Of a stretch of DNA of 64,000 bases, positions 1 to 64,000 are shown piece after piece. The stretch spans positions 434,001 through 498,000 of the forward strand of contig NZ_FNKQ01000001.1 in the NCBI RefSeq assembly GCF_900100875.1. The letters are read 5' to 3'. This DNA is from Halopelagius longus. Lineage in GTDB: Archaea; Halobacteriota; Halobacteria; Halobacteriales; Haloferacaceae. Within the stretch, counting starts at the first letter, position 1, and each line of letters begins with the position of its first letter. Made by a program: the position numbers and the translations under genes. The notes under the pieces were generated by a model that searched no databases, was not told where the DNA came from, and worked only from the letters and a program-made list of their open reading frames with translations.

Positions 1-69
1 CATCGGCCACCCGTCGATACTCTCTCGGACGGGAAGTCGGTTACCGTTCGACGGTGCCCGCCGGTCGCC

Positions 70-795
70 TCACGCCTCCTCGACGACCGTATTTCGGAGC
101 CTTCCGACGCCTTCGTACCAAATTTCGACCTCCTCGCCCGGTTCGACGAGGCCGGGGTTCGCCGGACTGCCGAACGAGATGACGTCGCCGGGGCGGAACG
201 TGTAGCGTTCCGAGAGGAACGACACCACCTCCGCGGGCGAAAAGAGCATCTGCGCGGTCGTCGCCTCCTGCCGGAGTTCGCCGCCGACGTGTGTCGTCAT
301 CTCGATGTCCGAGGGGTCGACGTCCGTCTCGATCCACGGCCCGAGGGGCGCAGAGGCGTCGAACGCCTTCCGCGCGGTTCGGCCCGGTTGGTCGAGGGCG
401 TCCAAGTCGTTCAGAATCGTGTACCCCCGAACCGCGTCGTCGACCTCGTCCTCTCCGATATCGTGGCACTGCCGGCCGATGACCGCCGCCAACTCGCCGG
501 CGTACGTCAACTCCTCGGTCCAGGAGGGGTACTCGACGGGCGCGCCGGGGTCGTGGACCGACGCGGGCGGTTTGATGAACCAGTCGGGGGCGTCCGGAAC
601 GTCGTAGTCCATCTGGTCCAACGTCGCCGCGAAGTTCCGACCGACGCAGTAACACGCCGACGGTTCGCAGGGCGCAAGAAGCGTCGCGTCCCCGTCGTCG
701 CCGATACCGTAGGTGTCCTCGTCCACCGTGACCGTCCCGTCGTCGTACTCGCCGGTTCGGATGCCGTCCGGCGTGCGAACGCGTGCCAGTCGCAT
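70..795 (-). CDS. Fumarylacetoacetate hydrolase family protein
   Basis: A 241-residue protein matching the FAH superfamily, metal-dependent enzymes that hydrolyse or decarboxylate beta-diketo and 2-oxo acids. The C-terminal barrel is visible: GELAAVIG near residue 100, GYTILNDLDALD near 124-135 carrying acidic metal-site residues, and the terminal FRPGDVISFGSPANPG segment. I chose the ATG giving MRLARV; the frame could start eight codons earlier, but family members begin with this R-L/V pattern. It stands alone, divergent from nothing obvious, so the substrate cannot be read from context. Some family residues (the second Glu of the usual ExE motif) look replaced, so the exact reaction is open. 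Confidence 0.85.
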   Translation of the reverse strand: MRLARVRTPDGIRTGEYDDGTVTVDEDTYGIGDDGDATLLAPCEPSACYCVGRNFAATLDQMDYDVPDAPDWFIKPPASVHDPGAPVEYPSWTEELTYAGELAAVIGRQCHDIGEDEVDDAVRGYTILNDLDALDQPGRTARKAFDASAPLGPWIETDVDPSDIEMTTHVGGELRQEATTAQMLFSPAEVVSFLSERYTFRPGDVISFGSPANPGLVEPGEEVEIWYEGVGRLRNTVVEEA

Positions 796-898
796 ACGCC
801 CACACCGGACCCCGGACAACTTACTATTTCGGTCGCGGCGACTGTCCGAGTCGGACGAGGGGTCACCTCGCGGTGGGTAGCGACTCCGAGGAGACCGG

Positions 899-1156
899 TC
901 ACTTCGGGTTCGGCATCGCCTCGTTTTCGTCGTCGGTCAAGTTCCGCAGGCGGCGCGTGTCGGTGGTCGAAAACGACCGCTGACAGCGCTCGACCCACGA
1001 ACCGGTATGGTTTGCGGCGTCTGTGGCGTCCGCAGGGTCTGCGGCGTCTGCACTCTGCTCCGCCTCCGCCGCGTCTCGCTCTTCGGTCGGTTCGGGGGTC
1101 GGCCGGGGGTCGGTTCTCGACTGCGATTCTGTCGGGTTACGGGTATGTGTGCTCAC
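899..1156 (-). CDS. Small low-complexity acidic protein (hypothetical)
   Basis: An 85-residue frame with a GTG start lying in the otherwise empty 796-1336 interval. The N-terminal half is disordered, rich in Thr, Pro, Glu, Ala and Asp; the C-terminal part (GSWVERCQRSF, then RRLRNLTDDENEAMPNP) looks like a genuine haloarchaeal protein tail. I do not recognise a family. The coding strand contains a perfect palindrome with a 3-nt loop at 1030-1044. The rest of the interval shows no other convincing gene. It may instead be a chance frame in GC-rich DNA. Confidence 0.4.
   Translation of the reverse strand: MSTHTRNPTESQSRTDPRPTPEPTEERDAAEAEQSADAADPADATDAANHTGSWVERCQRSFSTTDTRRLRNLTDDENEAMPNPK
1030..1044. 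repeat. Short palindrome with 3-nt loop
   Basis: Six-base arms CCGCAG (1030-1035) and CTGCGG (1039-1044) flank a GGT loop. It sits in the low-complexity half of the small frame at 899-1156 and resembles the longer palindromes found at 23860-23910 and 57442-57503. Confidence 0.6.
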
Positions 1157-1336
1157 GTGCGTGGGGTTCGCCGGGGGTCGGTCGTACGCCTGTGCGGGGT
1201 CGAAAACGAGTCAACAGCGTACGCGTACGACCGACATCACGTCTCGACGGAGATGCGCCACCATAATGAACGTTACTGATAGAACAAAAACGACGGTGCG
1301 GCGCGTCTCGACGCTCCCCTTCGCGTCGTAACGCTC

Positions 1337-2308
1337 TCAGTCGTGTCCGGCGACGGGGACGGGTTCGTACGGCTCTTCGAGGTACTCGACGTCCGAGTCC
1401 GAGAGGTCGATGTCGAGCGCTTCGACGGCGTCTTCGAGGTGTTCGACGCTCGACGTGCCGACGATCGGCGTCGTCACCCACTCCTTGTGGAACTGCCACG
1501 CGAGCGCGATTTGGGCCATCTTCACGCCCTTCTCTTCTGCGAGCTCCTGCACGCGTTCGTTTATTTCGGGGCCGCCGCCGCGGGTGTAGCCGCGTTCGAG
1601 CGACGCCTCGTGTTCGCCGCGCGTCGTCGCGTCGAACTCCTCGTGCGGGCGCGTGAGGAATCCCGCCGCCAGCGGACTCCACGGCATCACCGCGATATCC
1701 TCCTCCTCGCAGAGGGGGAGCATCTCGCGCTCCTCCTCGCGGTACGCGAGGTTGTAGAGGTTCTGCATCGAGACGAACCGTTCGAGTCCGAGGCTCTCGG
1801 ACGTGTGCAGGGCGTCGGCGAACTGGTGGGCCCACATCGACGACGCACCGAGGTGGCGGACTTTCCCGCGTCGGACGGCGTCGTCCAACGCTCGAAGCGT
1901 CGTCTCGACGGGCGTGTCGTAGTCCCACCGGTGAATCTGATAGAGGTCCACCGTGTCCATCCCCAACCGGTCGAGGGAGTCGTCGAGTTCCTGTTCGATG
2001 GTCTTCCGCGAGAGGCCGCCCGAGTTCGGGTCCTCGTCGTCCATCTGGCCGTACACCTTCGTCGCCACGACGAACTCGTCGCGGTCGTACTCCGCGAGCA
2101 CCTCGCCGAGAATCTCCTCCGATTCGCCGTACGAGTAGACGTTCGCGGTGTCGAAGAAGTTGATTCCGAGCTCGATGGCGCGCTCGATGAGTTCGCGGCT
2201 CTCCTCTCTGTCGAGCGTCCACTCGTCCCAGTCGGTTCCGAAGCTCATACAGCCGAGACAGATTTCGCTCACCGTCGCGCCCGTCTGTCCGAACGTGGTG
2301 TACTCCAT
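1337..2308 (-). CDS. Aldo/keto reductase
   Basis: A 323-residue NADPH-dependent oxidoreductase of the AKR superfamily (TIM barrel). The catalytic tetrad is complete: Asp53 and Tyr58 in FDTANVYSYGE, Lys84 in VVATKVYG, and His126 in LYQIHRWDY. The cofactor-binding tail is visible as TTPIVGTSSVEHLEDAVEAL. I start at the ATG giving MEYTTFGQTG because the family begins with the Y-x-x-(L/F)-G-x-(T/S)-G strand; a longer frame adds nine unlikely residues. It resembles the subgroup often annotated as general stress protein or L-glyceraldehyde 3-phosphate reductase-like; the substrate is not predictable. Monocistronic by spacing. Confidence 0.93.
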   Translation of the reverse strand: MEYTTFGQTGATVSEICLGCMSFGTDWDEWTLDREESRELIERAIELGINFFDTANVYSYGESEEILGEVLAEYDRDEFVVATKVYGQMDDEDPNSGGLSRKTIEQELDDSLDRLGMDTVDLYQIHRWDYDTPVETTLRALDDAVRRGKVRHLGASSMWAHQFADALHTSESLGLERFVSMQNLYNLAYREEEREMLPLCEEEDIAVMPWSPLAAGFLTRPHEEFDATTRGEHEASLERGYTRGGGPEINERVQELAEEKGVKMAQIALAWQFHKEWVTTPIVGTSSVEHLEDAVEALDIDLSDSDVEYLEEPYEPVPVAGHD

Positions 2309-2410
2309 GGCGTAGCCGACGGACGGACGGCGCAAAAAGATACGTCAGGGTCACCGTTCTGCCGGTTGCTCCGGCTCGAACGGCGACGACTACTCCCGAC
2401 AGTCGCGGCG

Positions 2411-2938
2411 TCAGTACCGCCCTTCGCGGAGCGTCTCGCGCCGTTCCCGCTCCGCCCGCGCGTCGTCCACCGAGTCGTTCGCGACGAGTCTGTCGACCCG
2501 CCGTTCGAACTCCCGTTCGTCTATCTCGCCCGCGACGTACCGCCGTTTCAGGTCCTCCAAGGCGTCCTGCGCCTTCTCCTCGGGGGACGGCTCCGGTTCG
2601 GACACCGCCTCCGAGAGGCCGAGTTTTCGAAGCGGCGGGTACGTCCGTTCGGCGAACTCCGCGAGGCGTTGGACGCGCCCGCCGCGCGGAACCGACGCGC
2701 GCCGGGCGAGCGCGTACACGAAGCCGACGCTTCCGAAGACCGCACCGAGGAGGGCGACGCCAGCGAGCGGAACCCACGGGACGGCGAGTTCGAAGGCCGC
2801 GCCGACGACCGACGCGCCCGTGACGAACGCCGACCCGAGGACCAACGCGCCGTACCCGAGGACGACTGCCAGAAGCGTCCCCGACAGCAGGAGGGTGACG
2901 ACGGAGAGGCCGAGGAGGCGGTCGCGGAGGAGACTCAT
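2411..2938 (-). CDS. Membrane protein with C-terminal SHOCT domain
   Basis: A 175-residue protein with two to three hydrophobic helices in residues 1-75 (from LLGLSVVTLLLSGTLLAVVL onward), a basic connector, and a C-terminal SHOCT motif: ALEDLKRRYVAGEIDEREFE followed by RRVDRL. SHOCT (short C-terminal) domains are about 30 residues and are thought to mediate oligomerisation or protein contacts; many haloarchaeal membrane proteins carry one. The function beyond that is unknown. The gene lies alone between the aldo/keto reductase and the divergently oriented gene at 3040. Confidence 0.8.
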   Translation of the reverse strand: MSLLRDRLLGLSVVTLLLSGTLLAVVLGYGALVLGSAFVTGASVVGAAFELAVPWVPLAGVALLGAVFGSVGFVYALARRASVPRGGRVQRLAEFAERTYPPLRKLGLSEAVSEPEPSPEEKAQDALEDLKRRYVAGEIDEREFERRVDRLVANDSVDDARAERERRETLREGRY

Positions 2939-3039
2939 TACTCGACGGTAGGACGCCGCGAGTTGCTATATCTGTCGGAAGTCGGAACCCCGCCGCCTCG
3001 AACGAACCGTTAAATAGGGGGACGCGGCACCGCAGAGTA

Positions 3040-3777
3040 GTGACCGAGACTGCGCGACTCGCCGACCTCGACCGCCTGTACGACATCTTCGACGACCTCG
3101 CCGCGAGAGTCGGCGGTCCGCGGCGGTTGGCAGACTGTCACGGGCGCATGAACTGGCCCGACCGCGGCGTCTACTTCTTCTTCGCGCCGGGCGAGACGCG
3201 GGCGTCGTCGGGGCAACTCCGACTGACGCGCGTCGGAACGCACGCCGTCAGCGAAGGGAGCAAGACGACCCTCTGGGACCGCCTCAAACAGCACTACGGG
3301 ACGGGAGACGGCAGTTCGGCGCACCCGCACGGCGGAAACCACCGCGGATCGGTGTACCGACTGCGCGTCGGCGAGGCGCTCGTCGAACGCCACGGGCTCG
3401 CGGACGCGTACCCCGATTGGGGAACGTCCCGGATCCCCGCCGACCGACCGCGGGGCGAGGTTCGCGACGAGGAGTACCCGCTGGAGCGGTGGGTGAGCGT
3501 CTACCTCCGGAACCAGCCGTTCCTCTGGGTCGACGTTCCGGACGCGCCCGCCGCCGAGAGCGACCGGGCGCGAATCGAGCGGAACGTCATCGCCCTCGTC
3601 AGCAACTACGGCGGCCCCGTCGCGGACGCCCGGTCGGCCGACTGGCTCGGGAAACACAGCCCGAACGCGGAGATACGAGCCTCGGGGCTGTGGAACGTCG
3701 AACACGTCGCAGAAGAGTACGATCCGGCGGCGTTGGAGACGCTCGCGGAGTACGTCGCCGAGACGGACCCGCTCTAA
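3040..3777 (+). CDS. GIY-YIG-like nuclease-fold protein (hypothetical)
   Basis: A 245-residue protein with a GTG start just downstream of a TTAAATA-like element. The pattern fits a diverged GIY-YIG fold: RGVYFFF (in the place of GIY) near residue 45, RVGTHA (YIG-like) near 66, LWDRLKQHYG with an Arg and His at the usual helix, then a conserved Glu in RIERNVIALVSNYGG and an Asn close by. Those are the positions GIY-YIG endonucleases use to bind metal and cut DNA. That it is an active nuclease is inference. It has no restriction or repair partner next to it; neighbours are a SHOCT protein and deoxyhypusine synthase. Confidence 0.7.
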   Translation: MTETARLADLDRLYDIFDDLAARVGGPRRLADCHGRMNWPDRGVYFFFAPGETRASSGQLRLTRVGTHAVSEGSKTTLWDRLKQHYGTGDGSSAHPHGGNHRGSVYRLRVGEALVERHGLADAYPDWGTSRIPADRPRGEVRDEEYPLERWVSVYLRNQPFLWVDVPDAPAAESDRARIERNVIALVSNYGGPVADARSADWLGKHSPNAEIRASGLWNVEHVAEEYDPAALETLAEYVAETDPL

Positions 3778-3813
3778 CTGACCGCGTCCGACGCTTCCGG
3801 CCCCGCTGTCCGC

Positions 3814-4878
3814 TCAGAACTCCAGTTCCTCGGCGCGTTCGCGCGCGCCGGCGGCGACCAACGGGAGCGTGACCGTCGCGTCGCCGACGACGGTGACGTT
3901 CTTCGCGGACTTCTCCAGTTTCCCCCACGACCGGGCCTCGTCCAGCGTCGCGCCGGAGAGGCCGCCGGTGTGGTCGGGGTCCATCGTGAGTTGGACGGCG
4001 TAGTCGTAGGCGTCGGGGATGGTCAGCATCGTCTGGAGGACGTAGTTCTTGGGGACGCCCCCGCCGACGACCATCGCGCCCGCCTTCTCCGCCTCGAACG
4101 CGAGATCCGAGAGGTGCGTCATGTCCTTCAGGGCGTCGAGCGTGAACTCCGACGTTTGAGAGTATATCCACGCCTGAATCCCCAGCACGGAGTCCTGAAT
4201 CGCCGGGCAGTAGATGGGCACGTCGTTCTCGTAGGCCGCGGCGGCGACGCCGGCGTCCTCCTCGATTCCCTCCTCCCGATTGCGTTCGAGGTTCGCCCGC
4301 CCGAGTTCGGCGGTGAACTCCTGAATCGACACCGTGCGTTCGACGTTCGGGAAGACGTTCTCGCGGAGGTGCCCCTCGAACAGCGCGAAGTACTCCTGCG
4401 GCAGGTAGACGTTGTAGATGCGGTCTACCTCCTCGTCGCGGAGGTGTTCGTCGTGGTCTCGCGTCGTCTCGCCCGTCGGTTCGGCGTCCTCGTTGGAAGG
4501 GTGGGGGTCGTGCGGTTCCGCGCGGCCGTGGTGGTGCTTGCCGCCGACGGCCTCGATGGCGTCGTGGGTGAGGTTCGCGCCCGTCGTCACGAGGGCGTCG
4601 ATGTGGCCGTCGCGGATGAGGTCCACGACTATCTGGCGCATCCCCGTCGGCACCATCGCGCCCGCGAGGCCGAAGAAGTTCGTCACGTCGTCGCGGGCCA
4701 GCATCTCGGCGTACGTGTCGACGGCGCGGTTGACGTTCGCCGCTCCGATGCCCGCCTTGCCGTACTCCGCGGCGAGTTCGCCGACGGTCATCCCCGCCTC
4801 GACGCGGGCGTGACCGATGGGGTTCTCCGCGAACTCCTCGCGGTTCGGTGGCTGGTACTCGTGGTCGTCGTCGCTCAT
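3814..4878 (-). CDS. dys: Deoxyhypusine synthase
   Basis: A 354-residue DHS-family enzyme that transfers an aminobutyl group from a polyamine to one lysine of initiation factor 5A using NAD. The NAD-binding strands are visible in FGLAGAMVPTGMRQIV and DALVTTGANLTHD, and the catalytic lysine is in EARSWGKLEKSAK (Lys320), followed by VVGDATVTLPLVAAG. Histidine-rich insertion around GGKHHHGRAEPHDPHP is a haloarchaeal variation. The ATG giving MSDDDHEYQPP is the natural start; upstream codons are non-coding in character. Its substrate gene aif5A lies 2.4 kb away at 7298-7672 with a SpeB-type ureohydrolase between, so the window holds a hypusination neighbourhood. Confidence 0.95.
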   Translation of the reverse strand: MSDDDHEYQPPNREEFAENPIGHARVEAGMTVGELAAEYGKAGIGAANVNRAVDTYAEMLARDDVTNFFGLAGAMVPTGMRQIVVDLIRDGHIDALVTTGANLTHDAIEAVGGKHHHGRAEPHDPHPSNEDAEPTGETTRDHDEHLRDEEVDRIYNVYLPQEYFALFEGHLRENVFPNVERTVSIQEFTAELGRANLERNREEGIEEDAGVAAAAYENDVPIYCPAIQDSVLGIQAWIYSQTSEFTLDALKDMTHLSDLAFEAEKAGAMVVGGGVPKNYVLQTMLTIPDAYDYAVQLTMDPDHTGGLSGATLDEARSWGKLEKSAKNVTVVGDATVTLPLVAAGARERAEELEF

Positions 4879-4949
4879 GCGTACGCTTGCGCGGCGGCCG
4901 GATTTGAACGCGACGATGCCGGGCCGAGCGAAAAAGGAGCGTCCGATTC

Positions 4950-5714
4950 TCAGAGACCGGTCGGGTGGTCGACGTACGTCGTCTCCAGTCCCCACTCGTC
5001 CGCGAGGGCGGCGAGGCTCCGGACGCCGAACGTCTCCGTCGCGTAGTGGCCCGCGAGGAAGACGTTGATTCCGGCCTCCTTGGCCTCGTGGTACACCTTC
5101 TGTTTCCCCTCGCCGGTGACGAACGCGTCCGCGCCCGCTTCGACGGCCTCGTCCAACCAATCGACGCCCGACCCGGTGACTATCGCCACGTCGGTCACCT
5201 CCTCGGGGCCGAAGTCGAACACCCGCGTCGGATTTCCGTCGTTATCGAGGGCGTCGAGTTCGTCGCGGAGTCCCTCGACCGTGTACGAGTTCGACGCTCG
5301 ACCCGCCTGTCCGATTTCGACCGGCCCGAGCGACCCGAACGGCTCTCGCGCTTCGAGTCCGAGGTGGTCTGCGACCCCCGCGGCGTTGCCGTGCGTCTGG
5401 TGGCCGTCGAGGGGCAGATGTGAGACGTAGAGGGCGAGGTCGTTCTCGACCAGCGGTTCGATTCGCTCGTACGCGCGGCCGGTCACCCGGTCGAGGCCGC
5501 CCCAGACGAGGCCGTGGTGCGTCACGAGGAGATCCGCGTCCGCCTCGACGGCCGCCTCGATGGTCGCCTCGGCGGCGTCCACGGCGAAGGCGACGCGCTC
5601 GACCGACCCCTCCGCGGGGCCGACCTGCAGTCCGTTGGCGCTTGCGTCCACGTCCGCGAACTCCTCTGTGTTCAGTTCCTCGTCGTAGCGGGCAACGACG
5701 TCCGAGAGGTCCAT
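4950..5714 (-). CDS. Nif3-like dinuclear metal centre protein
   Basis: A 254-residue NIF3/DUF34 family protein, known as toroidal hexamers with two metals per subunit. The two metal motifs are present: VTHHGLVWGG in the N-terminal half (with GLQVG before it) and GHYATETFGV near residue 220; the HLPLDGHQTHGNA segment between them is also characteristic. Proposed roles include GTP cyclohydrolase I-like (YqfO-type) or metal-chaperone activities, none proven. ATG at MDLSDVVARYDEEL chosen because the much longer frame upstream is Arg-rich shadow sequence. It lies directly upstream of dys on the same strand with a 71-bp gap, so co-transcription is possible. Confidence 0.92.
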   Translation of the reverse strand: MDLSDVVARYDEELNTEEFADVDASANGLQVGPAEGSVERVAFAVDAAEATIEAAVEADADLLVTHHGLVWGGLDRVTGRAYERIEPLVENDLALYVSHLPLDGHQTHGNAAGVADHLGLEAREPFGSLGPVEIGQAGRASNSYTVEGLRDELDALDNDGNPTRVFDFGPEEVTDVAIVTGSGVDWLDEAVEAGADAFVTGEGKQKVYHEAKEAGINVFLAGHYATETFGVRSLAALADEWGLETTYVDHPTGL

Positions 5715-5819
5715 GTCGCGTCGGTCGGCCTCCCGACGCTTGTATCCTCCCGATTCGGCCCGGAGGTCCGCCGCGCGGACGGCCACGACGCCTTTGTACG
5801 TCCCCGGACTACTACCGAC

Positions 5820-5868
5820 CCCGTTCGCTCCGAACGGGTCGAAACGAGTTCCGCGGCCACGGCCGCGG
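5820..5868. other. Two strong hairpins upstream of small ORF
   Basis: Two perfect inverted repeats precede the start at 5878: arms CCCGTTCG (5820-5827) and CGAACGGG (5831-5838) with loop CTC, and arms CCGCGGCC (5851-5858) and GGCCGCGG (5861-5868) with loop AC. They could be a terminator-like or translation-controlling leader, or part of a structured RNA that also covers the 36-codon frame that follows. Confidence 0.6.
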
Positions 5869-5877
5869 GTGTCCACA

Positions 5878-5988
5878 ATGGGTAAGTTCAGCAAAGCATT
5901 CCTCATCTGGCGACGACTGCCGCGACGGTACAAGCGTCGCATCACCAGCAAGGCACGACGCCTCGTCCGACGCGTCACCGGAAGGTGA
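5878..5988 (+). CDS. 36-residue polybasic peptide (hypothetical)
   Basis: A short frame reading MGKFSKAFLIWRRLPRRY and continuing with KRRITSKARR. About 15 of 36 residues are Lys or Arg and there is no Asp or Glu at all, the opposite of the haloarchaeal norm. It uses CGA and AGC codons more than its neighbours. An ATG follows a possible in-frame GTG three codons upstream. Two strong hairpins sit just before it. The character is that of an RNA- or membrane-binding peptide or a tiny ribosomal-type protein such as eL41, but there is no clear homology I can name. It could also be a non-coding structured RNA. Confidence 0.5.
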   Translation: MGKFSKAFLIWRRLPRRYKRRITSKARRLVRRVTGR

Positions 5989-6052
5989 CGCGCGAGGGCC
6001 GACGCTCGTTTCCTTCCCCCTTTCGAAGTCCTGTCCCGCCTCCACAGAAATG

Positions 6053-6058
6053 TATATA
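6053..6058 (+). promoter_or_regulatory. TATA box for the gene at 6082
   Basis: TATATA within AATGTATATAGG, centred 26-27 bp before the ATG at 6082, the spacing expected for a leaderless archaeal transcript. Confidence 0.75.
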
Positions 6059-6081
6059 GGTTGACAGACACAGGAGTACGT

Positions 6082-6450
6082 ATGGTATCCCGCCGACGGG
6101 CGGTCGCCGAGTTCCTCATCTCGGTCGCCGCGCTCGTCACCCAAACGTACAGTCGAAACGTTCTGAATCGACGCGAGGAGTACGACGACCTGCCCTCGCT
6201 CTCGGCAAAGGGGATACTCGTCGGCACGCTCTACCAACTCGCCTACCACTCGGCGTTCGACCGGGACTGGGGGCAGATGCGGTCGAACAAGTATCGAGGA
6301 GTCGCGTACTCCCTCTGCTGGGCGTTGATCCAGCGGCGACTGTTCCCGAGCGACGGGTTCCAACAGGGGTTCGGTACCGGCGGCCTCGTGGGGACGATTC
6401 TCTACCGACTCTGGTACGGCGTTCTCCACCCGGTACCCGGTTCGGAGTAG
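6082..6450 (+). CDS. Conserved hypothetical protein
   Basis: A 122-residue protein that I do not recognise. Start chosen at MVSRRRAVAEF because a clear TATA box lies 26 bp before it, implying leaderless transcription. Moderately hydrophobic stretches occur at residues 10-22 (LISVAALVTQTY), 45-56 and 78-90 plus GLVGTILYRLWYGVL near the C-terminus, so weak membrane association is possible. No catalytic motif is evident. It is convergent with the ureohydrolase gene that ends at 6468, with only 17 bp between them. Confidence 0.7.
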   Translation: MVSRRRAVAEFLISVAALVTQTYSRNVLNRREEYDDLPSLSAKGILVGTLYQLAYHSAFDRDWGQMRSNKYRGVAYSLCWALIQRRLFPSDGFQQGFGTGGLVGTILYRLWYGVLHPVPGSE

Positions 6451-6467
6451 CGGGCCCGGAGATCAGA

Positions 6468-7292
6468 CTACCGCTCCGACCGCGCGGCGGCGTGCGAGAA
6501 GACGAACTCGCGGAGTAGTTTCCCCGAGAGCGACGCCGCCTGTCCGTCGTCTCTGTCGTTGACCTCCACGACGTCGAAGCCGCCGGCGTGCGGGGCGACG
6601 GCGCGGACGATATCGCGCATCTCGCGGGGTTCGAGGCCGAACGGTTCGGGCGTCCCCGTTCCCGGCGCGAACGCGGGGTCCGCGGCGTCGATATCGACGC
6701 TCAGGTAGACCGACCGGCCGTCGAACCGGTCGCCGGGTTCCCACGAGGCCGCCTCCTCCGGCGGAACGACGGTCACGTCGTCGTCTTCGGCGCGGTCCCA
6801 CTCCGCTTCCGACCCGGTTCGAGCGCCGACGATCACCGCCTCCTCCGCGCCGAGTTCGTCGAGGACGCGGCGCGTGAGCGTGGCGTGACTCCACTCGTTG
6901 CCGTCGTACTCGCGTCTGAGGTCGAGGTGCGCGTCGAGGCAGACGAACACGTCCGGTTCGACGGCGTCGACGCCCGCCGTGGTGACGGTGTGCTCGCCGC
7001 CGAGAAGGAGGGGGACGGCGTCGTCCCACACCACGTCCGTGAGCGTGCCGCTCACCCACTCGACGTACGCCTCGGCGTCGTCCCACGGGTGGACGTCGCC
7101 CTCGTCGTGTACTCCGAGGTCGGAAAAGCGCAGGTCGGTTCGCCGGTCGTAGTCGTCGAACGTCCGGGCGAACCGCCGGATTCTCTCGGGGCCGAATCGG
7201 GCCCCCGGGCGAAACGACGTCGAGATATCCAGCGGGGCGCCCACGACGACGTACGCGGCGTCGTCACGCGATGCGGTCGCCCCGGGGAACAT
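6468..7292 (-). CDS. speB: Agmatinase-family ureohydrolase (SpeB-like)
   Basis: A 274-residue arginase/agmatinase fold enzyme that hydrolyses a guanidino group to amine plus urea with two Mn ions. The metal ligands are all visible: His101 in GGEHT, Asp120, His122 and Asp124 in LDAHLDL, and the two aspartates in SVDIDAADP; GNEWSHAT carries the substrate-side His136. It starts 5 bp after the aIF5A stop codon, so the two genes are co-transcribed. From memory, work on Haloferax volcanii implicates such an enzyme in aIF5A modification, acting on an agmatine-derived substrate rather than making free putrescine. The exact substrate here is inference. Confidence 0.92.
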   Translation of the reverse strand: MFPGATASRDDAAYVVVGAPLDISTSFRPGARFGPERIRRFARTFDDYDRRTDLRFSDLGVHDEGDVHPWDDAEAYVEWVSGTLTDVVWDDAVPLLLGGEHTVTTAGVDAVEPDVFVCLDAHLDLRREYDGNEWSHATLTRRVLDELGAEEAVIVGARTGSEAEWDRAEDDDVTVVPPEEAASWEPGDRFDGRSVYLSVDIDAADPAFAPGTGTPEPFGLEPREMRDIVRAVAPHAGGFDVVEVNDRDDGQAASLSGKLLREFVFSHAAARSER

Positions 7293-7297
7293 CTCGA

Positions 7298-7672
7298 TTA
7301 TACGATCTTCCGCTGTCCCTCGTACTCGAGGTACTCAATCTCGTCTTCGGGCGAGAGCTCCTCGTCCTCGGGGATGCGCATCGTGAACGTCTCGTACGTC
7401 TCGAGGTCCATAATCTGAGCGTCGTCGTCGGTGACGGAGACGACCTGTCCCTGCTTCCGCTCGATGATGGGGACCCACACCTTCGCGTCGACCGGTTGGG
7501 AGAGCGACCGCTTCCGGTTGTCGAAGACGCCCTTGCCCTCGATGCGGGCCTTCGCGCTGCCGTGCTTCCCGGGCTTTGCGGTGCTGTAGGCGTTTATCTT
7601 ACAGGGGGAGTCGTCCATCATCACGTAACTTCCTTCCTGCAGTTCGCGGACCTGCTTCTGCTCTTTCGCCAT
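7298..7672 (-). CDS. eif5A: Translation initiation factor aIF5A
   Basis: A 124-residue aIF5A, the archaeal orthologue of eIF5A and bacterial EF-P, which helps ribosomes through difficult peptide bonds. The N-terminal SH3-like domain carries the hypusination loop [12 protein letters not shown] with the modified lysine at Lys36; the C-terminal OB domain runs from about residue 70 ([20 protein letters not shown]). A TATA element in the 30 bp upstream implies leaderless transcription. It leads an operon with the SpeB-like gene, and dys lies nearby on the same strand. Confidence 0.97.
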
Positions 7673-7697
7673 ATCTCCGCGTTATCGGGTTGTGGGT

Positions 7698-7704
7698 ATA
7701 AACG
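7698..7704 (-). promoter_or_regulatory. TATA box for aif5A-speB
   Basis: On the minus strand the sequence reads GTTTATACC, centred about 29 bp upstream of the aIF5A ATG at 7672. Confidence 0.7.
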
Positions 7705-7840
7705 GTTTGGAAACGCCGCGATGGGACGGTAGCGACGCGTGACACCCGGGAGACAGCTCTCCCCGTACCGCGGTTCGGGTCGGCCGGATCGACCGATTGC
7801 GGTCCGCACAGTTCTCTCGAACGATAACTGTATCCGAGCC

Positions 7841-7848
7841 TATACATA
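7841..7848 (+). promoter_or_regulatory. TATA box for the gene at 7870
   Basis: TATACATA centred about 26 bp before the ATG at 7870; fits leaderless transcription. Confidence 0.75.
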
Positions 7849-7869
7849 CTCGGCCGGCAGATTGGGGGT

Positions 7870-8409
7870 ATGCGAGCGTCCACATCCCCCTCTGCCTCCG
7901 CGGACCCCGTCGAGACGGTCGTCAGGCGACTCTCGGTCCCCGCGGGGACGGAGCTCGCTCGGTCGCTCCTCCGCGGCGTCGGGGAGGACGCGGTGGAGCG
8001 ACACGGCGCGTTCTCCGCCGCCTTGGGTGCGGTCCGCGCCGTGGGCCGCCGCCTCGACATCGACGTCCCGGAGGTGTGCGCCGCGGCGTCCGAACTCGGA
8101 ATCGACCCCCGCGAAGCCCTCGCCGCCGAACGAAAACTGGAGGCCGAACTGTCGCCGCCCGGCGACCGAGACGACGTGGAACGACTCTCCTCGCGCATCA
8201 CGGCGTACGCCGTCCTGTTGGACGCGTTGGAGAACGGCGTCTCCGCGGACGACCTCTCGGTGCCGGTCGACGATACCGTGGACTTCGACGCCGCCGCCGT
8301 CAGCGAACACCTCGGCCGACTGAAAGCCGACAAGGCGATGGCGCAACTCGGCTTCCGCCTGTACGACATCGCCCGCGACGACGACTACGACGAGTACGAC
8401 GCCGCGTAG
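7870..8409 (+). CDS. Conserved haloarchaeal helical protein (hypothetical)
   Basis: A 179-residue, largely alpha-helical soluble protein. Its two roughly 60-residue helical segments (residues 15-90 and 95-165) with alternating small and leucine residues recall cyclin-like repeats of TFB-type factors, but I see no zinc ribbon and no motif that would confirm this. The tail DDDYDEYDAA is acidic. The start is fixed by a TATA box 26 bp upstream. It is divergent from aif5A. I do not assign a function. Confidence 0.75.
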   Translation: MRASTSPSASADPVETVVRRLSVPAGTELARSLLRGVGEDAVERHGAFSAALGAVRAVGRRLDIDVPEVCAAASELGIDPREALAAERKLEAELSPPGDRDDVERLSSRITAYAVLLDALENGVSADDLSVPVDDTVDFDAAAVSEHLGRLKADKAMAQLGFRLYDIARDDDYDEYDAA

Positions 8410-8489
8410 TCGGCACGCGGATTTTCGGACGGTTTTCGTGACAGAACTCTACACTTTTCGAATACCGTTCCTATGTGCGCATCCGAACG

Positions 8490-8687
8490 ATGTTCTCACG
8501 CGCTATAGACGAATACGGTTCCAACGCCAGCGCACTCCTGTTAATCGCAGTCGCCGCCGCCGACATCGTCGTTCGCCCGCGGGTTGGCGCCGGGGTCCGC
8601 GGAGAACTCGACGCCGCAATCATCCTCGGGGCACTCGTCCTCGTCGGCGTCTCCGTCGCGACGCTCCTGAACGAATACGGGCGATGA
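8490..8687 (+). CDS. Small two-helix membrane protein (hypothetical)
   Basis: A 65-residue protein with two transmembrane helices (ALLLIAVAAADIVV and AAIILGALVLVGVSVATLL). I prefer the ATG giving MFSRAIDEYGSN; a GTG five codons upstream is also possible. No recognised domain. It is 80 bp downstream of the preceding gene on the same strand. Confidence 0.65.
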   Translation: MFSRAIDEYGSNASALLLIAVAAADIVVRPRVGAGVRGELDAAIILGALVLVGVSVATLLNEYGR

Positions 8688-8731
8688 GCGGTCGCTGACG
8701 GCTCCGCGAGAAGCGCAGTTCGACGGGGTCG

Positions 8732-9214
8732 TCACGTCTCCTCGTTCGGGTCCGACCCCAACCACCCGACGTTACCCTCCGTTCCGCCGTCGGTCGTCAC
8801 GCGGGCGTCCGTCGTCGGGCCGCCGCCGTCGAACCGGTCCTCGCGGTGCCGGCGGACGAAACTGCCGAACGTCCCCGCGACGGCGTTCGGAAGCGTCACG
8901 GAGAGGAGGATTCCGGTCGACGCCGCGCCGGGCGTGGTGAAGAACGGAGCGAGATACTCGTAGGGGAACGGGAGCGTCCCGTCGCCGGTCACCGCGAGGA
9001 CGACGAGTCCGGGGATGAGGAGCGTCCCCCACGCCAGAGAGGAGAGGAGGCCGTGCCACGCCCCGTCGGAGGATTCGGGGCCGACGACGTATCCGGCGAC
9101 CGCGCTTCCGGCGAGTCCCCCCACGAGCGTCACGCGACCCGTGAGCGCGAAGACGAGCGCTTCGCTACACGCCGCTAGCGCGAACCCGGCTAGCACGGCC
9201 CGCCAGCGAGTCAT
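8732..9214 (-). CDS. Small haloarchaeal integral membrane protein (possibly DUF5518)
   Basis: A 160-residue protein with about four transmembrane helices: residues 5-25 (AVLAGFALAACSEALVFAL), 28-45, 57-78 (LLSSLAWGTLLIPGLVVLAV) and 97-118, and a polar acidic tail of about 40 residues. The Gly/Ala-rich helix pattern with a soluble tail resembles the haloarchaeal DUF5518 family; I recognise this from general pattern and am not certain. The long frame running upstream through the UbiB gene on this strand is a shadow; the ATG at MTRWRAVLAGF is the start. Confidence 0.7.
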   Translation of the reverse strand: MTRWRAVLAGFALAACSEALVFALTGRVTLVGGLAGSAVAGYVVGPESSDGAWHGLLSSLAWGTLLIPGLVVLAVTGDGTLPFPYEYLAPFFTTPGAASTGILLSVTLPNAVAGTFGSFVRRHREDRFDGGGPTTDARVTTDGGTEGNVGWLGSDPNEET

Positions 9215-9279
9215 ACCCTGCGTATGGAAACTCCTCCCGTATAAACGCATCCTCCCGAGACTCAGGTTTGATACCGACC

Positions 9280-10956
9280 TCACTCCTCGCGGCGTTCGCG
9301 GAGGTTCTGGCGGGTGAACTGCGGCGTCGCGCGAACCCCCCGCTTCGACCGGAACGACCGGTACAGGAGGACGGCGACGGGAATCGTGAGCAGGGCGGCG
9401 ACGGCGGCGGGGAGGACGCTCGTCTGGTCGAACGCGTACAGAATCGACGTCGAGAGCGCGCCGACGGCGAGGAGGATGCTGTAGGCGATGCGGCGCGCGA
9501 GTCGGTCGAAGACGCCGTTTTTGTCCTCGACGCGGATGTTGACGCTGAGGTTCTCCCGTTCGAGTCGGTCCAGCGTCCGGTCGAGTTTCGGCGGGACGGT
9601 AAACAGCGCTTGCGAGGTTCGTTGGACTTGCCTGCCCGCGTCTTTGGCGAGTTCTCTGGCCGTCTCCTCGTAGTACCCCTCCTCGCGGAGGTACGCCGTC
9701 GCCACCGCGATGAAGTCGAAGTCGGAGTCCAACGTGACGCAGACGCCCTCGACGACGGTGGCGACGCGGAGGACCAAGGCGAGATTGCGCGGCAGGCGCA
9801 GGGGGAACTCGTAGATGGTCGATTCCACCTGCTCGATTATCTGTTGGACGCGGTACTGCTCGATGTCCTCGCCGCGGGCGTCGGCGATGGCGAGTTCCAT
9901 CACGTCGCCCATCACCTGCCGGTCGGCCTCCGGCGAGAGCGTCCCCATCTCGATGAGGGCGTCCAAGATGCCGTCGATGTCCTGATTGGCGATGGAGACG
10001 TAGAAATCCACTATCTTGTCTTGGATGAACGGTTCGACCTCTCCGGACATGCCGAAGTCGTAGAAGATGATGCGCCCCTCGTCGTCCACCGCCAGATTCC
10101 CGGGGTGGGGGTCGGCGTGGAAGACGCCGTCGTCGATTATCATCTGCAGGTAGACGCGTTGGAGCGTCGTCGCCAGTTGCGTCCGGTCGAGACCCATCTC
10201 GTCGAGGGCCGCCACGTCGTTTATCTTCGTCCCCGGGAGGTACTCCATCGTGAGGACGCGCGGTCCGGAGCGTTCCGGGACGGGCGCGGGGATGCGGATG
10301 GCGTCGTCGCCCTCGAAGTTCGACCGAATCTGTTCGAGGATGCGCCGTTCGCGGCCGTAGTCCATCTCCTGTCTGATGGTCTTTGCGAACTCGTCGGCGA
10401 GATTTTCGAGGGAGAACGCCCGACCCTCCCCGATGAAGCGCCTGACGACCGGGAGCGACCACCGGACGACCCGGAGGTCCGCCTCCACGAGTTTCTCGAT
10501 GCCGGGGCGGCGAACCTTCACCGCCACGGGGTCGCCCTCGTACTCCGCGGTGTACACCTGCCCGAGACTCGCGCCGCTTATCGGGTCGGGGTCGAACTCG
10601 TCGAACGCCTCCGAGACGGGGCCGAGTTCCGCCTCCAAGACCTGACTCGACTCCTCCCACGGGGCCGGCGGCACGTCGTCCTGAAGGCTCGACAGCACCT
10701 CGATGTACTCCGGCGGGAGGATGTCCGGGCGCGTCGAGAGCAGTTGGCCGAGTTTGATGAACGTCGGCCCGAGCGTCAGAAGCGAGTCGAGCAGAATCCC
10801 CGCCCGACGCACCCGCATGTCGGGGCTGACGCTCCGGGACCCGCCGAACAGGAAGAACCGACGGCGGTCTCTCGCGTAGGCGACTATCAGCGGGGAGAAC
10901 TGGTAGACGACGACGAGGAACCGCCAGTACGCGCGGATGTTGACCAGCGTCACCAC
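9280..10956 (-). CDS. ABC1/UbiB/AarF family atypical kinase
   Basis: A 558-residue protein kinase-like protein of the ABC1/ADCK/UbiB family, membrane-linked ATPases that support isoprenoid quinone biosynthesis. The family signature KxGQ appears in TFIKLGQLLSTRPD near residue 65; the Ala-rich loop in place of the usual glycine loop is SGASLGQVY; the catalytic lysine is in VAVKVRRPG; the HADPHPGN catalytic loop and IIFYDFGMSG metal motif follow. Two transmembrane helices lie at the C-terminus (ILLAVGALSTSILYAF, and LPAAVAALLTIPVAVLLY). GTG start. It begins 12 bp after the hsp20 stop, so the two form an operon. Role in menaquinone synthesis is inference from the family. Confidence 0.93.
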   Translation of the reverse strand: MVTLVNIRAYWRFLVVVYQFSPLIVAYARDRRRFFLFGGSRSVSPDMRVRRAGILLDSLLTLGPTFIKLGQLLSTRPDILPPEYIEVLSSLQDDVPPAPWEESSQVLEAELGPVSEAFDEFDPDPISGASLGQVYTAEYEGDPVAVKVRRPGIEKLVEADLRVVRWSLPVVRRFIGEGRAFSLENLADEFAKTIRQEMDYGRERRILEQIRSNFEGDDAIRIPAPVPERSGPRVLTMEYLPGTKINDVAALDEMGLDRTQLATTLQRVYLQMIIDDGVFHADPHPGNLAVDDEGRIIFYDFGMSGEVEPFIQDKIVDFYVSIANQDIDGILDALIEMGTLSPEADRQVMGDVMELAIADARGEDIEQYRVQQIIEQVESTIYEFPLRLPRNLALVLRVATVVEGVCVTLDSDFDFIAVATAYLREEGYYEETARELAKDAGRQVQRTSQALFTVPPKLDRTLDRLERENLSVNIRVEDKNGVFDRLARRIAYSILLAVGALSTSILYAFDQTSVLPAAVAALLTIPVAVLLYRSFRSKRGVRATPQFTRQNLRERREE

Positions 10957-10968
10957 CTCACCGCGGCG

Positions 10969-11337
10969 TCAGGCTCCGTCCTCGTCTGTGGTGATCGGGA
11001 TGCTCCGTTCGGGCGCGGCGGTGCGCTTGGGGAGGCGAATCGTGAGGACGCCGCGTTCCATCTCCGCGTCCGCCCCCGCGCCGGTGGCGTCCGGCGGGAG
11101 GGGGAGTTCGGCGTCGAGGAACAGCGACCGGTCCTCGCGGACGTACTGGAACTCCGCCGGCAGGCGCTTCTCCCGCCGAGCCTCGATGGTGAGACGGCCG
11201 CTATCGACGCCGATGTCGGCCGTCTCGGCCGTGACGCCGGGGAGGTCCAACACGATCAGGTACGCGTCTTCGGACTCTAGCAGGTCGGCGAACACCGCGT
11301 CGGGGAGTTCCTGAAGCGCGTCCCGCAGTGCAGACAT
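10969..11337 (-). CDS. Hsp20/alpha-crystallin family small heat-shock protein
   Basis: A 122-residue small heat-shock protein, an ATP-independent holdase. The alpha-crystallin domain covers residues 18-110: DAYLIVLDLPGV, then RLTIEARREKRLP, the loop with FLDAELPLPPD, and the conserved ERGVLTIRLPK strand near residue 95-105. N- and C-terminal extensions are short; the tail SIPITTDEDGA contains an I-x-I-like motif that usually docks neighbouring dimers. First gene of an operon with the UbiB-like kinase and divergent from moeA. Confidence 0.93.
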   Translation of the reverse strand: MSALRDALQELPDAVFADLLESEDAYLIVLDLPGVTAETADIGVDSGRLTIEARREKRLPAEFQYVREDRSLFLDAELPLPPDATGAGADAEMERGVLTIRLPKRTAAPERSIPITTDEDGA

Positions 11338-11470
11338 ACGCCGACGTAAGGGTGCCTCGGGCTAAAACCCCCCGGTCGCGGCTGTCGATTCGGGCCGTAA
11401 GGCCTTTTTCGGCGGCGCGCACCGCCCGGCGCTACGCCCCTTTTTGGTTCCGGGCGCGCAACGGTCTACC

Positions 11471-12736
11471 ATGGACGCAGCGGACTCCGATTCCGACGAC
11501 CCCGGCGCGGACCGACGCGCCGCCGGGTTCAAAGACCGGACGCGGGTCGCCGCCGCCAGAGAGACGCTTCTCTCGGCGGCGACGCCCCACGAACGGACGG
11601 AACGACTCCCCCTCGGTCCCGCCGACGGGCGGGCGGTGGCGGAACCGGTAACGTCGCCGCGGCCCGTCCCCGGGTACGACCGGGCGGCGATGGACGGGTG
11701 GGCGGTCCGCGCGCGGGATACGTTCGGCGCGTCGGGTCGGTCGCCCGAGATTCTCCGCGTCGGGGCCGAAGACGCGGACACCGGCGGGGAGGTCGCCCCC
11801 GGCGAGGCCGTCAGGGTCCACACCGGGAGCGAACTCCCGCCGGGTGCGGACGCCGTCGTGATGATAGAGGAGACGGAGGCGGTCGGGGGCGAACTCGAAG
11901 TGTTCGACGCCGTCACCGAGAGCGAGAACGTCGGCCCGGTCGGCGAGGACGTTTCGGAGGGGCAACACCTGTTCGACGCGGGTCACAGGCTCCGGCCCTC
12001 GGACCTCGGCCTCCTCAAATCGGTCGGCGTCGACGAGGTGTCCGTCTACGAACGGCCGACCGTCGGCGTGATTCCGACGGGCGAGGAACTCGTTCAGGAG
12101 GACCCCGGCCCCGGCGAGATAGTCGAGACGAACGGGTTGACGGTCACCCGACTGGTGGACCGGTGGGGCGGCGTCCCCACCTACCGGAACGTCGTCACCG
12201 ACGAGGAGGCGGCCCTCCGGGCGGCGATTCAACGCGACCTGACGAAGGATATCGTCGTCACCACCGGCGGGTCGTCCGTCGGCGAACGCGACTTGGTGCC
12301 CGAAGTCGTCGACGAACTCGGCGAGGTACTCGTCCACGGCGTCGCCCTCAAACCCGGCCACCCGGTCGCCCTCGGCGTCGTCGAGGAGACGCCCGTCGTG
12401 ATGCTCCCGGGCTACCCCGTCGCCTGCATCGTCAACGCCGTGCAGTTCCTCAGGCCCCTCGTGAAGCGCGTCGGCCACCTGCCCGACTCGCCGTTCCCGA
12501 CGGTCGAAGCCCGCCTGGAACGCAAGATTCCGAGCGAACCCGGCGTCAGAACGTTCGCGCGCGTCCGCCTCGATTCGGACGACGGAGAACGGGTTGCTAC
12601 CCCCACTCGCGCGTCTGGGTCGGGCGTCCTCTCCTCGGTCGCCCTCGCCGACGGGTGGGTCGTCGTCCCCGAGGACCGCGAGGGGTACGCCGAGGGCGAG
12701 ACGGTCGCCGTCGAAGACTGGGAGTGGTCGGCGTGA
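11471..12736 (+). CDS. moeA: Molybdopterin molybdenumtransferase MoeA
   Basis: A 421-residue MoeA that inserts molybdate into adenylated molybdopterin. Family blocks in order: GYDRAAMDGWAVRARDTF near 65 (domain with the MDG(Y/W)A motif), RVHTGSELPPGADAVV, GVIPTGEELV, the MoCF/MogA-like core with TTGGSSVGERD, GVALKPGHPVALG, and MLPGYPV with the C-terminal domain. The ATG at MDAADSDSDD is chosen over a GTG nine codons earlier. Its stop overlaps the GTG start of the second MoeA by four bases (GTGA), so the pair is translated from one mRNA. Divergent from hsp20. Confidence 0.95.
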   Translation: MDAADSDSDDPGADRRAAGFKDRTRVAAARETLLSAATPHERTERLPLGPADGRAVAEPVTSPRPVPGYDRAAMDGWAVRARDTFGASGRSPEILRVGAEDADTGGEVAPGEAVRVHTGSELPPGADAVVMIEETEAVGGELEVFDAVTESENVGPVGEDVSEGQHLFDAGHRLRPSDLGLLKSVGVDEVSVYERPTVGVIPTGEELVQEDPGPGEIVETNGLTVTRLVDRWGGVPTYRNVVTDEEAALRAAIQRDLTKDIVVTTGGSSVGERDLVPEVVDELGEVLVHGVALKPGHPVALGVVEETPVVMLPGYPVACIVNAVQFLRPLVKRVGHLPDSPFPTVEARLERKIPSEPGVRTFARVRLDSDDGERVATPTRASGSGVLSSVALADGWVVVPEDREGYAEGETVAVEDWEWSA

Positions 12737-14619
12737 GTGAACGCAAGGAGTTCCGTGACCTCGCACCGCCGGAGGAGGCCCACGAGGCCATCGCCTCGTT
12801 GGACCTCGAACCCGACCCGGAGACGGTCCCCCTCGCGGAGGCCCGCGGGAGAGTCCTCGCGGAGCGAATCGACGCCGAGTTGGACGTGCCGGGGTTCGAC
12901 CGCGCGAGCATGGACGGGTACGCCGTCCGCGGCCGGGACACCTTCGGCGCGGACGAGGCCGACCCCGTGACGTTGGACCTCGCGGGGTCGGTCCACGCCG
13001 GAAGCGAACCCGACGTGACCGTCGGCGAGGGGGAGGCGGCCGAGATTTCGACCGGCGCGGTGATGCCGCCCGGCGCGGACGCCGTCGTCGTCGTCGAACG
13101 CACGGAGGAACGCGACGGACAGGTCGTCGTCCGGAAAGCGGTCGCGCCGGGCGACAGCGTGATGCTCGCGGGCGCGGACGTGGCCGCCGGTGCCCGAGCG
13201 TTGGGGCCGGGTACCCGCATCACGCCCCGCGAAATCGGCCTCCTCTCTGCGCTCGGTATCGACGAGGTGCCCGTCCGCGGGCGACCGGTCGTCGGCATCG
13301 TCTCCACCGGCGACGAACTCGTCCGTCCGGGCGAGGAGTTGCGGAGCGAAGCGGGGCAAATCTACGACGTGAACAGTTACACCACCGCCGCGGCCGTCGA
13401 GGAGGCGGGCGGCGAGGCGCGCCTCTACCCCCACGCCGGCGACGACTACGAGGAGATGGAGCGAATCCTCGTGGAGGCGGCCGAAGAGTGCGACTTGGTA
13501 CTCTCGTCGGGTTCGACGTCGGCCTCCGCGGTGGACGTCATCTACCGCGTCATCGAGGAACGCGGCGAACTCCTGCTTCACGGCGTCGCGGTCAAACCGG
13601 GCAAGCCGATGCTCGTCGGCCGCGTCGGTGACTCGGCGTACGTCGGCCTGCCGGGCTATCCGGTCTCGGCGCTCACCATCTTCCAGACGTTCGTCGCGCC
13701 CGCCGTCCGCCGCGCCGCCGGCCTCCCCGAACCCCGAACCGCGACCGTCGAAGGGTCGATGGCCGTCCGCGAACGCTACGGCGAGGGGCGACTCCGCCTG
13801 ATGCCGGTCGGGTTAGTCGAGGACGAGACGGGCGAGACGCTGGTGTACCCCGTGGACAAAGGAAGCGGCGCGACCACCTCCTTGGTCGAAGCCGACGGCG
13901 TGGTGGAGGTCCACCCGGACACGGAGTACCTCGCCGAGGGCGAATCGGTCGAGGTGCGCCTGTTCTCGCCGGACGTACGCGAACCCACGATGTTCGGCGT
14001 CGGCGAGGACGACCCCGCCCTCTCGCGTTTGCTGGACAGACTCGAACGGCCCCGGTACCTCGCCGTCGGAAGCCGAGACGGTCGCAGACGCCTCCGCGGC
14101 GGCGTGCCCGACGCGGCGGTGGTCGCCGGACCGAGCGACCGCGAGGTGGAGGCGGCCGAACTCGGCGAGTGGACGCGCGAGTGGGGTCTCGTCGTCCCGC
14201 CGGGGAACCCCGACGACGTGACCGGCCTCGCCGACCTGGCGGACGAGGACCTGCGGTTCGTCAACCGCGATACGAACTCCGGACTCCGCGCGAGTCTCGA
14301 CGAGGCGGTGGCCGAGTTGGCGACCGACCGCGAGACGACGAGCACCGAACTGACGGACGCCATCGACGGGTACGAACTCGGCACGAAGGCCTACGAGAGT
14401 CCCGCCCGCGCCGTCGTCGACGGGAAAGCCGACGCGGGACTCGGCCTGCGGCAGACGGCCGAGTCGCTCGATTTGGGGTTCGTCCCCGTCGGGACGGAGA
14501 CGGTTCGCGTCCGGGTGAACCCCGACAGGGCGGAGAAAGCGGGCGTCCGCGAACTCGAACGCGCGGTTCGGGACGCCGACGACGTGTTCGATTCGCTCGC
14601 CGGATACGACCGCGCCTGA
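12733..14619 (+). CDS. MoeA fused to periplasmic-binding/LysR-substrate-like domain
   Basis: A 628-residue two-part protein. Residues 1-405 repeat the MoeA order: SMDGYAVRGRDTF, ISTGAVMPPGADAVV, GIVSTGDELVRPG, LSSGSTSASAVDVIY, GVAVKPGKPMLVG, GLPGYPVSALT. Compared with the first paralogue the active-site GGSS is GSTS. Residues 420-628 are a PBP-like/LysR-effector domain (RYLAVGSRDG, DLRFVNRDTNSGLRASLDE, TELTDAIDGYELG, KADAGLGLRQTAESLDLGF). The family occurs in archaea and may couple molybdate or tungstate sensing to insertion; this is inference. GTG start overlaps the upstream stop by 4 bp. A typical length for this fusion. Confidence 0.92.
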   Translation: MSERKEFRDLAPPEEAHEAIASLDLEPDPETVPLAEARGRVLAERIDAELDVPGFDRASMDGYAVRGRDTFGADEADPVTLDLAGSVHAGSEPDVTVGEGEAAEISTGAVMPPGADAVVVVERTEERDGQVVVRKAVAPGDSVMLAGADVAAGARALGPGTRITPREIGLLSALGIDEVPVRGRPVVGIVSTGDELVRPGEELRSEAGQIYDVNSYTTAAAVEEAGGEARLYPHAGDDYEEMERILVEAAEECDLVLSSGSTSASAVDVIYRVIEERGELLLHGVAVKPGKPMLVGRVGDSAYVGLPGYPVSALTIFQTFVAPAVRRAAGLPEPRTATVEGSMAVRERYGEGRLRLMPVGLVEDETGETLVYPVDKGSGATTSLVEADGVVEVHPDTEYLAEGESVEVRLFSPDVREPTMFGVGEDDPALSRLLDRLERPRYLAVGSRDGRRRLRGGVPDAAVVAGPSDREVEAAELGEWTREWGLVVPPGNPDDVTGLADLADEDLRFVNRDTNSGLRASLDEAVAELATDRETTSTELTDAIDGYELGTKAYESPARAVVDGKADAGLGLRQTAESLDLGFVPVGTETVRVRVNPDRAEKAGVRELERAVRDADDVFDSLAGYDRA

Positions 14620-14691
14620 CCGGGTCGGACGCCGTCCCCGTCTGCGACTCTTTACTCGTTTGCCGCCGTCGGAACTCGATTCCGAAGGGGT

Positions 14692-15384
14692 TCAGAACCC
14701 GTCAGTACGTTCGCCGCCGTCTGCGGCGACGGCGGGGCCGTCGAGGTCGGCGAACGACTCGACGCGGTAGTCGGCTAACACGCACCGGCCGCGTCGTTCC
14801 GGCGGGTGCCGTTCGACGTGGATGCCGTGGAGGCCGGCGTTCCACGCCGCGCCGATATCGCTCGCGCCGTCGCCGGCGAGGACGCCCGCCCCCGCGTCGT
14901 CGGGGTCGAGACCCAACCGCTCGATGGCGTGGCGGACGGGCGCGGGGTCGGGTTTCCACCCGAGGTCGGCCGTACAGCAGACGATGGTGTCGAACCACTC
15001 GCGGATGTCGAGGTGGTCCACCACGGGGTCCGTGAGGAACTGCTGGCAGTGCGTCACCACCCCGACCGGCACGTCCCGGGACCGGAGGTCGGCCACCAAT
15101 GCCGCGGCGTCGTCGTGGAGGAACGTCGCCTCCGCGCGGGCCTGCGGGTCTTCGACGGCGTGGAAGGCGTCCCAGAACGCCTCGGGGTCGAGACCCCACT
15201 CGCGGAGTTGCGGGTCGCGCGCGCCGCCGAGGCCGTGCCAGAGGATTTCGGCCTCGCGGTCGGTGAACTCCCGGCCCAACCGGTCGCCGACCCGGTCGAA
15301 CGTCTCGCGGGTGTACGACCACTCGACGTCGACGACCGTCCCGTCGAGGTCGAACAGCCAGAAGTCGTACGCGTCGGCAATCAT
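14692..15384 (-). CDS. HAD superfamily phosphatase (phosphoglycolate phosphatase-like)
   Basis: A 230-residue haloacid-dehalogenase hydrolase of the Gph/PGP type. Motif I WLFDLDGTVVD is near residue 9-20 with the nucleophile Asp; motif II Thr in GVVTHCQQF; motif III Lys in LGWKPDPAPV; motif IV GVLAGDGASDIGAA. The cap (residues 20-95) is helical. Residue context points to small phosphorylated metabolites, but the substrate is unknown. Independent gene, downstream of the moeA pair on the opposite strand. Confidence 0.9.
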   Translation of the reverse strand: MIADAYDFWLFDLDGTVVDVEWSYTRETFDRVGDRLGREFTDREAEILWHGLGGARDPQLREWGLDPEAFWDAFHAVEDPQARAEATFLHDDAAALVADLRSRDVPVGVVTHCQQFLTDPVVDHLDIREWFDTIVCCTADLGWKPDPAPVRHAIERLGLDPDDAGAGVLAGDGASDIGAAWNAGLHGIHVERHPPERRGRCVLADYRVESFADLDGPAVAADGGERTDGF

Positions 15385-15462
15385 GGACGAAGCGATAAGC
15401 GGCGACGAGATAAGTGTGTTGCGCCGATTCGCGCGACCGAGAACGCCCCCGGTTCCGGCCGG

Positions 15463-15831
15463 TCAGGGCCTGACGTGGATGGAACTGCCGAAATACTTCG
15501 TCAGCGTCTCGTCTACCGCCTCGGAGTTGAACAGGTCGAGGTTGTCGGCTATCTCCGCTTTCAACGCGTCGAGGTACTCCCCGTCGGTCCGCAGTTCCCG
15601 GAACGAGACGGACTCGACGGGGACCGAAAGCCACTCCTCGGCGAGTTCGCGGGCGTATCGCTCGTCGTTGACCTCGCCGCGCCAAAGCGCGTCCCGGAAG
15701 AACAGCCAATCGCCCTCGCCCGGCGGGTCCGCCTCGAGTTCGACGGTGGCGTCGAACGCTCGCGGGTCGGTTTCGACGCCCGGGAGCGTTTCGAGGCCGA
15801 ACCGCACCTTGAAGACGTACGCCGCGCGCAC
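15463..15831 (-). CDS. LWR-salt family protein
   Basis: A 122-residue haloarchaeal protein carrying the signature LWRGE near residue 49-53 (AYVFKVRFGLETL at the start, RDALWRGEVND in the middle). Function unknown. GTG start. It begins 4 bp after the stop of the pterin-4a-carbinolamine dehydratase gene and reads in the same direction, so the two are co-transcribed; whether that is functional is unclear. Confidence 0.85.
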   Translation of the reverse strand: MRAAYVFKVRFGLETLPGVETDPRAFDATVELEADPPGEGDWLFFRDALWRGEVNDERYARELAEEWLSVPVESVSFRELRTDGEYLDALKAEIADNLDLFNSEAVDETLTKYFGSSIHVRP

Positions 15832-15835
15832 GGGA

Positions 15836-16111
15836 CTACACCTCGTCGTCGAACAGACCGGCCAGACGGATGTCCTGGTCGGTGATGCCGCCCTCCTCGT
15901 GACTCGTCAGGCGGACTTCGACCTCCTTGTACCCGACGCGAATCTCGGGGTGGTGAAACTCCTCTTCGGCCACCTCGCCGACGCGGGTGACGAACTCGAT
16001 TCCCTTCAGGTAGTCGTCGAACTCGTACGTCTTCGTTATCTCGTCTCCCTCGCGGTCCCACCCCTTCGGGAGCTTTCGCTGAATCTCGTCGTCGCTGAGC
16101 AGGTCGGCCAT
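15836..16111 (-). CDS. 4a-hydroxytetrahydrobiopterin dehydratase (PhhB/DCoH-like)
   Basis: A 91-residue pterin-4a-carbinolamine dehydratase. Catalytic motif visible: EEEFHHPEIRVGYKEVEV with the double His, then SHEEGGITDQDIRLA with the second His and Asp. In bacteria and animals it recycles the pterin cofactor of aromatic hydroxylases; in archaea without such hydroxylases it may act on molybdopterin or other pterins. MoeA genes lie about 1.5 kb away, but there is no direct operon link; the relation is inference. ATG start is the only plausible one. Confidence 0.92.
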   Translation of the reverse strand: MADLLSDDEIQRKLPKGWDREGDEITKTYEFDDYLKGIEFVTRVGEVAEEEFHHPEIRVGYKEVEVRLTSHEEGGITDQDIRLAGLFDDEV

Positions 16112-16153
16112 GTGAGGAAATGTCGAACGGATTCGGGATAACGTTTCTCCCCG

Positions 16154-17539
16154 TCAGTCGTCCGACAGGCTTTCGAGGACGCGCTGGGGGATGTCGTCGT
16201 CGGGACTCGGGTTCACGTCGGCGGGCATCCCGTCGGGGCGTCCCTCGGAGGACTCCCCCGACTCGCCGTCGTCCCCCGAGAAGTGGGGCATCTCGCCCTC
16301 GAAGTCGGGGTTGAACAGTCGCATGGCGGTCTGGATGGTGGACCAGTCGTCCTCGGCGGCGGCGTCGCGGAGACTCTTCGTCGGCGCGGAGAGCAACTGT
16401 CCGACGAGGGCGTCCGCCATCGACGCCACCGTCTCGCGTTGCTCCGGCGTGAGAGTGCCCTGCGACTCCAGTTTCGAGAGGGCGGTCTGGACCTCTCGCT
16501 CCTTGACGCGTTCGGCGGACTCGTACATCGCGCCGATGGCCTCGTCGGCGCGCTTTCGCTTGTAGGAGTCGAGCAGGCGGTCGAACTCGTCGTCTATCAT
16601 CGCCTCGACGCGGCGCGCCGCCTCCTCGCGGAGCGCCCGCGTCTCGTCGGTCACCGCTTCGAGGGCGTCGATGTCGCGGACGACGACGCCGGACGCCTCG
16701 CCTGCGGCGGGGTCCACGTCGCGGGGTTGGGCGATGTCGATGAGCATCGTCTCGCCCGCCCCGGCAACCTCGGGTTCCGAGATGACGTACGTCGGACTCC
16801 CGGTGGCGGTGATGACCACCTCGGCCTCCGCGACGGCCTCGTCCACGTCGTCCAACGGGACGGCGCGGGCGGGACTGTCCACCAACTCCGCGAGATGTTC
16901 GGCGTTCGAGAGCGTCCGGTTCGCCACGACGACTTCCTCGACGTCCGCGGCGGCCAACGCCTCGGCGGCGAGGCGGCCCATCTCGCCCGCGCCGACGACC
17001 AACGCGGTGGCTCCCGCGACGTCCACCTCGGACGCCGCGAGTTTGACCGCCGCCGACCCGAGGGAGACGGCCCCCTCGTTGATGCGCGTCTCCGTCCGGG
17101 CGCGTTCGCCGACGTGAACCGCCTTCGTCAGGGCGTCGTCGAGGACCGGTCCGACCGCCCCGGCCTCCCGCGCCGACTCGGCGGCGCGCTTGAGTTGGCC
17201 GAGTATCTGGTCCTCGCCGAGGACGAGCGATTCGAGTCCGGCGGCGACCCGCATGAGGTGCCGCAGGCTCTGCTCGTGGTCCATCTCGACGACGGAGCCG
17301 TCGCGGACGTCGGGCGCGAAGTCGTCGAGGGCGCGGCGTCCGACCGCCACGGCGTCGGTGACGACGTACGCCTCCGCCCTGTTGCAGGTCTGGATGGCGA
17401 ACGCCTCCTCGACGCCGTCCCGCGAGAGGAGACACTCGACGACGGTTTCGGCGTCGTCCGTCGACGCCGACTCTATCTCCTCGATGCTCGCAGACTCGTG
17501 CGAGACGCGGACGCCAGTTATCACTCCGGCGTCTCTCAT
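16154..17539 (-). CDS. hemA: Glutamyl-tRNA reductase
   Basis: A 461-residue GluTR catalysing the first committed step of tetrapyrrole synthesis (Glu-tRNA to glutamate-1-semialdehyde with NADPH). The catalytic cysteine is Cys52 in AIQTCNRAEAY; the S-x-x-LGEDQILGQ helix and the NADP-binding GAGEMGRLAAEAL are present, followed by the dimerisation helices. The C-terminal 60 residues (GDDGESGESSEGRPDG, then PSPDDDIPQRV) are an acidic haloarchaeal extension. The start ATG overlaps the sirC stop by 4 bp, so hemA is translated downstream of sirC and ahbAB: a heme operon. Confidence 0.96.
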   Translation of the reverse strand: MRDAGVITGVRVSHESASIEEIESASTDDAETVVECLLSRDGVEEAFAIQTCNRAEAYVVTDAVAVGRRALDDFAPDVRDGSVVEMDHEQSLRHLMRVAAGLESLVLGEDQILGQLKRAAESAREAGAVGPVLDDALTKAVHVGERARTETRINEGAVSLGSAAVKLAASEVDVAGATALVVGAGEMGRLAAEALAAADVEEVVVANRTLSNAEHLAELVDSPARAVPLDDVDEAVAEAEVVITATGSPTYVISEPEVAGAGETMLIDIAQPRDVDPAAGEASGVVVRDIDALEAVTDETRALREEAARRVEAMIDDEFDRLLDSYKRKRADEAIGAMYESAERVKEREVQTALSKLESQGTLTPEQRETVASMADALVGQLLSAPTKSLRDAAAEDDWSTIQTAMRLFNPDFEGEMPHFSGDDGESGESSEGRPDGMPADVNPSPDDDIPQRVLESLSDD

Positions 17540-18183
17540 CGGTCACCCCCCATCGTGTTACGTATCACGCGGTCTGCCTCTTGACGGGGATTAGATTCCC
17601 CCGTACGTAAAGCCTTCCAAACGCTCGGCGACCGTACGACGGCTCGGACGGCCTCTCGGCGCTTCTCCGGCGCGTAGCCGTCGCGTTTCAGTTCCGTCCG
17701 CAGGTCGGCGGTCAGGTCGGCTATCGCCCCCGCGCCGTCGAGTTCCGACTCGACCCGTTCGCGGAGGTACTTCGCGAGGGCGGGACTCGCGCCGCCGGTG
17801 GAGATGGCCGCCGTCACGTCGCCGTCCGTCGCCGTCGCGGGGACGACGACGCTTCCCGCCTCTCTGCCGCCACTCTCGTCGGCGCGGTTGACCAGCGCAC
17901 CGCGGCCCCGGGCGGCGCGTTCGGCCGCCTCGTTCACCGCCTCGTCGTCCGTCGCGGCGACGACGAGAGCGGGGTCCGTCCGGGCGACCCACTCCTCGAC
18001 ACCGTCGGGCGCCGGAGCATCGCGGACGCGTTCGGCCCCGCCGAAATCGTCGTCCGCAAAGTCGGGACTGACGACGATAACCTCCGCTTCGGCGGCGAAC
18101 CGACGCGCCTTCCGCGCGCCGACGCGTCCGCCGCCGAAGACGAGGACCGTCTCGCCCGCGAAGTCGTGGTACAGCGGTATCAC
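17536..18183 (-). CDS. sirC: Precorrin-2 dehydrogenase/sirohydrochlorin ferrochelatase (CysG N-terminal type)
   Basis: A 215-residue Met8P/CysG-like enzyme making sirohydrochlorin, and possibly siroheme, from precorrin-2. The Rossmann nucleotide motif VLVFGGGRVGARKA lies at residues 13-26; VVAATDDEAVN and ALVNRADES follow; the C-terminal part (STGGASPALAKYLRERVE) carries the usual ferrochelatase-like helices. GTG start. It sits between ahbAB (26 bp upstream, same strand) and hemA (4-bp overlap), supplying siroheme to the decarboxylase. The lack of the methyltransferase half means the precorrin-2-forming enzyme must lie elsewhere. Confidence 0.93.
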   Translation of the reverse strand: MIPLYHDFAGETVLVFGGGRVGARKARRFAAEAEVIVVSPDFADDDFGGAERVRDAPAPDGVEEWVARTDPALVVAATDDEAVNEAAERAARGRGALVNRADESGGREAGSVVVPATATDGDVTAAISTGGASPALAKYLRERVESELDGAGAIADLTADLRTELKRDGYAPEKRREAVRAVVRSPSVWKALRTGESNPRQEADRVIRNTMGGDR

Positions 18184-18208
18184 TCGTGGTCTCCCTCCGT
18201 GCGTCGTC

Positions 18209-19279
18209 TCACTGGGTGTTCGCCTCCGCGCGTTCGTCCATGCGGATGCCGGTCTTCTTCAGGATGCGCGTCGAGAACAGGGTGTCCCAGTCGTCGTCGC
18301 CGACGTCCCAGTACGTCTCCATCTCCTCGCGCACCCGTTCGATTCGCTCCTCGCTCTCCTCCTCGCTCCGACCGTGGGTCATCGCGAAGAAGTTGTACGG
18401 CCAGACGCCCTCGTGGCGGGGCCGCCGGTAGCAGTGGGTCACGAAGTCGAGTCCGGCGACGGCGGGACCCACCTCCTCGACCACCTCGTCCGGGACGTTC
18501 CAGACGGTCATGCCGTTCTCCGTGTAGCCGAGGGCGTAGTGGTTGGGGATGACGCCGACGCGGCGCACCTTCCCCTCCGTCTCGAACCGCTTTATCGTCC
18601 GGACGACCCACTCCGTCTCGGCGTCGATGGCCGCGGCCACGTCGGCGTACGGCGTCTCCGTTATCGGGAGGCCGCCCTGAATCTCCAGCACCAAGTCGCG
18701 TTCCGCGGGCGTCAGCGTCCGCCGCGACTCGGGGTCCACCTCGGGGCCGAGGTGCGACAGGTCAACGTCGCCGTCGGGGACGGGACCGTCGAGCATGAAC
18801 TTCGCCTCGACGCGGAACTCCCGTTTCTTCGGCAGGTTGTACGTCGGTTGCCCCGTCTCCGCCTCTATCCCGGCGAGAACCTCCTCGACGCGTTCCTCGT
18901 CGGCGACGCTGACGACGAACCAGACGTTGAGGTGCGGATGTTCGCGTTCGTAGTTGTGCGCGACTTCGCGGTGGGCGTTGACCGTCTCGACCACCTCGTC
19001 GAACCGGTCCTCGGGGGCGTGCATGGCGACGAGCGTCGCCGTCCCCCCTATCTCCTCGGCGTTGACGAGTGCGCCGAACCGGGTGAGGACGCCCGACTCG
19101 TCGAGGCGTCGGACGCGTTCGAGAAGTTCGTCGGCGGTCACCTCGACGCCGCGTTCCCGGAGTGCCGCGGCGGCCGGTTCGAACGGACGTTCCACCACGG
19201 GGAACCCGCCCTGAAACGCGTTGACGATGGCGCGGTCGAGTTCCGTCAGGTCCTCGACGTCGGCGTCGGCCCTACTCAT
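18209..19279 (-). CDS. ahbAB: Fused AhbA-AhbB siroheme decarboxylase
   Basis: A 356-residue Lrp/AsnC-like protein with two copies of the same unit. Half one (1-175): wHTH DLTELDRAIVNAFQGGFP, then HNYEREHPHLNVWFVVSV and TYNLPKKREFRV. Half two (180-356): LTPAERDLVLEIQGGLPIT, RVGVIPNHYALGYTENGM, VTHCYRRPRHEGVWPYNFFA and the MTHG that follows. These match AhbA and AhbB, which decarboxylate siroheme to 12,18-didecarboxysiroheme in the archaeal heme route. In other archaea they are separate chains; here they are one polypeptide. Leads the operon ahbAB-sirC-hemA. Confidence 0.93.
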   Translation of the reverse strand: MSRADADVEDLTELDRAIVNAFQGGFPVVERPFEPAAAALRERGVEVTADELLERVRRLDESGVLTRFGALVNAEEIGGTATLVAMHAPEDRFDEVVETVNAHREVAHNYEREHPHLNVWFVVSVADEERVEEVLAGIEAETGQPTYNLPKKREFRVEAKFMLDGPVPDGDVDLSHLGPEVDPESRRTLTPAERDLVLEIQGGLPITETPYADVAAAIDAETEWVVRTIKRFETEGKVRRVGVIPNHYALGYTENGMTVWNVPDEVVEEVGPAVAGLDFVTHCYRRPRHEGVWPYNFFAMTHGRSEEESEERIERVREEMETYWDVGDDDWDTLFSTRILKKTGIRMDERAEANTQ

Positions 19280-19381
19280 TACCTCTCTTTCAGTATTCTG
19301 GATGGATAAGCGTCTCGAAGGAGGTGACGTTTCGGGGCGTCTACCGCCCGATCCAGCCCGATTAACCGTGTACGTCCGAGG

Positions 19382-19780
19382 TCAGGGAACGGGCGTCACG
19401 CGGTCGACGTGGGCCAACTCTTCGAGTTCATCGACGATGGCGTCGTGGTCGGCGGTGGCCTCGTAGTAGAACACGATGTCGAACGTCCCGTTCCGGAGCA
19501 GTTGCTGGCACTCCCAGACGAACTCCTCGTCGTCGAGCGTCAGGCCTTGGAACTGGTTGGAGGCGAAGTCCGTGTCGTCGTTGCCGGCGTAGATGTACGT
19601 CTCGCCCTTCCCGGCGTGCGCCGCGATGACTTCGTTCGCGTCGACGGTGAGTTCCTGCATCTCCAAGTCCTCCTGTCCGTCGAGGTCCGTGTGGACGATG
19701 GCGCCCACGAGTTCGATATCGCCCGGTTCGAGGAGCGCCATCGTGCGCTTGTAGAGGTCGTCGTCTACGGCGTCGGTCAT
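19382..19780 (-). CDS. DUF5778 family protein
   Basis: A 132-residue haloarchaeal protein of a family of unknown function (I believe DUF5778). Sequence features: LYKRTMALLEPGDIELVGAI, IYAGNDDTDFASNQFQGLTL and DIVFYYEATADHDAIVDELE; it looks like a compact alpha/beta protein. ATG at MTDAVDDDLYKR is the start, the long upstream frame on this strand being a shadow of uppS. Divergent from uppS with about 140 bp between, so they may share a control region. Confidence 0.8.
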   Translation of the reverse strand: MTDAVDDDLYKRTMALLEPGDIELVGAIVHTDLDGQEDLEMQELTVDANEVIAAHAGKGETYIYAGNDDTDFASNQFQGLTLDDEEFVWECQQLLRNGTFDIVFYYEATADHDAIVDELEELAHVDRVTPVP

Positions 19781-19918
19781 GGGCGAAACTCGTCGCCCCG
19801 GGATAAACGGGTGGCGGTTTCCGCCAACCCCGGCTGTCGTCTCGCCGGACGAGTTTCCGCGCCGACAGTTCACGGGAACGAAAAGACACATACCGTTTGC
19901 GGCGGATGTACGTCGTAT

Positions 19919-20848
19919 ATGTTGCAGTGGGCTCGTCGTCGATTCGCTAGCGCGTACGAGCAGATGCTCCGGCGGGAGGTCGGGAACGGCCCCGACCACG
20001 TCGCCATCATCCAAGACGGAAACAGGCGGTACGCGCGCAAAAGCGGCGACGACGTGTCCGAAGGCCACAGGGAGGGCGTGAAGACGACCGAACAGGTCCT
20101 CAACTGGTGCGACGAACTCGGCGTCGAGGAACTCACCCTCTACACCTTCTCGACGGAGAACTTCGACCGCCCGGAGGACCAGCTCGAAGCGCTCTTCGAC
20201 CTCATCGAGTCGAAGTTGTACGAGTTCGCCGACGCCGACCGGGTCCACGACGGCGAGGTCCGAATCTCCGCCATCGGAGAGGTCGAACTCCTCCCCGACA
20301 GACTGCAGGAGGCCGTCGAGTACGCGGAGGACCGGACCCGCGAGTACGACGGCTTCCGGTTGAACATCGCCCTTGCGTACGGCGGGCGGGCGGAACTTCT
20401 CGGGGCGGCCCGCGACGTCTGCCGCGCCGTCGAACGCGGCGACCTCTCGCCCGAGGACATCGGCGTCGAGGAGATAGACCGACGACTGTACCGCCAACCC
20501 GCCCGCGACGTCGACCTCATCATCCGCACCGGCGGCGACGAACGCACCTCGAACTTCCTCCCGTGGCACGCGAACGGCAACGAAGCGGCCGTCTACTTCT
20601 GTGCGCCCTACTGGCCGGAGTTCTCGAAGGCCGACTTCCTCCGCGGCCTCCGGACGTACGAGTCCCGCGAGAAGTCGTGGCAGCGCACCCGGTCGGAACG
20701 GGCGGTGGCCCTCGTCCGCGCCGTCGCCGAGACGGAACTCGCCGAGGCGCGCACCGTCGCGGGCCGCCTCCGAGAGCAACTGTCCTCGACGGGAGCGCAG
20801 CAGGTCACCGCGGAGTTGGAGCGTCAGGGCGAGGAAATCGCGGACTGA
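19919..20848 (+). CDS. uppS: Polyprenyl diphosphate synthase (cis-prenyltransferase)
   Basis: A 309-residue cis-prenyltransferase making the long-chain polyprenyl carrier used for N-glycans. The catalytic P-loop-like motif is VAIIQDGNRRYARK with Asp33; further conserved blocks are TLYTFSTENF, RLNIALAYGGRAELL and the C-terminal LIIRTGGDERTSNFLPWH. The C-terminal sheet is diverged (EAAVYFCAPYWPEF instead of the usual ELYFTDxxWPDF). Start ATG at MLQWARRRF; the frame is open upstream but has no coding character. Convergent with a catalytically degenerate paralogue 57 bp away. Confidence 0.95.
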   Translation: MLQWARRRFASAYEQMLRREVGNGPDHVAIIQDGNRRYARKSGDDVSEGHREGVKTTEQVLNWCDELGVEELTLYTFSTENFDRPEDQLEALFDLIESKLYEFADADRVHDGEVRISAIGEVELLPDRLQEAVEYAEDRTREYDGFRLNIALAYGGRAELLGAARDVCRAVERGDLSPEDIGVEEIDRRLYRQPARDVDLIIRTGGDERTSNFLPWHANGNEAAVYFCAPYWPEFSKADFLRGLRTYESREKSWQRTRSERAVALVRAVAETELAEARTVAGRLREQLSSTGAQQVTAELERQGEEIAD

Positions 20849-20898
20849 CGAGCTAGTCAACCGACCGAATTTCCGTCGCTCGCTTCGCTCGTGACGAC

Positions 20899-20918
20899 GT
20901 TTGGCCTACCGGCCAAAC
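20899..20918. terminator. Hairpin between convergent cis-prenyltransferase genes
   Basis: Perfect arms GTTTGGCC (20899-20906) and GGCCAAAC (20911-20918) with loop TACC, overlapping the last codons and stop of the minus-strand paralogue. It is a candidate bidirectional transcription stop for the two convergent genes. No long T-run follows, so the role is inferred. Confidence 0.5.
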
Positions 20919-21514
20919 CTTCGCTGTCGGTTCTGGTAGTCCAACACCGCCCGCAGGTAGTCGCGCTTCCTGAAGTCCCGCCAGTTCACGTCGGTGAAGT
21001 ACAGTTCCGAGTAGACGGACTGCCAAATCATGAAATCCGAGAGCCGTTCCGCGCCGGTCTTCAGCACCAAGTCGGGTTCGTCGGGGAAGACGAGTCGCTC
21101 TTCGACGTGGTGTTCGTCCACGTCGTCGGGCGAGACGTTCCCCGCTTCGACTTCCGTGGCGATGGAGCGGACGGCCTCCGCGAACTCGTGTTTGCCGCCG
21201 AGGCCGATGCTCACCTGCACGGGCGTATCGACGCGTTCCGTGTCGTCCGGCCCGCGGACGGCGAGCGTTCGCGGACTCTGCACTTCGGTGAGTTCCCGTT
21301 CGAGCGTCGGCACGACGGCTTCGTCGAGGACGCTCACCGAGACGGTGACCTGTTCTGCGCCGTACTCGAACGCCCAGCCGAAGAACTCCTCTAGCGTGTC
21401 GTACGCGCCCTGTTCCAACAGGTCGCGTTCGGTGATGACCACCGCGACGTGTTCCGGGGGGTCGGACTCGTGGCGTCTGTGGCGGAGGGCGAGGTAGCGG
21501 TCGTACAGTCCCAC
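20906..21514 (-). CDS. Cis-prenyltransferase paralogue lacking the catalytic DGN motif
   Basis: A 202-residue member of the UppS family. The substrate-binding DGN motif is gone: where the intact paralogue has IIQDGNRRYARK this protein has VAVVITERDLLEQG. The C-terminal half is well kept and closer to bacterial UppS: DLVLKTGAERLSDFMIWQ, then YSELYFTDVNWRDF. That is the pattern of NgBR/Nus1-type accessory subunits. GTG start (VGLYDRYLALR) chosen because the extended N-terminus is Arg-rich non-coding. The RTGG of the partner is KTGA here. Probably a partner or regulator of the neighbouring uppS; inference. Confidence 0.85.
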   Translation of the reverse strand: MGLYDRYLALRHRRHESDPPEHVAVVITERDLLEQGAYDTLEEFFGWAFEYGAEQVTVSVSVLDEAVVPTLERELTEVQSPRTLAVRGPDDTERVDTPVQVSIGLGGKHEFAEAVRSIATEVEAGNVSPDDVDEHHVEERLVFPDEPDLVLKTGAERLSDFMIWQSVYSELYFTDVNWRDFRKRDYLRAVLDYQNRQRRFGR

Positions 21515-21612
21515 GCCCAATCCTCCGTGGCGGCGCGAGTAAATCCCACCGGTTCGCGCGAACCCTCGGCCCGCCCGCGGAACCGTCAGACGGAGACGGG
21601 CAATGTCGGGAG

Positions 21613-21621
21613 CGTTAAGTG
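21613..21621 (+). promoter_or_regulatory. TATA-like box for DUF92 gene
   Basis: CGTTAAGTG centred 27 bp upstream of the GTG at 21644, which supports that GTG as a leaderless start. Confidence 0.6.
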
Positions 21622-21643
21622 CGAGTCGGAGATATCGAACGGT

Positions 21644-22951
21644 GTGCATTCGACGCTTCGGCGAGCGGGTGGGTTCGCCGTGGTGGGGACGCTGGCTCTG
21701 GCGGCGCCGGCGCTGAACGGTGCGGCGTTCGCGCCGTTCGCGGCAGTCGCGCTCTTGGCCGCGTTCGTCATCACGGACGGTCCGCTGTTCGAGCTGTTCG
21801 CCCGGCCCGGAGACCGACAGGACGGCCGGCTGAACGGCCTCGCGGGGTTCGCACTCGCCGCGGCCGGACTGGCCATCTTCTCCACCGTGATGGACCTCCC
21901 GGTGGACCTGTTCGTCGCCGCCGTCGTCGTCCTCGCCTACGGCAACCTCGGCGCGGAACTCGTCGCCGAGACGTCGGACGACCCGTTCCTCGGCACCGCA
22001 GGTTTCGTCTTCGGGGGGTTCCTCGCGGGCATCCTCGCGCAGGCGGCCGTCGCGTCGTACGTCGGCGGCGAGGTTCTCCTCCCGCGCTTCGCCTTCCTCG
22101 CGGCCGCCGCCGCCCTCGTCGCGGCGTTGGTCCGCGAAGTGCTCTTCGAGCAGGACGACCCGCTCGTGATGCTCTCTGCGGGACTCCTGCTGTGGCTGTT
22201 CGACTTCCTCGCCGACACCGTCGCGCCGGTCGAAATCGCCGTCGCCTTGGTCGTCACCGTCTTCCTCGGCTACGTCTCGTACGCCTTGGGAACCGCGTCC
22301 GTCGCGGGGATGCTGACGGGCGTCCTCCTCGGACTCCTCACCATCGTCTTCGGCGGGTTCGGCTGGTTCGTCGTCCTCATCTCCTTCTTCGCTATCGGCG
22401 GCCTCTCGGCGAAGTTCAAGTACGACGCGAAGAAGGACCGCGGCGTCGCAGAAGACAACGACGGGGCGCGCGGCACCGGCAACGTCCTCGGCAACGCCGC
22501 CGTCGCCCTCGTCGCCGTCGTCCTGTTCGCCGCGAGTCCGTGGCTTCCCGTCGGCGCGGACGTCTTCCAGTACGCCTTCGCCGGGTCGCTGGCGGCGGCG
22601 ATGAGCGACACGCTCTCGTCGGAAATCGGCGGGCTCTACGACAACCCTCGGCTCATCACGACGTTCGAAACCGTCGCGCCCGGCACCGACGGCGGCGTGA
22701 CGTGGCAGGGGGAACTCGCCGGCGTCGCGGGCGCGGGCATCGTCGCCGCCTTCGCCTACTTCGTCCTCTCGGACGTGACGTTCGCGGGCGCGTTGGTCGT
22801 CCTCCTCGGCGGCGTCGTCGGCATGACCGTCGATAGCCTCCTCGGCGCGACGGTGGAGGGCGACCGAATCGGCAACGAGGCGGTGAACTTCGCGGCCACC
22901 GTCGTCGGCGCACTCGTCAGCACCGTCGTCGCCGTCGCCGCACTCGTCTGA
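21644..22951 (+). CDS. DUF92 family membrane protein (phytyl-phosphate kinase-like)
   Basis: A 435-residue polytopic protein with about a dozen hydrophobic segments, matching DUF92. Plant and cyanobacterial relatives (VTE6) phosphorylate phytyl phosphate; the archaeal role is unknown. Conserved-looking blocks: GLLTIVFGGFGWFVVLISFF, GGLSAKFKYDAKKDR, GARGTGNVLGNAAVAL, AAAMSDTLSSEIGGLYD, and the Gly-rich GVTWQGELAGVAG. GTG start supported by a TATA box 27 bp before it. It overlaps the next gene by one base (TGATG) and is divergent from the degenerate cis-prenyltransferase, which suggests a polyprenol-phosphate role; this is inference. Confidence 0.88.
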   Translation: MHSTLRRAGGFAVVGTLALAAPALNGAAFAPFAAVALLAAFVITDGPLFELFARPGDRQDGRLNGLAGFALAAAGLAIFSTVMDLPVDLFVAAVVVLAYGNLGAELVAETSDDPFLGTAGFVFGGFLAGILAQAAVASYVGGEVLLPRFAFLAAAAALVAALVREVLFEQDDPLVMLSAGLLLWLFDFLADTVAPVEIAVALVVTVFLGYVSYALGTASVAGMLTGVLLGLLTIVFGGFGWFVVLISFFAIGGLSAKFKYDAKKDRGVAEDNDGARGTGNVLGNAAVALVAVVLFAASPWLPVGADVFQYAFAGSLAAAMSDTLSSEIGGLYDNPRLITTFETVAPGTDGGVTWQGELAGVAGAGIVAAFAYFVLSDVTFAGALVVLLGGVVGMTVDSLLGATVEGDRIGNEAVNFAATVVGALVSTVVAVAALV

Positions 22952-23373
22952 TGCCCGTCCGGCCGGCCCGCCCGTCCGACCGGGCCGCGCTCTCTCGCCT
23001 CCAGTCGCACCTCCCGGAGCCGTCGCCGTCGCTCCTCGCGGCGGGTAACGAGGTGGGCACGCTTCTCGTCTCCACCGACGGCGACGGACCGGCGGACCGA
23101 CCGGTAGGCTACCTCCTCGCGGTCGATTCGGCCGACGGGGGACACGTCGCGGAACTCGTCGTCGCCCCCGCCCACCGCCGCGAGGGGCGCGCGTCCGAAC
23201 TCCTGACGGCCTACCTCCGGGAGCGACCGGCCGGCACGCGGGTCACACTCACCGTCGCGCCCGACAACGAGGCGGCCCGGTCGCTCTACGAGGCGCACGG
23301 CTTCGAGGTCGCCGGGCGGCGTCGGGACTTCTTCGAGTCGGGCGACGCCGTCGTCTACGAGCGAACCGTCTGA
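22951..23373 (+). CDS. GNAT family N-acetyltransferase
   Basis: A 140-residue GNAT. The acetyl-CoA binding block AELVVAPAHRREGRASELLT (motif A, R-x-x-G-x-A) is near residue 70-88 and the C-terminal ARSLYEAHGFEVAGRRRDFF (motif B) follows; the N-terminal VRPARPSDRAALSRL is the usual strand-helix start. Such RimI-like enzymes acetylate protein N-termini or small molecules; no substrate can be predicted. Translationally coupled to the DUF92 gene (start overlaps its stop). Confidence 0.88.
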   Translation: MPVRPARPSDRAALSRLQSHLPEPSPSLLAAGNEVGTLLVSTDGDGPADRPVGYLLAVDSADGGHVAELVVAPAHRREGRASELLTAYLRERPAGTRVTLTVAPDNEAARSLYEAHGFEVAGRRRDFFESGDAVVYERTV

Positions 23374-23415
23374 GAGAAATCGTCGGACGCGGGCCGGCGG
23401 GGGCGGCGGACGCCC

Positions 23416-25035
23416 TCACTCGGCGACGGCCAACAGGTCCGACGCGGCGAGGACCCGGACGCCGACCGGTCGCTTCACGAACTCGCCGGTGGACGCGGCG
23501 ACGGCGTGACTGACGCCGCGTTGGGCGGCCACGTCGAGGACGCGTTGCGAGAGTTCGTCGTCGAGGACGACGGCGTACGGCGCGGACTCGGCGCTCTCGA
23601 CCGCGTCGAACGCGTCTTCGGCGGGCGCTTCCGAGACTGTCCGCAGTTCGTCGTCGAGGAGGCGGACCGTCCCGGAGGCGTCGCCGACGACCGCCCGGAC
23701 GTGGTCGCGCAGGGACGGCGGATGCGACGCTTCGTCGCCTTCGACCGCCGCCTCGCCCCCCTCGCCGGACGAATCTGACGGTGACTCGGGCGCGGCCGCC
23801 GCCGCGTCCGTGGTCGCCGCACCGTTCCGGGCGGTTCCGGAACCCGCGTCTGCGGCGTCACCGGAACGCTTCGCGTTCCGGTTGGCAGACGAGACGCTTC
23901 GCGTCTCGTCGACGTCGGCCGGCGAGGCGTTCCTCGCGGTGGTCGCCACCAGGGCGGCGGACTCGCCCGTCTCCGCGTCGGCGACGTTCACCGCCACGTC
24001 CGGCGTTTCGCCGCCGCCCTCGGCGGGGGGTCCGTCCTCGGATGGCGCTTCGGCGGGCGTTTCGTCGGCGGCGTCGTCGGGGGCCGATTCTTCGTCTCGT
24101 TCGCTGTCGTCTGACCCCGTCTCGGGGGCGGGAGTCGCCGACTCAGTCGTCGGCGACCCCTGCGGAGGGTCCGTCACCCCACCTCCGGCGTCCGCCGCGG
24201 AGTCGGTCGCGGCGTCCCGGAAGTTCCCGTCGTCGGGAAGCATCTCGAAGGCTATCTTGTTCCGGAGGACGGACATCACCTCGTGACGAGGGAGGTCCTC
24301 GACGGACTTCCCCTCCGGGGCGAACGCGACGTAGTCCACGTCGCCCACCTGCGACAACTCCCGCAGGATGAGTTCGCCGCCCCTGTCGCCGTCGAGGAAG
24401 GCGGTGACCGTCCGCTCCTGCGTCAACTCCGCCACGTCTTCGGGGACGTTCGTCCCCTCGACGGCGACGGCGTTCTTGATGCCGTACTTCAGGAGCGTCA
24501 GCACGTCCGCGCGCCCCTCGACGACGATTATGGCGTCCGAGTCGACGACGCGCGGTCCGGCGGGGAGGCCCTCGTACTCGGTGATGTCCTCGACGCGGAC
24601 GCTCTCTCTGACCTCCTCTAAAATCTCCGTGGAGGTCATCACGGTGTCGTCGAACGACTCCGCGAGGAGTTCCTTCGCGCGTTCGACCACTTCGCGTCGC
24701 TTCGCCTCGCGCACGTCCTCGATGTCCGTGACTCTGGCGTCCGCTTGGCAGGGGCCGACGCGGGTGATGGTTTCGAGCGACGCCGCGAGGATAGCCGTCT
24801 CCACCTTGTCGAGGCTGGTCGCTATCGTGACTCGCCCGAACGACTGCCCGTTCTCGCTGTCTATCTGTACGTCTATCCGACCGACTTTCGACGACTGCTG
24901 GAGGTCGCGGAGGTCGAGTTCGTCCCCGAGCAGACCCTCCGTCTGCCCGAAGATGGCGCCGACGACGTCCGAACGTTCGACGACGCCGTCGGCGGTGATG
25001 GCCGCGTGAATGAGGTATTTTGCTGTATCGTCCAT
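23416..25035 (-). CDS. dnaG: Archaeal DnaG-like primase
   Basis: A 539-residue archaeal DnaG with TOPRIM domain, which acts as an RNA-synthesis enzyme and exosome partner in archaea. N-terminal helical region 1-165; TOPRIM strand [18 protein letters not shown] with Glu173, then [15 protein letters not shown] (Asp215, Asp217). Residues about 275-430 are a disordered Ala/Glu/Asp/Ser linker, longer than usual. A C-terminal module ([20 protein letters not shown] onward) ends the protein. Two perfect palindromes lie inside the linker at 23860-23910. Single gene with a TATA-like element some 65 bp upstream of the ATG. Confidence 0.95.
23860..23910. repeat. Two tandem palindromes inside the dnaG linker
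   Basis: First: arms 23860-23869 and 23873-23882 (ACCGGAACGC and GCGTTCCGGT) around a TTC loop. Second: arms 23888-23897 and 23901-23910 (GACGAGACGC and GCGTCTCGTC) around a TTC loop. Both are perfect 10-bp hairpins with the same CGCTTCGCG core and only 5 nt between them. They translate into the linker stretch around [18 protein letters not shown]. Confidence 0.8.
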
Positions 25036-25226
25036 TGATGAACCCCCCTCTCGGGGAATGATGATGTGAATGATGTCATGGGAAGCCCGATGACACCCTT
25101 ATATTTCGTTCGCTGTCGGCAAATAACTATCGTACCGGCGGCCCGATTCGAGAGTCGTCGCAGCGTCGCCGGCGACCGGTTCCGGCGGCGTCGGGTCGAG
25201 TCGGTCGGGACGAGTCGGTCCGGCGG

Positions 25227-25955
25227 TTACAGTCCGCGCTCCGCCAGCCACGAGTCCGCCGATTCGAGCGATTCGAGGGGGTCGTCGGGGTCGTCGTGTT
25301 CGAAGACGACCCACTCGACGGACGCATCGCGCGCGGCGTCGAGAACGGCGTCGAGGGGAACGTCGCCCGCCCCGAGGTCCACGGGACGGCCGCCGCGCGG
25401 CGCGTCGGCGTCTTCGACTACGTCCTTCAGGTGGAGAACCTCGATTCGGTCGGCGTGTCGGTCCACGAGCGAAGCGGGGTCCGCGCCGGCGGCGTGCGCC
25501 CACCCGACGTCGAGTTCGAGTTCCACGTCGGCCTCTGTGACGACGCGTTCGAGGGCGTACTCCCCGTCGAGTTCGACGAACTCGTGTTCGTGGTTGTGGT
25601 AACCGAGGCCGGGGACGGTTCCGGCGAGTGCGCCGAGTCGGTCGGCGGTGTCCTCGGCGGCGTCTTCGTCCGCGAAGTGGTCGGGGTCGAGGTACGGGAC
25701 GACGAGGGAGTCGACCCCCAACGCGTCGTACGTCTCGGCGACGCCCCGAGAGTCCGATTCGAGGGCATCGATACCGACGTGGGCCGAGGGGGCGGCGAGG
25801 CCGGTGTCGGAAAGCGCGTCGGCGACGGCGCTCTCGTCCCCGCCGATGCCGGCGAACTCCACGCCGTCGAACCCCGCCTCGGCGACGCGGCGGACCATCT
25901 CCGGCAAGGGGGCGTCCAGCGAACGGAGGGTGTACAGTTGGACGGCGGTTTGCAT
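25227..25955 (-). CDS. Sugar phosphate isomerase/epimerase
   Basis: A 242-residue TIM-barrel protein of the xylose isomerase-like AP endonuclease 2 family. Visible metal-site elements: DGVEFAGIGG, APSAHVGIDAL, GYHNHEHEF, ELELDVGWAHAAGADP and HLKDVV, with VFEHDDPDDPLESL at the end. Members isomerise or epimerise sugars or inositols; the exact substrate is open. ATG at MQTAVQLYTLRSL chosen because a TATA box lies 28 bp upstream. Divergent from a DUF3311-SSS transporter pair with a 21-bp inverted repeat between, suggesting coordinated uptake and metabolism; inference. Confidence 0.9.
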   Translation of the reverse strand: MQTAVQLYTLRSLDAPLPEMVRRVAEAGFDGVEFAGIGGDESAVADALSDTGLAAPSAHVGIDALESDSRGVAETYDALGVDSLVVPYLDPDHFADEDAAEDTADRLGALAGTVPGLGYHNHEHEFVELDGEYALERVVTEADVELELDVGWAHAAGADPASLVDRHADRIEVLHLKDVVEDADAPRGGRPVDLGAGDVPLDAVLDAARDASVEWVVFEHDDPDDPLESLESADSWLAERGL

Positions 25956-25979
25956 GTTCGTACTGTCGGACGACGCTCG

Positions 25980-25986
25980 CTTATAC
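25980..25986 (-). promoter_or_regulatory. TATA box for the sugar isomerase gene
   Basis: Minus-strand GTATAAG centred 28 bp before the ATG at 25955. Confidence 0.7.
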
Positions 25987-26020
25987 TCCGTGGGCGGTGC
26001 GGCGCCACCGGTCGCTCGTT

Positions 26021-26041
26021 TCGAAGAAGATATTTCTTCGA
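26021..26041. promoter_or_regulatory. Inverted repeat in divergent promoter region (candidate operator)
   Basis: Perfect 8-bp arms TCGAAGAA (26021-26028) and TTCTTCGA (26034-26041) around GATAT. It sits between the two divergent TATA boxes (25980-25986 and 26067-26074), the place where a dimeric repressor would silence both the isomerase and the transporter genes. No regulator gene is adjacent. Confidence 0.65.
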
Positions 26042-26066
26042 TAGACGCAATCGAACTCCGAACGAC

Positions 26067-26074
26067 AATATTTA
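26067..26074 (+). promoter_or_regulatory. TATA-like box for DUF3311-SSS operon
   Basis: AATATTTA centred about 31 bp upstream of the ATG at 26102. Confidence 0.65.
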
Positions 26075-26101
26075 CGTCGGAAGAGTAACGAATCGGTTCC
26101 A

Positions 26102-26326
26102 ATGACGGAGTCGAAGACGGACTACCTCTGGTACGGAGTGTTCGCCCTGCTGGTCGTGTTCGCCGTCCCGTGGTTCATGTGGCGCGACGCGGCGACGTGG
26201 GCCGGACTTCCGCTCTGGTTGTGGTGGCACATCGGCTGGATGCTCGTCGCCTCGGCGGCGTTCTACGCGTTCTCGCTGGGCGCGTGGGACAGACTGATGG
26301 CGACGGAGACGGGGGAGGGGAGTTGA
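26102..26326 (+). CDS. DUF3311 family small membrane protein
   Basis: A 74-residue protein with two transmembrane helices (LWYGVFALLVVFAVPWF and LPLWLWWHIGWMLVASAAFY). It matches DUF3311, which in bacteria and archaea is typically encoded right before a sodium:solute symporter and is thought to be its small partner subunit. Here the symporter ATG follows one base after the stop codon, so the pair is an operon. Confidence 0.88.
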   Translation: MTESKTDYLWYGVFALLVVFAVPWFMWRDAATWAGLPLWLWWHIGWMLVASAAFYAFSLGAWDRLMATETGEGS

Positions 26327-26327
26327 G

Positions 26328-27830
26328 ATGGCCGCGACGGACCTGCCGGTCCAACTCGGCGTCGTCGGCGCCTACCTCGTCGTCTCCGTGGCCGTCGGCG
26401 CACTCGCGTACCGCCTGACGAGTCGCGACGCGGAGGACTACTACCTCGCCAGTCGGTCGCTCGGCACCGTCGTCCTCCTGTTTACGACGTTCGCGACCCT
26501 GCTTTCGGCCTTCACGTTCTTCGGCGGGCCGAACCTCGCGTACTCCGCCGGGCCGGAGTGGATTCTCGTGATGGGGTTGATGGACGGCGTCCTCTTCGCC
26601 ATCCTCTGGTATCTCGTCGGCTACCGACAGTGGCTCATCGGCCGCAGTCGGGGGTACGTGACCCTCGGCGAGATGCTCGGGGACCGCTTCGGGTCGAAGG
26701 GCCTCCGCGCACTCGTCGCCGGCGTCAGCCTGTTTTGGCTGTTCCCGTACGTGATGCTCCAGCAGATGGGCGCGGGCGAGGCCATCGTCGGCCTGACGAA
26801 CGGCGCGGTTCCCTACTGGGCGGGCGCGGCGCTCATCACCCTGTTCATGATAGTGTACGTCGTCCTCGCGGGCCTCCGCGGCGTCGCGTGGACGGACACC
26901 CTGCAGGGCGTCTTCATGCTCTCTATCGTCTGGGCGGCCGTCGTCTGGGTCGTCTCGGCGGCGGGCGGCCTCGGGAGCGTCTCCGCGTCGATGGCGTCCA
27001 CCGAACCGGAGTTCCTCGCCCTCGGCGGCGGCCTCTACTCGCCGCAGTGGATGATTTCCAGCGCCGTCACCATCGCCTTCGGCGTGACCATGTTCCCGCA
27101 GATAAACCAGCGGTTCTTCGTGGCGAAGGACGCCCGCGTGCTGAAGCGGTCGTTCGCGCTCTGGCCGATACTGGTCCTCCTCCTCTTCGTCCCGGCGTTT
27201 CTGCTCGGGTCGTGGGCGGCCGGGTTGGGCGTCTCCGTCCCCGAGGGTGCGAACGTCGTCCCCGTCCTCCTGAACGAGTACACGCCCGCGTGGTTCGCGG
27301 CCCTCGTCGTCGCCGGCGCGATGGCGGCGATGATGTCGTCGTCGGACTCGATGCTGCTCTCGGGGTCGTCGTACCTCACCCGCGACCTGTACCGCCCGTT
27401 CGTCGCCCCCGACGCGACGGCCGACCGGGAGGCGTGGGTCGCCCGCGGCGGCGTCGCCGCGTTCGCCCTGCTGACGTTCGTCGCCAGCCTCTTTCGGCCG
27501 GGAACGCTCGTGGAGGTGGGCGACACGGCCTTCGGCGGGTTCGCCCAACTCACCCTCCCGGTGATGGTCGCGCTCTACTGGTCGAACACGACGCGAGCGG
27601 GGATGTACGCCGGAATCGTCGGCGGACAGGCGTTCTACCTCGCGCACGTCTTCCTCCCCGAGGTGACCGTCGCCGGGGCGACGGTGCTGGGCGCGACGTA
27701 CTTCACGTGGGACTACGCCCTCTGGGGGATGCTCCTCTCTTTGGTCCTCACTATCGGCGTCTCGGCGCGGACGACGGCGGCCGTGGACGAGGACGCGGAC
27801 CGGTTCTCCGTCGGTCTGCGGGCGGACTGA
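26328..27830 (+). CDS. Sodium:solute symporter (SSS) family protein
   Basis: A 500-residue SSS transporter with about 13 transmembrane helices, similar to PanF and related Na+-coupled carriers. Characteristic parts: LASRSLGTVVLLFTTFATLL near the start, GRSRGYVTLGEMLGDRFGSK, the central GGGLYSPQWMISSAVTIAFG, ITMFPQINQRF-like VTMFPQINQRFFVAKDARVL, and AMMSSSDSMLLSGSSYLTRD, which carries the Na+ site Ser residues. The substrate is unknown; the divergent sugar isomerase hints at a polyol or sugar acid. Translationally linked to the DUF3311 gene. Confidence 0.92.
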   Translation: MAATDLPVQLGVVGAYLVVSVAVGALAYRLTSRDAEDYYLASRSLGTVVLLFTTFATLLSAFTFFGGPNLAYSAGPEWILVMGLMDGVLFAILWYLVGYRQWLIGRSRGYVTLGEMLGDRFGSKGLRALVAGVSLFWLFPYVMLQQMGAGEAIVGLTNGAVPYWAGAALITLFMIVYVVLAGLRGVAWTDTLQGVFMLSIVWAAVVWVVSAAGGLGSVSASMASTEPEFLALGGGLYSPQWMISSAVTIAFGVTMFPQINQRFFVAKDARVLKRSFALWPILVLLLFVPAFLLGSWAAGLGVSVPEGANVVPVLLNEYTPAWFAALVVAGAMAAMMSSSDSMLLSGSSYLTRDLYRPFVAPDATADREAWVARGGVAAFALLTFVASLFRPGTLVEVGDTAFGGFAQLTLPVMVALYWSNTTRAGMYAGIVGGQAFYLAHVFLPEVTVAGATVLGATYFTWDYALWGMLLSLVLTIGVSARTTAAVDEDADRFSVGLRAD

Positions 27831-27926
27831 AACGAGTCACCGCGGGCGGTCTGTCCCCCTTTCTCCCGTCGTGGGTTCGACTCGCCGTTCCCGAACGTTA
27901 AACTGCGCCTGCGCCGATCCGTCGCC

Positions 27927-28499
27927 ATGAACGAATCCGTCGCACGGGCGTACGGAGACGACGCCGCCCTCGTCCTCGTGGACTTCCAATCGGGCTTCGA
28001 CGACCCCGCGTGGGGCGAACGGAACAACCCCGACGCGGAGAGAAACGCCGGGCGACTCCTCGACGCGTGGCGCACCCGCGACGCGCCGCGGGTCCACGTC
28101 CGGCACGACTCGACGGAGGCGGACTCGCCGCTTCGACGCGACGCGGAGGGGTTCGGGTGGAAGCCCGAGACGGTCCCCGACTCCGACGAACCGGTGTTCA
28201 CGAAACGGGTCAACAGCGCGTTCGTCGGCACCGACCTCGAATCGTGGCTCCGCGAACGGGGGGCGGACCGCCTCGTCGTCGCCGGACTCACGACCGACCA
28301 CTGCGTCTCGACGACGACCCGGATGGCCGAGAACCTCGGGTTCTCCCCCCTCGTCGTCTCCGACGCGACGGCGACGTTCGACCGCACGGGACCGGACGGC
28401 GAACGGTACGACGCGGAGACGACGCACCGAACCGCCCTCGCGCACCTCCGCGGGGAGTTCGCCGCCGTGGCGACGACCGACGAGATACTGGCCGAGTAG
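27927..28499 (+). CDS. Isochorismatase-like cysteine hydrolase
   Basis: A 190-residue cysteine hydrolase of the isochorismatase/nicotinamidase fold. The catalytic triad is present: Asp19 in [11 protein letters not shown], Lys93 in [10 protein letters not shown] and Cys126 in [12 protein letters not shown]. The cis-peptide loop before the Cys is [10 protein letters not shown]. Substrates in the family range from nicotinamide to N-carbamoyl compounds; the present sequence is of the generic type. Freestanding gene with 97 bp upstream. Confidence 0.92.
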
Positions 28500-28546
28500 C
28501 GCCCCGCGTCGGCAGATTTACCCCGCCGTACTCCCGAACAGCCGAC

Positions 28547-28924
28547 ATGAAGCGCCGCCTGTTCCTCCTCCCCGCGGTCCTCCTCCTCGGCATCGCTTCC
28601 TCCATCGTCGCGTTCGGCCCCCCGACGGACCCACTCTTCGTCGCTCTCGGCGCGTGTTTCGCCGTCTCCGGAGGCGCCTTCCTCGTCGCCGGACTCCGCG
28701 AATCCGTCGCAGTCGGGTCCGCCGTCGTCCCGTGGTACGTCTTCGCGGGCGTCGGCGACATCGCACTCGGCGTCGGTATGCTGACGAACGGCGCGATACT
28801 CGTCGACGGCGGGGGGACGGCCTTCGCGGGCGTCATCATCGCTCTCACCGGTCCGTTCCTCGCCTTCATCGGCGTGGACTACCTACGCGGCGGCGTCCAC
28901 TTCGACGTCTCCGCCTTCGAGTGA
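28547..28924 (+). CDS. Small integral membrane protein (hypothetical)
   Basis: A 125-residue protein with four predicted helices: residues 4-24 (LFLLPAVLLLGIASSIVAF), 31-50, 58-78 and 88-108. The long frame running upstream in the same phase is a shadow of the isochorismatase gene; the ATG giving MKRRLFLLPAVLL has a positive-inside N-terminus. It may form a transcription unit with the isochorismatase (47 bp gap). No known family. Confidence 0.75.
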   Translation: MKRRLFLLPAVLLLGIASSIVAFGPPTDPLFVALGACFAVSGGAFLVAGLRESVAVGSAVVPWYVFAGVGDIALGVGMLTNGAILVDGGGTAFAGVIIALTGPFLAFIGVDYLRGGVHFDVSAFE

Positions 28925-29145
28925 TGCGTCGAGCGATTCCGCCGACGTACTGACGGTGCCGACGGCCGAAAACCGTCCCCGGGTCCTCGGCGTCGGCCTC
29001 TTCGCGGCGACGGTTCGTAACTCGAATAGCGGCCGAACCGTTCGTCGCTCGACGTTTCCTCGTCCGTCCGAGACGGTTGTCCGGAACAATCGCGCCGAGG
29101 TCAGTTGCTTCACGTCTCGCCTCTCTCGGCTGTCAACAGAGTCAC

Positions 29146-29155
29146 CATTAATAGA
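29146..29155 (+). promoter_or_regulatory. TATA-like box for the M14 peptidase gene
   Basis: ATTAATAG-rich element centred about 28 bp before the ATG at 29178, supporting that start over the longer upstream frame. Confidence 0.6.
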
Positions 29156-29177
29156 TAGTGCGAAAAACGTATCTCGA

Positions 29178-30575
29178 ATGACAGGTCCCCGATCAGCACC
29201 GGGGCGTACGTTCCCCTGGGTCGACGACGCGGTCCCCCGTTACGACTCGTTTCTCACGGTGAACGAACATCGCGAGCGCGACCGAGCGCTCGCAGCCGAG
29301 AACGACCACGTGGAGTACGAGGAACTCGGCGAAAGCAGGGACGGTGAGACACTCTGGGCGGTGACTGTCGGGGATGGCGACCGAAGCGCACTCCTGTTCG
29401 GTGCACCCCACCCGAACGAGCCGATCGGTTCGATGACGATCGACTTTCTCGTTCACGAACTCGCGACGAACGACGAACTACGGTCGTCTCTCGATTACAC
29501 GTTCGTCTGTGTGCCCGTCTCCGACCCGGACGGCGTTAGACTGAACGAGGGGTGGTTCGACGGCCCGTTCACGCTCTCGAACTACGCCCAGAACTTTTTC
29601 CGACCGCCGCCGGACGAACAGATCGAAGCCACGTTCCCCATCGAACGCGAGAACTACTCGTTCGACTCCCCGACGCCGGCGACCCGAGCACTGGCCGACC
29701 TAATCGACACTCACCATCCGGAGTTCGTCTACAGCTTCCACAACACTGCGTTCGGGGGGTGTTACTACTACGTCACCGAACCCCTCGAACCGCTCTACGA
29801 CACGCTCTCGTCGCTCCCGGGAGAGTACGGCGTCCCACTCGACATGGGTGAGCCCGAGTGGTTCGATCTGGAGTCGTTCGACGATGCCGTCTATCCGCTC
29901 CAGACCTTCGACGACCAGTACGACGCCGCACGGAACGACGAGGACGTCGCCCTCGAGGAGGCGCTTTTCGGCGGCACCGCCTACGACTACGCCAGTCGGG
30001 GTGACGACGACGTCGTCGAGTTCGTCGTCGAACTGCCGTACTTCTTCGACCCGCAGATCCAAGACCGAACCGAACTGGATCGCACCCGTGAAGACGTCAT
30101 CCGAGAGGGGATTCAGTCCCGGCAACCGCTCCTCGACGCCATGCAAAGCGCAGTCGAATCCGCGGGAGAGTATCTGCCGGACACGCCGATGGCTCGGGAA
30201 GCCGCGGGCGTCGCCTCCTACTTCGAGGACGAGTACGAGTCGAAGCTGGAATGGGCGGAATCGGTCGCGGAGACGGACGCGCCGGCGACTATCGCACAGC
30301 GAGTAGACGAACGCTTCCTCGAGCAGTATCATCTGCTGACGTACACCGGGATGTTGTTGCGGTCGATCGACCGCGCGGCGATGAGCGCTGACGAGGATGC
30401 CCACGAACGCCTCAGGGACGCGAAGGCGGCGCTGGAAGGCGTCTTCCAGGAACGACTCGGCGAAATCCGGGACCAACTCGACTACGAGGCGATTCCGATC
30501 TGGAAACTCGTCGCGATCCAAGCCCGCGCGGGACTCGTCTGTCTGGACTATCTGCAGAACCGGGCCGACGAGTGA
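29178..30575 (+). CDS. M14 family zinc carboxypeptidase
   Basis: A 465-residue M14 metallopeptidase-like protein. The zinc HxxE pair is His78 and Glu81 in FGAPHPNEPIGS; a substrate-binding Arg is in DPDGVRLNEG (Arg121); the third zinc His is in YSFHNTAFGG (His188); VVEFVVELPYF places a candidate catalytic Glu. No signal peptide is visible, so it may be cytosolic. The start was chosen by the TATA box and because the first 74 codons of the longer frame look non-coding. Codon usage (ATC and CTC mixed with AT-ending codons) is a little different from neighbours, a possible acquisition. Confidence 0.88.
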   Translation: MTGPRSAPGRTFPWVDDAVPRYDSFLTVNEHRERDRALAAENDHVEYEELGESRDGETLWAVTVGDGDRSALLFGAPHPNEPIGSMTIDFLVHELATNDELRSSLDYTFVCVPVSDPDGVRLNEGWFDGPFTLSNYAQNFFRPPPDEQIEATFPIERENYSFDSPTPATRALADLIDTHHPEFVYSFHNTAFGGCYYYVTEPLEPLYDTLSSLPGEYGVPLDMGEPEWFDLESFDDAVYPLQTFDDQYDAARNDEDVALEEALFGGTAYDYASRGDDDVVEFVVELPYFFDPQIQDRTELDRTREDVIREGIQSRQPLLDAMQSAVESAGEYLPDTPMAREAAGVASYFEDEYESKLEWAESVAETDAPATIAQRVDERFLEQYHLLTYTGMLLRSIDRAAMSADEDAHERLRDAKAALEGVFQERLGEIRDQLDYEAIPIWKLVAIQARAGLVCLDYLQNRADE

Positions 30576-30698
30576 CGCGCGGGCCCTTTCGAGAGGGGAT
30601 CGATGCGATCGACTCGGTTACTCGGTAACCGATGTTGAAGCAGAGGGTCTCCTGTTCGGTACGTGGGGAGACGCCACAGTCGTCCGTCGATCGAACAG

Positions 30699-30977
30699 AT
30701 GACACAAAAAGAACTAATTGGAGACGTGATACAATTTACAAGCGTGTCCCAAGAGAGCAACACCGGCCGAGACGCGTATCGATTGCTAACTACGGGTGAG
30801 CGCCAGTGGGAGTTTTTAGGCCTGCTCGCCCTCATCGCTGCCGTAATCGCGTACGCGATCGGTTCGGTTGCCGCTGGCGAATCAGTCGGGGCGCAAGCAC
30901 CGCTGGGTGTCGTTGCCGCCGGGCTTACCATCGCGGCGGCGTTCCTCGTCGACGATTTCGACGGCGCCTCGCAGTAG
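30699..30977 (+). CDS. Small membrane protein (hypothetical)
   Basis: A 92-residue protein with two transmembrane helices (WEFLGLLALIAAVIAYAIGS and LGVVAAGLTIAAAFLV) and a polar N-terminus. Start ATG at MTQKELIGDVIQF; AT-richer than its neighbours, like the M14 gene before it. I do not recognise a family. About 120 bp separate it from the peptidase. Confidence 0.65.
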   Translation: MTQKELIGDVIQFTSVSQESNTGRDAYRLLTTGERQWEFLGLLALIAAVIAYAIGSVAAGESVGAQAPLGVVAAGLTIAAAFLVDDFDGASQ

Positions 30978-31162
30978 GGCGCAGTTCGGTCGCACGCCTA
31001 CGTAGCGGCTATTTCACTCCCACTCGTGTCGAACCGACGGTTCCCGCGGAGGTATCGAGTAGTCTCTCGGTCCCCCGCTACCCGACGTCTCGTCGGGAGT
31101 CCGAGACGGCGCGGGGTCCGACAGCGATACCGTCCGTATCTGCGGTACGCTATCTGGTGCTT

Positions 31163-31169
31163 TTTATAA
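31163..31169 (+). promoter_or_regulatory. TATA box for the regulator gene at 31192
   Basis: TTTTATA within GCTTTTTATAAGCG, centred 26 bp before the ATG at 31192. Confidence 0.75.
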
Positions 31170-31191
31170 GCGTCGGGCCGACGTACCGCGT

Positions 31192-32106
31192 ATGCAGACC
31201 CACATCGTCCCGGTCGGGTTCGACTACGACCGGCTCATCGCGCCTCTCATCCGCGACCAGTTGGACGTAGACCGGGTCATCCTGTTGGAGGGCGCGGTGG
31301 GGAGCGAGGCCAACGTCGAGTACTCCCGCCGCCTCTCGGGGAAGTTGGAGAAGGACTTCCAGAACCTGCTGGGCGCGGAGACGGAGCGCGTCGTCCTCGA
31401 CGACGTGTACGACTACGACGCCGCCTTCGAGCAGGCGTACGACCTCATCAACGCCGAGTTAGACGACAGCGACTCCGGCGAGGTGTGGGTGAACGTCAGC
31501 GCGATGCCCCGGCCCGTCTCCTTCGCGTTCGCCACCGCCGCCCACTCCATCATGGTCGAACGGCAGGAGGACAGAGAGCGCATCCACACTTACTACACCG
31601 CCCCCGAGAAGTACTTAGAGAGCGAACTCGCCGAGGAACTCAGAGCCGGACGCGACCTGTTGGACGACCTGTTGAACGGCGAGGACGTCGAGGACGACCG
31701 AATCAGAGAGCGATTCGAGACGGCCTCCGACCTCTTAGAGGAGTTCGACGAACGCGGGACGACCATCGGCGCGAAGCGAATCGAGGGGAGCCACATCGTC
31801 GAACTGCCGGTCGCCTCCTTCTCGAACGTCAAGCCGTTCGAGGAGGTCATCCTCTTCGCACTCGGCGAACACGGCGAGTTCGCCTCCGTCTCGGAACTCG
31901 CGGAGCGACTCGCCCGCGACATGAACGAGGAGTACACCGACTCCTTCCGGTCGAAGGTCATCTACAACGTCGACCGTCTCGGACCCGGCGGGAAGGGCTA
32001 CATCGAACAGGAGGAACGCGGGAAGTCCTACCGGACGCGACTGTCGCGCATCGGCGAACTGTGGGTCCGCGCCCACGCCGACGAGGACGACGTGCTCGAA
32101 GACTGA
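31192..32106 (+). CDS. HFX_2341-type transcriptional regulator (CARF-like N-terminus, wHTH C-terminus)
   Basis: A 304-residue haloarchaeal regulator. The N-terminal half (1-150) is a Rossmann-like domain similar to CARF proteins: THIVPVGFDYDRLIAPLIRD, then a glycine-loop region and WVNVSAMPRPVSFAFATAAH. A helical linker (SELAEELRAGRDLLDDLLNG) follows. The C-terminal 75 residues (VILFALGEHGEFASVSELAE, then SFRSKVIYNVDRL) are a winged-helix DNA-binding domain. CARF domains sense cyclic oligoadenylates in CRISPR systems, but no CRISPR is in this window, so the ligand is unknown. Start fixed by a TATA box; likely leaderless. Convergent with the enolase-like gene. Confidence 0.85.
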   Translation: MQTHIVPVGFDYDRLIAPLIRDQLDVDRVILLEGAVGSEANVEYSRRLSGKLEKDFQNLLGAETERVVLDDVYDYDAAFEQAYDLINAELDDSDSGEVWVNVSAMPRPVSFAFATAAHSIMVERQEDRERIHTYYTAPEKYLESELAEELRAGRDLLDDLLNGEDVEDDRIRERFETASDLLEEFDERGTTIGAKRIEGSHIVELPVASFSNVKPFEEVILFALGEHGEFASVSELAERLARDMNEEYTDSFRSKVIYNVDRLGPGGKGYIEQEERGKSYRTRLSRIGELWVRAHADEDDVLED

Positions 32107-32115
32107 CGCCCCGGT

Positions 32116-33177
32116 TCAGGTCCACTTCAGGCCGATTTCGTTCTCCGGCGCGTCGAGGGGACTCGTCGGCAGTCCCTCCGGTATCTCGGGGTCGTTGTAG
32201 CCGCCGGGTGCCACGTCGTTCGGCCCGTCGGGGTAGAAGAGCGACGCGAGAAGTTGGATGTGCTGGCGCCCGACGCCGAGTTCGAACTGGCCACCGCCGT
32301 AGAGGGTGATATCGTTCTCCCGGGCGTACTCGATGGTCTCGAAGAGGGATTCGACCGTCCCGAACCGCGAGGGCTTGACGTTCAGCCACTCCGGTTCGAA
32401 GGGGAGGTTCTCGACGGCCTCGACGCCCGTAATCGGCGCGTCCCACGATATTCTGTGCTCCTCGCCCTCGAACAGCGACCGAGTGTCGTCGGTGATGCCC
32501 GGGTCCTCTACCACGGCGTCGGGGAACCCGTTCAACACGAGTCGGTACAGGCCGGGATTCGGCTCTTGGTCCACGTCGGTTCCGGCGTAGTGGCCCTTCA
32601 GGTCGAGGATGCGGACCGACGCCGTCGCGGCTATCGACTCGATGACGTTCTCGTTCCACTCCGCCGTCGGGTCGAGTTTGAACTCCGTGTCGGGGTAGTC
32701 GCTCAGTATCGACTCGATGCGGGTGCGAGACGGCGGGTCGCCGAGGCGAGTGCTGACGACGAACCGAACCGGGTCGGGGTCGACGTCCAGTACGTCCGAG
32801 AGGGCGCGGTCGTTCTGGCGGAGGGCGAGGTCCAACCCCGCCGACTCCACGGCCCACCGCCGGTAGTGTTCGGCCGCCTCGCGTTCGGGGCCGCCCGTCG
32901 GGAACAGGTCGGTGTCGTCGAGGGCGGCCGAGAACTCCGCGAACGACCCGTACTCGCCGACGATATCGAAGGGGTCCTCCGGGGCGTCTTCGAGGGCGTC
33001 GTGGTCCTCGGCGTCGTACGTCACGTCCTCGCCGCGGCCCTCCTCGTCGCCGCCGCGGAGGTGGAACGTGGTCGTCGTCCGGACGAAACCGCTCGACGTG
33101 TCGCGGTCGCGGCGCGTACGCGCTACCTCCTCGACTTCGAGGGGGTACTCCGCCACCGCGTCGAACAGGTTGCTCAT
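32116..33177 (-). CDS. Enolase-superfamily-like protein of unknown substrate
   Basis: A 353-residue protein with a C-terminal TIM barrel of the enolase superfamily. Candidate catalytic and metal residues: Lys and Asp in TEFKLDPTAEW, Asp in RILDLKGHYAG, Glu in DAVVEDPGI, Asp in SWDAPITG, and Lys in WLNVKPSRFG, followed by LYGGGQFELGVGRQHIQ. This order matches muconate-lactonising or dipeptide-epimerase-type enzymes and methylaspartate lyase. The N-terminal capping domain is atypical, so the reaction cannot be named. ATG at MSNLFDAVAEYPLEVEE chosen; convergent with the regulator at 31192. Confidence 0.75.
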   Translation of the reverse strand: MSNLFDAVAEYPLEVEEVARTRRDRDTSSGFVRTTTTFHLRGGDEEGRGEDVTYDAEDHDALEDAPEDPFDIVGEYGSFAEFSAALDDTDLFPTGGPEREAAEHYRRWAVESAGLDLALRQNDRALSDVLDVDPDPVRFVVSTRLGDPPSRTRIESILSDYPDTEFKLDPTAEWNENVIESIAATASVRILDLKGHYAGTDVDQEPNPGLYRLVLNGFPDAVVEDPGITDDTRSLFEGEEHRISWDAPITGVEAVENLPFEPEWLNVKPSRFGTVESLFETIEYARENDITLYGGGQFELGVGRQHIQLLASLFYPDGPNDVAPGGYNDPEIPEGLPTSPLDAPENEIGLKWT

Positions 33178-33278
33178 CGCTCGTCGTTCGGTCCCGCGAG
33201 GCAAAAATCTGTCACCGAAAAGACTACTACACCGAACGTCCCGGCGTCGGGTCCGACCGCGTTCCAGTTTCGACTGCG

Positions 33279-34040
33279 TCAGGTCCGTTCGCGGTCCAGT
33301 TCCAGTTCCAGTTTCTTCACGCGCGTGCTCAGCGCGAAGAACGTCGCCGCGACGGTGAGGGTGACTGCGGCGACGGCGGCGATTTGGAGGACCGTCGTCT
33401 CGCCGACGGGCGTGGCGTCGGGGAGTGGAAGCGACGTGTGGTGCGGGTCGCCGACGACGGGGACGAAGTAGTCCACCACGTCGTTGAAGCCGTACCAGAC
33501 GACGGCGACGGCGACGGCCCGCACCGGGAAGTCCGAAACGCGGTGCAGGACGAACGCCTCGACGACCATCGCGAGGTGGCTGACGAACAGGAAGACGTAC
33601 ATCGGGAGCGTCGTCGTCTGGAGGAACGCCGCGTCGAACGCCGCGAGGACGAACGGCGTCCAGAGGCCGAGCTTCCAGCACCCGAAGAACGCGAGGGCGT
33701 TGAGGTACTCGTTCGGCCTGTCGAGTTTCCACGCGGCGAACGCGCCGGCGATGAACAGCGTCGCCACCGGACTGTCGGGGACGAACGGCCACATGACGAC
33801 CGGTTCGGCGGCGAACTGCCACGTTATCAGCGAGTCAGAGAACGGGTACGGGTGGAAGCCGTAGTACCAGAAGCCGAAGGCGGTTCCGACGAGATTGACG
33901 GCGACGACGACCCACGCGAATCGGAGGCCGACGTTCTCCAACCACCGCGGAAGCGGTGCCAACCACCGCGGAAGTCCGTCAGGTTCGGGAAGTTCGTCGT
34001 CGTCGGAGACGAGTCTCCGGAGCCCGGAAAACGAAACCAT
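33279..34040 (-). CDS. DUF1405-type integral membrane protein
   Basis: A 253-residue membrane protein with six or seven helices. The signature of the DUF1405 family is visible: VVAVNLVGTAFGFWYYGFHP, the FVPDSPVATLFIAGAFAAWK segment, and the MYVFLFVSHLAMVVEAFVLH helix. A basic 30-residue N-terminus precedes helix one. No enzymatic motif; function unknown. Divergent from pdxS. Confidence 0.85.
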   Translation of the reverse strand: MVSFSGLRRLVSDDDELPEPDGLPRWLAPLPRWLENVGLRFAWVVVAVNLVGTAFGFWYYGFHPYPFSDSLITWQFAAEPVVMWPFVPDSPVATLFIAGAFAAWKLDRPNEYLNALAFFGCWKLGLWTPFVLAAFDAAFLQTTTLPMYVFLFVSHLAMVVEAFVLHRVSDFPVRAVAVAVVWYGFNDVVDYFVPVVGDPHHTSLPLPDATPVGETTVLQIAAVAAVTLTVAATFFALSTRVKKLELELDRERT

Positions 34041-34155
34041 GACTCACGGCACGGCCGGTTCGTTCAAATGGATGCCGGTTCATCCTCTCGATTCGCGTAC
34101 CCGTCCATCGCGGGCCGTTCGGCCGCCGTTCGGCCGATTCGACCGGACTGGTTGT

Positions 34156-34164
34156 CCTTAAGTG
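34156..34164 (+). promoter_or_regulatory. TATA-like box for pdxS
   Basis: CCTTAAGTG centred 27 bp upstream of the ATG at 34187. Confidence 0.65.
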
Positions 34165-34186
34165 CGTTCGCCCGTAAGCACCGAGC

Positions 34187-35095
34187 ATGGCCGAGGAGAC
34201 TGATTTGGAGGAACTCCGCCGGGGTACCGACCTCGTCAAGCGCGGGTTCGCGCAGATGCAGAAAGGCGGCGTCATCATGGACGTCGTGAACGCCGAACAG
34301 GCGCGGATAGCCGAGGAGGCCGGCGCGGTGGCCGTCATGGCGCTTGAGGCCGTCCCCGCCGACATCCGCAAGCGCGGCGGCGTCTCCCGCATGGCGGACC
34401 CGCAGAAGGTCGAGGAGATAATCGACGCCGTCTCCATCCCGGTGATGGGGAAGGCGCGCATCGGCCACCACACCGAGGCGCAGATTCTGGAGGCCGTGGG
34501 CGTGGACATGATAGACGAGAGCGAAGTGCTCACCATGGCGGACGACCGCTACCACATCGACAAGCGCGAGTTCACCGCCCCGTTCGTCTGCGGCGCGCGC
34601 AACCTCGGCGAGGCCCTCCGCCGCATCAACGAGGGCGCGGCGATGATTCGGACGAAGGGCGAGGCGGGCACCGGCGACGTGAACCAAGCCGTCCACCACC
34701 AGCGCAACATCAAAGGCTCCATCCGCAAACTCGAAGGGATGAGCCACCAAGAGCGCGAGAAGTGGGCCCGCGAGAACGAAGCGCCCGCGGAACTCGTCCA
34801 CGAGACGGCCGAACGCGGCCGCCTCCCCGTCGTCAACTTCGCGGCCGGCGGCATCGCCACGCCCGCCGACGCCGCCCTCATGATGTACCACGACTGCGAC
34901 GGCATCTTCGTCGGGTCGGGCATCTTCGGCGCGGAGGACCCCGAACGCATGGGCGAGGCCATCGTCGAGGCGGTCAACAACTGGGACGACCCCGAGACGC
35001 TGGCCTCCATCGCCTCCGGCATCGGCAAGGGCATGAAGGGCGAAGCGAACGCCGACATCCCCGAAGAAGAGCGTCTGCAGGGCCGCGGCGTCTGA
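34187..35095 (+). CDS. pdxS: Pyridoxal 5'-phosphate synthase lyase subunit PdxS
   Basis: A 302-residue PdxS (Pdx1) that builds PLP from ribose 5-phosphate, glyceraldehyde 3-phosphate and ammonia delivered by PdxT. The two catalytic lysines are in [11 protein letters not shown] and [12 protein letters not shown]; the barrel also shows [11 protein letters not shown]-type [24 protein letters not shown] and the C-terminal GLPFDE-type segment is replaced by a haloarchaeal tail. No pdxT gene is in this window. Transcribed alone from a TATA box at 34156-34164. Confidence 0.97.
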
Positions 35096-35309
35096 ACGCT
35101 CTGCGCACTCTCTCCGCCGATATTCTCCGTCGGTTTTCACTCCTTCTCTCGTCGTTCGCGAAGTTCGTCACCGGCGGGTGCCGACGCTTCGAGACGGTCG
35201 GCGCGAACGAACCGGGTTCGACGCGGTCGCTGCGAACGGAGTTCGACTCGTCACCGGTGACCGTCTGCCGATTCGGTCCGGCGAACGGTCGCGCCGTACG
35301 AAAAACCGA

Positions 35310-35510
35310 CTAGCCGCCGAGCGTGTAACAGGACTGGCGGACCTTCCCGCACGACGGACAGATGTGCTGATAGACGACTCGTCTGCCGTCGGTCTCCGAG
35401 AGCCACTCCCCCTCGTCGTCGTCGTACCCGCACTCTGGGCACACCATGTCCCTGTCGAAGCGGTTCTTCAAGCGTTCGAACGGCGTCGAACCACTGCTAC
35501 GAGGTACCAT
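35310..35510 (-). CDS. HVO_0649-type zinc finger protein
   Basis: A 66-residue protein with two CPxCG zinc-ribbon motifs: MVCPECGYDDDEGEW and HICPSCGKVRQSCY. The N-terminus carries SPFERLKNRF-like TPFERLKNRFDRD. I believe it belongs to the haloarchaeal HVO_0649 zinc-finger family of small proteins of unknown function; the name is from memory. ATG giving MVPRSSGSTPF chosen. The 299 bp on its upstream side (35511-35809) contain no convincing gene. Confidence 0.8.
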   Translation of the reverse strand: MVPRSSGSTPFERLKNRFDRDMVCPECGYDDDEGEWLSETDGRRVVYQHICPSCGKVRQSCYTLGG

Positions 35511-35809
35511 ACCAAACACTTGCATCCGACAACTGAAAAGTAGTGGGGTGCATCTACGCGAGAACGAATGAGAGGGGCGTACCATCTTCGATTCGATAAT
35601 TTCGGCGCGGTCCGGCGTCGACGAAACCGACGAGCGCGTCCGCGACTGTCGCGAGGCCAACGGACGCGACACCTCCGCCACGGCGTTCCTTCCGACTCGG
35701 CGTTCGATTCCCAACGCTCGCCGTCCGTTTCCGGAGGACAAGAGAGTCCGAGACGAGGCGCTGTGAGTCGAGAGACGGAGGAGAGAGGGCGCGACCGGTG
35801 GGACCTGCG

Positions 35810-36685
35810 TCAGTGAAACGTCGCGCCCGCGCCGACTTTCGTCTGGTAGGCGCGGGCGTCGACGCCGACGTCCTCGAAGGCGTCGAGCATCGCGCTGGCG
35901 ACGCGGGCGCGGTCGGCGTCGCCGCAGACGGCCAGAAGCGACGGCCCCGCCCCGGAGACGGTGACGCCCGTCGCGCCGGCCTCCAAGGCGGCGTCCCGAA
36001 CGTCGTGGTAGCCGGTTATCAGTTCCGCGCGGGCGGGCGTGACGATGCGTTCGTCCATACCCGCGCCGACGAGTTCGGGGTCGCTCCGGCACATCCCCAC
36101 CGCAAGCGTCGCCGCCGACCCGACGGTGTGGACCACGTCGTCCATGTCGGCGCGCGAGGGGACGACGCGCCGGGCGTCGCGCGTCGAGACGGCTATCTCG
36201 GGCAGGCAGGCGACGAGCGGAATCTCCGCGTCCACCGCCGTCACGCCGCCGTGGCGGGCGACGGTGAACCCGCCCAAGAGGGCGGGCGCGACGTTGTCCG
36301 AGTGGGCTTCGCCGGAGACGACGGCTTCGCCCTCGGCGGCGATGGGGACGAGTTCCCGACGGGAGTAGCCCCGGTCGTACAGGCCGTTGAGGGCGAGTGC
36401 GGCCGCGGCGGAACTCGCCGCCGAGGAGCCGAGACCCGAGGAGGGACGGACGCCCTTGTCGATGCGGATGTGGGCGGGAGCGTCGAGGGCCTCCGCGACT
36501 GCGCCGACGACGTTCTTCTCGGGGTCCTCGGGGATGTACTGACTCCCGACGCCCGTCACCTCTATCGTCGTCTCGTCGGCTTTCTCCACGCGGACCACGT
36601 CCGCCGGTCGGTCGAGGGCGACGCCGAACACGTCGAAGCCGCTCCCGAGATTCGCGCTCGTCGCGGGTGCCCTGACCGTGCGCAT
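35810..36685 (-). CDS. thrB: Homoserine kinase
   Basis: A 291-residue GHMP-family kinase that phosphorylates homoserine for threonine synthesis. The ATP-binding GHMP motif is VRPSSGLGSSAASSAAAAL, residues about 78-96; the N-terminal RAPATSANLGSGFDVFGVAL and the C-terminal GAGPSLLAVCGD segments are typical. No thrC or hom gene is adjacent. Divergent from the FAD oxidoreductase at 36828 with a 142-bp intergenic region. Confidence 0.95.
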   Translation of the reverse strand: MRTVRAPATSANLGSGFDVFGVALDRPADVVRVEKADETTIEVTGVGSQYIPEDPEKNVVGAVAEALDAPAHIRIDKGVRPSSGLGSSAASSAAAALALNGLYDRGYSRRELVPIAAEGEAVVSGEAHSDNVAPALLGGFTVARHGGVTAVDAEIPLVACLPEIAVSTRDARRVVPSRADMDDVVHTVGSAATLAVGMCRSDPELVGAGMDERIVTPARAELITGYHDVRDAALEAGATGVTVSGAGPSLLAVCGDADRARVASAMLDAFEDVGVDARAYQTKVGAGATFH

Positions 36686-36827
36686 ATGGGAGACGGCTTA
36701 CCAGACTGCGGATAAAAATGTAGCGAACGACGGAAGAAACGGTTCGTTCGGTGTCACTCGGTTCCGCCCGACGCAGCGAGTGCGGACGAACGGAAGGGAC
36801 TTTTCCCGCCGTCTCGTAGCCCGGTGC

Positions 36828-38213
36828 ATGATTGGCGTCGTCGGCGGCGGCATCGCGGGACTCGCCGCGGCCTACCGACTGCGGAAGCGAGGCTACGAGG
36901 TTCAGGTGTTCGAGGCGTCCGACCAAGTCGGCGGCCTCGCGGCCGTCTACGAGACGCCGGGCGACGACATCGAGAAGTTCTACCACCACCTCTCGAAGTC
37001 CGAGGAGACCATCGTCGAACTCGCGGAGGAACTCGGACTCGGTGACGACTTGGAGTGGCGCATCGGCAAGAACGCCTACTACGTGGACGGCGTCGTCCAC
37101 CCACTCGACACGGCGTGGCAGATAGCCGCCTACCCCCACATGAGCCTCTACGACAAGTTCAGGCTGGGGATGCTCACGCAGGGTATCGACGTGCGCGGCG
37201 GTATCCCCGACTTCGACGCCTACGACGACCTGAGCGAGTACGAACACGTCGGCATCGAGGAGTTCGTCGTCGAACACACCACCCGCGGCGTCTACGAGAA
37301 CTTCGTCGACCCCCTGCTCGACGGGAAGTTCGGCGACAGGAAACACGACGTGTCGGCCGCGTGGTTCCTGGGGCGCGTCCGCTTCCGCGGCGAACGCGAC
37401 CTGATGCGCGGCGAGATTCTCGGCTACTTCGACGGCGGATTCCGCCCCCTCTTGGACGCCCTCGTCGAGGCCGTCGGCCGGGAGAACATCACCACCGACG
37501 CGCCGGTGACGGGCCTCTCGACGGGCGAGGACGGCGTCGAGAGTCTGACCGTCGGGACGGGCGAGGAGGCGGAGACGAAGGAGGTGGACGACGTCGTCGT
37601 CGCCGCGATGCCGAACGTCCTTGAAGGACTCACCGGCTACCAGTGCGACATCGACTTCCAAGGCGCGGTCTGCGGCCTCGTGACCATGGAGGAGTCTCTG
37701 ATGGATACCTACTGGCTGAACGTGGCCCACGACGCGCCGTTCGGCGCACTCATCGAACACACGAACTTCGTCCCGAAGGAGCGATACGGCGGGCAACACC
37801 TCCTCTACGTCGCCGCCTACGTGCAGGACGAGGAGGAGGACATCTGGCAGATGGACGACGAGGAACTCCGTCGGGTGTGGCTGAACGAGATCGCCGACAT
37901 GTTCCCGGAGTTCGACCCCTCCTCGGTGACGGAGTTCCGCGTCGCCCGCAACCCCCGCGCCGCGCCGGTGTACGAACGCGGCTACCTCGATTTGGTCGTC
38001 CCGTACGACCTGAGCGAGGAGGTGGGCGAGGGCGTCTACTACGCCGGGATGGCCAGCGAGGCGCAGTACCCCGAACGAAGCCTCAACGGCGGCATCGTCG
38101 CGGGCTACGAGTGCGCGGACCGCATCGCCGAGAAACGCCGACGCGGCGGCGACGGCGGCGAAGCAGTCGCCGAAACGGACGGGGTCGCCGTAGACGGCGG
38201 ACGACGCGAGTAG
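36828..38213 (+). CDS. FAD-dependent amine oxidase/protoporphyrinogen-oxidase-like protein
   Basis: A 461-residue flavoprotein. The dinucleotide-binding fold is at the N-terminus (GVVGGGIAGLAAAYRLRKRG), with YEVQVFEASDQVGGLA closing the pyrophosphate loop. The GMASEAQYPERSLNGGIVAG block near the end is the FAD-stabilising C-terminal motif of the amine oxidase/PPO superfamily. It resembles proteins that oxidise UDP-sugars, carotenoids or porphyrins; the substrate is undetermined. The last 30 residues are low-complexity. ATG start at MIGVVGGG; the upstream frame is not coding. Confidence 0.88.
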   Translation: MIGVVGGGIAGLAAAYRLRKRGYEVQVFEASDQVGGLAAVYETPGDDIEKFYHHLSKSEETIVELAEELGLGDDLEWRIGKNAYYVDGVVHPLDTAWQIAAYPHMSLYDKFRLGMLTQGIDVRGGIPDFDAYDDLSEYEHVGIEEFVVEHTTRGVYENFVDPLLDGKFGDRKHDVSAAWFLGRVRFRGERDLMRGEILGYFDGGFRPLLDALVEAVGRENITTDAPVTGLSTGEDGVESLTVGTGEEAETKEVDDVVVAAMPNVLEGLTGYQCDIDFQGAVCGLVTMEESLMDTYWLNVAHDAPFGALIEHTNFVPKERYGGQHLLYVAAYVQDEEEDIWQMDDEELRRVWLNEIADMFPEFDPSSVTEFRVARNPRAAPVYERGYLDLVVPYDLSEEVGEGVYYAGMASEAQYPERSLNGGIVAGYECADRIAEKRRRGGDGGEAVAETDGVAVDGGRRE

Positions 38214-38313
38214 CCGAGACGGCTTCGACGCCCGGTATCGCCTTCGAGACGTGACATTCTCCGAGAGCCGCCATAGAGCATACGCCCCTGTGGTCGGTAC
38301 CTCCTAGGGCCTT

Positions 38314-38721
38314 ATGAGCGACACCGAACGTCAAAGCGACGACACTCCGGAGATACCCGTCGAGACGGGGAAAGCGACGATCGTCTACGAACACCCCGAA
38401 GAGGGGAAGAAGGAGGTGACCGTCTCGAACGAACAGGTCGTCTACGCCCAAGACCACTGGGCGTTCATGTCGGGAACCGACGAGGAGGGCAACGACTTGG
38501 TGCGCCGCGTCCCCCGCGACCGGGTCCACTACGTCGAGCGGAACGTCCAGAAGTTCGAAGAGGAAGTCCGAACCGTCCGACACCGCGTCGAGTCCCTCGC
38601 GAACGAGGTCAGACAGAAACTCCCGGTGAACGCGAGTGGCGGCGGCCGCGAGGCCGAGCAAGGTCAGAGCGAACCACACCGAATCGAAGTCGAAGACGAC
38701 GACGCGACCACCGACCGGTAA
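38314..38721 (+). CDS. Conserved haloarchaeal protein with coiled helix (hypothetical)
   Basis: A 135-residue acidic protein I do not recognise. Residues 18-60 look like a beta-rich unit (GKATIVYEHPEEGKKEVTVS, WAFMSGTDEEGNDLVRRVPR); residues 66-95 (HYVERNVQKFEEEVRTVRHR) form an amphipathic helix that could coil; the tail is disordered. No close operon partner. Confidence 0.65.
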   Translation: MSDTERQSDDTPEIPVETGKATIVYEHPEEGKKEVTVSNEQVVYAQDHWAFMSGTDEEGNDLVRRVPRDRVHYVERNVQKFEEEVRTVRHRVESLANEVRQKLPVNASGGGREAEQGQSEPHRIEVEDDDATTDR

Positions 38722-38867
38722 CGACCGGTGCCGTCCCGTCGGAACAGAGCGCGCTTTTCTCAATTCTGACTGACCGGTCGGTCAGCGACCGGTGACAGAG
38801 AGCACTCGCCCCTCGCGGACGGCGCGGCGCGCGACGGCGAGCGGGTGGCCGCGACGACTGAGAGGCG

Positions 38868-39461
38868 TTACGCCGACTCTTCGTCCGCGTCCTGCACGCC
38901 GGGCGCGGCGCTCACGTCGACGTCTTCGGGTTCCTCCTGCCCGCCGACGTGCAGTTCGCCGGACTCGTCTTCGACGTACACGTCGTCGGCGAACCCGCCC
39001 TCGGCGTGGGGATGCTCGGGGTTTTCGAGTTTCTCGGGCGTCGAGGGCGCGTCGGGAATCTCGCGGGTGCGGAAGTCGCCGAGGGGGTCCGCGATGTCGA
39101 TGTCGTACCGCTCGAAGAAGTCGCGGTGGCGCTCGTAGTGGTCCTCGAGTTCGTCCGCGGGGAACTCCATCATCTCCGTCCACCCGTGGTTGTAGAAGTC
39201 GAAGTTCGCCTGTATGTGCGTTATCTCGCGGGCCTCCGCCTCCGTGTACCCCTCTTCGAGGGCGCGGACGTACGTGTCGAACGTGCAGTCGAAGAACGCC
39301 TCCATCCGCGGTTCGCGTTCCTCGCGGCGGTCGGGGTCCGCCTTCTCGCCGAAGATTCTGACGTGCATGTTCACGAGTTTCTCCGTCGCGATGTCGCCGA
39401 CGACGGGCATCGTCAGCGCCTTCTTCGCGGCGAAGTGGCGAACGTTCTGGCGTATCTTCAT
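38868..39461 (-). CDS. DUF6149 family protein
   Basis: A 197-residue haloarchaeal protein of what I believe is DUF6149. Conserved-looking segments: KIRQNVRHFAAKKALTMPVV at the N-terminus, FFDCTFDTYVRALEEGYTEA, EAREITHIQANFDFYNHGWT and EMMEFPADELEDHYERH. It appears helical and soluble. The last 60 residues are an acidic disordered tail. Role unknown. Confidence 0.82.
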   Translation of the reverse strand: MKIRQNVRHFAAKKALTMPVVGDIATEKLVNMHVRIFGEKADPDRREEREPRMEAFFDCTFDTYVRALEEGYTEAEAREITHIQANFDFYNHGWTEMMEFPADELEDHYERHRDFFERYDIDIADPLGDFRTREIPDAPSTPEKLENPEHPHAEGGFADDVYVEDESGELHVGGQEEPEDVDVSAAPGVQDADEESA

Positions 39462-39673
39462 CGTTGTCGGGGGTTAGGACCGGGAACTCTTCAAGCCAAC
39501 GTGTGCGCACTCGCCGCGCGGGCGAGGCGCGGCGTCGAACCCGCCTCGGGGCCGGACGGAGTCGACGACAGGGCCCCGACCGGCCTCTCGGGCGACGAGC
39601 GTCGGCCGTCCCGCGGCGCGCAGATATGTACGGATAGCAACCCACATTAACCCCGGCCTCAAATCATCCGAAT

Positions 39674-40918
39674 ATGACCCAGTCGTACGTGATTATTGGC
39701 GACGGGATTGCGGGGAGTTCCGCCGCAGAGACCCTCCGGGAGGAGGAACCCGACGCCGACATCATCGTCATCACGGACGAGGGCGAGGCCCTGTACAATC
39801 GGATTCTCATCAAAGAGTTCGCGAAGGGCAAACTGCCCGAGGCACCGATTTCCATCCACGAAGAGGACTGGTACGACGAGCGCGACATCGACCTCCGACT
39901 CAACACGCTCGTCGTGGACGTCGACCCCGACGCCCACACCGTCACGACCCACGAGGGCGAGGAGATTTCGTACGACAAGCTCCTCTACTCGACGGGCGGG
40001 ACGCCGACCCAACTGCCGGTCGACAACTCCGACGCGGAGGGAATCCACCACTTCTGGACGTTCCAAGACGCGCGGCAGATTCGCGACCACATCGAACGGG
40101 CGGACAACTCCGTCATCGTCGGTGCGGGTCTCTTGGGCATCGACCTCGCGGCCATCACCGCCGCGCAGGACGTCGAAGGCAAGTACCTGATGCGCGGGAA
40201 CGCGTGGTGGCGCTACGCCCTCTCGGAGGAGGGCGCGGAGATAATCCACGACGCCCTCCGGGAACGAAACGTCGAACCCGTCTTCGAGTCCGGCGTCGAC
40301 CACTTCGAGACGGACGACGACGGCCACGTCACCGCCGCCGTCGACCCCAACGGCGACCACTACGACGCCGACTTCGTCGGCATCGCCATCGGTCTGGACT
40401 TCAACACCGAGATCCTGCAGGGGACCGACGTGGAGTGCGACAACGGCGTCGTCGTCGACGAGTACATGCAGACGAGCGACGAGGACATCTACGCCGCGGG
40501 CGATATCACCCAGTTCCACGACGTCATCCTCGGCGAACGCGCGCAGAACGGCGCGTGGGGCTCCGCGAAAGAGCAGGGTACCGTCGCCGCGAAGAACATG
40601 GTGAACCCGCAGTCCGAGGAGTTCCGGTGGGTCTCCTCGTACTCCATCACCCACTTCGACTTCCCGTTCCTCTCGTTCGGTCACCCGACCCTCGGAGACG
40701 ACGAAGCCGAGGCGAAACACTCCGACGACGAGTGGCGGCGTCTCGCGTTCAAGGACGGCAAAATCGTCGGCGGCGTCCTCATCGGCGACCTCTCGCCGCA
40801 GACCAAGTACAAGAAGCTCATGCGCGAGGAACGCGTCGTCGCGGACCAGAAAGACGTCCTCATGCAGGAAGAGTTCGACATCGACGACCTCGAACTCGAA
40901 GAGGCTCCGGCGGAGTAA
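39674..40918 (+). CDS. NAD(P)/FAD-dependent oxidoreductase
   Basis: A 414-residue pyridine-nucleotide-disulphide-type flavoprotein, similar to rubredoxin reductase/nitrite reductase large-subunit N-terminal modules. FAD motif SYVIIGDGIAGSSAAETL near residue 4-21; NAD motif NSVIVGAGLLGIDLAAI near 144-160; the second FAD contact IYAAGDITQFHD near 280. The C-terminal 60 residues are a haloarchaeal extension. Electron partner unknown. A TATA-like ACATTAACC lies about 27 bp before the ATG. Confidence 0.9.
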   Translation: MTQSYVIIGDGIAGSSAAETLREEEPDADIIVITDEGEALYNRILIKEFAKGKLPEAPISIHEEDWYDERDIDLRLNTLVVDVDPDAHTVTTHEGEEISYDKLLYSTGGTPTQLPVDNSDAEGIHHFWTFQDARQIRDHIERADNSVIVGAGLLGIDLAAITAAQDVEGKYLMRGNAWWRYALSEEGAEIIHDALRERNVEPVFESGVDHFETDDDGHVTAAVDPNGDHYDADFVGIAIGLDFNTEILQGTDVECDNGVVVDEYMQTSDEDIYAAGDITQFHDVILGERAQNGAWGSAKEQGTVAAKNMVNPQSEEFRWVSSYSITHFDFPFLSFGHPTLGDDEAEAKHSDDEWRRLAFKDGKIVGGVLIGDLSPQTKYKKLMREERVVADQKDVLMQEEFDIDDLELEEAPAE

Positions 40919-40934
40919 CCCCGCCGCCGACCGA

Positions 40935-41095
40935 CTCGACTCTCTCTCTCCCGCTGAGACCGCCCGCTCTCGTTCTCGCGTCTCGTCTCTCTTTCGCCGT
41001 CGCCTCTCTCGTTTCCGTCCTTCCTCTCTCCCGACTCCGTTCTCTTCTTCCTCCTCCCGAGTCCCGCGTCGCGTTCCCCGCCTCGACCCGCATCC
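40935..41095. repeat. Polypyrimidine-rich intergenic tract
   Basis: About 160 bp in which the plus strand is overwhelmingly C and T in short CTCTCT and TTCCTC runs, unlike the GC-alternating coding DNA around it. It fills the space between two same-direction genes. Such tracts can form triplex or slipped DNA or act as a barrier to transcription read-through. Confidence 0.6.
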
Positions 41096-41102
41096 CGCAA
41101 CA

Positions 41103-41108
41103 TTTATT
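41103..41108 (+). promoter_or_regulatory. TATA box for the gene at 41134
   Basis: TTTATT centred about 28 bp before the ATG at 41134. Confidence 0.7.
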
Positions 41109-41133
41109 CCTCGCTAGTGCACATTGGTAACAC

Positions 41134-41361
41134 ATGTCACGAACGGCGCGAGACCGAGCGTCCGACGGCGGCGCCGACCGCTCGGACGTGGTTGCCATCG
41201 CTCCCGGAAGCATCGACGGCGACGCGCGGGTGCGGGACTTCGACCAACTGTCTGAGTCCGCACAACGGGCGTTCGTCTCCGAGGGCGCTCCCGACGCCGC
41301 GGCGTCGGACCTCGAACGGGACGACGTCGTTCGGTACACCGACTACTACCTCGTGCTGTGA
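41134..41361 (+). CDS. Small haloarchaeal protein (hypothetical)
   Basis: A 75-residue protein. The C-terminal half (RDFDQLSESAQRAFVSEG and LERDDVVRYTDYYLV) looks like a small conserved haloarchaeal domain; the N-terminal 30 residues are disordered. Start fixed by a TATA box 28 bp upstream. No function known. Confidence 0.65.
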   Translation: MSRTARDRASDGGADRSDVVAIAPGSIDGDARVRDFDQLSESAQRAFVSEGAPDAAASDLERDDVVRYTDYYLVL

Positions 41362-41423
41362 CCGGGGCGTTCGCTCCCGACCGCCGGCCGTCGGAGCAAC
41401 CGAAGGCGTTTTGCGACAGACGC

Positions 41424-41432
41424 GAGGAGGTG
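41424..41432 (+). promoter_or_regulatory. Strong Shine-Dalgarno for gene at 41438
   Basis: GAGGAGGTG lies 5 bp before the ATG, a good match to the 16S 3' end. In this window, where many genes look leaderless, it marks translation from a leadered mRNA and fixes the start at 41438. Confidence 0.7.
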
Positions 41433-41437
41433 TAGGT

Positions 41438-41857
41438 ATGGATGGTGGCGGCAGCACGGACATGACGCTCGCGTTCGAGTTGGAGGCGTTGAAGTCGCTC
41501 GCGGACCCCAACGCCGTGTTCAACGACGCCCGTCAGTGGACGGAGTACGTCGGCGTCGTGAGCGAGAAACCCACGTACGTCGTGACCAACTTCACGCGAA
41601 AGCACCGCATCCGCCAGGACTTCTTCTCCGGCCCCCGCGGGGTCAAGGAGAGTCTGGAGAACGTCAAACAGCAGTTCGACACCGACCGTCACGTCTTCGT
41701 CGGCACCTCGGAGGAGGACGAAGCCGTCGCCGGGGACGCCGACTGGGAGTACCTCCCGCTTTCGCAGGCCGCCGAGGCCGCCGACTGGGGGCTCGCGGGC
41801 GAGTCGCCCGAACCGGACCCCTTCGACTCCTCCGACGAACGCGACGACTGGCCCTGA
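41438..41857 (+). CDS. Conserved haloarchaeal protein (DUF7124-like)
   Basis: A 139-residue protein with a conserved N-terminal core: MTLAFELEALKSLADPNAVF, QWTEYVGVVSEKPTYVVTNF and RIRQDFFSGPRGVKES. The remaining 40 residues are acidic and disordered. I think it is the family numbered DUF7124 but the number is from memory. Start supported by a Shine-Dalgarno site 5 bp upstream; the longer upstream frame is a shadow. It may share a transcript with the small gene at 41134. Confidence 0.75.
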   Translation: MDGGGSTDMTLAFELEALKSLADPNAVFNDARQWTEYVGVVSEKPTYVVTNFTRKHRIRQDFFSGPRGVKESLENVKQQFDTDRHVFVGTSEEDEAVAGDADWEYLPLSQAAEAADWGLAGESPEPDPFDSSDERDDWP

Positions 41858-41971
41858 GCCGACCGGCTCGTCACCGATACCGGCGATATCGGCCACCTCA
41901 CCGCGGTTCTTTCGGGAGTCTCCGTCCGTGAAGCGAAAGCACTAATCGCGGTGCGTCCTTCTGTGGAATCA

Positions 41972-42898
41972 ATGAGTCACCAGTTGCCTGACGTACAGGC
42001 AAGCCGCCCCGACGTGACCGTGGGGCTGAGTCAGGTCGGCGTCACGGGGGTAGACAAACTCGTCAAAATCGCCCGCGACGACAAGCGTCCGCTCGTTCTG
42101 ATGGCCGAGTTCGAGGTGTTCGTGGACCTTCCGAGCGGTCGGAAGGGTATCGACATGAGCCGGAACATGCAGGTCATAGACGAGACGCTCGAAGACGCCG
42201 TCTCCGAACCCGCCTACCGCGTCGAGGACATGTGCGGCGACGCCGCGGAGCGACTCCTCGCGAAGCACGAGTACACGTCCACCGCCGAGGTTCGCATGAC
42301 CGCCGAACTCGTCCTCCGGGAGGACACCCCGGCGAGCGGACTCGCCACGCAGGGGACGGCGACCATCATCGCGAGCGCAGTCGCCACCGACGACGGCACC
42401 CGCGAGGAGATCGGCGCGGAAGTGACCGGCATGACGGTCTGTCCCTGTTCACAGGGCATGTCCGCCTCTCGCGCGCGCGACGTACTGCAGGATTTGGAGG
42501 TCGACGACGACACCATCGAGGAGTTCCTCTCGAAGGTGCCGCAACCGGGCCACTCCCAACGCGGCCACGCGACGCTCACCGTCGAGACGGAGGGGTCGCC
42601 CGACGTGGACCTGATGGACCTCATCGACATCGCCCGCGACTCGATGTCGGCGCGCATCTACAACCTCGCGAAGCGTCCGGACGAGGACCACATGACCTAC
42701 GAGGCGCACGCGAACGCGAAGTTCGTCGAGGACTGCGTCCGGTCGATGGCCGACCAAGTGCTCGAAGAAATGGACCACTTAGACGACGACGCCGTCGTCC
42801 GCATGAAGCAGTCGAACGACGAGTCCATCCACCAGCACAACGCCCACGCGGAGCGAGAAGTGACGCTCGAACAGCTCCGCGCGGAGATGGACCGGTAA
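41972..42898 (+). CDS. mptA: GTP cyclohydrolase MptA (type IB/FolE2-like)
   Basis: A 308-residue MptA, the archaeal GTP cyclohydrolase that makes 7,8-dihydro-D-neopterin 2',3'-cyclic phosphate at the start of tetrahydromethanopterin/folate-type pterin synthesis. The metal-binding cysteine motif [10 protein letters not shown] is at residue 155-164; [25 protein letters not shown] and [14 protein letters not shown] are further family blocks. ATG giving [13 protein letters not shown] chosen over a longer frame. The TrmB regulator lies convergently downstream. Confidence 0.95.
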
Positions 42899-42949
42899 CG
42901 AAGCGGCTCTTCTCTCGCCCGAGGCGCTTCCTTCGGGTGTCGGATTCGG

Positions 42950-43774
42950 TTACTCCTCGGAGGCGGCCGCAGACAGAGAGAGCGGTTCCGCCTCCTCCCA
43001 CCGGGGGTCGAACATCGACCGGATGTCGGCGCTGAAATCCGGGTCCTTCAGGTCTATCATGGCGAACGCCTCGCCGGGGTCGAGCGGGTTCGGCACCTCG
43101 ATGCACACCTCCACGTCGTCGATTAGGTTGAACGTCCCCGAGAGCTGCTCGGACGTTCGGACGGAGAAGCGCGGGTGGTCCGCGAGACTGTCGAGGTAGC
43201 GCTCGCCCACGCTCTCGGGGAGGGAGGCCACGAGCTCGGGCGACATCAGCACGGATACGTCCACGCCGCGGTCGAGCGCCGTCGCCAACTCCTCGGTCAC
43301 CAAGTCGCCGACCTGCCCCAGGTCGAACTGCGCCGAGGGCGTCCCTGCGACCATGACGAGCGATTCGTCGGCGGCGGCGAGTCGTTCCAGAAGGAGGTCC
43401 ACCGACTCGTCGGTGCCGACGGCGGCGGTCCAGAACTGCCCCTGTACGGGTTCGGCCGTCTCCAGTTCGTCGGAGAGTTCGTCCACGACGGCCTCGTACT
43501 GCTCGGCCTTCTCGTCGAGTTCGCGCTTCTTGCTCTCCAACAGGCGGTCTAACGCCATGTCCGGTTCGACGGCGACGTACTTCTTGGGCCGACTGGCGGC
43601 CTGACTCCGCACGAGACTGTGCTGTTCGAGGCTGTTCAGCACGTCGTAGATGCGGCCCATCGGCACGTCGCTGGCGCGAGACAACTCTTTCGCGGTTGTC
43701 GCACCCGTCCGGAGGAGCGACCGATACGCCCGAGCTTCGTACTCGGACAGCCCGAGGTCCCGAAGGTTGGCCAT
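42950..43774 (-). CDS. TrmB family transcriptional regulator
   Basis: A 274-residue TrmB-type regulator. N-terminal winged helix (residues 1-75): LRDLGLSEYEARAYRSLLRT, GATTAKELSRASDVPMGRIY and DVLNSLEQHSLVR. A coiled helix (SKKRELDEKAEQYEAVVDEL) leads into the C-terminal TrmB ligand-binding/phospholipase-D-like domain. TrmB proteins sense sugars or other small molecules and repress or activate transport and metabolic genes. The cognate target is not evident; the gene is convergent with mptA. Confidence 0.9.
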   Translation of the reverse strand: MANLRDLGLSEYEARAYRSLLRTGATTAKELSRASDVPMGRIYDVLNSLEQHSLVRSQAASRPKKYVAVEPDMALDRLLESKKRELDEKAEQYEAVVDELSDELETAEPVQGQFWTAAVGTDESVDLLLERLAAADESLVMVAGTPSAQFDLGQVGDLVTEELATALDRGVDVSVLMSPELVASLPESVGERYLDSLADHPRFSVRTSEQLSGTFNLIDDVEVCIEVPNPLDPGEAFAMIDLKDPDFSADIRSMFDPRWEEAEPLSLSAAASEE

Positions 43775-43890
43775 GTCTCCGTGTCATTTGCTACCGTTAA
43801 AAACGCATCGGAGGTTTACACCCGGTTACCGTTCCCCGGCGTTTGTCCGAACCGGTCGCCGCCGCGGGGGCGTCGCGTCCGAACGTCGCC

Positions 43891-45531
43891 TCAGAGACCG
43901 CCGTCGAGGTCGGAGACGGCGGCCATCAGTTCGTCCGGCGTCGTCGCCGACGCCTCCTCGTCGCCGAGTCGGACGACGGCCTCGCCCTCCGGAACGTCCG
44001 CGCCGGGGAGGACCACCTTCTCGTGGTCGGCGACGCGCATCGCCGCCCGGTGGAGGTCGGACCTCGCGGGCGCGCCGACTTCGACGACGAGCGTCGAGCG
44101 CGTCAGTCGCGCGGCGACCGACCCGTAGCCGGCGACTTGGACGCCGATGCGGTCCCACGCGCCGCCGAACGCCGCGATGGCGTCGTGGGCGGCGTCCTCG
44201 TACCGGTCCTCGCCCGTCACCGCCGCGAGGTCGAGCAGCGCGTCGGCCATCTCGACGTTGCCGTCGAGGGGTCGAAGCGGCTTGTCGAGGAGTCCGACGT
44301 CCGTCTCGGGACCGTCGCGGAACGCCCCCTCCGGCTCCTGCAGTTCGTCGATGGCCACGTCGGCGACGCTCCGGGCGGTTTCGAGCGCTCCCTCGTCGCC
44401 GACGACCTGTCGGGCGCGGACGAACGCGGAGACGACGCGCGCGTGGTCTTCGAGTAAGTGCGACTCGCCCGACTCCTCGCTCGCGCGGTAGTGGGTGACG
44501 ACGCCGTCGTCGACGAGCGACGACGCCACGTAATCCAGCGTGCGGCGGGCGTAGTCGGTCGCTCTCTCGTCGTCGGTGTAGGCGGCGAACGTCAAAAACG
44601 CGTCCGCCGCGAGGGCGTTCGCGCCCGCGTACGCGGTGAGGTCGCGCCGCGGTCCGGTCTCCTCGCCGCGCGCATCGGCGTCACCCTCGTAGTAGTCGGA
44701 CTCCTCCGCCGGGCCGAGACTCCCGCCGAACGCCGCGCCGTTCCAGAGGTTCTCCGCGAGGAAATCGAGCGTCTCGCGGACCGGCCCGAGGAACTCCTCG
44801 TCGCCGGTGTAGAGGTAGCCGTTGGCGAAGGCGCGACAGAGCGCCGCGTTCGAGTCGAGCAGTTTCTCGTGGTGCGGGTCGGTCCAGTCCGGCGCGTCGG
44901 CGTACCGGAAGAAGCCGCCCTCCACGTCGTCGAACAGCGACTCCCGAATCGCGCCGAGCGTCTCCAACCCCTGCTCGCGGGCGCGTTTCAGCGCGAACTC
45001 GACGGTTCGGGGCATCGGGAACTTCGCGCCGTCGCCCCACCCGGCGAAGCGGTGGTCGTACTTCTCGTCGAGTTGCCCCGCGAGGTGCTCTTCGATTCGC
45101 GCCGTCACCTCGCCCGCGGGCGTCGGCTTGCCGGCGAGTGCGCGGGGGATGCGCCCCGCCTCCGCCCCCTTCTCGGTCCAGAGGTCGCGGACCTTCTCCA
45201 GAACCTGCCGCATCCCGTCGGGGCCGAGGTACGTCGCCCCGGTCAGGAGGTCACCGCTCGGGGTGAGAAACACCGTCGAGGGGAACCCGCCCATGTTGTA
45301 CCGCTCCCGCACACGCGGGTGGCGGTCTACGTCCACCCGGACGGGGACGAACCCGTCGTTGACGTTGGCTGCGATCCGCGGTTCCGCGTACGTCTCGACG
45401 TCCATCTCGTGACAGCCGTCGCACCACGTCGCGGTCAGAGACAGCAACACCGGCTTCTCGGACGTTCGAGCCTCCTCGAACGCGTCGGGTCCCCACCTGC
45501 GCCACTCGACCCGCGTCTTGTCGTCTGCCAT
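43891..45531 (-). CDS. YyaL-type thioredoxin-domain protein (DUF255)
   Basis: A 546-residue protein with an N-terminal thioredoxin fold: SLTATWCDGCHEMDVETY places Cys37 and Cys40 in a WCxxC motif, with VRVDVDRHPRVRERYNMGGF following. The remainder is an alpha/alpha barrel resembling glycosidase/epimerase modules, with conserved LLDSNAALCRAFANGYLYTG and DHARVVSAFVRA segments. This arrangement is DUF255/YyaL, of unproven role. It ends with an acidic tail. ATG at MADDKTRVEWRRWG chosen; the longer frame upstream is the shadow of fxsA and its promoter. Confidence 0.9.
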   Translation of the reverse strand: MADDKTRVEWRRWGPDAFEEARTSEKPVLLSLTATWCDGCHEMDVETYAEPRIAANVNDGFVPVRVDVDRHPRVRERYNMGGFPSTVFLTPSGDLLTGATYLGPDGMRQVLEKVRDLWTEKGAEAGRIPRALAGKPTPAGEVTARIEEHLAGQLDEKYDHRFAGWGDGAKFPMPRTVEFALKRAREQGLETLGAIRESLFDDVEGGFFRYADAPDWTDPHHEKLLDSNAALCRAFANGYLYTGDEEFLGPVRETLDFLAENLWNGAAFGGSLGPAEESDYYEGDADARGEETGPRRDLTAYAGANALAADAFLTFAAYTDDERATDYARRTLDYVASSLVDDGVVTHYRASEESGESHLLEDHARVVSAFVRARQVVGDEGALETARSVADVAIDELQEPEGAFRDGPETDVGLLDKPLRPLDGNVEMADALLDLAAVTGEDRYEDAAHDAIAAFGGAWDRIGVQVAGYGSVAARLTRSTLVVEVGAPARSDLHRAAMRVADHEKVVLPGADVPEGEAVVRLGDEEASATTPDELMAAVSDLDGGL

Positions 45532-45630
45532 GTGTCGCGTTCGGGGAGCGCGTGGGGTAAGCCCTTCGAGGTACGGTGACGACTCCCGAACGTCACAAGG
45601 GCTTTGAACGGTGGCCGAAAATAACCCCCC

Positions 45631-46113
45631 ATGCAGACGCGCTGGGTCATCGCGATTCTCCTCGCGATACCGCTCGCCGACACGTTGCTCCTCGTCCCCG
45701 TCGCCAACGCCATCGGGTTCGCCGCGACGGTGTTGCTGGTCGTCCTCACCGGCCTCGTCGGTATGCTCCTCGTCCGCGCGGAGGGGCGGCACACGATTTC
45801 GAGGCTCCAACAGAAGGTGGCGACCGGCGGCCTCCCGACGAACGAACTGATGGACGGCGGCCTGCTCATCGCCGCGGGCGCATTCCTCCTCACGCCGGGC
45901 ATCGTCACGGACCTGTTGGGCTTCATGCTCGCGCTTCCGCTGACGCGATACCCCATCCGCGAGGTGCTGAAGCGCTACGTGGTCAAGCCCTACATCGAGA
46001 AACAGACCGACGGGTTCGTCTCCGGCGGCGTCTGGACCGGCGGCTACCCCGACGACGACGTCATCGACTTAGACCCCGAAAGTTACGGCCGCCGCGACGA
46101 CGACAATTCGTAA
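45631..46113 (+). CDS. fxsA: FxsA family membrane protein
   Basis: A 160-residue cytoplasmic membrane protein. FxsA signature regions are visible: IPLADTLLLVPVANAIGFAA, the VVLTGLVGMLLVRAEGRHTI helix and ELMDGGLLIAAGAFLLTPGI. FxsA in Escherichia coli is known for alleviating phage-exclusion; in haloarchaea its role is unknown. The 40-residue tail is acidic. Divergent from the thioredoxin gene at 43891. Confidence 0.9.
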   Translation: MQTRWVIAILLAIPLADTLLLVPVANAIGFAATVLLVVLTGLVGMLLVRAEGRHTISRLQQKVATGGLPTNELMDGGLLIAAGAFLLTPGIVTDLLGFMLALPLTRYPIREVLKRYVVKPYIEKQTDGFVSGGVWTGGYPDDDVIDLDPESYGRRDDDNS

Positions 46114-46183
46114 CACGCAACGCTGTCGCCCCGAAAGGAAACCCTTAAACTCGACACCGGACAACGACTGAATGCGCTCACCT

Positions 46184-46257
46184 GGGCCAATAGCTCAGTC
46201 AGGTTGAGCGCTCGGCTGATAACCGGGAGGTCCGCGGTTCAAATCCGCGTTGGCCCA
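46184..46257 (+). tRNA. tRNA-Ile(GAT)
   Basis: A 74-nt cloverleaf: acceptor GGGCCAA pairs with TTGGCCC, discriminator A at 46257; D-arm TAGCTCAGTC region; anticodon stem CTCGG/CCGGG with loop CTGATAA, giving anticodon GAT at 46218-46220; T-arm GCGGTTCAAATCCGC. No intron. CCA is not encoded. A CTTAAAC TATA-like box lies about 35 bp before its 5' end. Confidence 0.95.
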
Positions 46258-46263
46258 CCTACA

Positions 46264-46320
46264 GCGCGAACGGTATTTGGCCGTTCCGCGTTAGGGGCTG
46301 AGAACTCCCCAGCCACCTAA
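46264..46320. other. Two bulged hairpins downstream of tRNA-Ile
   Basis: GCGAACGG (near 46265) pairs with CCGTTC-CGC (to 46290) with one bulge, and TTAGGGGCTG (46291-46300) pairs with CAGCC-A-CCTAA (46310-46320) with one extra A. They lie 7-60 nt after the tRNA and could be a terminator or a structured 3' element. The rest of 46321-46512 shows no gene. Confidence 0.45.
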
Positions 46321-46512
46321 CTTCGTTCCTACTACTCCTGAATAGAACCGTCTCTCTTCGATGATTTGAACGGGCAGACTGACGGCGATCGTGGCTAATT
46401 CGGCCATGTTTCAGACGGACCCTTGTGCTACGTACCAGACCCGCAGTGCCCGCTTCACTTCGTCGCTAGCGGATGTCGGCTCGTACCACAGAAGCGCTCT
46501 CCCCGGAGTATC

Positions 46513-46521
46513 TTTATATAT
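46513..46521 (+). promoter_or_regulatory. TATA box for the gene at 46543
   Basis: TTTATATAT centred 26 bp before the ATG at 46543. Confidence 0.8.
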
Positions 46522-46542
46522 CGTTGACGTGTCTGTGCGAAC

Positions 46543-47724
46543 ATGACACAGTACGCCTCGCGGCGGAGTGTACTGAAAGCGATAGGCGCGTTGGGGGCGG
46601 CTTCCGGTGCGGTCGGTACCGCAAGCGCCCGGGGAAAACCGACGAGCGCGCGGTACGCCACGTTCAACGTCGTCGACCTGACCACGGAGCAGGTTCAGGA
46701 ACCGGGCGACGAACAGGCGGAGGCGGCCGCACGTATCATTCAGGAGATACGGCCGGACGTGCTCGTCCTCAACGAACTCGCGAACAACCTCCAAGAGGGG
46801 AAACGGACGGAGCGAACCAACGTCGATGCCTTCGTCGAGAACTACCTCAGCGTCCCGCAACGGGACGGCCTCGAAGGCATCGACTACCAGTACACCCTCC
46901 AACCGGAGAGCAACACCGGCGTTCTCCCGGAGGAGGAGTACGACTTCAACAAGGACGGGCAGGCGGGTGAACGACCCGACGACGCCTTCGGATTCGGGCA
47001 GTACCCCGGTCACTACGCGTTCGCCGTGGCGAGTCGGTACCCCTTCGACGAGGAGGCCGTTCGCACGTTCCGGGAGTTCCTGTGGGCGGACATGCCGGAC
47101 AATCTCATTCCGGTCGAGGGCGAGGAGGGCGTCGAGACGGACGATATCTACCTGACGGAGGCGGAGTTGGAGGTGTTCCGACTCTCCTCGAAGACGCACG
47201 TGGACGTGCCGTTCTGCGTCGACGACGAAATCGTCCACGGCCTCTTCTCGCACCCGACGCCGCCGGTGTTCGACGGCGACAACAACTTCAACGGCCGGTG
47301 GAACCACGACGAGGTACGCTTCTTCGCGGACTACGTCGCCGGTGCCGACTACATCTACGACGATAGCGGGACGGAGGGCGGCCTCGACGACGACGCTTCC
47401 TACGTCCTGATGGGCGACATGAACGCGGGATTAGCGGGCGACCGACCGCTCGACCCGGCGAGGAAGTACTTCCTCGAGAACGACGACTTCCAGACCCACA
47501 AACTCCCCACGAGTCCGGGCGGCGCCCAACTGGGGAACCGCTACGCGACGGCCACCTTCGGCGGCGGGTCGAAGGTCGATTGGGTCCTCCCCTCCCCGGA
47601 CCTCACGCTCCGTTCGTCGTCCGTGGTCTGGCCGAGTGCGGAGGCGACGAAGCGCGGACTCGGCGACGACGGGGAGACGGCGTCCGACCACCGGATGGTG
47701 TGGGCCGATATCGCCACCAAGTGA
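46543..47724 (+). CDS. Tat-exported endonuclease/exonuclease/phosphatase-fold protein
   Basis: A 393-residue secreted enzyme. Residues 1-30 are a Tat signal: ASRRSVLKAIGALGAASGAV, with the twin Arg at 7-8 and an alanine-rich h-region, ending SARG. The EEP core follows: RYATFNVVDLTTEQ, VLVLNELANN (the metal Glu), YVLMGDMNAG and the terminal ASDHRMVWADIA. The middle (PVFDGDNNFNGRWNHDEVRF) differs from DNase-I-like nucleases, and I would expect a phosphatase or phosphodiesterase. Leaderless by the TATA box. Alone in its direction between the tRNA and an MFS gene. Confidence 0.9.
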   Translation: MTQYASRRSVLKAIGALGAASGAVGTASARGKPTSARYATFNVVDLTTEQVQEPGDEQAEAAARIIQEIRPDVLVLNELANNLQEGKRTERTNVDAFVENYLSVPQRDGLEGIDYQYTLQPESNTGVLPEEEYDFNKDGQAGERPDDAFGFGQYPGHYAFAVASRYPFDEEAVRTFREFLWADMPDNLIPVEGEEGVETDDIYLTEAELEVFRLSSKTHVDVPFCVDDEIVHGLFSHPTPPVFDGDNNFNGRWNHDEVRFFADYVAGADYIYDDSGTEGGLDDDASYVLMGDMNAGLAGDRPLDPARKYFLENDDFQTHKLPTSPGGAQLGNRYATATFGGGSKVDWVLPSPDLTLRSSSVVWPSAEATKRGLGDDGETASDHRMVWADIATK

Positions 47725-47746
47725 GGCGGTACTCGTTCGACGCCGC

Positions 47747-49045
47747 CTAGTCGTTTCCGCCGGCGTCGGTGAACGGGTCGCGGAGCGACCGGCGGGCGGT
47801 GACCGTCTCCTCGACCTGCGTCCAGACGAGTACGAAGCCGACTACCGCGAGGGCGGACCCGAAGGCGAAGGGGACGACGAAGCCGAACGCGACGAGAAAG
47901 CCCGACGCCAGCGGACCGAGGGCGATGCCGAACCCGAACGCCATCGTCAGCACCGACAGCGTGCCGCCCGAACGACCGGCGGGCGCGAGGTCACCCGCGA
48001 GGGCGAGTGCGGGCGCGAAGACCATCGCCCCGGCGACGCCTTGAGCGAAGCGCGCGCCGAACATCAGCCACGGGTCGAGGATGACGCCTTGAACGAACGT
48101 CGTCGGGACGAGAAGCGCCATCCCGAGGACGATGAACGGCTTGCGGCCGAAGAAGTCCGTCGCTCGGCCGATAGGGACCTGCAGGAGAATCTGCGCGAGG
48201 ACGAACGCCGCGAACTGGAGGCCGAACATCGTCGCGCCCTGCGCGAGTCGCTGGTTGACTATCTCCCCGAGGGTCGCAAACAGGGCGATGCCGACCGCCA
48301 TGAAGAAACTCGCGAGTCCGAGCGTGAACACGGGGTCGAGCACGCCCCGGCCCGACCGGTCGAAGACGGAGACGTTCTCGGCGAGGGAGTCGCCGGCGTC
48401 CGTCTCGGGGACCTCCGGGTCGCGGACGAGCATCGAGACGAGGGCGAAACTCAGGGTGGCCGTCAGCGTCGCGATGTAGAAGGCGGCGTCGAAGCCGTTC
48501 ATCGTCACCGACGCCCCGCCGACGTCGAAGGTGAACGGACCCGCGGAGACGACTGCACCGGCGGCGATGGGGCCGACGCCGAACCCGACCAGTCGGAAGG
48601 TGTTGTACGTCCCCATGTTCCCCCCGCGATTCGACTCCGACGCGAGGTCGTTGACGAGGGCGACGGTCGTCGGGATTATCAGCGCGCCCGCGACTCCTTG
48701 GACGACGCGGAGTCCGACGAGGTGCCAGTACGTGGCGGCGAACGAGTACGAGAAGCTGGCGACGCCGATGAGCACCAGCCCGACGAGGACGAAAATCTTC
48801 CGACGACCGGCGCGGTCCGAGAGCCGACCGGTGAAGGGCTGTAACGGGCTGTTGACCAAGCCGAAAAGCGAGAGGACGATACCCGTAACCGCCACCTCCG
48901 TCAAGCCGAACGTCGCCCCGGAGATGTACTCGCTCCCGATGAAAAGCGGCAGGACGACGACGAGAAACGAGTTGCCGACCGACTCGGTCATCCGCGCCAC
49001 GGCCAGCGCCAACACCTGCGGGTCGACGCCGAGACGGTCCCTCAT
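47747..49045 (-). CDS. MFS transporter
   Basis: A 432-residue major facilitator with 12 transmembrane helices. The loop 2-3 signature is present as GRLSDRAGRRKIFVLVGLVL near residue 75 and its half-repeat as GRATDFFGRKPFIVLGMALL; GARFAQGVAGAMVFAPALAL belongs to the second half. It is of the drug/metabolite exporter type but the substrate is not predictable. ATG at MRDRLGVDPQVLALAVARM chosen; upstream residues are non-coding in character. Confidence 0.92.
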   Translation of the reverse strand: MRDRLGVDPQVLALAVARMTESVGNSFLVVVLPLFIGSEYISGATFGLTEVAVTGIVLSLFGLVNSPLQPFTGRLSDRAGRRKIFVLVGLVLIGVASFSYSFAATYWHLVGLRVVQGVAGALIIPTTVALVNDLASESNRGGNMGTYNTFRLVGFGVGPIAAGAVVSAGPFTFDVGGASVTMNGFDAAFYIATLTATLSFALVSMLVRDPEVPETDAGDSLAENVSVFDRSGRGVLDPVFTLGLASFFMAVGIALFATLGEIVNQRLAQGATMFGLQFAAFVLAQILLQVPIGRATDFFGRKPFIVLGMALLVPTTFVQGVILDPWLMFGARFAQGVAGAMVFAPALALAGDLAPAGRSGGTLSVLTMAFGFGIALGPLASGFLVAFGFVVPFAFGSALAVVGFVLVWTQVEETVTARRSLRDPFTDAGGND

Positions 49046-49241
49046 CGGTCGTGACTCACCGGTTTCGAGACGGTCATTGGTCGCTCCGAGGGCGGCGTCG
49101 GCCAATACTGTTGTGACCACCGTCGGCGGCGTTCGCGTCGCGGGAGCAGGGGGCCGTTTTCGTCTCTCGCACCGGCCGCACCGCGCGGCCCGCACGTCGG
49201 CTGGACACACCTCTTTTCCTTTCAGACGGAGTATTACCTGT

Positions 49242-49391
49242 GTGTCAGACCAGCAAGACCAACACGGAAGGCCGTTGTTCGCTTGCGGAAAGTGTTCGAT
49301 AGTCTACGCGCGGTTCGACTCGCCGAGCGAGTGCCGCGTCTGCGGACACGACTCGTTCACCGAGGTACAGGTGCAAAACCGGCCGTTTTGA
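49242..49391 (+). CDS. Small zinc-ribbon protein
   Basis: A 49-residue protein with two CxxC pairs: FACGKCSIVYA and CRVCGHDSF, forming a rubredoxin-like zinc ribbon. GTG start chosen (VSDQQDQHGRPLF); a CTTTTCC element about 27 bp upstream may be its promoter. Too short for most gene finders. Function unknown; divergent from the MFS gene. Confidence 0.75.
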   Translation: MSDQQDQHGRPLFACGKCSIVYARFDSPSECRVCGHDSFTEVQVQNRPF

Positions 49392-49609
49392 GGTTGCCGT
49401 CGGCCCGTCGGCCGCGCCCGACGCCCGCAAGGTCGAACTCTATCATCTGGTAACACTTCACGCTCTGGCTCTCTGAAGCGTCAGGTCACCCTCGCCGCAT
49501 CCGGCCGGTTCCGACGTGTTCCGTGCCGACAATCGCAGTTACTGCGAACGAGGCGCCGGATTTGACGACGAGGCCGACATTCATCGCCGAGACGCATAAT
49601 GTATGTTTT

Positions 49610-51124
49610 ATGATACAATCGAGGGCCGTGGTAACGCTCGTCGTCGTCCTTTCCCTCGTCGTCGCGGGGGGCGTCGGGCCGGGGAGTGTCGCGGCGACTC
49701 CCGAGGACGCGGCGACGGCGACGAACGGTACGGATCCGGATTCGACGCCGTCGTCGTCCGTCGCCGGCGGGAACGGAAGCCTCGAAATCCACTTCATCAA
49801 CGTCGGACAGGGTGCGAGCATCCTCGTCGTCTCGCCGTCGGGGGAGACGATGCTGATAGACACCGGCGACTGGCGCGACGACGGTGCCGACGTACTGCAG
49901 TATCTCGAACGGGAGAACGTCTCGCGCATCGACCACCTCGTCACCACCCACGCCGACGCCGACCACATCGGCGGGCACGCGGCGGTTATCGACCGCTACG
50001 AGACCGAGAAAGGCGGCGTCGGGGCCGTGTACGACCCCGGAATCGCCGCCTCGTCGGACACGTACCAGCGGTACTTGAACGCGGTCGAACGGCACGACGT
50101 TCCGCTGTACGAAGTCGCGGCCAACGACACGATACCGTTCGCCGGCGTCAACGCCACGGTTCTCGCGCCGCCCGAGACGCCACTGGCCGACGGCGACAGA
50201 AACGAGAACAGCGTCGTCCTCTCGCTCAGAAACGACTCGGAGTCGACCGGATACCTCTTCCCCGGCGACGCCGAGGACGACGGGGAGGCGTACCTCACCC
50301 GCCAGTACGGGGAGCGACTGAACGCGACCGTACTGCAGGCCGGCCACCACGGCAGTCGGTCGAGTACGAGTGACGCACTTCTCGACGAGAGTTCGCCGCG
50401 CGTCGTCGTCGTCTCCAGTGCGTACGACTCCCGATACGGTCACCCGCACAACGAGACGCTCGAGAGACTCGCCTCGCGGTCGGTTTCCACGTACTGGACG
50501 GCCACTCACGGCAACGTCGTCCTCGTGGAGGAGGGCGACGAACTCGTCGTGAAGACCCAGCAGAACGCGACGACGAACCCCCTCGAACTGCGCTCGGGGT
50601 CGCCGGTCGAACCCGGAACGGGTCCGAACGTCACGGAACGCAGTCGCCTCTCACTCGCGACTGCGGGCGATGGAAACGGGACGGCCACGGACACGGCGAC
50701 GGAAACCGAGACCGCCACCGAGACGGCGACGGAGACGCCCGAACCGACGCCGACTCCGACGGCCACTCCCACGCCCTCGCCGTCGGAACCGGCCGAGATT
50801 TCGCTCGCCGAGGTCAACGCCGACGCGGCCGGAGACGAGAGCGAGAACCTCGACGACGAGTACGTCGTGTTCGAAAACACCGGCGACTCGGCGGCGGACC
50901 TCTCGGGATGGACGGTCGAAGACGGGGCGGGCCACACCTACGCGTTCCCGGACGGGTTCACCCTCGACGCGGGTGAGAGCGTCACCCTCCGAACCGGCGC
51001 CGGCGACGACACCGAAACCGACCTGTACTGGGGGTCCCAACGCCCCGTCTGGAACAACGGCGGCGACACCGTCACCGTGACCGACGCGTCGGGAACCGTC
51101 GTCGTAGAGGAGACGTACCCGTGA
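49610..51124 (+). CDS. Secreted ComEC-like metallo-beta-lactamase-fold protein with C-terminal lamin-tail domain
   Basis: A 504-residue exported protein. A Sec-type signal covers residues 1-29 (VVTLVVVLSLVVAGGVGPG). The metallo-hydrolase core shows THADADHIGGH (His114, Asp116, Asp118, His119) and later GHHGSRSSTSDALLDE; this is the ComEC/Rec2 subtype. A Thr/Pro-rich spacer (about 365-400) leads to a lamin-tail (LTD) module: EYVVFENTGDSAADLSGWTV, then GESVTLRTGAG. The first ATG after the upstream non-coding stretch is MIQSRAVV. Its stop overlaps the DUF3006 start by 4 bp. Probably a cell-surface nuclease or phosphohydrolase; inference. Confidence 0.9.
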   Translation: MIQSRAVVTLVVVLSLVVAGGVGPGSVAATPEDAATATNGTDPDSTPSSSVAGGNGSLEIHFINVGQGASILVVSPSGETMLIDTGDWRDDGADVLQYLERENVSRIDHLVTTHADADHIGGHAAVIDRYETEKGGVGAVYDPGIAASSDTYQRYLNAVERHDVPLYEVAANDTIPFAGVNATVLAPPETPLADGDRNENSVVLSLRNDSESTGYLFPGDAEDDGEAYLTRQYGERLNATVLQAGHHGSRSSTSDALLDESSPRVVVVSSAYDSRYGHPHNETLERLASRSVSTYWTATHGNVVLVEEGDELVVKTQQNATTNPLELRSGSPVEPGTGPNVTERSRLSLATAGDGNGTATDTATETETATETATETPEPTPTPTATPTPSPSEPAEISLAEVNADAAGDESENLDDEYVVFENTGDSAADLSGWTVEDGAGHTYAFPDGFTLDAGESVTLRTGAGDDTETDLYWGSQRPVWNNGGDTVTVTDASGTVVVEETYP

Positions 51125-51414
51125 CCGAGCGCATCTACACCGCCGTACTGGACCGCTTCGAAGAGGAGAACGCGGTGCTCCTCCTCGAACGGGAGGGCGA
51201 ACTCGTCGACGAGACGGTCGTCCCGCGGGCGATGCTTCCCGCGGCGGGACGACACCAAGACGCCGTCTTCGGCGTCTACCTCGCCGACGAGGAGTCGATG
51301 GAGTTCAGCTACGACCCCGACCGGACGCGGGAGCGACGCGACGCGGCGCAGTCCCGATTCGACCGCCTCTCCCGGCGGTTGGGCGACGAGGAGTCGGACT
51401 CCGACGAGAAGTGA
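51121..51414 (+). CDS. DUF3006 family protein
   Basis: A 97-residue protein: YTAVLDRFEEENAVLLLERE and LVDETVVPRAMLPAAGRHQD match the DUF3006 OB-like barrel, which occurs next to ComEC-type metallo-hydrolases in bacteria and archaea. GTG start overlaps the stop of the preceding gene (GTGA), so translation is coupled. The last 40 residues are charged helix. No signal peptide, so it stays in the cytoplasm while its partner is exported, which is odd. Confidence 0.88.
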   Translation: MTERIYTAVLDRFEEENAVLLLEREGELVDETVVPRAMLPAAGRHQDAVFGVYLADEESMEFSYDPDRTRERRDAAQSRFDRLSRRLGDEESDSDEK

Positions 51415-51519
51415 TCGCCGTTCCTCGCTGGTTCTTAGCCTCGTTCCCCGTTCGACGGGGTATTTACTCGATTACGTATTACAGTAGTATTATGTAGACC
51501 GACGGTATACGACTCTTCG

Positions 51520-51648
51520 ATGCCCGAGATAACCGTCTCAGAACCCCTGTACCGCCAACTCGTCTCCGCCTCCGACGGCGAGGACTTAGACGAGACGATG
51601 TGGAAGATGGTGGCTCGCTACAGTCGCGGTAACACGCCCGGCGACTGA
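51520..51648 (+). CDS. 42-residue antitoxin-like small protein
   Basis: A short frame reading MPEITVSEPLYRQLVSASDG, then DLDETMWKMVARYSRG. The beta-strand followed by a helix pattern is that of small haloarchaeal VapB/RHH-like or DUF7557-like proteins. It is isolated with no toxin gene beside it. Below the size most callers accept. Upstream region 51460-51500 is AT-rich with several TATTA/TATG elements that could be its promoter. Confidence 0.65.
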   Translation: MPEITVSEPLYRQLVSASDGEDLDETMWKMVARYSRGNTPGD

Positions 51649-51852
51649 GACGGCCCACTCCACGTCGGCGGTTCCCCCTCCCGTTTTCGACCCGTTCTCG
51701 GAGATTCCCACCGGGCGACAGTCTCCTCCCGTTCCCGAACAGTCGGTATCGGCGTAATTCACTATGTATAATATATATCAGGCGGTGAAGCCGAGACGCC
51801 GAATCTGACGACGTGGGTGACGTTCATCGGTGAGAGACGTGGTGGATGTACC

Positions 51853-52815
51853 ATGGCAGTCACGCGTTCCGTAGCGACGCTCGTCGTCGTCCTCGCAGTG
51901 CTCACTGCGGGGTGCGCCGGCGACGGAGGAAGCGCGACGACGCCCGACGACGTGGTAGAGACGCCGGAACCGACGCCGGAGGGCGCGAACTCGTCCGCGA
52001 CGGGCGGGAGCGACTCGGGCGAGACGGCTTCGCCGACGGCCACGGAGTCCCCGACGGCGACGGACACCGCGACGCCGACGGCCACCGCGACGCCGACGGC
52101 GGACGATTCGGACTCGTCCGGAGACGACGACGACGATTCCGATTCGTCCGGGTGGTCGGGATCGTCCGGTTCGTCCGATTCGTCCGGAGATGACGACGAC
52201 GACTCCGATTCGTCCGGTTCGAACGAGGACGAGAGCGACTCGGACGCCTCCGAGACTGCGACGGACACGGAAACACCCTCTCCGACGCCCGCCAACACCT
52301 CGACGGACACTACCACTTCGACCGGCGCCAACGCCTCGACGGACACCAACACCTCGACGTCCGCGGCCACTAACGCTTCGACGCCGACGGTTACGAACAC
52401 CCCGACGGCGATAGAGACGGAAACGGAGACAGAGACGCAGACGGCCACGGAGTCCGCCACGGCGACGGCCACGGAGACATCAACACCGACGGAGACGGAG
52501 ACATCATCGCCGACAGAGACGGCCACCGCGACATCGACGGCGACGGAGACGACGTCGCCGACGACGGAGTCCGCCACGGCGACGGCCACGGAAACGGCAT
52601 CACTGACCGCCACTGACACAGCGACATCGACGGCGACGGAGACGGCCACGGCGTCCTCGACGCCGACGATTACCGAGACGCTGACGTCCACGGTTACGTC
52701 GACGGTCACCGAGACTCCGACATCCACCTCCACGGAGACGACGACGGCGACCGCGACACCGTCGTCGACGGATACGGAGACTGCGACGTCGACGCTCTCG
52801 TCGATATTGCCGTAG
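51853..52815 (+). CDS. Thr/Ser-rich surface lipoprotein
   Basis: A 320-residue exported lipoprotein. Signal peptide SVATLVVVLAVLTAGC ends in a lipobox (L-T-A-G-C), so the mature protein is lipid-anchored at Cys20. The rest is almost only Thr, Ser, Ala, Glu and Asp, with an acidic Asp/Ser run at residues 80-135 (DDDDDSDSSG-type) and many TATET repeats to the end, a candidate O-glycosylated stalk. ATG chosen over a GTG 12 codons earlier because it gives the basic n-region. The antisense reading frame (SVSVAVAV-type repeats) is a mirror of this sequence and not a gene. Confidence 0.8.
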   Translation: MAVTRSVATLVVVLAVLTAGCAGDGGSATTPDDVVETPEPTPEGANSSATGGSDSGETASPTATESPTATDTATPTATATPTADDSDSSGDDDDDSDSSGWSGSSGSSDSSGDDDDDSDSSGSNEDESDSDASETATDTETPSPTPANTSTDTTTSTGANASTDTNTSTSAATNASTPTVTNTPTAIETETETETQTATESATATATETSTPTETETSSPTETATATSTATETTSPTTESATATATETASLTATDTATSTATETATASSTPTITETLTSTVTSTVTETPTSTSTETTTATATPSSTDTETATSTLSSILP

Positions 52816-52978
52816 AACTCTCTCGTCGCTCTCGGACCGCGGTACCGCCCTCGATTCGGGCCGACGAGTCCGCGGATGTCCGTTTCCGCACGCGATTGGT
52901 ACACTCTGTCACGACGTTCGTTCGAACGTGAAAATCACCGCCGAGAAGGTTCGTACTCTCCGTCTGTGCGGAGAACGG

Positions 52979-52986
52979 GTATATAC
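52979..52986 (+). promoter_or_regulatory. TATA box for aIF1
   Basis: GTATATAC centred 27 bp before the GTG at 53009, which supports that GTG as the start. Confidence 0.75.
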
Positions 52987-53008
52987 GTCTCCGGCCCGTA
53001 GTGGGAGT

Positions 53009-53314
53009 GTGGCAGATAACGACGACCTCGGTTCGGTTTCCGGGCTTCCGGATGAACTGGGCATCGACTCCGACCTGCAGAAGTCGCAGCAGGAGCTGAC
53101 GGTCCGACTCGACACGCGCCGGTACGGGAAGGCGATGACCATCGTCTCGGGGTTCGACCTTCCCCGCGACGAGTTGAAGGAGGTCGCGTCCACGCTGAAA
53201 CAGAAGCTCGCCTGCGGCGGAACCGTCGAAGACGGCGAGGTAGAACTGCAGGGCGACCACACCGACCGCGTCCACGACATCTTACACGACATGGGCTATC
53301 AGACGACCGACTGA
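53009..53314 (+). CDS. Translation initiation factor aIF1 (SUI1)
   Basis: A 101-residue SUI1-domain protein that helps select the start codon on the archaeal small subunit. Family blocks: LTVRLDTRRYGKAMTIVSGF, ELKEVASTLKQKLACGGTVE, VELQGDHTDRVHDIL. N-terminal 25 residues (DDLGSVSGLPDELGIDSDLQ) are usual for archaeal aIF1. A GTG start is used, leaderless by the TATA box at 52979-52986. Upstream 52816-53008 has no other gene. Confidence 0.95.
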   Translation: MADNDDLGSVSGLPDELGIDSDLQKSQQELTVRLDTRRYGKAMTIVSGFDLPRDELKEVASTLKQKLACGGTVEDGEVELQGDHTDRVHDILHDMGYQTTD

Positions 53315-53419
53315 ACCCCCACGGTCGGTCGAATCGTACCCCGTCCGTTTTTCTGCGCGTCACCGCCTCCGATAGCGTCGCGTCCGCGACGGGAGTCGGG
53401 ACGCTCCGGTAGCCCCCAG

Positions 53420-54637
53420 TTAGAACTGTTCGCGGAGGAACGTCCGTTCCCGCGGAAAGAGGCGTTCGAGCGTCCGCGCCGCCTCGCCCCCCGCGGACGC
53501 GTCGCCCGCGCGGACCACCTCCTCGACGGTGCGAGCGCCGACGAGAAGTTGCGAGAGCGCGCCGATTTCCACCTCGCAGTCCGCGTCGCCTCCGTCCTCG
53601 ATTCGCCGGCAGGTCGCGTCCCCGTCTGTGACGTCGAGGCGGAAGGCGGCGTCGTTCCACTCGCACCGGTCGTCGCGCACGTCCAGCGTCACCGACTCCT
53701 CGGCGTCGTACGAAACGTCGGTCAGCGCCGACGCGACGTCCACGATGCGGACCATCGGCCCGGGGCGAATCTCCAACGTCGCCGCCCGCGGGTCGGGGTA
53801 CGCGTCGATGGGGCGGGCCCACTCCGGGAGGCGGGCGAACCGAACTTCCTCGACCTGCGAGTCGTGGTCCCGGCAGAACCGCCGGAGGTGCGCCGCCGCC
53901 TCCTCGTCGGCCGCCGCGAGTTCTCGGACGTTCAGTCGCCGGCCGTCGCCGTCCTCGCGTTCTTCGAACTCGTAGACGACGTACCCGCGGAGGCGGCCGG
54001 CGTCGTCCTCCCACCCGTAGACGAACGAATCCGGCTCCTCTCCGCCGAAGACGGCGTCGCGCCACCACCCTTCGGTGCGCTTGACGGCCAGCGACTCCGT
54101 CGCCCACGACTCGTGGACGGCGCGAATCGCGTCGAGGTCCTCGTCCGCGGAGAGGCGTCTGAACGACCCCGCCGGGTCGGCCGCGACGGCCGACAGTTGT
54201 TCGGGCGGCACGGTGAGGCGCGCGTAGTTGTTCGCCGTCGCCCACCCGAATCGGCGGTAGAAGGGGTACTCGAAGGGCCACAGCGTCGAGAGGGCGACGT
54301 CGTTCTCGCGGTGGCGTTCGAGGAGGGAATCGAGCATCCGCGCGACGATGCCTCGCCTGCGGGTCTCCGGCGGCGAGGCCACCGCCGCCAGACCCGGCAT
54401 CCGGTGCCACTCGCCGCGGACGCGGACGGTGAAGTCGTAGGTGCCGCAGACGGCGGTGAGGTCGGACGCCTCGGGCGTCGCCTCCGGCGGCGTCTCGTAG
54501 AACCCGAACGGCGTGAACAGGTCGGGGTGGTCCTCCTCGTCGCGGTCCCAGTTCGGGCCCTCGGTCGGACGGAACGCGTAGTTGATTCGCTCTGAGAAGG
54601 CGTCGAGGTGCGCGTCGGGGAGCGTACGGAGGTGCAT
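53420..54637 (-). CDS. Eis-like GNAT acetyltransferase
   Basis: A 405-residue double-GNAT protein of the Eis family. N-terminal GNAT: GLAAVASPPETRRRGIVARM with the R-x-x-G-x-G/A acetyl-CoA loop (residues 83-102), then WPFEYPFYRRFGWATANNYA. The middle forms a second GNAT-like unit with WWRDAVFGG. The C-terminal SCP2-like domain ends REQF; in Eis the C-terminal carboxylate of a terminal Phe acts as the catalytic base. That would fit here, as inference. Eis enzymes acetylate aminoglycosides or peptides; the haloarchaeal substrate is unknown. Confidence 0.88.
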   Translation of the reverse strand: MHLRTLPDAHLDAFSERINYAFRPTEGPNWDRDEEDHPDLFTPFGFYETPPEATPEASDLTAVCGTYDFTVRVRGEWHRMPGLAAVASPPETRRRGIVARMLDSLLERHRENDVALSTLWPFEYPFYRRFGWATANNYARLTVPPEQLSAVAADPAGSFRRLSADEDLDAIRAVHESWATESLAVKRTEGWWRDAVFGGEEPDSFVYGWEDDAGRLRGYVVYEFEEREDGDGRRLNVRELAAADEEAAAHLRRFCRDHDSQVEEVRFARLPEWARPIDAYPDPRAATLEIRPGPMVRIVDVASALTDVSYDAEESVTLDVRDDRCEWNDAAFRLDVTDGDATCRRIEDGGDADCEVEIGALSQLLVGARTVEEVVRAGDASAGGEAARTLERLFPRERTFLREQF

Positions 54638-54671
54638 ATCCCTCCGTCTCCGCCCGGCGCAAAAGGTCCGC

Positions 54672-55742
54672 CTATCGCGTCGCCTCGTCCCGTCCGTCCC
54701 GGTCGAGGGGGTCCTCCAACTCGCCCATCACCGTCTCGAACGCGTCCGTCGCCGTGACCAGCCCGACCACCTCGTCGTCCGAGAACACGAGCGCGAGTTC
54801 CTGATGCTCGTCTTGGAACCGGTCTATCGTCTCGCTGACCGTCGCGTCCGGCGAGAGCGTCATCGGCGGGGCCGCGATGTCCTCGAACGTCGTCTCGCCG
54901 CGTTCGAGCGCCGAAATCTCGTCGATGACCGCGGGGACGTAGACGACGCCGCGGAAGTCCGACGGTTCGTTCCCGACGAGGGGAAACCGGGTGTGGGGCG
55001 ACTCCGCCAACCGGCGGAGGTTCTCCTCGACGGAGGCGTCCGTCGAGAGGTAGACGACGTCCTCGGCGTCCACCATGACCCTATCGACGCGTTGCGTGCC
55101 CGCCGCCAACGCGCCGAGGACCTCCTCGTGGCGTTCCTCCGAGAGGTCCCCCCGTTGCAGGACGGAGTCGAGTCGGTGGTGCAACTGCGCCCGCGTCTCG
55201 ATGACCTCCTCTTCGGTTTCGAGCCACGCCCCCGTCATCTCGATGCCGAACAGGCCGAGCGTCCACTTCGCGACGGCGTCGCCGACTCTCATGACCGGCC
55301 TGATGATCCACGCGAACCAGTACAGCGGCATCGCGCCGTAGCGACACACCGTCTTGGTCCGTTCGACGCCGAGGTACGTCGGCGTCTGCTCGCCGTGGGT
55401 GAGGTGGACGAGGTTGATGAGGGCGAACGCGAGGAGTCCGCCCGCGCCGATGCTCGCGAGCGCCGTCTCCTCGAAGAACGGCTCGAACAACGCCGCGAGC
55501 GCAGGTTCCGACACGATTCCGACGGCGATGCTGGAGGCGGTTATCCCCACCTGACAGCTCGTGAGGTATATCTCCAACTCGTCGGTCATCTCCCACGCCC
55601 GGCGGAGTCCCGGTTCGTCGAACTCCGACGCCGGATACTGTCGGACCCGCGTGAGGGCGAACTCTATCGCGACGAAGAAGCCGTTCGCGAGGATGAGAAG
55701 GACGCCCGCGAGGAGTCGGACACCGACAACGAATGGCGTCAT
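54672..55742 (-). CDS. CNNM/CorC-type membrane protein (DUF21-CBS)
   Basis: A 356-residue membrane protein: DUF21 transmembrane domain (LLAGVLLILANGFFVAIEFA, LTSCQVGITASSIAVGIVSE, AFALINLVHLTHGEQTPTYL), a juxtamembrane helix, and two cytosolic CBS modules (VMVDAEDVVYLSTDASVEEN; MTLSPDATVSETIDRF). This is the CNNM/CorB layout thought to move Mg2+ or related cations under nucleotide control. It ends after the second CBS domain without a CorC_HlyC tail, unlike its neighbour. The two genes are in tandem, 54 bp apart, and are probably co-transcribed. Confidence 0.93.
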   Translation of the reverse strand: MTPFVVGVRLLAGVLLILANGFFVAIEFALTRVRQYPASEFDEPGLRRAWEMTDELEIYLTSCQVGITASSIAVGIVSEPALAALFEPFFEETALASIGAGGLLAFALINLVHLTHGEQTPTYLGVERTKTVCRYGAMPLYWFAWIIRPVMRVGDAVAKWTLGLFGIEMTGAWLETEEEVIETRAQLHHRLDSVLQRGDLSEERHEEVLGALAAGTQRVDRVMVDAEDVVYLSTDASVEENLRRLAESPHTRFPLVGNEPSDFRGVVYVPAVIDEISALERGETTFEDIAAPPMTLSPDATVSETIDRFQDEHQELALVFSDDEVVGLVTATDAFETVMGELEDPLDRDGRDEATR

Positions 55743-55796
55743 CTCTCTAACGTATTCGGGCGGACGCCGTTGGAAGCTTCGGCCGACGTGGGAGTC

Positions 55797-57161
55797 TTAC
55801 TCGTCCGATTCGTGCGCGTCCGGTTCGGGCGCGGCGTCCTCGCTCTCCGTTATCGTGACGCGCGAGATTCGAGTGTCCTCCACTCCGTCCACGCGGAGGA
55901 CGTAGTCCGCTACCGCCACTCGGTCGTCCACCTCGGGGACGCGTCCGAGGTGGCTGAGGACCAACCCGCCGATGGTCTCGAAGTCGTCGCTCTCGAAGTC
56001 CGACCCGACCGCCTCGTTGACCGCCTCGATGGAGACGTTGCCGTCGGCGGCGTAGGTACCGTCTTCGAGTTTCGCCACCGTCGGTTCGAGTTCCTCGGCG
56101 TCGAACTCGTCGCGTATCTCGCCGACGACTTCCTCGATGATGTCCTCGATGGTGACTATCCCTTCGAGTTCGCCCCACTCGTCGATGACGACGGCCATCT
56201 GAATCTCCTGTTTCCGGAAGGCGACGAGCAACTCGTCGATGCGGTGGTCCTCGGGGACGACGAGTACCTCGCGGGCGATGTCTCGGGCCGTCGGTTCGGG
56301 CGCGCCGGCGGCTCTCTCTTCGGCCTCCGTCGCGCGGAGCACGTCCTTGATGTGGACGAACCCGACGGCCTGTTCGCCGTTCTCGGCGTCTAACACGAGG
56401 TAGCGCGTGAACTGTCCCTCGGCGACGAACGAGCGGAGTTCGTCCAGCGACATCTCGGGCGGCACCGTCACCACGTCCGGACGGGGAACCATGATTTCGC
56501 GGGCGACCGTATCGCCCAACTCGAAGATGCCCTCTATCATCTCGACTTCGTCGAGGTCGATGTGGCCCTCCTCCTCCGACTGAGAGAGGACGAGCAGAAT
56601 CTCGTCTTCCGTGTGCGCCTCCTCGGACTCGGAGGCGGGGGAGACGCCGACGAGTCGCGTAAAGTAGTTCGCGGTGCCGTTGAACACGACGATGCCCGGC
56701 ACGAAGATGTAGTAGAATATCTTCATCGGCAGGGCGACGAAGAACGCGATTTTCTCGGCCTCTTGGATGGCCATCGTCTTGGGCGCGAGTTCGCCGAAGA
56801 CGACGTGCAGGAACGTGATGATGCCGAACCCGACGGCGAAGGAGACGAGATGGACGGCCGATTCGGGGAGGACGGGTCCCAACAGGGGTTCGATGAGCGA
56901 CGCCACGGCGGGTTCGCCTATCCACCCCAGTCCGAGCGAGGAGAGAGTGATTCCGAGTTGGGAGACGGCGAGGAACTCGTCTAAGTTCTCCACCGCGTCG
57001 ACGACGTACTTCGCCCCGGATTTCCCCTCCTCGGCGAGTGCGTCCACGCGCGTGGGACGTATCCGCACGAACGCGAACTCCGCGGCGACGAAGAAGCCGT
57101 TCATGAACACGAGGAAGAGTGCGAGGAGAATCTGGAGGCCGGAGACGACGTAATCTACCAT
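55797..57161 (-). CDS. Hemolysin/CorC-family membrane protein (DUF21-CBS-CorC)
   Basis: A 454-residue paralogue of the protein encoded just downstream. DUF21 region: ILLALFLVFMNGFFVAAEFA, AVSQLGITLSSLGLGWIGEP, GFGIITFLHVVFGELAPKTM. Two CBS domains: IMVPRPDVVTVPPEMSLDEL and VLVVPEDHRIDELLVAFRKQ, then the CorC_HlyC module (SFESDDFETIGGLVLSHLGR-type near residue 385). With its tandem paralogue it resembles an Mg2+/Co2+ efflux pair; whether they form a heteromer is unknown. Start ATG at MVDYVVSGLQI; upstream 57162-57400 holds no gene. Confidence 0.93.
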   Translation of the reverse strand: MVDYVVSGLQILLALFLVFMNGFFVAAEFAFVRIRPTRVDALAEEGKSGAKYVVDAVENLDEFLAVSQLGITLSSLGLGWIGEPAVASLIEPLLGPVLPESAVHLVSFAVGFGIITFLHVVFGELAPKTMAIQEAEKIAFFVALPMKIFYYIFVPGIVVFNGTANYFTRLVGVSPASESEEAHTEDEILLVLSQSEEEGHIDLDEVEMIEGIFELGDTVAREIMVPRPDVVTVPPEMSLDELRSFVAEGQFTRYLVLDAENGEQAVGFVHIKDVLRATEAEERAAGAPEPTARDIAREVLVVPEDHRIDELLVAFRKQEIQMAVVIDEWGELEGIVTIEDIIEEVVGEIRDEFDAEELEPTVAKLEDGTYAADGNVSIEAVNEAVGSDFESDDFETIGGLVLSHLGRVPEVDDRVAVADYVLRVDGVEDTRISRVTITESEDAAPEPDAHESDE

Positions 57162-57400
57162 CTGTGCCCTCGCGCGTCGTTTCGGCGGCGGCGTCTGTTC
57201 GGCGACCGAACCGCGTCGCCGTCCGTACGTCGGAACGCGAGATGCGCGGCCGCCCGAGAGGAGACGTGAGAATCGAGGGAGCGACCGACGAAAGCAGCCA
57301 TACGTCCGTATACACTCCGACGTCGCAAAACGATACCGACTCGTCCACCCTCGACCGCGGAACCGAGCCTTTCAGGGCGGTTCGGTCCCGACGGTGAGAC

Positions 57401-57754
57401 ATGAGCGACGACGAACGCGGGGCGCGTCCGTCCGGGGACGTTGCCGAACAGGGTTCGGCAAGCAGTCAGGCTTCACCTGACGACGCCACCGAGCAAGGCT
57501 CGGCGGGCCGCGAGACGGGGTCTGGCGACGACGAACAGTCCTCCTTGTTCGCGCTCACGCGCGACAAACTGCTCCTCGTTGCGATTCTGTTCGTCGGCAT
57601 CGCCGGATCGGGCATCGCGCGGCGCGCACTCGGCGAACTCGGCTACAACGAGGTCGGACGCATCGTCTTCATGCTCGGCTACGCGGGGATGGTCGTCGCC
57701 ATCTGGTACGGGTGGATACGTCCGCTCGACATCACCGGCCCCACGGAGGAGTGA
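57401..57754 (+). CDS. Small two-helix membrane protein with palindrome-rich N-terminus (hypothetical)
   Basis: A 117-residue protein. Residues 1-48 are disordered (Gly, Ser, Asp, Glu, Gln) and coded by three hairpins, 57442-57503. Two transmembrane helices follow: LLLVAILFVGIAGSGIARRA and VGRIVFMLGYAGMVVAIWYG. No recognised family. Confidence 0.75.
   Translation: MSDDERGARPSGDVAEQGSASSQASPDDATEQGSAGRETGSGDDEQSSLFALTRDKLLLVAILFVGIAGSGIARRALGELGYNEVGRIVFMLGYAGMVVAIWYGWIRPLDITGPTEE
57442..57503. repeat. Three tandem palindromes in a linker-coding region
   Basis: TGCCGAAC (57442-57449) and GTTCGGCA (57453-57460) with loop AGG; GTCAGG (57465-57470) and CCTGAC (57476-57481) with loop CTTCA; CCGAGC (57489-57494) and GCTCGG (57498-57503) with loop AAG. 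All arms are perfect. They translate into AEQGSASSQASPDDATEQGS, a low-complexity stretch. Confidence 0.75.
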
Positions 57755-57786
57755 CGAGCGGAGACAGTTCGCCGGAGAGAACGGAA

Positions 57787-57795
57787 CTTTAATAC
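57787..57795 (+). promoter_or_regulatory. TATA-like box for the gene at 57824
   Basis: CTTTAATAC centred about 33 bp before the ATG at 57824; an AAAGGA element lies directly before that ATG. Confidence 0.55.
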
Positions 57796-57823
57796 TCGAT
57801 TCGCGCCGAACCTCCCGTAAAGG

Positions 57824-58075
57824 ATGCTTCCCCTACAGCTCATCGACAGCTTCCTGCTCGACTACAACGTCGGACAGGCGCTGTTGCTCGTCTTCGTACT
57901 CGCGCTCGTGGGCTCGCTCCCGCTAAAATCCCAGAAAATTATCGCCATCAACGTCACCGCCTTCGGCGTCATCTTCCTCCTGACGCCGCAGTCGTTGGTG
58001 CCGCCGCACTACCTCTATCTCGGCATCGCGCTCCTCGTCGTCGGCCCGATGCTGCTCACGACCGCGAACCGGTAA
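57824..58075 (+). CDS. Small integral membrane protein (hypothetical)
   Basis: An 83-residue protein with three hydrophobic helices: ALLLVFVLALVGSLPL, IIAINVTAFGVIFLL and LYLGIALLVVGPMLL. The family is unknown to me; the pattern resembles small haloarchaeal membrane proteins of the energy-metabolism neighbourhoods. Start fixed by the TATA-like box and AAAGGA element. Confidence 0.7.
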   Translation: MLPLQLIDSFLLDYNVGQALLLVFVLALVGSLPLKSQKIIAINVTAFGVIFLLTPQSLVPPHYLYLGIALLVVGPMLLTTANR

Positions 58076-58160
58076 CCGCGAAGACGACCGCCGCATCCTG
58101 TTTTCGCACGTCTCTCCCCGGAGCGCGACGTTTAAACGGCGAGGGCGACAACGACGAGGT

Positions 58161-58694
58161 ATGGCACAACCGCGCGTCCCCGGCGGCGGGGGGGAGGAGT
58201 TGGACCTCCCCTGCGGGGAGACGAAGTCAGTCCGCAGCCTCGACCTCGGGATGCGGGAGTTCGAGTGTTCCTGCGGGGAGCGACACGCCGTCGTGATGGA
58301 CGTCCACCCCCCGGAGCGATTCCTCCCGGAGTTCCTCGTCGAGATTCTCCGCGAGGCCGTCGAGACCACCAGCGACGAGATGCCCGAGTTCGGCACGCCG
58401 CACCTCATGGGCATCGCCTTGGAGGAGTTCCCGAAGAAGGTCGTCTCCGCCGACGTGAGCGACGACGGCGAAGTCGGCACGGGCATCATCTGGGTGGCCG
58501 ACTTCGACTCCCGCCGCCTCCACGAGATTCTCGTCGAACTCGTCGTCGAACTGATGGAACACGCCATCTCCCACGCCGACGACGAGAGCGCGATTTCGGA
58601 GTTCGAAGCGCAGATGCTCGATTTCGACGTGGCCGAGTTCGTCGAGGAGTACCGCGCCCAACGCGACATCTCCGAGGACGACCTGTACGCCTGA
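58161..58694 (+). CDS. DUF5815 family protein
   Basis: A 177-residue protein that I believe belongs to the haloarchaeal DUF5815 family. Cys pairs are visible at ECSCGERHA near residue 35-43 and earlier LPCGET, possible zinc ligands. The following segments, FLPEFLVEILREAVETTSDE, TPHLMGIALEEFPKKVVSAD and ILVELVVELMEHAISHADDE, look like a helical domain. Function unknown. Confidence 0.8.
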   Translation: MAQPRVPGGGGEELDLPCGETKSVRSLDLGMREFECSCGERHAVVMDVHPPERFLPEFLVEILREAVETTSDEMPEFGTPHLMGIALEEFPKKVVSADVSDDGEVGTGIIWVADFDSRRLHEILVELVVELMEHAISHADDESAISEFEAQMLDFDVAEFVEEYRAQRDISEDDLYA

Positions 58695-58885
58695 CCGCCT
58701 CCGCCGCTTCGGTTCCGTTTGCTCTGCTCTTCCCGTAGTCGCCTCGCCGACGAGCGCCCACGCTCGCGCACGCGAGTGCGGAACTACAGGACGGACGCCG
58801 CAGACGCACGGACGAAAAACCGGGAGCGACGCGGAACGGCGGCGAGAAGCCGAACGAACGCCGTTCGTCGGCCGGGCGGCAAGTC

Positions 58886-58900
58886 TTACGATATTCGTAA
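58886..58900. promoter_or_regulatory. Perfect palindrome upstream of carB (candidate operator)
   Basis: TTACGA (58886-58891) and TCGTAA (58895-58900) flank TAT; the half-site TTACGA recurs at 58937-58942 overlapping the carB TATA-like TTATTA. Two half-sites near a core promoter suggest repressor binding, but the regulator is not in the window. The interval 58695-58885 holds no gene. Confidence 0.6.
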
Positions 58901-58963
58901 TTCGATTTCGCATCTCGTAGTTTTTCGCCGGGCTTATTACGATGTGAGGATTTGGAGAGAGTG

Positions 58964-62212
<3,249 letters not shown>

Positions 62213-62311
62213 GCCGACGCGTCCCGCGAGTTCCCCCGACTTCCGATTTCGCCGCACCGCTCTCTTTTCGCAGTTCGTACCGAGGCCGTCTCTGTCCGTC
62301 CCGAACGCCGT

Positions 62312-63136
62312 CTAGTCGAGTTTTCCGAGCGCCTCGAAGAAGTCGGAGGTCGGCCCGGCCAGCCGAACCGGGTCGTCCGCGGCGGAGACGGTCACCTCGG
62401 TCGGCGGTTCGACCTCTCGGCGCGTCCGTCCGTCGCTGACGACCACCGCCCGCTCCGCGTCGGTGAGCGTGATGCTCACTTCCACGTCGGGCGCGACGAC
62501 GAGGGGCGGCATCCCGCTTTCGGGGACCATCTCGTTGACGACGAGTCCGCCGACGCTCGGGTGGACGAGCGGCCCGTTCTCGCTGAGGTTGTACGCGGTG
62601 CTCCCGGTGGGCGTGGCCACGAGGACGCCGTCCGCGTGACCGCCGCTGTACAGCGACCCGTCCACCCGGACTTCGATACCGACGCCGCCGCCGTGGCCCC
62701 GGCGCGTGCCCGTGACGGTGACCTCGTTCATCGCGGGGTCCTCCGTCCATCCGTCGCCGGAGGCGGCGATTCGCGGCACCTCGCGGGCGACGATGTCGCC
62801 GTCCTCTCTGAACGCCGCGACTTCGTCCATCACGGCGTCCACGGCGTTCTCCGGGCCGACGGCGTTCAGAAAGCCGACTTCCCCGAGGTTCACGCCGAGG
62901 ATGGGCGTCCGACCGGCCCCCCGCGCGGCGTAGAGGAACGTCCCGTCGCCGCCGATGCTGACGACGAGGTCCGTCGAATCGAACTCGTCGGCCGGCGTCC
63001 CCGCGATATCGAGCGTCGTCGCCGTCTCCGTGTCCACGCGAACTTCGACGCCGGACTCCCGGAGGCGTTCGCGGAGTTCGTCGGCGAGGAACGCCGCTCG
63101 GCTGTTGCCACGCTGTGCGAGGATACCGACCTTCAT
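62312..63136 (-). CDS. NAD kinase
   Basis: A 274-residue ATP-NAD kinase (PpnK type) making NADP. The signature GGDGT is at residues 62-66 in [37 protein letters not shown] and [12 protein letters not shown] follow. ATG giving [11 protein letters not shown] chosen over a longer frame. Convergent with carB and divergent from the KaiC-like gene at 63329. Confidence 0.95.
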
Positions 63137-63328
63137 GTTCGTGCAGGCGGCTTTGCGTCCCCCCGGGAAAAACACACCGTCCGAGCGGACCCCTCGCTCG
63201 CGGGCGTCGCGAGAATTCTCTCGTTCCGCCACGGGCAACATTCATGCACTCCGACTTCCTCCTTCCGACGACTGCGATGGACGCGACCCGTACGCCGCGC
63301 GGCCGCACCCCCCGAGGGAGTGGTCGAC

Positions 63329-64000
63329 GTGGGTGACGACGACTGGTTCGAACGCGCCCTCCGGGACGACGACTCGGAGGCGACCGACGGCGACGGTTCG
63401 GCCGCGGCCGACGACGGCCCGGACGCCGACCCGAGTGACGCCGACGGGGGAGCGTCGGCCGCCGGAACAGACGCCGACGCGGACGACGAACTCGGTTCGG
63501 CGGCGGACGCGGAGGCGGACGCCGCAGAGGCGGACGCCGCCGGCGAACCCGCGGAGCGACCCGAAGAGTCACGCTCGGCCGACGACGAGGGGGGTTCGGA
63601 CGCGGACCCCTTCGGCGGCGTTCGCGCCGGTCCGCCGGAACCGCCGAGCGAGAGCGTCGCGGGCGGACGTCCGTCCGAGGATTCGGACGGCGAGACGACC
63701 GATCCGGATTCCGGCGCCGCGGACGACGGCGGCGGTGCGGGCGAGTCGAACGGCGAGTGGGACGACTTCGGGTCGGCGTTGGAGAACGCGCCCGGACCGA
63801 ACCGCTCGGAGTCGGGACCGGCGGAGTCGGGGGCGGACCCCTTCGGCGGCGGGTCCGGCGGACCGCTTCGCGACCGTTCCGGCGGGTTCGGCCCCGACGA
63901 CGGCGGAGGGTTCAGGAGAGGTGGCGGCGACTTCGACGCCGCGGGACCGCCGCAGGGCGGCCCTGAGGAGTTCGACGAGGAGGACTTCGAGTCCGAGATA
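63329..64000 (+). CDS. KaiC-like ATPase, N-terminal part only (truncated by the window end)
   Basis: An open frame of 224 codons running off the window, beginning MGDDDWFERALRDDDSEATD (GTG start; another GTG three codons before). It is an acidic, Gly/Ala/Asp-rich, disordered N-terminal extension ending GGPEEFDEEDFESEI. In haloarchaea this kind of extension precedes RecA/KaiC-type ATPases with a P-loop just after such a tail. That the ATPase domain follows is inference; it is not in the window. Confidence 0.7.
   Translation, partial: MGDDDWFERALRDDDSEATDGDGSAAADDGPDADPSDADGGASAAGTDADADDELGSAADAEADAAEADAAGEPAERPEESRSADDEGGSDADPFGGVRAGPPEPPSESVAGGRPSEDSDGETTDPDSGAADDGGGAGESNGEWDDFGSALENAPGPNRSESGPAESGADPFGGGSGGPLRDRSGGFGPDDGGGFRRGGGDFDAAGPPQGGPEEFDEEDFESEI

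Follow-up and report, generated by a model that had tools for sequence, protein, structure and literature searches.

In homodimeric cis-prenyltransferases (cPTs), the C-terminal RxG motif of one chain closes the active site of its partner. In the human heteromer of DHDDS and NgBR, the RxG tail of NgBR reaches over the interface as far as the active site. The C-terminal extension of DHDDS is responsible for tetramer assembly and cannot coexist with the tail contact of homodimers, a contact that NgBR provides instead (PMC7573591). Amongst archaea, MM_0618 and MM_1083 of Methanosarcina mazei form a heteromeric cPT with C45-50 products, a length matching that of the carrier lipid of this organism, and a third cPT, MM_0014, is homodimeric and lacks RxG, as do its close relatives (PMC8131916). 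Our literature search found no experimental test of a haloarchaeal pair such as the one described here and no phylum-wide evidence for the division of the enzyme between two genes.

The window analyzed here, a stretch of 64,000 nucleotides from the Halopelagius longus genome, encodes two cPT homologues, P1 and P2, which are the only ones in this genome (99.8% complete). The features discussed below are as follows:

15836-19780, minus strand: haem-related cluster followed by DUF5778, adjoining P1, within the window
19919..20848, plus strand: P1, putative catalytic, DHDDS-like cPT subunit (PF01255, core residues, Foldseek)
20015..20023, plus strand: DGN catalytic motif of P1, residues 33-35 (read from the sequence)
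20672..20845, plus strand: predicted C-terminal extension of P1 in place of the RxG tail (AlphaFold2, pLDDT about 78-87 there)
20906..21514, minus strand: P2, putative non-catalytic, NgBR-like cPT subunit (PF01255, NgBR profile match, modelled fold)
20912..20920, minus strand: RxG motif (R-F-G) at the extreme C-terminus of P2 (P2-class alignment)
21416..21436, minus strand: ITERDLL at the DGN place of P2 (alignment; human NgBR has ITEVEQE there)
21644..22951, plus strand: DUF92 (arCOG02245) membrane protein of the cytidylyltransferase/dolichol-kinase-like superfamily (PF01940, E 3.8e-56)

P1 (309 aa) extends from the ATG at 19919 to the stop at 20848 on the plus strand, and a Pfam search matches it to positions 1-217 of the 219 in PF01255 (E 2.3e-68). 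The first-pass annotation had credited this gene with the catalytic DGN, which is present in the context QDGNRRYA. The alignment also places in P1 equivalents of all of D26, N28, R30, H43, N74, R77, R194, R200, and S202 (E. coli numbering). At the RxG position of E. coli UppS, P1 instead has S-W-Q, and its C-terminus carries about 55 additional residues, for which the AlphaFold2 model (P1 pLDDT 88) predicts helices at 237-270, 274-287, and 290-308. All of the top eight Foldseek matches of the model are human DHDDS chains. The alignment of P1 to DHDDS covers 315 columns and includes the extension with an rmsd of 12, a value high enough that the angle of the predicted hairpin may differ from that in DHDDS or is unsure. 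P1 thereby resembles the catalytic subunits of human DHDDS/NgBR, yeast Rer2/Nus1, and plant CPT/LEW1 in having DGN, no RxG, and, in its model, a C-terminal helical hairpin. The P1 tail is shorter in many methanogens.

P2 (202 aa) extends from the GTG at 21514 to the stop at 20906 on the minus strand. An upstream ATG at 21649 was rejected as its start because the homologue alignments begin at the 21514 start. The match of P2 to PF01255 is far beyond chance (E 2.3e-26) and is confined to positions 113-219, the C-terminal half of the profile. The same annotation had described the minus-strand paralogue as having ITERDLL in place of DGN and keeping a bacterial-like C-terminus, and both points agree with the alignment: P2 reads VVITERDLL with TER aligned to DGN, the positions of H43, N74, and R77 are deleted, and the C-terminal half of the cPT is kept as far as a terminal RQRRFGR. 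What the annotation did not include is that P1 is without RxG and is extended at its C-terminus, and that RxG is on P2.

Along its length, a P2 profile matches human NgBR (E ~2e-10; hhalign 97%; identity 19%). The P2 model has a cPT fold (mean pLDDT 84) and superimposes on NgBR along its entire length (Z 13.9-14.7, rmsd ~4, ~180 residues). The modelled C-terminal tail has a pLDDT below 50, which is not surprising for a tail predicted without its partner. The fold search was rejected as a pointer to NgBR specifically, since NgBR chains tied with homodimeric cPTs. P2 shares with NgBR the lack of DGN and a terminal RxG, from which yeast Nus1 deviates (PMC7573591). However, the identity is low, and NgBR has an N-terminal membrane anchor whereas none is visible in P2, in which ~20 residues of polar helix precede the cPT fold. 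The anchor belongs to NgBR in particular and does not define heteromeric cPTs in general.

The division of motifs between the two proteins was examined in an alignment that comprised 131 sequences of the P1 class, 133 of the P2 class, and 11 from single-gene enzymes. E. coli UppS, human DHDDS, and human NgBR, verified against PDB chains, served as references. DGN is present in 131/131 P1-class rows, i.e., in all 130 Halobacteriota P1, and in 0/133 P2. The other core catalytic residues are nearly always present in the P1 class, and the positions of H43, N74, and R77 are mostly deleted across the P2 class (n = 133). R-x-G, at the positions of E. coli R242 and G244, occurs in none of the 130 Halobacteriota P1. 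In the P2 class, the glycine is found in 133/133 and the arginine in 132/133 sequences (the remaining one has K), and exactly one residue follows the motif in all 133. The single P1-class row with RxG (L195) is a Thermoplasmata single enzyme. DGN and RxG do not occur on the same chain in either P1 or P2, whereas the homodimeric UppS type (E. coli, Thermoplasmatota), with the same fold and chemistry, carries both on one chain. In this alignment, the partition between P1 and P2 in Halobacteriota is essentially absolute. A divergent third haloarchaeal homologue (L125, G080:C1:478200-480400) has DGH for DGN in a frame of 496 aa.

P1 and P2 are distributed together. Amongst the 79 sampled genomes of Haloferacaceae, the family of the window, all have homologues, each at least two. 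The sample of the class (145 genomes) has at least two in every genome except G130 (120 contigs), in which P2 is present without P1, perhaps because of an assembly gap. In the phylum sample, homologues were found in 117/119 genomes, nearly all with two, and none was found in G188 and G196, related genomes of one family (f17; 91% complete). P2 is present in 45/45 and P1 in 44/45 of the genomes for which all matches were listed; beyond those 45, one of each rests on match counts. Several genomes (G018, G032, G049, G151, and G199) have two P1 and one P2, and no second P2 was seen amongst the genomes with matches listed. Additional P1 copies beside one P2 are expected if P2 is a shared accessory subunit, and P2 may serve two catalytic partners by analogy to Nus1 with Rer2 and Srt1. 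The second P1-type copies at L126-L129 (G018, G032, G049, and G037) are likewise without RxG, seemingly with one P2 each. In contrast to Halobacteriota, homologues in Thermoplasmatota (59/61 genomes) are single in 53 genomes and nearly always reach the end of the profile, and the NgBR-like half-profile type was absent from the 61 genomes.

G271, a genome related to M. mazei, carries a single P1, a single P2, and one homologue of the MM_0014 type (E 2e-137 against the solved MM_0014). By elimination, MM_0618/MM_1083 correspond to the P1/P2 pair and are very probably its direct orthologues, M. mazei belonging to the same phylum and having two cPT homologues besides the MM_0014 type. The products may differ in length, as haloarchaeal carrier lipids are C55-60, compared with C45-50 for the M. 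mazei heteromer. The first-pass annotation had likened the two genes to DHDDS/NgBR and to the Methanosarcina heteromer. This likeness gains from the motif partition in 130 P1 and 133 P2, the pairing of a single P1 with a single P2 in almost all sampled Halobacteriota genomes, the DHDDS-like helices of the P1 model together with the NgBR profile match of P2, and the retention of both motifs in the single-gene enzymes of Thermoplasmatota.

Taken together, P1 and P2 very likely act as the subunits of a single heteromeric cPT, which would produce the dolichol-type glycan carrier. From the comparisons above, we infer that the two proteins bind, depend on each other, and share this product and pathway role. 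P1 could instead be a self-sufficient homodimer, with P2 a separate regulator or lipid-binding protein and not a subunit. Every core catalytic residue is kept in P1, and because MM_0014 acts as a homodimer without RxG (PMC8131916), the absence of RxG alone is no proof of partner dependence. However, the motif missing from all Halobacteriota P1 lies at the exact C-terminal place in P2, single-gene relatives keep both motifs, P2 occurs in every genome listed in full (45/45), and the M. mazei pair is heteromeric (PMC8131916), all of which make a self-sufficient P1 improbable.

P2 could also be considered a decaying pseudo-enzyme left by duplication, its catalytic half being degenerate and shortened and its branch in the tree long (0.95). 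Nevertheless, P2 is kept across the phylum, 15 columns are invariant over 73 rows (P2, 68 P2 homologues, and four single-gene enzymes), dN/dS between relatives is below 1 for P2 as it is for P1, and the model is folded. Conservation and dN/dS contradict a pseudogene, leaving this explanation with practically no probability.

With the longest branches excluded, P1 and P2 form separate clades (support 98/92 and 100/100), both of which include sequences from haloarchaea, Methanosarcinales, Methanomicrobiales, ANME lineages, and deeper families. As both clades span the phylum, the split is older than the radiation of Halobacteriota. In the trees, human DHDDS fell amongst the single-gene enzymes, although this placement was weakly supported, and NgBR formed a very long branch. 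AU tests (p values of 0.56 and 0.22) rejected neither of the two groupings that would join P1 to DHDDS and P2 to NgBR. An origin of P1/P2 and DHDDS/NgBR from one ancient pre-eukaryotic heteromer, with Thermoplasmatota either standing apart from the split or having since lost it, is a speculative and rather unlikely scenario on the present sampling of Halobacteriota and Thermoplasmatota genomes. One contig labelled Candidatus Nealsonbacteria (L199) carries a Thermoplasmatota-type cPT near that of Haladaptatiplasma and is probably mis-binned or the gene transferred.

The two genes are neighbours in most haloarchaea and unlinked in some genomes, including the sampled Methanosarcina-like ones. In the window they converge, the two stop codons being 57 bases apart, and all of the 77 fetched loci with both genes, some of them redundant, have the same tail-to-tail arrangement with spacing from overlap to ~2 kb. 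Because the genes are convergent, P1 and P2 are not co-transcribed. A convergent rather than operonic order is puzzling for subunits of one complex. The DUF92 gene is divergent from P2 across a gap of 129 bases (start ~21644) and adjoins P2 in most haloarchaeal loci and in several methanogen and ANME loci. The DUF92-P2 pair is also found in Methanothrix, Methanoperedens, and other loci without P1 inside the fetched flank. A link between DUF92 and uppS was reported previously, together with the proposal of a kinase-type step in isoprenoid metabolism (Makarova et al., 2015; PMC5898192). The steady partner of DUF92 is the non-catalytic P2, which refines the reported link. The DUF92 gene is likely a pathway neighbour of P1/P2, and its product is a candidate polyprenol or dolichol kinase. 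The recurrent haloarchaeal gene order is DnaG-GNAT-DUF92-P2-P1-DUF5778-AhbA. In the window, the haem-related cluster includes glutamyl-tRNA reductase, a precorrin-2 dehydrogenase-like protein, and sirohaem decarboxylase AhbA/B-like proteins, and the order of DUF5778 and AhbA is kept at other haloarchaeal loci.

In the proposed mechanism, P1 would hold the active site, with DGN and the substrate arginines, and a helical hairpin like that of DHDDS would have taken the place of its RxG tail. P2, having lost catalysis, would extend its own RxG tail across the dimer interface and complete the active site of P1, the role that NgBR plays for DHDDS. Starting from a short all-trans allylic diphosphate, the complex would add IPP to give C55-60 polyprenyl diphosphate. 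This would be converted to dolichyl phosphate, on which AglB N-glycosylation relies as its carrier. A duplication followed by reciprocal losses, both before the radiation of Halobacteriota, may have given rise to this division of labour. A heteromer making an isoprenoid other than the N-glycan carrier would fit the side functions of MM_0014-type cPTs and the use of glycan carriers for other polymers. However, P1 and P2 are the sole cPT genes of a genome that also has an STT3/AglB homologue, and the M. mazei product fits the length of its carrier lipid (PMC8131916); we consider such a product very improbable and retain the glycan carrier as the likely one.

Much of the dolichyl-phosphate pathway of archaea still awaits characterisation (PMC5088576), and the present comparison pins down its likely cis-elongation enzyme for a whole phylum. 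It also gives a reason for the two uppS-like genes in haloarchaea. Mutations in the human enzyme are associated with a glycosylation disorder, epilepsy, and retinal disease, and the haloarchaeal pair may offer a soluble-looking, genetically tractable counterpart. The heteromeric type of cPT is already known, and what is added here is the phylum-wide evidence for the split. With reciprocal loss across the phylum and a single-gene outgroup, P1 and P2 present a clear natural example in which two motifs of a single active site have come to lie on separate proteins.
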